Assembly (NCBI GenBank): GCA_934675045.1
Contig: CAKUPI010000003.1
Location: 1 to 29,291, forward strand
Source: an uncultured Eubacteriales bacterium
Lineage (GTDB): Bacteria > Bacillota > Clostridia > Oscillospirales > Butyricicoccaceae
Direction of reading: 5' to 3'
DNA length: 29,291 nucleotides
Each line of letters opens with the position of its first letter. Within the stretch, counting starts at the first letter, position 1. Shown here piece by piece: positions 1 to 29,291 of this stretch. Made by a program: the position numbers and the translations under genes. The notes beneath the pieces were generated by a model. It was not told the origin of the DNA, searched no databases, and worked only from the letters and a program-made list of their open reading frames with translations.

Positions 1-29
1 TTTGCTATCAAACAGGAAATGAGATTTTC

Positions 30-77
30 AAAAAGTGAGTGTTTTCAAGGCTTTTCAGCCCATCATATTCACTTTTT
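30..77 (-). terminator. possible guaA 3' hairpin / weak terminator
   Basis: Just past the guaA stop, a 9-base arm at 69-77 is complementary to 30-38, and a small GGCT-GAAA-AGCC hairpin (49-60) sits in the loop. On the minus strand the outer arm ends in a run of T. The outer stem is AT-rich and the loop long, so this is a weak terminator call. Confidence 0.35.
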
Positions 78-79
78 CC

Positions 80-1369
80 TCATTCCCACTCGATGGTTCC
101 GGTGGGCTTTGGCGTCAAATCGAACAGCACGCGGTTGACTCCCTTAACCTCGGCCGTGATGCGGGCCGTGATGTGCTGCAGCAGCGCAAACGGAACGTTT
201 TCCACGGTGGCGGTCATCGCGTCGACGGTATTGACGGCGCGGAGAATGACGCACCACTCGTCGGCGCGCTTGTTGTCGCGCACGCCCACCGATTTGATAT
301 CGGGGATGGCGGTGAAATACTGCCACACCTTGCCTTCCAGGCCGTTTTTGGCAAACTCCTCGCGCAAAATGGCGTCGGACTCGCGGACTGCCTCCAGCCG
401 GTCGCGGGTGATGGCGCCCAGGCAGCGAACGCCCAGACCGGGGCCGGGGAAGGGCTGACGGTAGACCATGGCATCGGGCAGGCCGAGCGCCACGCCGCAG
501 GCGCGGACCTCGTCTTTAAAGAGCATTTTCAGCGGCTCTACCAGCTCGAACTGCAAATCCTCGGGAAGGCCGCCCACGTTGTGGTGGCTCTTGACCGCCT
601 TGGCTGTCTTGGTGCCCGATTCGATGATATCGGGGTAAATGGTGCCCTGCGCCAAAAAGTCAATTCCCTCCAGCTTGCGGGCCTCTTCCTCAAAGACGCG
701 GATGAACTCACCGCCGATTATCTTGCGCTTTTGCTCCGGATCGGCCACACCGGCCAGCTTGTCCAGAAAACGGTCGACGGCGTCGACATAAACCAGATTG
801 GCGCCCAGCTCCTTGCCGAACACCTGAATGACCTGCTCCGGCTCGCCCTTGCGCAGCAGGCCGTGATTGACGTGCACGCAGGTCAGCTGTTTTCCAATGG
901 CCTTGATGAGCAGCGCCGCGACGACCGACGAGTCCACGCCGCCGCTGAGCGCCAGCAGAACCTTTTTGTCGCCCACCTGACGGCGGATCAGCTCGACCTG
1001 ATCGGCGATGAAGTTTTCCATGTTCCAGTTGGCCTCGGCGCCGCAAAGGCCGAAGACGAAGTTCTTCAGCGCCGCCTGACGCTCGGCGTCGTCCTGCGGC
1101 CACGGTGCGTCTCCCTTGTGGTCGACCAGCAGCACGGGAACGGGAGCGTTGTAAATCTCCTTGGCTGCGTCAATCTCCACGCCGTCTACCACGCGGTTGG
1201 GGCCGCCGTTGAGAATAATGCCCTTGACGTTGGGCAGCGACGCCAGCTCCTGCGCTGTGATATCGTGGGGGTAAATCTCTGAATACACACCCAGCGCGCG
1301 AATTTCCCGGGCAATTTTTACATTCTCTTCACTGCCCAGATCGAGAATCAAAATCCTATCCTGTTTCAT
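80..1369 (-). CDS. guaA: GMP synthase with reduced, probably inactive glutaminase domain
   Basis: Converts XMP to GMP with ATP and ammonia, the last step of guanine nucleotide synthesis. The 429-residue product is about 85-100 residues shorter than usual GuaA. The ATP-pyrophosphatase half is complete: PP-loop SGGVDSS at 142-148, then the usual dimerisation domain ending in PKPTGTIEWE. The amino-terminal half starts like a class I glutaminase (ILDLGSEEN, NGGPN), but after VPVL near residue 80 it jumps to KNFVFGLCG at 102-110. This skips the nucleophile-Cys motif (GICYGMQ in the family) and the catalytic His-Glu (QFHPE). It should therefore use free ammonia or a separate glutaminase subunit; that is inference. 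The start is fixed by AGGAGG about 7 bases upstream. It stands alone, behind its own promoter. Confidence 0.93.
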   Translation of the reverse strand: MKQDRILILDLGSEENVKIAREIRALGVYSEIYPHDITAQELASLPNVKGIILNGGPNRVVDGVEIDAAKEIYNAPVPVLLVDHKGDAPWPQDDAERQAALKNFVFGLCGAEANWNMENFIADQVELIRRQVGDKKVLLALSGGVDSSVVAALLIKAIGKQLTCVHVNHGLLRKGEPEQVIQVFGKELGANLVYVDAVDRFLDKLAGVADPEQKRKIIGGEFIRVFEEEARKLEGIDFLAQGTIYPDIIESGTKTAKAVKSHHNVGGLPEDLQFELVEPLKMLFKDEVRACGVALGLPDAMVYRQPFPGPGLGVRCLGAITRDRLEAVRESDAILREEFAKNGLEGKVWQYFTAIPDIKSVGVRDNKRADEWCVILRAVNTVDAMTATVENVPFALLQHITARITAEVKGVNRVLFDLTPKPTGTIEWE

Positions 1370-1407
1370 GTGCCGCCTCCTACCGATTGACTACATTGGA
1401 TATTTAT

Positions 1408-1437
1408 ATATTAGCACAATTCCCGGCCTTTTTGCAA
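1408..1437 (-). promoter_or_regulatory. guaA promoter (sigma-A type)
   Basis: On the minus strand, TTGCAA (1432-1437) and TAATAT (1408-1413) are separated by 18 bases, with a TGn extension before the -10. The -10 lies about 39 bases upstream of the guaA start codon. Confidence 0.65.
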
Positions 1438-1700
1438 GAAAAAGTGGGATGTTTCTTTGAAAAAAATGCACAAATATCGAGTTTCTCATACCGCGTGATC
1501 CTGTGTCTCAGACAAAAGAAACGATGACAAGAAAGGTCCCGCGCAAAAGCTCTCTCCATCCTATTTCGGCCGGCGCAAAGCCTGTTTTACACAATTTGGA
1601 AGTCTTCTCCGCGCCGCCCCGCCGGGAATAATGGCAGGCAAACAAGCAACACTATCTGCAAAATCCCAATATTCCCCCGCCGTCTGTCATTCATTCAAAA
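1438..1700. other. spacer between guaA and the SLH gene, no recognised element
   Basis: The divergent 344-base gap (1370-1713) holds the guaA promoter and the downstream gene's ribosome binding site. In the rest I see no convincing plus-strand promoter, riboswitch fold or small ORF. A TTTACA near 1585 has no matching -10. The SLH gene's promoter is therefore unidentified and may need an alternative sigma factor. Confidence 0.4.
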
Positions 1701-1713
1701 AGGAGGAGTTTTT

Positions 1714-3042
1714 TTGAAACCCACCCAACGCATTCTGTGCCTGACCTGCCTCGGCGCCCTCGGCCTGTGCATGGCCCTGACCGCCTTCTGCACCCCCGCG
1801 CGCGCCTTTTTCCCGCGCCGGCACGCCGGAGAGCGCACCGTGCAGACCTTTGCTAAATCGGCCGGAACCGGCGACATTGTCACCTTTTCCCCCGGCGACT
1901 TTGAAAGCCGGGCCGCCGGCGGCCGCCTGCACTCCATTGTGCTGTCCGAGCTGCCCGACCCCGGCTGCGGCATTCTGCGGCTGGCCGGCCGGGGCGTCGC
2001 CCACGGCGAAAGCATCGGGCTTGACAGTCTGGGCGCTTTGTCCTTTGTCCCTTTGGCGGACGGAGAGGTGCACACCGGCTTTTCCTTTCTCCCCGTCTTT
2101 TCCGACGCGGGGCTGACCGGCGACAGCGTCCGCGTCTCGCTCAACCTTTCCGACACCGAGAACTCGGCGCCCATCGCCCGGGATCTGCACTTTGAAACCT
2201 ACCCTGACCTGCCGCTGTACGCCGCCTTTTCGGCGCTTGACCCCGAGGGCGACGGCTGCACCTGTGCCCTTCTGCGCGAGCCGAAGCACGGCACCGCGGC
2301 GCTGACCGGCACCGGCTTTTGCTACACCCCGGACGGCCGCACCGGCACGGACAGCTTCACCTATCAGGCGATCGACGCCTTCGGCAACCCGTCCCCGCCC
2401 GCCAGCGTCAGCATTGACGTGCTGAAGCGCCCCGCCGGCAGCAAAATCACCTACACCGACATGACGCAGTCAAGTGCCCACTACCCGGCTATCCGGCTGG
2501 CCGAGGCCGGCGTTCTGACCGGCGAGCGCATCGGCTCAGAGAGCTTTTTAAAGCCCGGGCTGCCCGTCACCCGCGCCGAGTTTGTCGCGCTGGTTTCGTC
2601 CGTTGTCGAGCTGCCGCTGCCCACCGCCGCCGTCGGCACCGGTCTGGCCGACAACGAGGCCATTCCCGTCTGGGCGCAGCCCTATGTGGCGGCCGCCGTC
2701 AACTCCGGCGTCATTTACGGCCAGAGAGAGGCCGACGGAAACCACATCTTCCGCGCAGGCGACAGCGTCACCCGCGCCGAGGCGGCCAGCATCCTTCAGC
2801 GCGCGGCGCGCATGACCATCGACAGCCGCACCCTGACCTTTGCTGACGCCGACGCCGTGCCCGACTGGGCGGCGCAGGCTGTCGCCACGGTGAGCGCCGC
2901 CTCTATGATGGAGCCCTTTCCCGACGGCACCATTCGCCCCGCCGACGCCGTCACCCGCGAAGAGGCCGTCAAGATGCTGTATGCCGCCATGCGCTACCTT
3001 GCGCAAAGGGACGAGGGCGTTCTCGGCTCCGGCAAGCGCTGA
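1714..3042 (+). CDS. secreted Ig-like / S-layer homology (SLH) domain protein
   Basis: A predicted exported surface protein of 442 residues. The start is TTG at 1714, chosen because AGGAGGAG ends 5 bases before it. A signal peptide is clear: KPTQR, a hydrophobic stretch at 8-25, and a likely signal peptidase I site after ARA (residue 31). Residues about 40-148 and 150-237 look like two bacterial Ig/cadherin-like beta domains; the second has GTDSFTYQAIDAFGN, typical of tandem Ig modules. Three SLH repeats follow at about 246-300, 310-365 and 376-430, each with the VTRAE/VTREE signature. SLH repeats usually bind pyruvylated secondary cell-wall polymer, so the protein is probably anchored non-covalently at its C-terminus. 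It is a lone gene with no obvious partner; ligand and function are unknown. Confidence 0.85.
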   Translation: MKPTQRILCLTCLGALGLCMALTAFCTPARAFFPRRHAGERTVQTFAKSAGTGDIVTFSPGDFESRAAGGRLHSIVLSELPDPGCGILRLAGRGVAHGESIGLDSLGALSFVPLADGEVHTGFSFLPVFSDAGLTGDSVRVSLNLSDTENSAPIARDLHFETYPDLPLYAAFSALDPEGDGCTCALLREPKHGTAALTGTGFCYTPDGRTGTDSFTYQAIDAFGNPSPPASVSIDVLKRPAGSKITYTDMTQSSAHYPAIRLAEAGVLTGERIGSESFLKPGLPVTRAEFVALVSSVVELPLPTAAVGTGLADNEAIPVWAQPYVAAAVNSGVIYGQREADGNHIFRAGDSVTRAEAASILQRAARMTIDSRTLTFADADAVPDWAAQAVATVSAASMMEPFPDGTIRPADAVTREEAVKMLYAAMRYLAQRDEGVLGSGKR

Positions 3043-3058
3043 GCACCCCCAAAAGCCG

Positions 3059-3086
3059 CGGGCCGGGGCCAAAAGGCCCCGGCCCG
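3059..3086. terminator. bidirectional terminator between SLH gene and rqcH
   Basis: A 12-bp GC stem (3059-3070 with 3075-3086) encloses an AAAA loop. It is followed by GTTTATAT on the plus strand and by GCGGCTTTT on the minus strand. It lies between the stops of two convergent genes. Confidence 0.75.
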
Positions 3087-3141
3087 TTTATATCAAGACT
3101 TTGCCCGCGGAAGCGCCGGACGGCTGCCGCTCCGCCCCCGT

Positions 3142-4848
3142 TCAGCGGATGTCGGCGGGCGCGACCAGAATCGTCTGGAACTGAAAATAGTTGACCATGC
3201 CGGGCCGCGCCCCCTGCGGCTTTTTCACATGGCGGACGCGCGTCCAGTCGACGGGGACGCGCGGCTGGGCGCCGAGCGACGAAAAGCGCGCGGCGATGGC
3301 GGCGGCCTGCTCGATGACGGCCGGAGTCGGCTCGCGCCCTTCGCGGACCGGCACGATGACATGGCTGCCCGGCGCGTTGCGCACATGCAGCCACAGGTCG
3401 TTTTTCTGCGCGCGGCGCATCGTCAGCTCGTCGTTTTCGGTATTGCTGCGGCCGCACAGCGCTTCAAAGCCGTCGGCCAGCGGAAAGCGGCGCGGCGCAA
3501 AGGCCTGCGGCTTGGGCTTTTTGCCCTTTTCGCGGCGGTTTTTCAGGTACCCGGCGGCGGCCAGCTCCTGCCGGACGCCCTCGACGTCGCGCGCCGACTG
3601 CGCCTGCGACAGCGTGTAGGAAACGGCGCCCAGATATTCCAGCTCCCGCTGCCCGATTTCCAGCTGCTCGCGCAGCTTTTGCTCGGCGTTTTTCATGCGG
3701 GCGTACTTTTTGTACATACGCTGGGCGTTTTGCTGCGGACTCAGGTCCGGGTCGAGCGCGATGACGGTCTCGGGCATGCCCTCGGTAAAATAATCGGTGA
3801 CGCGCGCCTGCTTTTCGCCCGGGCGGATGGCGTGCAGGTGGGCCGTGATGAGGTCGGCGTCGTGCTTGAGCTTTTCCCGCCCCTCGGCGTCGGCCAGCTC
3901 CTGCTTCTGGCTGCCCAGCTTGCGCTCCAGACGGCCGATGGCGTTGGCCACCGTCTTTTGCAGGCCGGCGGCCATCGATTTTTGCAGCTCGTGCTGCGCT
4001 TTTTCGGCAAAGCAGGCGTCGAGCAGCGCCGAAAAGCCGGGCATCTGCTCACATTCCACCCCCGGCTTGCAGGTGATGGGAATGCAGGAAAAATCGACCG
4101 GCCGCCCCTCCTGCCGCAAAAGCCACGGCCGCAGCTCCCCTGCGGCGGCCTGATCGCGCAGCACGGACAGCTCGGTATACAGCCGCTGCGCGTCGCCGCG
4201 GGCGCGGAACAGCAGCTCGCGCGCCAGAAAAGGCGACAGCCCCTCGAGCAAATCGGGCAGCGCCCTGTCCGGCTGATCGGCCTCCAGCGCGCGCAGGGCG
4301 GCCAAGCGCATCGTCTCCCCGTCGGCCTTAAGAAACCGGGGGATGTCGCGGCGCGGCGGCATGTGATACTTAAGCCCCGGCAGCACTGGGCGGTCGGGCG
4401 ACATTTCGGCGTCGACCTTTTTAAAGCAGGCCAGCACCTTTCCCCCGCCATCTGCCAAAATGAGGTTGGTCCGGCGGCCCATCAGCTCGCAGATAAGCGC
4501 CTTTTCCGTCCGCTCGCCCATTTCGTCGACGGCCGAAAAGGTAAAGCGCAGCATCCGCTCGCCCTCGGGCTGCTCCACCGACAGCAGGCGCCCTCCGGCC
4601 AGATGCTTGCGCAGCAGCATGCACAGCATGGGCGGCGTTTCGGGGTTTTCGGCGCGCGACGCGGTCAAATGGGCGCGCCCGGCCGCCCCGGCCGCCGACA
4701 CCAGAAGCCGGCAGGCGCCCTCGGCGCCGCGCAGATGAAAAATGGCCTCGCCGGGCCGCGGCATGTAAATTTTATCGACGCGCGCCTGCGCCAGCGCGGC
4801 GTTGAGCTCGCGGGCGAGGGCGCCGAGTGTCAATGAATCAAGTGGCAT
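3142..4848 (-). CDS. rqcH: RqcH/NFACT-family ribosome quality control protein (FbpA-like)
   Basis: RqcH binds 60S-like stalled large subunits carrying peptidyl-tRNA and recruits Ala-tRNA to add C-terminal alanine tails that mark the peptide for ClpXP; older annotations call it fibronectin-binding protein. The 568 residues show the NFACT-N domain (about 1-250, with PMLCMLLRKHL and ELMGRRTN), a charged coiled-coil region at about 290-430, and the NFACT-R domain near 445-545 (DLWLHVRNAPGSHV). At the position of the Asp-Arg pair reported as essential in the Bacillus protein (97-98) this protein has Glu97-Arg98, a conservative change. The start has a GAAGGAAGG site upstream and overlaps the trmK stop by 11 bases, so the two are translationally coupled. 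Confidence 0.93.
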   Translation of the reverse strand: MPLDSLTLGALARELNAALAQARVDKIYMPRPGEAIFHLRGAEGACRLLVSAAGAAGRAHLTASRAENPETPPMLCMLLRKHLAGGRLLSVEQPEGERMLRFTFSAVDEMGERTEKALICELMGRRTNLILADGGGKVLACFKKVDAEMSPDRPVLPGLKYHMPPRRDIPRFLKADGETMRLAALRALEADQPDRALPDLLEGLSPFLARELLFRARGDAQRLYTELSVLRDQAAAGELRPWLLRQEGRPVDFSCIPITCKPGVECEQMPGFSALLDACFAEKAQHELQKSMAAGLQKTVANAIGRLERKLGSQKQELADAEGREKLKHDADLITAHLHAIRPGEKQARVTDYFTEGMPETVIALDPDLSPQQNAQRMYKKYARMKNAEQKLREQLEIGQRELEYLGAVSYTLSQAQSARDVEGVRQELAAAGYLKNRREKGKKPKPQAFAPRRFPLADGFEALCGRSNTENDELTMRRAQKNDLWLHVRNAPGSHVIVPVREGREPTPAVIEQAAAIAARFSSLGAQPRVPVDWTRVRHVKKPQGARPGMVNYFQFQTILVAPADIR

Positions 4849-5506
4849 GGTTTCCTTCCTTCAGCAAAATGGCCAGCTCCTGCGCAGGCTCGCCGCCGTC
4901 CAGACCGGCCAGCCGCCTGCCCTCCAGCGCAATGCTCGCCCGTTCGCGCAGGCGCCCGATGTATTCATGAAAAAGAGGATCGCGGCGCATGGCATCGGAA
5001 AAAAGGCCGCCGTTTTCCGCCTCGCACGGCCGGCCGCCCCCCTGCGCGGCCATCACGCAGTAGAGCTTGTCCCACTCGCGGGCCAGACGCTCCTCCCGCA
5101 CCGTGCAGCCGCTGCGCGACAGAAAGCGGCGCAGCGTGCCGGCCCGCGTCATGGGCTGCAGCACCAGAAGATGATCCCCTGAAAGCGCCCAGGGCGACTG
5201 CTGCAAAATGTGGCAGATGGTGTCCCCGCCCATGCCGCAGATGACGATGGCGTCGGCCATGTCGGGGGTAAAGCCGCGCAGCCCGTCGCACAAAACGGCC
5301 TGTATCTGCCCTTCCATTCCGCAGCGGGCGATGGTCTGCCGCGCGCGCTGCAAAGGCCCCTCGCGTATGTCCGAGGCGTAGGCCCGCTGCGCGCCGCGCC
5401 GGATCAGCTCAACGCATAAATGGGCGTGGTCGCAGCCGACGTCGATGACGCTTTGCGCGCCGCCGCACAGCTCGGCAGCCGTCTGCAAACGTGGGGTCAG
5501 ATTCAT
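4838..5506 (-). CDS. trmK: tRNA (adenine(22)-N1)-methyltransferase
   Basis: TrmK methylates N1 of adenine 22 in the tRNA D-loop using S-adenosylmethionine. The 222-residue product has a class I methyltransferase fold: DVGCDHAHL near residue 20 is the SAM-binding motif I, followed by ICGMGGDTI, the family's MGG signature. The frame is open further upstream to 5671, but that stretch crosses a terminator palindrome and has no family similarity. I start at ATG 5506, which has GGAGAGGAG about 9 bases before it and gives the normal family length. It is the first gene of a trmK-rqcH pair. No clear promoter was recognised in 5507-5590. Confidence 0.9.
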   Translation of the reverse strand: MNLTPRLQTAAELCGGAQSVIDVGCDHAHLCVELIRRGAQRAYASDIREGPLQRARQTIARCGMEGQIQAVLCDGLRGFTPDMADAIVICGMGGDTICHILQQSPWALSGDHLLVLQPMTRAGTLRRFLSRSGCTVREERLAREWDKLYCVMAAQGGGRPCEAENGGLFSDAMRRDPLFHEYIGRLRERASIALEGRRLAGLDGGEPAQELAILLKEGNHAT

Positions 5507-5580
5507 GGCGGGCAGCTCCTCTCCGTTGTAATGTCCGTGTTTGAAAGCCGTGGCGGCGCTTTTGCGCCCGCGCCGAGCGC

Positions 5581-5619
5581 AAAAAAGAGTACCCCGCAAA
5601 ATCCGCGGATTTTGCGGGG
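5581..5619 (-). terminator. terminator after the DUF1858 gene
   Basis: A perfect 28-base palindrome (5592-5619, CCCCGCAAAATCC arm) is followed on the minus strand by TACTCTTTTTT (5591-5581). It ends the small upstream gene and isolates it from trmK. Confidence 0.85.
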
Positions 5620-5676
5620 CCTTCTTCCAACTGCTTATACCGCGCCGCGGCGGTTCCGCAGGCTGCCGCAAGGGTC

Positions 5677-5877
5677 TTACTTCGACTGGAAGTAAGCGTT
5701 GAGCTTTGCGACCAGCTCGTCGGCATTGGTGCCGTGAACGGCACAGGCCTCTTCAATGCTCTCCCCGCGGGACGAGGGGCAGCCCAGGCAGTGCATCCCG
5801 ATTTCAAAGAAGAACTGCGCCGTGTTGACGTCAAAGTCAAGGACCTCGCCGATCAGGCTTTGCTTGGTAACAGTCAT
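5677..5877 (-). CDS. small DUF1858 redox-disulfide protein
   Basis: A 66-residue protein matching the DUF1858 family (hybrid-cluster-protein-associated redox disulfide domain). The family mark is a CxxC in EIGMHCLGCPSSRGES, placed after FDVNTAQFFFEIGM and followed by a helical tail (ADELVAKLNAYF). The pair of cysteines could be a redox disulfide or part of a metal site. The frame extends to 5973, but the promoter at 5921-5949 lies inside that extension. ATG 5877 has GGAGGTGA 8 bases upstream and gives the usual family size. It is monocistronic, with its own promoter and terminator, back to back with trpS. No hybrid cluster protein gene is in view. The exact role is not known. Confidence 0.88.
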   Translation of the reverse strand: MTVTKQSLIGEVLDFDVNTAQFFFEIGMHCLGCPSSRGESIEEACAVHGTNADELVAKLNAYFQSK

Positions 5878-5920
5878 TGTTGTCACCTCCGTTGTAATAG
5901 TCTGCTTGTCCATACCGAGT

Positions 5921-5949
5921 ATTATACCCCGTTTATACGCTTTTTTCAA
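5921..5949 (-). promoter_or_regulatory. promoter of the DUF1858 gene
   Basis: Minus strand TTGAAA (5944-5949), 17-base spacer, TATAAT (5921-5926). The spacing is ideal and the -10 consensus perfect. Confidence 0.85.
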
Positions 5950-5966
5950 TGCTTTTGTGCAATTTC

Positions 5967-5995
5967 TTGACAATCCGGGCCGCTCGCGCTATGAT
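5967..5995 (+). promoter_or_regulatory. trpS promoter
   Basis: Plus strand TTGACA (5967-5972), 17-base spacer, TATGAT (5990-5995). Transcription should begin near 6002, leaving a leader of about 30 bases, too short for a T-box. Its -35 lies 17 bases from the divergent -35 of the DUF1858 promoter. Confidence 0.85.
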
Positions 5996-6030
5996 TGGTT
6001 TATATGTTTACAGGTAAGGGAGCTGCAAAT

Positions 6031-6990
6031 ATGAAGAAGCGTATTTTAACGGGTGACCGCACAACGGGCAAGCTGCATCTGGGCCACTATGTCGGCAGCC
6101 TTCAAAGCCGCGTCAATCTCCAGCACGAATACGACACCTTTATTTTAATGGCCGATATTCAGGCCCTGACCACCCACTTTGAAAACCCCGCTCTCATTCA
6201 CCAGAGCATTCTCGAGGTCGCCATGGACAATCTCTCGGTCGGCCTTGACCCCAACGTGGTCACCTTTGTCCAGCAGTCGGCCGTTTCCTCCATCGCCGAG
6301 CTGACGATTTTCTATTCCATGCTGGTCAGCGTCAACACGCTGCGCCACAACCCCACCATCAAGACCGAGGCCAGCCAGTACGGCTACGACGATATGACCT
6401 ACGGCTTTTTGGGCTACCCCGTCAGCCAGACGGCCGACATCACCTTCTGCAACGCCCATCTGGTCCCCGTCGGCGAGGATCAGGCCCCCCACCTTGAGCT
6501 GACGCGCAAAATTGTGCGCCGCTTCAACAGCATGTACGCCCCCGTGCTGGTCGAGCCGCAGATCATGCTGAGCCGCTGCCCCCGCCTCATCGGTCTGGAC
6601 GGCAACGCCATTTATCTGTCCGACGACCGCGACACGGTGCACAAAAAGGTCATGAACGCGCTGACCGACAAAAGCCGCCTGCAAAAAACCGACCCCGGCC
6701 ACCCCGAGGTGTGTACGGTCAGCGCCTACCACAAGGCCTTCAACCCCGACGAGTACGACAACGTCTGCGACCTGTGCCGCAAGGGCGCCATCGGCTGCGT
6801 CGCCTGCAAAAAAAACCTGTCCGGCGTCCTCAACGGCATGATGGACCCCTTCCGCGAAAGGCGCGCCTATTACGAGTCGCATCTCGACGAGGTCAAGGAA
6901 ATCATCCGCTCCGGCAGCCAAAAGGCCAACGAAATCGGCAACGAAACGGTACGTCAGGTCAAAGAGGCCATGAACGTCATCATCAAGTAA
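6031..6990 (+). CDS. trpS: tryptophanyl-tRNA synthetase lacking the KMSKS loop, Fe-S type
   Basis: Charges tRNA-Trp; class Ic synthetase of 319 residues. The ATP site motif HLGHY is at 16-20 and the Trp-pocket region VPVGEDQ at 146-151. The second class I motif is absent: RLIGLDGNA (186-193) runs directly into IYLSDD, where relatives have KMSKS between two GN/GNA stretches. Cysteines 228, 249, 256 and 259 (C-x20-C-x6-C-x2-C) match the [4Fe-4S] pattern of Thermotoga maritima TrpRS (C-x22-C-x6-C-x2-C). An in-frame ATG exists at 5995, but it lies in the promoter -10, so I start at 6031 (AGGGAG 9 bases before). Activity without KMSKS would be expected to be severely reduced; an assembly or population variant is possible. 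Confidence 0.92.
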   Translation: MKKRILTGDRTTGKLHLGHYVGSLQSRVNLQHEYDTFILMADIQALTTHFENPALIHQSILEVAMDNLSVGLDPNVVTFVQQSAVSSIAELTIFYSMLVSVNTLRHNPTIKTEASQYGYDDMTYGFLGYPVSQTADITFCNAHLVPVGEDQAPHLELTRKIVRRFNSMYAPVLVEPQIMLSRCPRLIGLDGNAIYLSDDRDTVHKKVMNALTDKSRLQKTDPGHPEVCTVSAYHKAFNPDEYDNVCDLCRKGAIGCVACKKNLSGVLNGMMDPFRERRAYYESHLDEVKEIIRSGSQKANEIGNETVRQVKEAMNVIIK

Positions 6991-7001
6991 AAGCTTGCAA
7001 G

Positions 7002-7034
7002 GCGCCTGCAATCCGGCCGATTGCGGGCGCTTTT
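7002..7034 (+). terminator. trpS terminator
   Basis: An 11-bp stem (7002-7012 with 7020-7030, one G-U pair) and 7-base loop are followed by TTTT, 11 bases after the trpS stop. Confidence 0.75.
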
Positions 7035-7053
7035 CCGTTGCCGCCGGCGCGTT

Positions 7054-7086
7054 AAAAAAAGGCTCTCCCCGCGGGGAGAGCCTTTT
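7054..7086. terminator. terminator after zinc-ribbon gene, palindromic
   Basis: A 30-base perfect palindrome (7057-7086, GGCTCTCC arms). On the minus strand it ends in seven T (7060-7054), so it mainly terminates the sigH-zinc-ribbon unit. TTTT on the plus side makes it a backup for trpS. Confidence 0.85.
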
Positions 7087-7099
7087 CGTCAGATGCAAA

Positions 7100-7381
7100 T
7101 CAGGCCTGCTGCTCTTTGATCTTGGCGAAGCAGTCGCTGCAATAAACCGGACGATCGGTCTTGGGCTCGAAGGGGACCTTCGCCTCTTTGCCGCAGGCGG
7201 CGCAGGTGGCGGTGAAGTACTCTCTCGGGCCGTGGGCAGCGTTCTTGCGGGCGTCGCGGCAGGTCTTGCAGCGCTGGGGCTCGTTCTGGAATCCGCGCTC
7301 GGCGTAAAACTCCTGCTCACCGGCGGTGAACACGAATTCGTTGCCACATTCTTTGCATACCAGAGTCTTGTCTTCGTACAT
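7100..7381 (-). CDS. small double zinc-ribbon protein
   Basis: A 93-residue protein with four CxxC pairs forming two zinc ribbons. The first is CKEC (9-12) with CKTC (38-41), separated by FTAGEQEFYAERGF, as in the 'probable zinc-ribbon' zf-trcl family. The second is CAAC (60-63) with CSDC (80-83), like CxxC-x17-CxxC domains. There is no signal peptide or membrane segment, so it is cytoplasmic. It starts 6 bases after the sigma factor gene stops, with GAGAGG about 9 bases before its ATG, so the two genes form an operon ending at the palindromic terminator. Function is unknown; nucleic-acid or RNA polymerase binding is a guess from the ribbon fold and the neighbour. Confidence 0.88.
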   Translation of the reverse strand: MYEDKTLVCKECGNEFVFTAGEQEFYAERGFQNEPQRCKTCRDARKNAAHGPREYFTATCAACGKEAKVPFEPKTDRPVYCSDCFAKIKEQQA

Positions 7382-7387
7382 GTGCTT

Positions 7388-7996
7388 TTACCTCTCTTTT
7401 GCTCCCTTTTGCTGGGATGGATTTATGCGAACAGGGCAATTCCTGTTGTCGCCTTGTGACAGGTAGTGCGCGAACTTGCGCCGGATGCGCTGGATGGCGT
7501 TGTCCACGGATTTTACCGGGCGATTCATGCTTTCGGCAATTTCCGACATGGTATAGCCCTGTAAGTAAGCTTCCAGGACAGACGCTTCTAAAGCAGACAG
7601 CAGGCCGGAGAGGACGGTTTTTATCTCGCTTGCGGATTCGCTCGCCAGAACCTCGGTCTCGGGATCGGAAAGTATATTCTCTGCTGAATTACCGACAAGA
7701 AACTGCGGGGCATCGACTCTGTACAGCTGCCTTTCCCACTCGTGCGACTGCCGGCGCAGCGCATCAAGAATGCGGTTGCGGATGCAGACCACGGCATAGG
7801 CCTCAAAATGCGGGGACCGCGCAGGGTCATAGGTCCGGATGGCCTTCAAAAGGCCCATCATGCCTTCCTGATACAGGTCGTCGACGTCGCCGCCGCTGAG
7901 AAAATAGGGGCGGATGACGGCCCGCACAAGCCGCGCGTACTGCGCGACGACCTCATCCTCGTCGTGCCCGTCAAACGGATGGAAAAAGGCATTCAT
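7388..7996 (-). CDS. sigH: RNA polymerase sigma factor, SigH (Spo0H) type
   Basis: A 202-residue sigma-70 family factor. Region 2 shows DVDDLYQEGMMGLLKAIRTYDP and the -10-recognition stretch FEAYAVVCIRNRILDALRR. Region 4 ends in GYTMSEIAESMNRPVKSVDNAIQRIRRKF, very like SigH (Bacillus: EIAEDLNRHVKSIDNALQRVKRK). SigH drives transition-state and early sporulation genes. The frame is open to 8086, but the first 30 codons overlap the promoter at 8058-8086. ATG 7996, with AGGCGGGA upstream, is the realistic start. It is followed immediately by a zinc-ribbon gene. It could be a SigH-like factor with another regulon if the host does not sporulate. Confidence 0.88.
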   Translation of the reverse strand: MNAFFHPFDGHDEDEVVAQYARLVRAVIRPYFLSGGDVDDLYQEGMMGLLKAIRTYDPARSPHFEAYAVVCIRNRILDALRRQSHEWERQLYRVDAPQFLVGNSAENILSDPETEVLASESASEIKTVLSGLLSALEASVLEAYLQGYTMSEIAESMNRPVKSVDNAIQRIRRKFAHYLSQGDNRNCPVRINPSQQKGAKER

Positions 7997-8057
7997 ATCG
8001 GTTCCCGCCTGATTGAAAGTGGTAAGCGCTGCCGAGCTAAAAGGTATCTTGATTGTT

Positions 8058-8086
8058 AGTATAGCCGTTTGTGCATCTTCTGTCAA
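8058..8086 (-). promoter_or_regulatory. sigH promoter
   Basis: Minus strand TTGACA (8081-8086), 17-base spacer, TATACT (8058-8063). It is near-consensus sigma-A and leaves a leader of about 55 bases before ATG 7996. Confidence 0.85.
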
Positions 8087-8129
8087 GACTTATCTTTCGG
8101 CGAGAGGATTTTTGTTGAATCTTGACAGG

Positions 8130-8588
8130 CTATTTGAGCAATTCTTCCGGGTCGACCGAAAACTCTTCTTTGACGGTGGACAAAATGACAATGGTCCGCG
8201 TCGCCATGACGCCGCTGACGCTCTTGACGTCGTTGAGCAGCCGCTCGAGCGTCTGCGTGTTGTCGGTCACCACCTTGATGATAAAATCGGAATCCCCCGT
8301 AATGTAATGACATTCCAGTATCTCGCGGTTTTCCCGGACAAAGCCGGTAAAGCGCTCGATGTACTTGGGGTGCTCGAGGCTGATAAACATAAAGGCCGTG
8401 ACGTCCTTGCCGGCTTTTTTGTTGTTGAGAATGGTGGTGTGCTGGCGGATGAGGCCCGAAGCCTCCAGCTTGCGGATGCGCTCGATGACGGCCGACACCG
8501 ACATGCCGACACGCTCGGAAATGACCGAGGCGTTTTCACGGGCGTTGGCCTTGAGGCACTTCAATATTTTTACATCAATTTCATCCAT
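8130..8588 (-). CDS. Lrp/AsnC family transcriptional regulator
   Basis: A 152-residue regulator. The amino-terminal winged helix-turn-helix covers about residues 1-60 (DEIDVKILKCLKANARENAS, then SVSAVIERIRKLEASGLI as recognition helix and wing). The C-terminal RAM ligand/oligomerisation domain (about 65-145) contains ILECHYITGDSDFIIKVV, the family's GDxD turn. Such proteins form octamers and respond to amino acids. It is a single gene with a strong extended -10 promoter of its own, so autoregulation is likely but not visible. No amino-acid operon is beside it to suggest the ligand. The start has GGGGAAA 7 bases upstream. Confidence 0.92.
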   Translation of the reverse strand: MDEIDVKILKCLKANARENASVISERVGMSVSAVIERIRKLEASGLIRQHTTILNNKKAGKDVTAFMFISLEHPKYIERFTGFVRENREILECHYITGDSDFIIKVVTDNTQTLERLLNDVKSVSGVMATRTIVILSTVKEEFSVDPEELLK

Positions 8589-8620
8589 GCGTATTTCCCC
8601 GTTTACTGTTTTTTTATTTT

Positions 8621-8648
8621 ATTATAACAATCTTCCGAAATTTTTCAA
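8621..8648 (-). promoter_or_regulatory. promoter of the Lrp/AsnC gene
   Basis: Minus strand TTGAAA (8643-8648), 16-base spacer, TATAAT (8621-8626) preceded by TGT, an extended -10. Confidence 0.8.
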
Positions 8649-8694
8649 GCGCTATTTGCTTTTCGCTCTATAAAATAGCCTTGCGCCCGCCCCT

Positions 8695-8726
8695 GAAAAA
8701 AGCGGTTTCCCTTTGGGAAACCGCTT
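8695..8726 (-). terminator. terminator after udp
   Basis: A stem AAGCGGTTTCCC / GGGAAACCGCTT with a 3-base loop (8700-8726), followed on the minus strand by a T run (8700-8695). It ends the ruvCAB-glmMS-udp unit. Confidence 0.88.
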
Positions 8727-8743
8727 AAAAACGCCGGCGCCGC

Positions 8744-9508
8744 TCAGCACCCGCCCTGTTTCTGCTGCAAAATCAGCCTGCGCACCGCCGAAACCGCCGC
8801 TTCGATGGCCGGGGACGGGTCCGTGCACTGCGGGTCTGAAAGCCCCTTTTTCCTGCGCTCCTGATTCCAGCAGACGCTGAGCACGCAGCCGGCGCGGATG
8901 CCCAAAACGGACGACACGACAAACAACGCGGCGCTCTCCATCTCAGACGCGAGGCAGCCCGCCGCAATCCACTGGTCCCATTTGCGCATCAGCTCGATGC
9001 CCGCCGGCATACGCGCCGGGTCGTGCTGGCCGTAAAAGGAATCCTTGCTCTGCACCACGCCGACGTGCACCGCACGGCCCGTCCCGCGCGCGGCGGCGAC
9101 CAGCGCGTTGGTCACTTCCCAGTCGGCGCAGGCGGGGTATTCCAAATCGACGTATTCGCGCGTTGTCCCCTCCATGCGCACCGAGGCCTGCGCCACGACC
9201 AGATCGCCGCCCACCACCCGCTCGGCCATTCCGCCGCAGGTGCCGACGCGGATGACGGTGCGCACCCCCGTCCGGTACAGCTCCTCGACGCCGATGGCCG
9301 TCGACGGCCCGCCCATGCCGGTCGACATGACGAGCACCGGCTCGCCCTCAATAAAGCCGAGGTGGCTGGTGTATTCGCGGTTTTCCGCAAGAAAACGCGG
9401 CCGATCCAGCCGGGCGGCAATGGCGGGCACCCGCCCCGGATCGCCCGGCAGAATGGCGCAGCGCGCGCCGTGCGAGGCGTCGAGGCCGATGTGATACATT
9501 TTTTCCAT
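8744..9508 (-). CDS. udp: uridine phosphorylase / nucleoside phosphorylase
   Basis: Cleaves uridine (and possibly other nucleosides) with phosphate to base and ribose-1-phosphate, in nucleoside salvage. The 254 residues follow the NP-I/PNP-UDP fold: ILPGDPGRV (phosphate binding), STGMGGPST, RVGTCGGM and the late ASEMESAALF, whose Met-Glu contacts the ribose. This order and length fit Udp better than DeoD. The frame is open to 9727, but that part overlaps glmS and is unrelated. ATG 9508 has GGGGGAG 7 bases upstream. The only promoter-sized space before it is filled by a hairpin, so it is probably read from the glmS transcript. Substrate preference is inferred. Confidence 0.9.
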   Translation of the reverse strand: MEKMYHIGLDASHGARCAILPGDPGRVPAIAARLDRPRFLAENREYTSHLGFIEGEPVLVMSTGMGGPSTAIGVEELYRTGVRTVIRVGTCGGMAERVVGGDLVVAQASVRMEGTTREYVDLEYPACADWEVTNALVAAARGTGRAVHVGVVQSKDSFYGQHDPARMPAGIELMRKWDQWIAAGCLASEMESAALFVVSSVLGIRAGCVLSVCWNQERRKKGLSDPQCTDPSPAIEAAVSAVRRLILQQKQGGC

Positions 9509-9533
9509 ACCGGCTCCCCCTTTACAGCAAGAA

Positions 9534-9563
9534 GGCAGGACGGCGAAGCCCCGCCGTCCTGCC
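9534..9563 (-). terminator. hairpin between glmS and udp
   Basis: A 12-bp GC-rich stem (9534-9545 with 9552-9563) and 6-base loop lie 7 bases after the glmS stop. On the minus strand only TTCTT follows, so it is a leaky terminator or an RNA-stability/attenuation element. The seven T on the plus side have no plus-strand gene to serve. Confidence 0.55.
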
Positions 9564-9570
9564 GGTTTTT

Positions 9571-11397
9571 TTATTCGACCGTGACCGATTTCGCCAGATT
9601 GCGCGGCTTGTCGATGTCGCAGCCGCGGTGTACGCCGATGTAATAGGCCAAAAGCTGCAGCGGCACGATGGAGAGGGAGGCCGCAAGCTCGGGCAGGCAG
9701 TCCGGCAGACGCACGATGTGGTCGCACACCTCGCCGTCGGCCTGATACTCGCCGTTGGTCACCAAAATGACCGAGGCGCCGCGCGCCTTGACCGATTTGA
9801 TGTTGGAGATGATTTTCTCGTACAGGGCGGGGTCGGTGGCCAGCGCCGCCACCAGCGTCCCCTTTTCAATCAGCGAAATGGTGCCGTGCTTGAGCTCGCC
9901 GCCGGCGTATGCCTCGGAGTGCACATAGCTGATTTCCTTGAGCTTGAGCGACGCCTCCTGCGCGGCGGCGTAATCGATGCCGCGGCCGAGGAAGAAGGTG
10001 TCCTCGCGGCCGCAGTACAGCCCGGCCAGCCGGTCCATTTCCTCGCGGGTGCCCAGCAGGCTTTCGATTTTGCCGGGCAGGGCCAGAATCTCTTCGCAGC
10101 AGCGGCGGGCCGTCTGTTCGTCCATGGTGCCGCGGGCCAGCGCGGCGCGCACGGCGATGAGGTACAGCGCGGCCAGCTGGGCCGAATAGGCCTTGGTGGT
10201 GGCGACGGCAATTTCCGGCCCCGCCCAGGTATACAGCACGCTGTCGGCCTCGCGCGCGGCCGACGAGGAGACGACGTTGCAGATGGCAATGGTGCGCGCC
10301 CCCCGCTTTTTGGCCTCGCGCAGCGCGGCCAGCGTGTCGGCCGTTTCACCCGACTGGCTGATGATGATGCACAAATCCCCCTGCCCGATGATGGGGTCGC
10401 TGTAACGGAACTCGCTGGCCACCTGCGCCAGCACCGGCACGCGCGCCAGCTTTTCGATGACGGCCTTGCCGACCAGACCGGCGTGCAGCGCCGACCCGCA
10501 GGCGACGACGTGGATGTTGCGCACGTTTTGAAAGAGCTCGTCGGTCAGCCCGTACTCGTCGAGGGCGGGCAGGCCGTTTTTGATGCGCGAGGTCACGGTG
10601 TCGCGCACGGCGCGGGGCTGCTCGAAGATCTCCTTGAGCATGAAATGGTCATACCCGCCCTTTTCCGCCGCCGAAACGTCCCAGTCGACCGTCTGCGCCT
10701 CGCGGTGCAGCTCCTCGCCCGAAAGGCTGAAAAAGCGCACGCCTTCGGCGGTTACCCGGGCGATTTCCTCGTCGCCCGGCACGACATAGCGCCGCGTGAC
10801 GGGCAGAATGGCCGGAATGTCCGAGGCCATCATGTTCTCACCGTCGCCCAGGCCGACGATGAGCGGGTTGTCGCGCCGCACGCAGACCAGCTCGCCCGGG
10901 TTGACAGACGAGATGACGCCAAGCGCAAAGCCGCCGCGCAGCCGGCCGACGACGGCCGCCAGCGTCTTGACCATATCGCCGCAGTACAGCTTCTGAAACA
11001 GATGGACCACCGTTTCGGTGTCGGTTTCGCTTTTAAAGACAAAGCCGTCCTTTTGCAGCTCCTCGCGCAGCTCCAGATAGTTTTCAATGATGCCGTTGTG
11101 CACCAGCGCAAAGCGGCCGTCCTGACTGACGTGGGGGTGGGCGTTGACGTCGGAGGGCGCCCCGTGAGTCGCCCAGCGCGTGTGGCCGATGCCGCAGGTT
11201 CCGGCAAGGCCGCCGAGCGCCTGAATCTTTTCGTCCAGCACCCTGATCCTGCCCTGCGTCTTGACGACGCGCAGGCCGTCGGGCGTTTCAACGGCGACGC
11301 CCGCCGAGTCGTAACCGCGGTACTCCAGCGTGTAAAGCCCTTTCAGCAGCACAGGCAGCGCCTGCTTCTGTCCGCTGTATCCAACAATTCCACACAT
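9571..11397 (-). CDS. glmS: glutamine--fructose-6-phosphate aminotransferase (isomerising)
   Basis: Makes glucosamine-6-phosphate from fructose-6-phosphate and glutamine, the entry to UDP-GlcNAc and peptidoglycan. The 608 residues are full length. The N-terminal Ntn glutaminase has Cys2 (MCGIVGYSG), with EYRGYDSAG and GHTRWATHG. Two SIS sugar-isomerase domains follow (CGSALHAG; SQSGETADT; the second with LGRGIDYAAAQEASLKLKEI). It ends in KPRNLAKSVTVE, the conserved tail. AGGAGAG precedes the ATG. Only 42 bases separate it from glmM, so there is no room for a glmS ribozyme; control must be different from Bacillus. Confidence 0.97.
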   Translation of the reverse strand: MCGIVGYSGQKQALPVLLKGLYTLEYRGYDSAGVAVETPDGLRVVKTQGRIRVLDEKIQALGGLAGTCGIGHTRWATHGAPSDVNAHPHVSQDGRFALVHNGIIENYLELREELQKDGFVFKSETDTETVVHLFQKLYCGDMVKTLAAVVGRLRGGFALGVISSVNPGELVCVRRDNPLIVGLGDGENMMASDIPAILPVTRRYVVPGDEEIARVTAEGVRFFSLSGEELHREAQTVDWDVSAAEKGGYDHFMLKEIFEQPRAVRDTVTSRIKNGLPALDEYGLTDELFQNVRNIHVVACGSALHAGLVGKAVIEKLARVPVLAQVASEFRYSDPIIGQGDLCIIISQSGETADTLAALREAKKRGARTIAICNVVSSSAAREADSVLYTWAGPEIAVATTKAYSAQLAALYLIAVRAALARGTMDEQTARRCCEEILALPGKIESLLGTREEMDRLAGLYCGREDTFFLGRGIDYAAAQEASLKLKEISYVHSEAYAGGELKHGTISLIEKGTLVAALATDPALYEKIISNIKSVKARGASVILVTNGEYQADGEVCDHIVRLPDCLPELAASLSIVPLQLLAYYIGVHRGCDIDKPRNLAKSVTVE

Positions 11398-11439
11398 GGT
11401 GAAACTCTCCTTTTTTTCTTATCTATTCTCGAACCGAGC

Positions 11440-12801
11440 CTATTCACAGGATATTCCGGCCACAGCCTGTTCGATGACCGACGCGGCCTTTTGCGCCCAT
11501 TGTGTGACCTGCTGCGCGTCGCGCCCCTCGACCATGACGCGCACCAGCGCCTCGGTGCCCGACGGGCGGATCAGAATGCGTCCGTCGCTGCCGAACGCGG
11601 CCTCAATCTGCGCCGCCACCTCGCGCACGGCGGGCAGGCCGGCCACCTGCTTTTTGACGCTGTTGGGCGCTTTGACGTTGAGGGTGACCTGCGGGTAAAT
11701 GGCCACCCGGTCGCGCAGCTCCGAGGCCTTTTTGCCCGAGGCGCTCAGCATGCACAAAAAGTGCGCCGCCGTCAGCTCGCCGTCGCCCGTCGTGGCGTAG
11801 TCGGACAAAATGACATGCCCCGACTGCTCGCCGCCCAGGTTCCAGCCCTTCTGCTGCATTTCCTCGAGCACATACCGGTCGCCCACCTTGGTGCATCCGA
11901 CCTCGATGCCCCGCTCGCGGCAAAAGGCGCGCAGGCCGAGGTTGGACATGACGGTGGCCGACACGCCGCCCTGCAAGGCGCCCTCGGCGTGCATTTTTTC
12001 CGCCAGCAGGGCCAGAATGCAGTCGCCGTCAATGACGCGGCCCTTTTCGTCGACCAGCAGGCAGCGATCGGCGTCGCCGTCAAAGGCAACGCCCATGTCA
12101 TAGCCGCCCTCGGTCACCCTGGCGCACAGGTCCTCCATGTGCGTGGAGCCGCAGCGCTCGTTGATGTTGACGCCGTTGGGCGAGTGGTGAATGAGGGTGA
12201 CCTCGGCGCCCAGCGCGCCGAAAATGCGGCCGGCCGTGGCGCTTGCGGCGCCGTTGGCGCAGTCGATGACAATGCGCATTCCCTCAATGCGCCCCGGCGC
12301 GCACTTGATGATGTGGTCGGTGTATTCTACCTCGGCCGAAAGCTCAAGGTGGGTAATGCGGCCCAGCTCCGCGCCGCTGACCATGGCCTCTTGCGGCGGG
12401 TTTTCGATAAACCGCTCGATCTCCTCTTCCTGCTCGTCGGTCAGCTTGTAGCCCCGGCTTCCGAAAATCTTGATGCCGTTGTGCTCAAAGGGGTTGTGCG
12501 ACGCCGAAATGACAAATCCGGCGTTGACGGCGTGCGTCGCCGTCAGCAGCGCGACGGCCGGCGTGGGCAAAACGCCCAGCGACACGACGTCGACCCCGGC
12601 GGCGCAGATGCCCGCCTCGAGCGCGGCTTCGAGCATGCCGCCCGAAATGCGGGTGTCGCGCCCGATGAAAAAGCAGGCGCGGTGCTTAAAGTCCCGGGTC
12701 AGCACCCAGGCCGAAGCCACGCCGATTTTATAGGCAAGCTCCGCCGTCAGCTCCACGTTGGCGACGCCGCGCGCGCCGTCGGTTCCGAAATATTTTCCCA
12801 T
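11440..12801 (-). CDS. glmM: phosphoglucosamine mutase
   Basis: Interconverts glucosamine-6-phosphate and glucosamine-1-phosphate, the step after GlmS, here encoded directly upstream of it. The 453 residues show the four-domain alpha-D-phosphohexomutase layout: FGTDGARG at 5-12, the phosphoserine loop ISASHNP with Ser101, the Mg-binding DGDADR at 241-246, and the phosphate-binding RPSGTEALVRV near the C-terminus. The start has GAGGAAG 6 bases before it. It begins 14 bases after the ruvB stop, so it belongs to the same transcript. All key residues are present. Confidence 0.97.
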   Translation of the reverse strand: MGKYFGTDGARGVANVELTAELAYKIGVASAWVLTRDFKHRACFFIGRDTRISGGMLEAALEAGICAAGVDVVSLGVLPTPAVALLTATHAVNAGFVISASHNPFEHNGIKIFGSRGYKLTDEQEEEIERFIENPPQEAMVSGAELGRITHLELSAEVEYTDHIIKCAPGRIEGMRIVIDCANGAASATAGRIFGALGAEVTLIHHSPNGVNINERCGSTHMEDLCARVTEGGYDMGVAFDGDADRCLLVDEKGRVIDGDCILALLAEKMHAEGALQGGVSATVMSNLGLRAFCRERGIEVGCTKVGDRYVLEEMQQKGWNLGGEQSGHVILSDYATTGDGELTAAHFLCMLSASGKKASELRDRVAIYPQVTLNVKAPNSVKKQVAGLPAVREVAAQIEAAFGSDGRILIRPSGTEALVRVMVEGRDAQQVTQWAQKAASVIEQAVAGISCE

Positions 12802-12815
12802 GTTGCTTCCTCGCT

Positions 12816-13850
12816 TTACATCAGTTCGGTCTGCCCCAAAAAGGGGATTTTCAGGTGATCGTACGCCCGCTTGGTGGCGCAGCGGCCCCGCGGTGTGCGG
12901 TTTAAAAATCCGATTTGCATCAGGTAAGGCTCGTAAACATCCTCAAGGGTGACGCTTTCCTCGCCGATGGTGGCGGCCAGCGTTTCCAGCCCGACCGGCC
13001 CGCCGCCGAAGTTTAAAATGATGCTCTCAAGCATACGACGGTCGGTGGCGTCCAGCCCGAGACTGTCAATCTCCAGCGCGCCGAGCGCGACGTCGGCCAC
13101 CTCGCGCGAAATGACGCCCTCGGAGCGCACCTGCGCAAAGTCGCGCACACGCTTTAAAATGCGGTTGCAGATGCGCGGCGTGCCGCGGCTGCGCATGGCG
13201 ATTTCCATGGCGCCCGCAGGCTCGATGGGAATGCCCAAAATGGCGGCCGAGCGCCGGGTAATCTGCAAAAGCTCCTCGGCCGAGTACATCTCCAGCCGAA
13301 GCTGCACGCCGAAGCGATCGCGCAGCGGCGAGCTGAGCTGCCCGGCGCGCGTCGTCGCCCCGATCAGGGTAAAGCGCGGCAGGTCGAGCCGTATGGACCG
13401 CGCCGAAGGGCCCTTACCGATGATGATGTCAAGGGCGTAATCCTCCATCGCGGGGTACAGCACCTCTTCAACGCTGCGGTTTAAGCGGTGAATCTCGTCG
13501 ATGAACAGCACGTCCCCCGGTGCGAGATTGGTCAGAAGCGCCGCCAGATCGCCCGATTTTTCGATGGCCGGGCCGGAGGTGATGCGAATGCTGACCCCCA
13601 TTTCGGCGGCGATGATGCCGGCCAGCGTCGTTTTTCCCAGCCCCGGCGGGCCGTACAGCAGCACATGGTCCAGCGATTCCCCGCGCATGCGCGCCGCTTC
13701 AATAAAAACCGACAGGTTTTCCTTGGCCTTGCTCTGGCCGGTGTATTCCTCCAGCCGCCGGGGCCGCAGGGAGACCTCTCCCTCATCCTCGGTCGTCAGC
13801 GAGCTGGTGACAATGCGATCTTCAAAATCCTTTTCAAACTCAATGGCCAT
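12816..13850 (-). CDS. ruvB: Holliday junction branch migration ATPase RuvB
   Basis: The motor of branch migration, a hexameric AAA+ ATPase loaded by RuvA. The 344 residues include [11 protein letters not shown] (29-39), Walker A GPPGLGKT (67-74), Walker B DEIH (118-121), sensor 1 GATTRAG, the arginine-finger region SPLRDRFG, and a winged-helix C-terminal domain (TPRGR). AGAGGAAG precedes ATG 13850. An unusually long 338-base spacer carrying a tandem repeat separates it from ruvA; in most genomes the two genes nearly touch. Confidence 0.97.
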
Positions 13851-13890
13851 GAATCTTCCTCTTATTTACACAATCCCGCTTGGCGGCTCG

Positions 13891-14053
13891 CTTCCCCAAA
13901 CGCCCTGCGCGGCAGGCCCTTCGGGGGCCCCGTTTTGATTCCACTCGCTCGGGTGATGCAATCACCCTGCGCGCTGCGCCGCACAGCGGCGATTCGCCCG
14001 TCCGCGCCGCGGTTTGGCGTTTGCCTCAATACAGCTTCTTTAAAGCGGCGCGG
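13891..14053. repeat. tandem repeat copy 1 (163 bp) in the ruvA-ruvB spacer
   Basis: A 163-base unit repeated head-to-tail with 14054-14216, with 8 mismatches (about 95% identity), all transitions. Positions 14027-14053 copy the last codons and stop of ruvA, with one synonymous difference (TTA for TTG). The unit contains three potential hairpins at 13915-13929, 13951-13967 and 13977-13991. The remaining spacer (13851-13890) shows only the ruvB ribosome binding site. Confidence 0.92.
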
Positions 14054-14216
14054 CTTTCCCAAACGCCCTGCGCGGCAGGCCCTTTGGGGGCCCCGTTTTG
14101 ATTCCACTCGCTCGGGTGATGCGATCACCCTGCGCGTTACGCCGCACGGCGGCGATTCGCCCGTCCGCGCCGCGGTTTGGCATTTGCCTCAATACAGCTT
14201 CTTCAAAGCGGCGCGG
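14054..14216. repeat. tandem repeat copy 2 (163 bp), overlapping the ruvA 3' end
   Basis: The second unit; its last 28 bases are the functional 3' end of ruvA (stop at 14189-14191). This orientation shows the repeat arose by duplication of local sequence (ruvA tail plus spacer). The same three hairpins occur at 14078-14092, 14114-14130 and 14140-14154. Confidence 0.92.
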
Positions 14217-14788
14217 ACGATTTCATCGACGGGCAGCGCCGCGGTGTCCACGCCCTTGAGCGCGGCAAGGGCCTGCGCACGCGAATAGCCGAGCACGGCC
14301 AGCGCGGCCAGCGCATCGTCCAGCGCACCACCGTCCGCGGGCAGCTCGACGGCCGGCCCCTCAGCGCCCGACGCCGACTCCAGCTGAACCTTCGCCATTT
14401 TGTCCTTGAGCTCCAAAATGATGCGCTGCGCCAGCTTCTTCCCGATGCCCGGCGCCTGACACAGCGCCTTTTCGTCTCCGGTGACGACGGCAAGCGCCAG
14501 CTTCTGCGGGCTGACGACCCCCAAAATGGCCGCCGCCGCCTTGGGCCCCACGCCGGAAATGGCAATCAGCTGCTTAAAGCAGGTCAGCTCCTCCTGCGAG
14601 GCAAAGCCGTACAGGTCAAAAATGTCCTCACGGACGTACAGGTAGGTGTAAAAGGTCGCCGTATCGCCTGTTTTGACCGACGACGCCGACAGATACGAGG
14701 TGTTGAGGGCATACCCCACCCCGCCCGCGTCGATGACGACAAGGCCGGGCGCCGTGTGCGCCACCGTTCCGCGAATAAAATAAAACAT
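14189..14788 (-). CDS. ruvA: Holliday junction branch migration protein RuvA
   Basis: Tetramer that binds four-way junctions and loads RuvB. The 199 residues have the OB-fold N-domain (MFYFIRGTV, GYALNTS, YVREDIFDLYGF), two helix-hairpin-helix motifs (ISGVGPKAAAAIL; APGIGKKLAQRIILELK), and a C-terminal RuvB-contact domain (DDALAALAVLGYSRAQALAAL). The frame is open to 14896 inside ruvC; ATG 14788 with AAGGAGAG 6 bases upstream gives the family start. It follows ruvC after 59 bases. Its last nine codons are duplicated downstream at 14027-14053. Confidence 0.96.
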   Translation of the reverse strand: MFYFIRGTVAHTAPGLVVIDAGGVGYALNTSYLSASSVKTGDTATFYTYLYVREDIFDLYGFASQEELTCFKQLIAISGVGPKAAAAILGVVSPQKLALAVVTGDEKALCQAPGIGKKLAQRIILELKDKMAKVQLESASGAEGPAVELPADGGALDDALAALAVLGYSRAQALAALKGVDTAALPVDEIVRAALKKLY

Positions 14789-14847
14789 TTGCGCTCTCCT
14801 TTGCGCGCGAGAGGGCGTCCGTGCCGTGCGCGGCACCCCTTCTCCTG

Positions 14848-15342
14848 TTACTGCCGCCCGTCGCTGGTCAGCGACTGCGACGTGTGGCCGTGGCACAGCG
14901 CGACGGCCAGAGCGTCGGCCGCGTCGTCGGGGCGCGGAACCCTGTCCAGCCCCAGCATCATGCGCGTCATCTCCATGACCTGCCGTTTTTCCGCCCGGCC
15001 GTAGCCGACCACCGCCATTTTGACCTGCAGCGGCGTATATTGAAAAACGGGCACCCCGCTTTGCGCGCAGGACAGCACAATGACGCCGCGCGCCTGTGCG
15101 ACGGCAATCCCTGTTGTGACGTTGGTATTGAAAAAAAGTTCCTCGATGGCGACGGCGTCGGGCCGCAGCTTTTGCAGCAGCCCGGTCATGTCGCGGTAAA
15201 TCTCGCTCAGCCGATCGGGCAGCGGCACGCCGGCCTTTGTGGTGATGGCGCCGTAGCCGAGGACGTGGGTGCGGCCGCGCAGAAACTCCACGGCACCGTA
15301 GCCGACGATGGCGTATCCAGGGTCGATCCCCAGCACAACCAT
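14848..15342 (-). CDS. ruvC: crossover junction endodeoxyribonuclease RuvC
   Basis: Resolves Holliday junctions by paired nicks. The 164 residues carry the RNase H-like acidic tetrad in the expected places: Asp7 (LGIDPG), Glu67 (VAIEELFF), and Asp140/Asp143 (PDDAADALAVALCH). I start at ATG 15342, 5 bases after a G-rich GGGGGGA site and 24 bases after the predicted transcription start; the longer frame to 15474 would run through the promoter and a terminator. It is the first gene of the ruvC-ruvA-ruvB-glmM-glmS-udp unit. Confidence 0.95.
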   Translation of the reverse strand: MVVLGIDPGYAIVGYGAVEFLRGRTHVLGYGAITTKAGVPLPDRLSEIYRDMTGLLQKLRPDAVAIEELFFNTNVTTGIAVAQARGVIVLSCAQSGVPVFQYTPLQVKMAVVGYGRAEKRQVMEMTRMMLGLDRVPRPDDAADALAVALCHGHTSQSLTSDGRQ

Positions 15343-15372
15343 CGCAGTCCCCCCCACCATACAGATATAATC

Positions 15373-15401
15373 ATTGTAACACCTTTCGGCCTTTGACACA
15401 A
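15373..15401 (-). promoter_or_regulatory. ruvCAB-glmMS operon promoter
   Basis: Minus strand TTGTGT (15396-15401), 17-base spacer, TACAAT (15373-15378) with TGT before it (extended -10). The -35 is weak. No LexA/DinR box was recognised around it. Confidence 0.65.
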
Positions 15402-15430
15402 CTAAAAAGTGTCGCAAGAATACCCGCCGG

Positions 15431-15465
15431 CAAAAAAAGAGGGAATCTTCACGATTCCCTCTTTT
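15431..15465 (-). terminator. terminator after patB
   Basis: Stem GAGGGAATC (15439-15447) with GATTCCCTC (15453-15461), extended by A-T pairs, 5-base loop. On the minus strand it ends in a run of seven T. It starts 5 bases past the patB stop. Confidence 0.88.
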
Positions 15466-15470
15466 GCCGG

Positions 15471-16667
15471 TCACAGAGCCTTGACGGCCTTTTCCAGCTG
15501 TTCCATCGCCCGCACGACGGTCGCGTTGCTCGTCGCGATGTTCATGCGGCCGTATCCCTCGTACTGCTCGGCAAACCAGACGCCGGGGTCAAAAACCAGC
15601 CCCGCTTTGTCCAGCAAAAAGCGCTCTACCTTGTCCTTGGGCACGCCCAGGCGCGTCAAATCCAGCCACATCAGATAGGTGCCCTGAAGCTCGGCCACAC
15701 GCACCTGCGGCAGGCGCTCGCGGCAGAAGTCATAAACGGCGGCGGCGTTTTGCTCGAGCTTTCTGCACAGGCCGTCCACGTAATAATCGCAGCGGTTGTA
15801 GGCGGCGACAAGGGCGGCGGCGCCCAGATACCCGAACCCGCCCGCGCGGTTGCGGGCCATGCGGGCCTTGACCTTTTCGCGCGTTTCGGCGCAGGGAATG
15901 ACGCTGTAAGCGGCGTTCAGCCCGGCGACGTTGAAGGTTTTGCTCGTCGACATGATGGACATGGCGTGGCCGCTGTGGTTGGGGCAGGCCTTCATAAAGG
16001 GCACCATGCGGTTTTGCCCCAGGACGAGATCGGCGTGAATTTCGTCGGATATCAGGAAAACACCGTTCTGGCAGCAGATTTCGGCCACCATGCGCTGCTC
16101 CTCGGGCGTCCAGATGCGGCCGGCCGGGTTGTGCGGGTTGCAGAAAATCATGGCGGTGACGTTTTCGCGGGCGGCCACGGTGCGCAGGTTGTCAAAATCG
16201 ATGGAATAGGTGAGCTTTCCGTCGCGCTCCTCCTCGATCAGCGGGTTGTCGATGACGACGCGGTCGCTGCTTTTGATGGTGGCGGCAAACGGATAGTAGA
16301 CCGGCGACTGGATGATGACGCCCTCGCCCCTGCGGGTCAGCGCCTGCAAGCCCGCCGCCAAAATGGGCAGCACGCCGCTGCCGTAGACCAGCGATTCCGG
16401 CTGAACGGTCAGGTCAAAGCGCTTTTTCTGCCACAGGCAAATGGCCTCGGGCACCTCGGGCGGCGTAAAGCAGTAGCCGTAAGCGGGGTGGGCCACCTTT
16501 TGCTGCACGGCCTGCACGATTTCGGGCGGACAGGCAAAGTCCATATCGGCAATCCACATGGAAATGACGCCGCTCGCGTCGCCGATGCCGAACTTCTCCT
16601 CCAGGCCGTCCCACTTGGCCGAGCAGGTGTTTCTCCTGTCAAGGGTCGTTTCAAAGTCAAAGCTCAT
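15471..16667 (-). CDS. patB: MalY/PatB family PLP-dependent C-S lyase or aminotransferase
   Basis: A fold-type I pyridoxal-phosphate enzyme of 398 residues. Members cleave cystathionine or other C-S bonds to give homocysteine/thiols, pyruvate and ammonia; some act as aminotransferases. The family opening FDFETTLDRRNT..KWD, MWIADMDF and the Y in AYGY are present. The PLP site is complete: CNPHNPAGRIW (176-186), Asp208 (LISDEIHADL), and the Schiff-base lysine Lys243 in STSKTFN. AAGGAGTG lies 9 bases before the ATG. It follows rlmH by 34 bases and is the last gene of the wal-murA run. Its substrate cannot be read from the sequence. Confidence 0.9.
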   Translation of the reverse strand: MSFDFETTLDRRNTCSAKWDGLEEKFGIGDASGVISMWIADMDFACPPEIVQAVQQKVAHPAYGYCFTPPEVPEAICLWQKKRFDLTVQPESLVYGSGVLPILAAGLQALTRRGEGVIIQSPVYYPFAATIKSSDRVVIDNPLIEEERDGKLTYSIDFDNLRTVAARENVTAMIFCNPHNPAGRIWTPEEQRMVAEICCQNGVFLISDEIHADLVLGQNRMVPFMKACPNHSGHAMSIMSTSKTFNVAGLNAAYSVIPCAETREKVKARMARNRAGGFGYLGAAALVAAYNRCDYYVDGLCRKLEQNAAAVYDFCRERLPQVRVAELQGTYLMWLDLTRLGVPKDKVERFLLDKAGLVFDPGVWFAEQYEGYGRMNIATSNATVVRAMEQLEKAVKAL

Positions 16668-16701
16668 ACTTTTCTACACTCCTTCGCACGATTTTATGGT
16701 A

Positions 16702-17160
16702 TCATTTGTGGTATTTTCCTCCTGCTGCAATGGATAACGCGCGATACATCTGTTCCAGCACCATCACGCGGGCCAGATGGTGCGGAAAGGTCATGGGGGA
16801 CATGGACAGGCGCAAGTCGGCCCGGGCCTTGACGGCGGCGTCCAGCCCCTCGCTCGAGCCGATGACAAAGCACAGCCGCGAAACGCCGCGCGTCTGCAAC
16901 GCCGCCAGCCTTTCGGCCAGCTTTTCGCTGGACATGCTCTCCCCTTCAATGCACAGGGCGATGACAAAGGCGCCCGGGGCGATGCTGTCGAGCACGCGCG
17001 CTCCCTCGCGCCGCAGCCCGTCGGGCCGCCCCGCCTCTTCGGGCAGCTCGCAGATTTCCAGCCGGCAATAGGCCCCCAGCCGCTTGACATATTCGGCGCA
17101 GGCGTCCTGATAAAAACGCTCCTTCAGCTTGCCGACGCAGATCAGCCGAATGCCTATCAT
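16702..17160 (-). CDS. rlmH: 23S rRNA (pseudouridine(1915)-N3)-methyltransferase
   Basis: A SPOUT methyltransferase that modifies pseudouridine 1915 in helix 69 of 23S rRNA in assembled 70S ribosomes. The 152 residues match family length: ICVGKLKERF at the start, the trefoil-knot SAM site CFVIGSSEGL, and SPMTFPHHLARVMVLEQMYRA, ending in the characteristic YHK C-terminus. Its ATG overlaps the walJ stop in an ATGA, so the two are translationally coupled, as seen in the walJ neighbourhood of Bacillus relatives. Confidence 0.96.
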   Translation of the reverse strand: MIGIRLICVGKLKERFYQDACAEYVKRLGAYCRLEICELPEEAGRPDGLRREGARVLDSIAPGAFVIALCIEGESMSSEKLAERLAALQTRGVSRLCFVIGSSEGLDAAVKARADLRLSMSPMTFPHHLARVMVLEQMYRALSIAAGGKYHK

Positions 17161-17933
17161 AGCGCCACCGGCTCCAGCGCGGCGCGGCGCGGCGCGACCG
17201 CTATGCTGACGTCGTCCTGCGCGCCCTGACGGTACAGTGCCAGCCGCGCCTCGGCGTCGGCGTGCCGGGGGGTGTTGTTCTTGTCGCTCAGGTGGGTGAG
17301 CACGACGCGGCGCGTCCCCTTCTGCACCAGCGCTTCCAGCGCGCAGGCGCAGCTGTGGTTGGACAGGTGGCCCGTATCGGACAAAATGCGGGCCTTGATG
17401 GAGTACGGGTAGGGGCCGGCGCGCAGCATGTCCACATCGTGGTTGGACTCCAGCGCGACGGTCGGCAGGCCCGACAGCGCCTCTAAAATGCCGGGCGTCA
17501 CGCGCCCCAGATCGGTGCAGTACCCGACGGCGCTCCCGCCCTCGCCCAGTATGTATCCCACGCTGCCCGGGCTGTCGTGCGGCGTGGCAAAGGACCGGAC
17601 GCCGACGCCGTTTAAATCGAGCTCCTCGCCCGTTTCAAAGCACTGCGGGCGGGCGCTTCCCACCAGACTGCACAGCTCGCCGTAAGCGCCCGACGAGCAC
17701 CACAGCCGCGCCCCCGTGTGCTTGAGCAGCACGGGCAGGGCAGAGACGTGGTCGGTGTGGGTGTGGGTAATGAGAATATCCGTAAGCTCGGCCGTATTTA
17801 TATCCAGCCCGGCCAGCATGGCGCGGATGTGCTTGCAGTTGGTCCCCGCGTCGATCAGGATGCGGGCGCGGCCGCTGACGTACAGCGCGGCATTGCCGGA
17901 CGATCCGCTGGCCAGCGTGCAGAAATATTGCAT
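17157..17933 (-). CDS. walJ: WalJ/YycJ metallo-beta-lactamase fold protein
   Basis: A metallo-hydrolase of 258 residues with the metal motif HTHTDH at 57-62, upstream ASGSSGNA, and downstream HD (FATPHDSPG), D (YCTDLG), and H in LTHLSDKNN. YycJ/WalJ belongs to the WalRK regulon locus and is linked to coordinating cell division and wall synthesis with DNA replication; RNase or DNase activity has been suggested. AAGGAGT is 9 bases before the ATG. A strong hairpin with a T run (17961-18000) sits just upstream, leaving no room for a separate promoter, so expression depends on read-through from murA or a promoter inside it. Confidence 0.93.
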   Translation of the reverse strand: MQYFCTLASGSSGNAALYVSGRARILIDAGTNCKHIRAMLAGLDINTAELTDILITHTHTDHVSALPVLLKHTGARLWCSSGAYGELCSLVGSARPQCFETGEELDLNGVGVRSFATPHDSPGSVGYILGEGGSAVGYCTDLGRVTPGILEALSGLPTVALESNHDVDMLRAGPYPYSIKARILSDTGHLSNHSCACALEALVQKGTRRVVLTHLSDKNNTPRHADAEARLALYRQGAQDDVSIAVAPRRAALEPVAL

Positions 17934-17960
17934 CGGTTTAAACTCCTTCCGGCGCGTTGC

Positions 17961-18000
17961 AAAAAAAGCCGTCGGCGGGAAAGGCTTTCCCGCCGGCGGC
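17961..18000 (-). terminator. strong hairpin between murA and walJ
   Basis: 16-base arms (17968-17983 and 17985-18000, one G-U) are followed on the minus strand by seven T (17967-17961). It begins 10 bases after the murA stop. It looks like a full intrinsic terminator inside an apparent operon. Confidence 0.88.
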
Positions 18001-18010
18001 CGGACGACGC

Positions 18011-19306
18011 TTAATTTGCCTCGGGAATCACACGGACGTCGTCGGGCTTGCTCGAGCGGCAGATATCGGCGCCGGCGCGGCGCAGCTTGTCCACCAAAGA
18101 TTCATACCCGCGTTCGATGTGGTGAATTTCCTCGATCACCGTCTCTCCCTCGGCAGCCAGACCGGCGATGACCATGGCGGCCCCGGCGCGCAGATCGCAG
18201 GCGCGCACGGTAGCGCCCGTCAGGCGCTCCGTCCCCTCGACGACGGCGACGCGCCCGTCTACCTGAATGTGCGCCCCCATGCGGCGCAGCTCGTCGACAT
18301 AGCGGTACCGGTTGTCCCACACGCCCTCGGTGACAATGCTGGTGCCCGAAGCCAGACAAAGGGCCGCCGTCATCTGCGGCTGCATGTCGGTCGGAAAGCC
18401 GGGGTAGGGCAGCGTCTTGATGTTGACGCGGTTGAGCGGGCCGCGGCGCGTGACGCGCACGGTGTCGTCCTGCTCTTCGATTTCGACGCCCATCTCGCTC
18501 AGCTTTGCCGTGATGCAGTCGAGGTGCTTGGGAATGACGTTTTTAACGAGCAGGCTGCCGCCCGCCGCCGCCACGGCGACCAGGTAGGTGCCCGCTTCGA
18601 TTTGGTCGGGGATGATGGAATAGACGCCGCCGCGCAGGCTTTCCACCCCGCGGATTTTGATGACGTCGGTGCCGGCGCCCATGATGTCGCCGCCCATCGA
18701 GTTGAGGAAGTTGGCCAGGTCGACGATGTGCGGCTCCTTGGCGGCGTTTTCGATGACCGTTTGCCCCTCGGCCAGAACGGCCGCCAGCATGATGTTCATG
18801 GTGGCCCCGACCGACACGACGTCAAGGTAAACGCTGCCGCCCTGAAGCCGGCGGTCCGAATGGGCGGTGACATAGCCCTTTTCCTGCCGCACGTTCACCC
18901 CGAGCGCCTCAAAGCCCTTGATGTGCTGGTCGATGGGGCGCACGCCGCCGAAGTTGCAGCCGCCGGGCAGCGCGACCTCTGCGTGGTGATAGCGCCCCAA
19001 AAGAGCCCCCAGCAGATAATACGAGGCGCGGATGCGGCGCGTCATTTCGTCGGGGGCTTTTTTGTTCTGCACGCCGCGGCAGTCGATTTCCACCACGGTG
19101 GGGGTGATGCTGCGCACCTGAGCGCCCAGCTGGCGCAGAATATCCAGCTGAATCAGCACATCATTGACGCAGGGGACATTTTCTATGCGGCATACCCCGT
19201 TGACCAGAATGGCGGCGGGAATAATGGCCAAAGCGGCGTTCTTTGCGCCGCTGACTGTGATCTCTCCGAACAGCGGCTTACCGCCGTGAATGACAATGGT
19301 TTCCAT
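18011..19306 (-). CDS. murA: UDP-N-acetylglucosamine 1-carboxyvinyltransferase
   Basis: Transfers enolpyruvate from PEP to UDP-GlcNAc, the committed step of peptidoglycan synthesis and the target of fosfomycin. The 431 residues have the inside-out alpha/beta barrel sequence: HGGKPLFGEITVSGAKNAAL with the substrate-binding Lys-Asn at 22-23, Arg-rich RRIRASYYLLG, and the active-site loop PGGCNFGGVRPIDQH with Cys117, the residue fosfomycin alkylates (so no Cys-to-Asp resistance form). FPTDMQPQ near 310 is conserved. AGAGGTG precedes the ATG. It sits between walI and walJ, which is not the Bacillus arrangement. Confidence 0.96.
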   Translation of the reverse strand: METIVIHGGKPLFGEITVSGAKNAALAIIPAAILVNGVCRIENVPCVNDVLIQLDILRQLGAQVRSITPTVVEIDCRGVQNKKAPDEMTRRIRASYYLLGALLGRYHHAEVALPGGCNFGGVRPIDQHIKGFEALGVNVRQEKGYVTAHSDRRLQGGSVYLDVVSVGATMNIMLAAVLAEGQTVIENAAKEPHIVDLANFLNSMGGDIMGAGTDVIKIRGVESLRGGVYSIIPDQIEAGTYLVAVAAAGGSLLVKNVIPKHLDCITAKLSEMGVEIEEQDDTVRVTRRGPLNRVNIKTLPYPGFPTDMQPQMTAALCLASGTSIVTEGVWDNRYRYVDELRRMGAHIQVDGRVAVVEGTERLTGATVRACDLRAGAAMVIAGLAAEGETVIEEIHHIERGYESLVDKLRRAGADICRSSKPDDVRVIPEAN

Positions 19307-19361
19307 AGCAAAGCACCTCTGTTTAAAGCAGCCATGTGCTGTGTTTTTTTACACTTTCAAT

Positions 19362-19390
19362 ATCATATCATATTATGCGCAAAAGATAAA
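19362..19390 (-). promoter_or_regulatory. possible murA promoter
   Basis: In an AT-rich stretch between walI and murA the minus strand reads TTTATC (19385-19390), 17 bases, TATGAT (19362-19367). Overlapping ATATGAT copies make the exact -10 uncertain and the -35 is poor. Confidence 0.4.
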
Positions 19391-19432
19391 GAAAAAATAA
19401 AAGCGCTCACGGGCAGAAAAACCGTGCGGAGC
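19391..19432 (-). terminator. probable terminator after walI
   Basis: CACGG (19422-19426 region, minus strand) pairs with CCGTG (19408-19412), extended by GCT/AGC with a short bulge, then GCTTTTATTTTTT. It would separate walRKHI from murA. Confidence 0.5.
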
Positions 19433-19457
19433 TTGCCTTTTTTTGTGCAGTTTGAGC

Positions 19458-20243
19458 CTATTCCGCCGTGATTTCCCGTTTTGTGACATTATTAAGAAAA
19501 ATTTGGCCGCCGGCGCCGCTCACCTGCCAGACCGGCACAAAGCGCACGCCGCCGCGCACCGGCTCCTGCACGTACACAATGCGCAGATCGGTGATTTTCA
19601 GCGGTTTTTCCCGCTCCAGGCCCAGCAGGGCCACCGCCATTTCGGCCCGGCTGACGCCGACGCCCTCCTGCCGCAGCCCCTGACCGAAGTACCAGCGGCC
19701 CGAAACGCGCGCGCCGGCCGCGGTGTCCTGACAGGCGAGGGTGCAGCCCACCACGGCGCGCCCCTCCAGCAAAAGCTGTGCGCTGACGCCGCCGGCGCTC
19801 TCCGAGCGCTCGCAGCTCATGCCCTTGACCTCGGTGTTTTTCAAAATGCCCTCGAGAAGCTGCGCGGCCGTGGTGCCGTCGACCAGCTCCGCCTCGAAAA
19901 GCCCGCCGCTGCGGAAGGTGGCGCTTCCGGCGCGGGAGGTGTAGATGCTGATACCGCCGCCCGCGTCGTTTAAGCTGTTTGCGCCGAGCAGCGCGCCGGC
20001 GACTTTGCTTTCACACGCGGCGCTGCGCTCGCCCGTCAGCACGTCAGACGAGCGCGGCATGTCCCAAAACAGCTGCTCGTCGAACCGCGCGCCCTGCTGG
20101 CTCAGCAGCGTCAGCGCGCTGTGCAGACCGGCGGCCTCCGCCCGCCTCTGCGCCGCTATCTGGCTTTCGATGTTAAAGCCGAGCAGCAGATTGACGATCA
20201 GCAGCAGCACAATGAGAATGCTCTTGACTTTACTCCACTCCAT
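19458..20243 (-). CDS. walI: WalI/YycI two-component regulatory membrane protein
   Basis: A 261-residue protein with one amino-terminal membrane helix (KVKSILIVLLLIVNLLLGFN, residues 5-24) and an outside domain resembling YycI. In Bacillus, WalH and WalI sit with WalK in the membrane and hold its activity in check; in Staphylococcus they activate it. The C-terminal part (about 185-255: DLRIVYVQEP, RFVPVWQVSGAG) has the YycI/YycH2-like beta pattern. Identity rests mainly on topology and position, since the family diverges fast. Its start overlaps the walH stop by 14 bases, which implies coupled translation and equal dosage. Confidence 0.82.
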   Translation of the reverse strand: MEWSKVKSILIVLLLIVNLLLGFNIESQIAAQRRAEAAGLHSALTLLSQQGARFDEQLFWDMPRSSDVLTGERSAACESKVAGALLGANSLNDAGGGISIYTSRAGSATFRSGGLFEAELVDGTTAAQLLEGILKNTEVKGMSCERSESAGGVSAQLLLEGRAVVGCTLACQDTAAGARVSGRWYFGQGLRQEGVGVSRAEMAVALLGLEREKPLKITDLRIVYVQEPVRGGVRFVPVWQVSGAGGQIFLNNVTKREITAE

Positions 20244-21516
20244 ACGGCTCCTCCGTGCTGTACAGCGCCGGGATCAGCAGCCCGTCCTGCTTTTCCTCGT
20301 AGCGAACGCTCAGGCGCAGGCCGCTTCGGCCCTGCAATACCGCCGCCGCCTGACGGATGGGCAGAATGCTCCGGCTTCCCGCCTGTTCAAACCGGCGCGG
20401 CGCTATGCGCAGGTAGGTCACCCGCCCGCTATGGACGGTGACATGGGCGGCCGGCCGCTTGGAAACGACGGGGCGGCCGTCCAGCGTCAGGTCAAACAGC
20501 AGGGTCAACTCGCCGTCTTTTCCGGCGCTCATTTCGTTAAAACTGTATACGCCGCCCGCGCCCACCTGCCTGTTAAGGCCGGACAAAAGCGCGCGCACGC
20601 CCTCGACAATGAGGCTTTGGTCGTCGGCCTCCGCCTCGGACACGCCCAGCGAAAGGCCCTGCCCCGCGGCGCCCGCGGTATAGACCAAATCCCCCTGCCC
20701 GTTGACGCGCAGGACGTTGTAGCCCTCGACATAGACCATCTCTCCCCCGCTCTCCTCGTAAACGCGGGCCAGATAGGGGTTGAGATCAAAGCTGGTCAGC
20801 ACCTCGCGCGAAAGCTCGCCCGTCTGGGCAAGCTCGAGCGGGCGCACGCTGTAAATCTTCTCTTCGCTGACGGCCAGCAAAACCGGCTCGTCGGCGCACA
20901 GCGCGGCAAAGCCGCCGTCCTGAAAGGCAAACACGGCGTTAGACCCGCTCCACCCCTCGCACAGCCGGGTCAGCCGGTCGACGGCCGCCGCCGTCGCGGA
21001 CATGCGGTATTCCCCCGCGCCCGTGTCGTACCAGGCCATCACCACCTGCTCTTCGGCGGCGGCGACCACCAGATTGCACAGGCGGCTTTCGCCGCGCTGC
21101 CCGCGCTCCAGCCCGACCCATGCGCGCAGCAGAAACAGCGGAAGCTCGGTGTCAAAGCCGAAATAGACGGCGGGGGCGCGCAGAAGGTTCAGGTATTGCT
21201 GGCGGGTGATGGCCTGCGCCTCGCCCGCCGAGCCGACGGCCTCTGCGTAAATGGCGCTGACGGCGTTCGACATCTCGTCCTTTTCCGCAGCGCTCTGCGG
21301 CATGCGCACGCCCTGCGGCGTGCAGACAGCCAGCGCGCGCAGCTCGACGGCGGCGCGCGGCTGAAGCTCGACCTCCTCGCTCGGCGCCGAGACGCCGAAA
21401 ATGCGGGCCAGAATCTTTTCGCCGCTGTCGATGCCGAGCGTCAGCGAAAGATACAGCAGAAGCAGCATCGTCACAAGCAGGACGGCGAGCGCTGCGCTTT
21501 TCATTCGCTCACGCAT
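20230..21516 (-). CDS. walH: WalH/YycH two-component regulatory membrane protein
   Basis: A 428-residue protein with one amino-terminal membrane helix (about 7-27: AALAVLLVTMLLLLYLSLTLG) and a large extracytoplasmic part, as in YycH (usual length about 440-450). It partners WalI in regulating the WalK sensor kinase. The start overlaps the walK stop by 8 bases and its own stop overlaps walI, so three proteins of the signalling complex are translated in series. An in-frame ATG four codons later (21504) is an alternative start; neither has a strong Shine-Dalgarno, in keeping with coupling. The call leans on synteny. Confidence 0.82.
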   Translation of the reverse strand: MRERMKSAALAVLLVTMLLLLYLSLTLGIDSGEKILARIFGVSAPSEEVELQPRAAVELRALAVCTPQGVRMPQSAAEKDEMSNAVSAIYAEAVGSAGEAQAITRQQYLNLLRAPAVYFGFDTELPLFLLRAWVGLERGQRGESRLCNLVVAAAEEQVVMAWYDTGAGEYRMSATAAAVDRLTRLCEGWSGSNAVFAFQDGGFAALCADEPVLLAVSEEKIYSVRPLELAQTGELSREVLTSFDLNPYLARVYEESGGEMVYVEGYNVLRVNGQGDLVYTAGAAGQGLSLGVSEAEADDQSLIVEGVRALLSGLNRQVGAGGVYSFNEMSAGKDGELTLLFDLTLDGRPVVSKRPAAHVTVHSGRVTYLRIAPRRFEQAGSRSILPIRQAAAVLQGRSGLRLSVRYEEKQDGLLIPALYSTEEPYGVE

Positions 21517-23275
21517 GCTTTTCGCCCCCGTTTTCCGCCATGGGCAGCATGACGGTCACGACGCTGCCCTCGCCGCAGGTGCTTTCAAACCGGATGCTGC
21601 CGCCGTGGTACTCGATGATCTCCTTGGCGATGGCCAGCCCCAGCCCCGTGCCGCCGCGCTCGCGGGAGCGCGCCTTGTCCACCCGGTAAAAGCGCTCGAA
21701 AATGCGCGGCAGGTCCTCTGCGGGCACGCCGATGCCGGTGTCGCGCACGCGCACAAAGACCTTTCCGTCCTCTACGCCGCCCGTCAGCGTCACGGTGCCC
21801 TGCGGGCGGTTGTACTTGATGGCGTTGGAGGTGATGTTGACGATCACCTGCTCGATGCGCTCCCGGTTGCCCATCACGGGCGGCAGATCGCCGGGCAGGT
21901 CGCAGATGAGGGTGACCTGCTGGCGCGCCGCCTCCATGGTCATGGCCTCGACGGTGCCGCGCACCAGCGCGCACAGCGAGACCTCGGCGGCGTTGACCTG
22001 CATACGCTCGTAATCGAGTTGCGACAGCGTCAGCAGGTCCTTGACGATGTGGGTCATGCGGTCGGCTTCGTTGTGGATGACGTTCAAAAACCGGACCTCG
22101 GTTTCGGCGTCGATCTCGCCGCGGGCGTCGATCAGCGTTTCCGTATAGCCGCGGATATTGGTCAGCGGCGTGCGCAGCTCGTGCGAGACGTTGGCGACAA
22201 ACTCGCGGCGCGACGATTCGAGCTTCTGCTGCTCGGTAATGTCGTGCAGCACGGCGATCAGCCCGCCCTCTTCATCGCCGCCGAAGGGGGCGAAAAAGAT
22301 TTTCAAAATGCGCTTGTTGGCCGAATAATCAATTTCAATATAGCGCCCGCTCTCCACAAGGTCGCTGTCGTCGATGTGCAGGTTGGGAAAGACCTCGGCA
22401 TAGGTCTTGCTCGCGTCGAGGGATTTTCCCAGCATTTTTTCGGCGGCCGGGTTCTGGTGCAGAATGTGGCCCGAGCGGTCAAAGGCGACCACGCCGTCGG
22501 CCATGTGCAGAAAGAGCGTGTTGAGCTTGTTGCGCTCGCCGGCAATTTCATTGAGCGTCGTTTCCAGCACCTGCGCCATCTCGTTGAAGGTCTGGGTCAG
22601 AATGCCGATTTCGTCGCCGGAATAGACCTCGGCCTTGCGGCTGAAGTCGCCGGCCGCGATGGCGGCGGCCTGTGCCGTCAGGCGTTCGACCGGCGTCGTA
22701 ATGGTTTTGGACAGCAGGAAGCTCAAGAGCACGGCGACCAGAAGCCCGAAAAACAGCGACCGGATCAGAATGGAAAAAAGCTGCCACGACAGGTCGTTGA
22801 GCTCGGTCTTGTCGTCCATCACGCCGACGATGAAAAAGCTTCCGCCCCCGCGCACGGGAATGGCCACGTCAAAAAACTGGCCAAGCCGCTCGACCTGCTG
22901 CCCGACCTCGCCGTTCATGGCCGTCAGGATGTTGTTGGTCAGGGGCAGCTTTTCGGCCAGCCTGTCGTCCGAGCCCGCGAGATAATCGCCGGTCTCGCCG
23001 TCAAGAATGTAAAAGCTGCGGTATTGATCGATGCCCAAAGGCCCGGAATAGGCCTCGAGCACCTGACGCAGCGCGGAAACCGGCTCGGCGCTGCCCGCGC
23101 TTTTTTCCAGCGTCAGAATAAACTCCTGTGTGAACACGAGCAGCATCTGCTCGCGAAACTCTTCGATGTTATAGCTGGCGACCGAGTTGACCAGAAAGGT
23201 GCCGACAACCGACATCACCGAGACAATCAAAAGGACCAGCACAAGCACCAGCTTCATGTGCAGGCTGCGAAACAT
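21509..23275 (-). CDS. walK: WalK sensor histidine kinase
   Basis: Membrane kinase that senses cell-wall state (lipid II in Bacillus) and phosphorylates WalR. The 588 residues are complete: membrane helix 8-29, an outside sensor of about 135 residues (30-165), membrane helix 168-188, HAMP (about 189-242), PAS (about 250-350), HisKA with phospho-acceptor His365 (VSHELRTP), and HATPase with N-box NAIKYN (484-489), G1 DTGIGV and G2 GGTGLGLA. A GTG four codons upstream (23287) has no ribosome binding site; ATG 23275 has GAGGTG 9 bases before it. It follows walR after 53 bases. Confidence 0.95.
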   Translation of the reverse strand: MFRSLHMKLVLVLVLLIVSVMSVVGTFLVNSVASYNIEEFREQMLLVFTQEFILTLEKSAGSAEPVSALRQVLEAYSGPLGIDQYRSFYILDGETGDYLAGSDDRLAEKLPLTNNILTAMNGEVGQQVERLGQFFDVAIPVRGGGSFFIVGVMDDKTELNDLSWQLFSILIRSLFFGLLVAVLLSFLLSKTITTPVERLTAQAAAIAAGDFSRKAEVYSGDEIGILTQTFNEMAQVLETTLNEIAGERNKLNTLFLHMADGVVAFDRSGHILHQNPAAEKMLGKSLDASKTYAEVFPNLHIDDSDLVESGRYIEIDYSANKRILKIFFAPFGGDEEGGLIAVLHDITEQQKLESSRREFVANVSHELRTPLTNIRGYTETLIDARGEIDAETEVRFLNVIHNEADRMTHIVKDLLTLSQLDYERMQVNAAEVSLCALVRGTVEAMTMEAARQQVTLICDLPGDLPPVMGNRERIEQVIVNITSNAIKYNRPQGTVTLTGGVEDGKVFVRVRDTGIGVPAEDLPRIFERFYRVDKARSRERGGTGLGLAIAKEIIEYHGGSIRFESTCGEGSVVTVMLPMAENGGEKHA

Positions 23276-23328
23276 ATGCGGCACCACCTCTGCTGCAAAA
23301 TGACGAACATGGCTCCCCGTCCGCGGCG

Positions 23329-24012
23329 CTACCGCTTGAGGTAATACCCCTGCCCGCGCTTGGTCAGGATATACTCCGGCTCTGCGGGGTCGTCCTCCAG
23401 CTTTTCGCGCAGGCGGCGCATGGCGACGTCGATGGCGCGCAAATCGCCGTAATAGTCAAAGCCCCACACCTTTTCCATCAGCTCTTCGCGGCCGACGACG
23501 CGCACCGGCTGCGACAGGAAATAGGACAAAATGTCATACTCGCGCTGGGTCAGCTCCAGCTGCGCGCCGTTTTTGGTCACGGTGTGCAGCCCGCGGTCGA
23601 CGACAAAGGGGCCGAAGTGCACCCTGTCGCCCTCGCCGCGCACCCCGCCGCCCGCCGTGCGGCGCATGTTGGCCCGGATGCGGGCGGAAAGCTCCTTGAC
23701 CGAAAAGGGCTTGGTGACATAGTCGTCGGCCCCGGTCTCCAGCCCCAGAATCTTGTCCCGCTCCTCCTCGCGCGCCGTCACCATAATGACGGGCACGTCG
23801 CTCTTTTCGCGCAGGCTGCGCAGGATTTCAAAACCGTCCAGCCCGGGCAGCATGACGTCGAGCAGTATCAAATCATAGCCTCCGGCGAGCGCCTTTTGCA
23901 GCCCTGTCGGGCCGTCGTAGGCGACCGCCGTTTCAAACCCCTCGCGCTTTAAGTTAAAAACCAGAATGTCGGCAATGGTCTTTTCGTCCTCGACAATGAG
24001 AATGGACGGCAT
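23329..24012 (-). CDS. walR: WalR response regulator (OmpR/PhoB type)
   Basis: DNA-binding partner of WalK that controls wall hydrolases. The 227 residues have a receiver domain with acidic pocket EDE at 8-10, phospho-acceptor Asp52 (LLDVMLPGLDG) and Lys101 (VTKPFS), then a winged-helix domain (about 130-225) with LTQREYDILSYFLSQP, VWGFDYYGDLRAIDVAMRRLREKLE and RGQGYYLKR, close to Bacillus WalR. The frame is open to 24108, but ATG 24012 has AAGGAGGGG 5 bases upstream. It lies 11 bases after the Nudix gene, with no visible promoter between, so it is probably carried by the upstream operon or by a promoter within that gene. Confidence 0.95.
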   Translation of the reverse strand: MPSILIVEDEKTIADILVFNLKREGFETAVAYDGPTGLQKALAGGYDLILLDVMLPGLDGFEILRSLREKSDVPVIMVTAREEERDKILGLETGADDYVTKPFSVKELSARIRANMRRTAGGGVRGEGDRVHFGPFVVDRGLHTVTKNGAQLELTQREYDILSYFLSQPVRVVGREELMEKVWGFDYYGDLRAIDVAMRRLREKLEDDPAEPEYILTKRGQGYYLKR

Positions 24013-24023
24013 GAAACCCCTCC

Positions 24024-24554
24024 TTACAAAAGCCCCCTCGCGCGGGCGATGTTGACGGCGCAGATGGTTTTGGCGTCGACGATTTCGCCGTGCAGCATCA
24101 TTTCCCAAAAGGTCTCGCGGGGAATGCGCACGGTGCTCAAAAACTCATCCTCGTCAGGCCGCTCCCCGACAAAGGTCAGGCCGCGCGCGAAATACAGATG
24201 AATGACCTCGGACAAAATGCCGGGGCTGGGGCAGATGACCCCCATGTGAATGAGCTCGCCGCAGCGGAAGCCGGTTTCCTCCCGCAGCTCGCGGCAGGCG
24301 GCCGCCTCGGCGTTCTCGCCCGGCTCCAGCTTGCCGGCCGGCACCTCGATCAGCTCGGCCGCCACGGCGTGCCGGTATTGGCGCACAAAGAGCAAATCCC
24401 CCTCGTCCACCGCCAGAACGGCCACCGCCCCGGGGTGCTGGCAGACCTCGCGCACCGCCTTCTTGCCGTCGGGCAAAAGCACCTCGTCGCGGTAGACATT
24501 GACTATTTTGCCGGAATAAACAGCCTCTCGGCTGAGCGGTTTTTCAAGAAACAC
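24024..24554 (-). CDS. Nudix hydrolase, ADP-ribose pyrophosphatase type
   Basis: Hydrolyses a nucleoside diphosphate linked to another group, most likely ADP-ribose to AMP and ribose-5-phosphate. The Nudix box is perfect: G74-x5-E80-x7-R88-E89-L-x-E92-E93-x-G95-F. The surrounding VRQYRHAV..ELIEVPAGKLEPGE and a Pro after the box (CPSPGILSE) are typical of ADPRase (NudF). The chosen start is GTG 24554, with AGGGGG 6 bases upstream, giving 176 residues; the frame reaches 24614 but overlaps cinA there. It follows cinA, an NMN deamidase family gene, by 23 bases, so both could serve pyridine-nucleotide clean-up. Confidence 0.9.
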   Translation of the reverse strand: MFLEKPLSREAVYSGKIVNVYRDEVLLPDGKKAVREVCQHPGAVAVLAVDEGDLLFVRQYRHAVAAELIEVPAGKLEPGENAEAAACRELREETGFRCGELIHMGVICPSPGILSEVIHLYFARGLTFVGERPDEDEFLSTVRIPRETFWEMMLHGEIVDAKTICAVNIARARGLL

Positions 24555-24577
24555 AGTATTCCCCCTGACGCATACTC

Positions 24578-25801
24578 TCAAAGCGCTGTGCGGCGAATCA
24601 AATCCAGAGCGCACGAGCTGGCGTAAAGCCGCGTCCGCTCCCGGCTCGCCCTGCGGCGGCGCCGCTCGATGACCTGCTCGCCCTTCGGGCCGCTGATGGC
24701 GACATAAAAAAGGCCGACCGGCTTTTCCTCGCTCCCGCCGCCGGGGCCGGCAATGCCCGTCACGCCGACGCCGATGTCCGCCTGCCCGACCCTGCGCGCG
24801 CCGCGCGCCATTTCAAGCGCCGTTTCGGGCGAAACCGCCCCGTGCTCGCGAAGCGTCTCGGGCGAAACGCCCAGAAGCCGGGTTTTCATCTCGTTGGAAT
24901 AGGTGACCAGCCCGCAGCCAAAGACCTCCGACGCGCCGGGAATGTCGGTCAGGCGCCGGGCGATCAGCCCGCCGGTGCACGACTCGGCCAGCGCCACGGT
25001 CAGCCCCTTTTTCCGCAGCCCGTCAACGACGACCTGCTCGAGCGAGGACACGTCGACGCCGTAAACGACGTCGCCCAGCACGTCGCAGACCTCGCGCACC
25101 ACCGGCCGGCACATGGCAAAGGCCTCTTCCTCGGTCGCAGCCTTTGCCGTGACGCGCACCAGGCACTCCCCTTCCTTGGCGTAGGGCGCCGCCGTCGGGT
25201 TTTTCAGGTTGTCCATCAGGTAGCTGAGCTTGCTTTCCATCTCCGACTCGCCCATTCCGAAAATCTTGACGTACTGCGAGCGGATCACGCCCTCGCGCAG
25301 CGACTCAAGATAGGGCAGCGCCCGCTTGAAAAACATCGGCTCGCACTCGTGCGGCGGGCCGGGCAGCATGACGACGCGGCAGCCGGACGCCTCGAAGGCG
25401 CAGCCGGGCGCCGTGCCCCAGTCGTTTTCCAGCACGGTGCAGCCCTCGGGCAGCACCGCCTGCTTTTCGTTGTTGGGGGTCATGCGATCGCCCATGACCT
25501 GATGCAGGCGCAGCTGCTGCTCGCGGTTCATCAGCAGCTTTTTGCCAAAAGCGGCGGCGATGGTCTCCTTGGTCAAATCGTCGGCCGTCGGCCCCAGTCC
25601 CCCGGTGGTGATGATGATGTCGGCCCGCGCCTTTGCAACGGCCAGCGCCTTTTTGAGCCGTTCGGGGTTGTCGCCCACGACGGTGTGGTAAAACACGTTG
25701 ATGCCCTGCTCGCTCAGGCCCTGCGAAATGATCTGCGCATCGAGGTTTGCGATTTCTCCCAGCAAAAGCTCGGTGCCGACGGAAATGATCTCACAATTCA
25801 T
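24578..25801 (-). CDS. cinA: CinA-family competence/damage-inducible protein
   Basis: A 407-residue two-domain CinA. Residues 1-165 are the molybdopterin-binding-like (COG1058) domain, with EIISVGTELLLGEIANLD, TTGGLGPTADDLTKE and LPGPPHE; this domain has been linked to ADP-ribose pyrophosphatase activity. Residues about 250-400 are the CinA C-terminal domain (PncC-like NMN amidohydrolase), with LAESCTGGLIA at 271-281 and GVTGIAGPGGG. The extreme C-terminus has an arginine-rich stretch (ERRRRRASRER) before the usual final helix. ATG 25801 is preferred over the GTG at 25822 because the protein then starts at the conserved EIISVGTE. It lies 36 bases after thiI. Confidence 0.95.
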   Translation of the reverse strand: MNCEIISVGTELLLGEIANLDAQIISQGLSEQGINVFYHTVVGDNPERLKKALAVAKARADIIITTGGLGPTADDLTKETIAAAFGKKLLMNREQQLRLHQVMGDRMTPNNEKQAVLPEGCTVLENDWGTAPGCAFEASGCRVVMLPGPPHECEPMFFKRALPYLESLREGVIRSQYVKIFGMGESEMESKLSYLMDNLKNPTAAPYAKEGECLVRVTAKAATEEEAFAMCRPVVREVCDVLGDVVYGVDVSSLEQVVVDGLRKKGLTVALAESCTGGLIARRLTDIPGASEVFGCGLVTYSNEMKTRLLGVSPETLREHGAVSPETALEMARGARRVGQADIGVGVTGIAGPGGGSEEKPVGLFYVAISGPKGEQVIERRRRRASRERTRLYASSCALDLIRRTAL

Positions 25802-25837
25802 GGCAAAGTCTTCTTTCCTCACGTTTTATGCGCCGCG

Positions 25838-27004
25838 CTATCCCAGCGTAATGCGCTCGACGCCGCAAAAGGCCTCTTCGACAAGGGCCTCGACGTCCAG
25901 CCCCTCTTCCTGCTTTTCGACGTTTTCCAGCTTGGGCTTGGTCTGCGGATGGCGGGGGGTAAAGACGGTGCAGCAGTCCTCATAGGGCAGAATGGAGGTC
26001 TCAAAGGTCCCGATTTGCCGGGCGCGCACGACGATTTCCTCCTTGTCCATGCCGATGAGCGGCCGGAAAACCGGCATACGGCAGACGCTGCCGGTGGCGT
26101 TGAGCGCCTCGACGGTCTGGCTGGCCACCTGCCCGAGGCTCTCGCCCGTGATGAGCGCCGAGCAGCTCTGGTGCCGCGCGACGCGCTCGGCCAGCCGCAT
26201 CATAAACCGGCGCATGATCAGCGTAAAATAATCCTCGTCGCACTTGTCGCGGATTTCCTGCTGAATGTGCGTAAAGGGGACGACGCTGACGGTGATTTTC
26301 CCGGTATAGCCCGACAGAATACGGGCCAGCTCCAAAACCTTGTCGCGCGCCTCCTCCGAGGTGTACGGGTAGCTGAAAAAGTGGACGGCGCCCAGCTCCA
26401 GCCCGCGCCGCGCCATCATGTGCCCGGCGACGGGGGAGTCGATGCCGCCCGACAAAAGCAGCATGGCGCGGCCGTTGGTGCCGGTGGGCATACCGCCCGC
26501 GCCCGGCAGGCGCTCGCCGCTGATATAGGCGTGCGTTTCGCGGATTTCCACCTTGACGACGCGGTCGGCCCCCTCCATTTTCGCGCGCAGGTGGGGGTAG
26601 CACTCGAGCAGGCGCTCGCCGACGACGGCGCCGATTTGCGGCGAGGTCAGCGGAAAGCGCTTGTCGGCCCTGCGGGCCTCGACCTTGAAGGTGCGCACAT
26701 CCTCCAGCTCGCCGCGCAGATATTCGGCCGCCGCCGCGCAGATGGCGCCGATTTCCTTTTCGCAGACGGCGGCGCGGCAAATGGAAACGACGCCGAAAAC
26801 CTTGCGGCAAACCTCGAGCGCCTCGTCAATGGGCGCGCCCTCCTGCGGCTCGACGTAAACCGTCGACTGGCTGATGGACACCTTGTACGCGCCGACCGGC
26901 TGAAGCCGCGTGCGCAGAATGTGCAGCAGCCGATTTTCAAACCGGCTGCGGTTGAGTCCCTTCAAGACCATTTCGCCGCATTTCAACAGCAAAACTTCCT
27001 GCAT
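25838..27004 (-). CDS. thiI: tRNA 4-thiouridine synthase ThiI, without rhodanese domain
   Basis: Adenylates and thiolates U8 of tRNA; some ThiI proteins also supply sulfur for thiamine. The 388 residues hold the ferredoxin-like and THUMP domains (about 1-165) and the PP-loop ATPase (about 175-345, SGGIDSP at 185-191). Cys344 and Cys345 lie in LPYEDCCTVF, matching the catalytic position. There is no C-terminal rhodanese domain, as in the Bacillus protein, which receives sulfur directly from the cysteine desulfurase NifZ encoded beside it. The same pairing exists here: a cysteine desulfurase gene ends 32 bases upstream. Confidence 0.96.
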   Translation of the reverse strand: MQEVLLLKCGEMVLKGLNRSRFENRLLHILRTRLQPVGAYKVSISQSTVYVEPQEGAPIDEALEVCRKVFGVVSICRAAVCEKEIGAICAAAAEYLRGELEDVRTFKVEARRADKRFPLTSPQIGAVVGERLLECYPHLRAKMEGADRVVKVEIRETHAYISGERLPGAGGMPTGTNGRAMLLLSGGIDSPVAGHMMARRGLELGAVHFFSYPYTSEEARDKVLELARILSGYTGKITVSVVPFTHIQQEIRDKCDEDYFTLIMRRFMMRLAERVARHQSCSALITGESLGQVASQTVEALNATGSVCRMPVFRPLIGMDKEEIVVRARQIGTFETSILPYEDCCTVFTPRHPQTKPKLENVEKQEEGLDVEALVEEAFCGVERITLG

Positions 27005-27036
27005 CTGTTTTCTCCTTCTCTTTCAGATAAGCGCCT

Positions 27037-28152
27037 TCAAAACAGCTTGGCCGCCTGCTCGAGCGCGGCCAGAAAGGCGTCTGCCATTTCCGCCGTCGTC
27101 TCCGGGCACAGGCTGACGCGCAGCGCGGCGTCGATGTTGCCCTTGGGCAGCCGCTGCGCCTGCAAAACGTGCGAGGCGCGGCCCCGCGTACAGGCCGAAC
27201 CGCCCGAAACGCAGATGCCCTGCTCGCCCAGCACGCGGATATACACCTCGCTGCGCCCCCGCTGCATGGACAGATTGACGATGTGCGGCGCGGCGTTTTC
27301 CGGCGAGTTTATGACGGCGCCCAGCGCGCGCGCGCCGGCCGTCAGCCGCTCGCGCAGCGCCCGCATGTGGGCTATGTCGCGCTCCATGCTCTTTGTCCGC
27401 ACCTCGCACGCCGCGCCGAAGGCCGCGATCTGCGGCATTCCCTCGGTGCCGCTGCGCAGGCCGTTTTCCTGTCCGCCCCCCTGCAAAAGCGGGGCGATGG
27501 ACAGGCCTTTTCTGATATACAAAGCGCCGCAGCCCTTCATTCCGCCGATTTTATGGGCGGAAAAGCTGGCCATATCGACATTTTCCAGCCGAAGGGGCTG
27601 CTTGCACAGCGCCTGCACCCCGTCGACGTGCACAAGGGCGGCGGGATTGATTTTTTTCGCGGCGGCCGCCGCCTCGGAAACGGGCAGCACGGCCCCCGTC
27701 TCGTTGTTGACCGCCATAAGGCTGAGCAAAACGGTGTCGGGCCGCAGCGCGGCGCACAGCGCCTGCGCCGAAACCTCCCCGTCGCGCCCGGGCGGCACCA
27801 GCGTCACCTCGAAGCCCTCCTGACCGAGCGCCTTGAGGGTGTTGAGGGTGGCGTCGTGCTCGACGGCCGTCGAGAGGATATGCCGGCCCAGATGGCGGTT
27901 TTTGCGCGCCGCGGCGCGCAGGGCGGTGTTGATGCTCTCGGTGCCGCACGAGGTAAAGACCAGACATTCCGGCGCGCATGCCGCGGCGCGGGCCACCTGC
28001 TCCCGCGCCTTTTGCAGGATTTCGCGCGCCTGCCTGCCCATCGGGTGCAGGGAGGACGGATTCCCGTACCATTCGGTCATGACGCGCACCGCCGCCTGCG
28101 CCGCCTCGGGCAGAACGGCGGTGGTCGCCGCGTTGTCCAGATAGGCCCGCAT
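27037..28152 (-). CDS. cysteine desulfurase (IscS/NifZ-like)
   Basis: A PLP enzyme that takes sulfur from cysteine as a protein persulfide. The 371 residues show YLDNAATT at 4-11, AVEHDA with His99 stacking on PLP, the Schiff-base lysine Lys201 in SFSAHKIGGMKG, RSGTEG at 233-238, and the persulfide cysteine Cys321 in SGGSACTRG. Location directly before thiI makes it the likely ThiI sulfur donor, equivalent to Bacillus NifZ, rather than a general Fe-S IscS; no iscU or sufU is in view. Its ATG overlaps the glnS stop in TAATG, so translation is coupled to glnS. Confidence 0.94.
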   Translation of the reverse strand: MRAYLDNAATTAVLPEAAQAAVRVMTEWYGNPSSLHPMGRQAREILQKAREQVARAAACAPECLVFTSCGTESINTALRAAARKNRHLGRHILSTAVEHDATLNTLKALGQEGFEVTLVPPGRDGEVSAQALCAALRPDTVLLSLMAVNNETGAVLPVSEAAAAAKKINPAALVHVDGVQALCKQPLRLENVDMASFSAHKIGGMKGCGALYIRKGLSIAPLLQGGGQENGLRSGTEGMPQIAAFGAACEVRTKSMERDIAHMRALRERLTAGARALGAVINSPENAAPHIVNLSMQRGRSEVYIRVLGEQGICVSGGSACTRGRASHVLQAQRLPKGNIDAALRVSLCPETTAEMADAFLAALEQAAKLF

Positions 28153-29291
28153 TATGCCCTGGCCTGCTTGGCCCAGCTGTCCTTGAGCGTGACGGCGCGG
28201 TTGAACACGAGGCGGCCGGGCGCCGAGTCACGGCTGTCGAGGCAAAAATAGCCGAGCCGCATGAACTGCCAGCTCTCGCCGGGCGCCGCCTTTTCCAGGC
28301 ATTTTTCCACCTTGCAGCCGCGCAGCGTCTCGAGCGAATCGGGGTTTAAACAGGCGATAAAGTCCTTGCCCGAAGCGTCGGGGTCGGGGTCCGAGAACAG
28401 ATTGCTGTAAATGCGCACCTCGGCGTCGAGGCAGTCCTGCGCGTTGACCCAGTGGATGGTCCCCTTGACCTTGCGGCCGTCGGGCGCGTTGCCGCCGCGG
28501 CTTTCGAGATCGCACTCGGCGTAAACCTCGACGACCTCGCCGTTTTCGTCCTTTTTGCAGCCCGTGCAGCGGGCGATGTACGCCCCCTTGAGACGCACCT
28601 CGTTGCCGGGGTAAAAGCGGTTGTATTTGGGGACGGGCGTTTCCATAAAGTCGTCGCGCTCAATGTACAGCTCGCGCGAAAAGCTGACCTGCCGCACGCC
28701 GTCGGCGGGGTTTTCGGGGTTGTTCTCCACCTCGAAAAGCTCGGTCTGCCCCTCGGGGTAGTTGGTGACAACCAGCTTCAGCGGCCGCAGCACCGACATG
28801 ACGCGCTTGGCCGTACGGTTTAAGTCCTCGCGCAGGCAGTGCTCCAAAAAGCCGTACTCCGCCGTGCTGTTGACCTTGGCGACGCCGGTGCGCTCGATGA
28901 AGTTGCGCACGGCCAGCGGCGTGTAGCCGCGGCGGCGCAGACCGCACAGGGTGGGCATGCGCGGGTCGTCCCAGCCCGAAACATAGCCCTCCTCGACCAG
29001 CTTGCGCAGCTTGCGCTTGGAAAGCACGGTGTAGTTGATGCCCAGACGGGCGAACTCAATCTGCCGCGGGTGCGACGGCACCGGGCAGTTTTCGATGACC
29101 CAGTTGTAAAGCGGGCGGTGATCCTCGTACTCGAGCGAGCACAGCGAGTGCGTAATGCCCTCGATGGCGTCCTGAATGGGGTGCGCGAAGTCGTACATGG
29201 GGAAGATGCACCATTTGGTGCCCTGCCGGTGGTGCTCGATGTAGCGGATGCGGTAAAGGGCCGGGTCGCGCATGTTGAAGTTGCCCGAGGC
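28152..29291 (-). CDS. glnS: glutaminyl-tRNA synthetase, C-terminal part (truncated by window edge)
   Basis: Charges tRNA-Gln directly. About 379 residues are present; full GlnRS is about 550, so the amino-terminal HIGH-motif part lies beyond the window. Visible are NMRDPALYRIRY, FPMYDFAHPIQDAIEGITHSLCSLE, HPRQIEFARLGINYTVLSKRKL (the LSKRK form of KMSKS), GYVSGWDDPRMPTLCGLRRRGY, and the two anticodon-binding beta-barrels (FYPGNEVRLKGAYIA onwards). The LSKRK and WDDPRMPTL signatures separate it from GluRS. The frame is open to the edge with no start codon needed at 29273. Many Firmicutes lack this gene and use GatCAB. Confidence 0.95.
   Translation of the reverse strand, partial: ASGNFNMRDPALYRIRYIEHHRQGTKWCIFPMYDFAHPIQDAIEGITHSLCSLEYEDHRPLYNWVIENCPVPSHPRQIEFARLGINYTVLSKRKLRKLVEEGYVSGWDDPRMPTLCGLRRRGYTPLAVRNFIERTGVAKVNSTAEYGFLEHCLREDLNRTAKRVMSVLRPLKLVVTNYPEGQTELFEVENNPENPADGVRQVSFSRELYIERDDFMETPVPKYNRFYPGNEVRLKGAYIARCTGCKKDENGEVVEVYAECDLESRGGNAPDGRKVKGTIHWVNAQDCLDAEVRIYSNLFSDPDPDASGKDFIACLNPDSLETLRGCKVEKCLEKAAPGESWQFMRLGYFCLDSRDSAPGRLVFNRAVTLKDSWAKQARA

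Follow-up and report, generated by a model that had tools for sequence, protein, structure and literature searches.

The best solved relative of the tryptophanyl-tRNA synthetase (TrpRS) considered here is TrpRS II of Deinococcus radiodurans (PDB 2a4m and 1yi8), which has the KMSKS loop of class I synthetases (AKMSKSLGNA in the alignment). A second described system is the [4Fe-4S] TrpRS of Thermotoga maritima (TM0492, PDB 2g36). According to PMC2954223, KMSKS of this enzyme lies at residues 193-197, the anticodon-binding domain of [4Fe-4S] TrpRS carries the motif C-x(21-24)-C-x6-C-x2-C, and the first spacing in T. maritima is C-x22-C. The window, by which we mean the whole stretch of 29,291 nucleotides analysed from an uncultured Eubacteriales bacterium, encodes a TrpRS that differs from both enzymes in having no such loop. 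Its four-cysteine motif, C228-x20-C249-x6-C256-x2-C259 (6712..6807, forward strand), resembles the [4Fe-4S] TrpRS signature: the last three cysteines fit the published spacing, and the first spacing, x20, is one below the lower end of the range and compares with x22 in T. maritima (PMC2954223). Every one of 20 aligned proteins has all four cysteines, whereas D. radiodurans TrpRS II has other residues at these positions. By this resemblance the motif is [4Fe-4S]-like and a putative cluster site.

The gene, trpS (6031..6990, forward strand), begins with ATG at 6031 and encodes 319 amino acids. In profile searches the product scored 238.6 bits against TIGR00233 (cut-off 176.75) and 151.8 bits against PF00579 (cut-off 21.1). 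The class I HIGH motif is present as HLGH (residues 16-19), and a nine-residue gap replaces the class I KMSKS loop. Because the loop is absent although the family cut-offs are passed, the protein is, judged from its sequence, defective or aberrant and an incomplete member of the bacterial TrpRS family. At the junction (6592..6633, forward strand) codons for GLDGNA are followed directly by those for IYLSDDRD; in the alignments, relatives have the nine residues KMGKSLGNA in between. A preliminary description of this DNA had reported a clean in-frame loss of nine residues with aligned flanks at 6586-6627. The DNA there reads as it stated, and the loss is exact against D. radiodurans TrpRS II and against the orthologues of four genomes (G001, G002, G007 and G008). 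In the D. radiodurans alignment the nine-residue gap falls exactly at KMSKS, and two minor gaps, one of a single residue and one of two, occur elsewhere. Two details of that description required correction. The residues that it numbered 187-198 span L186-D199 when counted from the ATG at 6031, and the KMSKS that it attributed to close relatives is KMGKS in this clade (119 KMGKS, one KMGQS and one without the loop among the 121 matches listed, including the window's own).

These 121 proteins comprise the best 120 of 8000 candidates scored in a whole-protein search and one more from a search with the region of residues 176-217. In a motif count, since repeated, the window's own protein (P0001) was the only loop-less one among the matches listed; the other 120 keep the loop. 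Likewise, the region search (16 candidates, 15 of which passed) recovered no loop-less protein besides the window's own. The closest of the matches listed, P0002 (328 aa, from ENA, representing five member sequences), is identical to P0001 at 319 of 319 aligned residues and differs by nine gap columns, where it retains the KMGKS loop. A KM-x-KS motif was also found in 45 of 46 relative loci (L001-L016 and L029-L058, three genes being represented twice); the exception, L016, proved not to be a TrpRS but a spurious hit, and the motif count leaves it out. All five orthologues compared at the site (L001, L002, L010, L060 and L062) have the loop, L010 with a short downstream flank, as only 13 codons, counted from the first loop residue, precede the end of its contig. 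A degenerate DNA pattern of the loop-less junction had no match in 394 genomes of the order, a weak negative because the intact control pattern matched just 4 of the 394; much of the order probably uses a more distant TrpRS. The nearest named records are metagenome-assembled genomes labelled 'uncultured Clostridium sp.' and 'uncultured Clostridia bacterium'. A natural variant in the sense of a lineage trait, one of the options raised in the preliminary description, did not gain support, no second loop-less protein being found among those examined. In a search of the open-licence PMC literature, none of the papers listed reports, in its title or the abstract shown, a naturally occurring TrpRS or other class I synthetase that lacks KMSKS.

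Within trpS the window carries a single copy of GGCAACGCC, located at 6601-6609 as previously described; by DNA comparison the surviving repeat copy is GGCAACGCC(A) at 6601..6610 (forward strand), one of two that stand 27 bases apart in intact orthologues. A further copy of GGCAACGCC lies outside the gene, at 12085. Copies of the sequence flank the loop in four of the five orthologues (L001, L010, L060 and L062); in the fifth, L002, the second copy differs by one base. The repeat is 10 bp long in L010, L060 and L062, where the next codon begins with A, and the same would hold for the window. The KMGKS loop is thus framed by an exact, coded direct repeat of 9-10 bp in L001 (4332-4448), L010 (5541-5620), L060 (12727-12843) and L062 (17388-17504). 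The repeats stem from the protein sequence, in which Gly-Asn-Ala stands before and after the loop and is encoded both times by GGC AAC GCC; GNA-x6-GNA is found in 99 of the 121 proteins among the matches listed, window included.

Slippage between GNA-coding repeats, deleting 27 bases, had been proposed from the window alone, and the predicted GGCAACGCC pairs in the orthologues (four exact, the fifth with one mismatch) support it. The one copy in the window against two in the orthologues reads as the footprint of a deletion between short direct repeats. For the window's own species the repeat pair is extrapolated from related species, P0002 having been compared as a protein. The starting gene would be the ancestral trpS of a Clostridia-type bacterium, from which the 27-bp stretch between two direct repeats of 9-10 bp was probably lost via slipped-strand replication or template switching. 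Direct repeats of at least 9 bp with a period of 12-60 number 13 in 17,357 bases of L063, 13 in 20,000 of L060, 9 in 20,000 of L062 and 20 in the window, that is, about one per 1.3-2.2 kb in the sequences compared. Therefore, a deletion striking this loop needs no special cause. Phase variation was also considered and rejected, since an inter-repeat deletion should not be reversible.

Most of the window can be aligned with a single contig of G008, at a DNA identity of about 75-82% (about 67% over guaA), and this conserved synteny places trpS at the ancestral locus. Protein searches and TIGR00233 each found a single trpS per genome in the five genomes whose trpS is most similar (G001, G002, G003, G007 and G008), a count that could be too low given that genome completeness is not stated; the G003 gene is truncated at the end of its contig and falls slightly below the TIGR00233 cut-off. 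A second match to PF00579 in the genomes searched is presumably TyrRS. Among the 28 window ORFs compared with relatives by tblastn, some of them with a single relative, trpS alone shows a gap of more than 4 residues against orthologues (guaA, which matches in two pieces, was treated apart), so there is no sign of general poor contig quality. Scans of the window with Rfam at gathering thresholds and for tRNAs gave no matches.

The guaA gene of the window (80-1369, reverse strand) encodes a GMP synthase of 429 aa in which the synthetase domain is complete and the GATase domain is present only in its first part (TIGR00888 positions 1-74 of 188). The 120 GuaA homologues listed, including the window's own, are 429 aa (112), 439 aa (7) or 539 aa (1) long. 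The nucleophile motif G[IVL]C[YLFHW]G and HPE occur in none of these 120 listed matches; as a control, both are found in all five GuaA proteins of close genomes. The latter align with the window protein as two disjoint segments, of 56% and 36-42% identity, and their open frames are 523-565 aa long. Where a source is named, as for a few of the listed homologues (Flavonifractor, Lawsonibacter and others), the annotation is GMP synthase, glutamine-hydrolyzing. The window protein appears to be a GMP synthase that naturally lacks a functional glutaminase. Enzymes of this type are probably ammonia-dependent, which would make 'glutamine-hydrolyzing' a misnomer. GMP synthetases are able to accept external ammonia in vitro, according to PMC10526850. 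A search at title and abstract level found, among the papers listed, no published account of such a glutaminase-less GMP synthase. With Flavonifractor-type genes the window guaA shares about 90% identity, versus 56% (synthetase part) with the GuaA of the five close genomes, and most neighbouring window genes are about 70-97% identical to those of close genomes. Because it is nearer to Flavonifractor-type genes, unlike its neighbours, the short guaA is likely to represent a lateral replacement.

The predicted structure of the loop-less TrpRS, built on a 53-row alignment, is of high confidence, superposes on TrpRS II over 319 residues and has the TrpRS fold; a shallow alignment of 20 relatives gave a pLDDT of 38.2 and was discarded. 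According to this model the fold should survive loop loss, and the product would fold as a normal TrpRS, keeping the tryptophan pocket and anticodon domain. With both KMGKS lysines missing, stabilisation of the ATP/PPi transition state, and hence activation, should be severely reduced. Tryptophan activation should therefore be crippled, and we infer a loss of activity.

In our judgement the locus quite probably records a very recent 27-bp deletion between repeats in an ordinary TrpRS, most likely a product of amplification or assembly, or a minor allele, and not the working form of the population. An otherwise identical intact protein with zero other changes, the single trpS found in each close genome and the lack of any other loop-less relative among those examined all favour a deletion that is unfixed or artefactual. 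The living population would then most likely not rely on the loop-less form, and a fixed loop-less essential enzyme is unlikely. The preliminary description had held that an intact loop in reads or sister assemblies of this locus would mark the deletion as an assembly or minor-variant artefact. The sequence homologues go part of the way: the usual state of the protein has the loop. As counterpoints to an artefact, the remainder of the contig looks clean, and the loop-less P0001 is listed on two contigs, the window's among them, so it was possibly assembled more than once, albeit possibly from one data set. Common de Bruijn assemblers are not expected to collapse a repeat as short as 9-10 bp, and the deletion should therefore be present in at least some DNA molecules. 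A search of the open-licence PMC literature for assembly errors producing in-frame deletions found nothing.

Three other readings are less probable. That the deletion is real and fixed in a strain with a second, unrelated TrpRS elsewhere, the window copy being a fresh pseudogene with an intact frame, seems improbable: two TrpRS-like genes do occur in three more distant genomes (G009, G019 and G026) among 60 relatives searched, but only one turned up in each of the five genomes whose trpS is most similar, and the rest of the window gene is without decay. A natural, fixed and functional loop-less TrpRS, in which another residue or partner would make the phosphate contacts and the tRNA would still be charged, is very unlikely. 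The model without the loop speaks for it. PMC10450160 also reports an acceleration of activation by about 10^6-fold for class I 'protozymes', which precede the KMSKS half, and a contribution of only 0.32 kcal/mol from the KMSKS lysines in a LeuRS urzyme, figures that make some residual activity plausible. It is opposed by the retention of the loop in the other 120 of the 121 proteins listed and in all 45 TrpRS loci among the 46 checked, three genes being counted twice, and by the lack of any compensating change relative to the intact P0002. We give hardly any credence to a repurposed paralogue, such as a tryptophan sensor or tRNA binder that has shed catalysis. In its favour, no part of P0002 other than the loop is missing, and a tryptophan pocket and an anticodon domain are therefore to be expected; yet the gene sits at the ancestral trpS locus, its product is identical to P0002 outside the gap, and no second trpS is known. 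The new role once suggested for this copy is likewise unsupported, because the protein has not diverged from its intact homologue.

If, as is likely, the loop-less trpS is an artefactual deletion or a minor allele, it is of little importance beyond the caution that it gives. If it were true that the loop-less enzyme works, the accepted role of KMSKS would be challenged and the loop would be dispensable in a class I synthetase. For this TrpRS clade, the catalytic loop is a built-in site of in-frame deletion, because GC-rich codon choice can turn the coded Gly-Asn-Ala repeat into a direct repeat of 9-10 bp, and after such a deletion the ORF stays open and the product still passes the family cut-offs.
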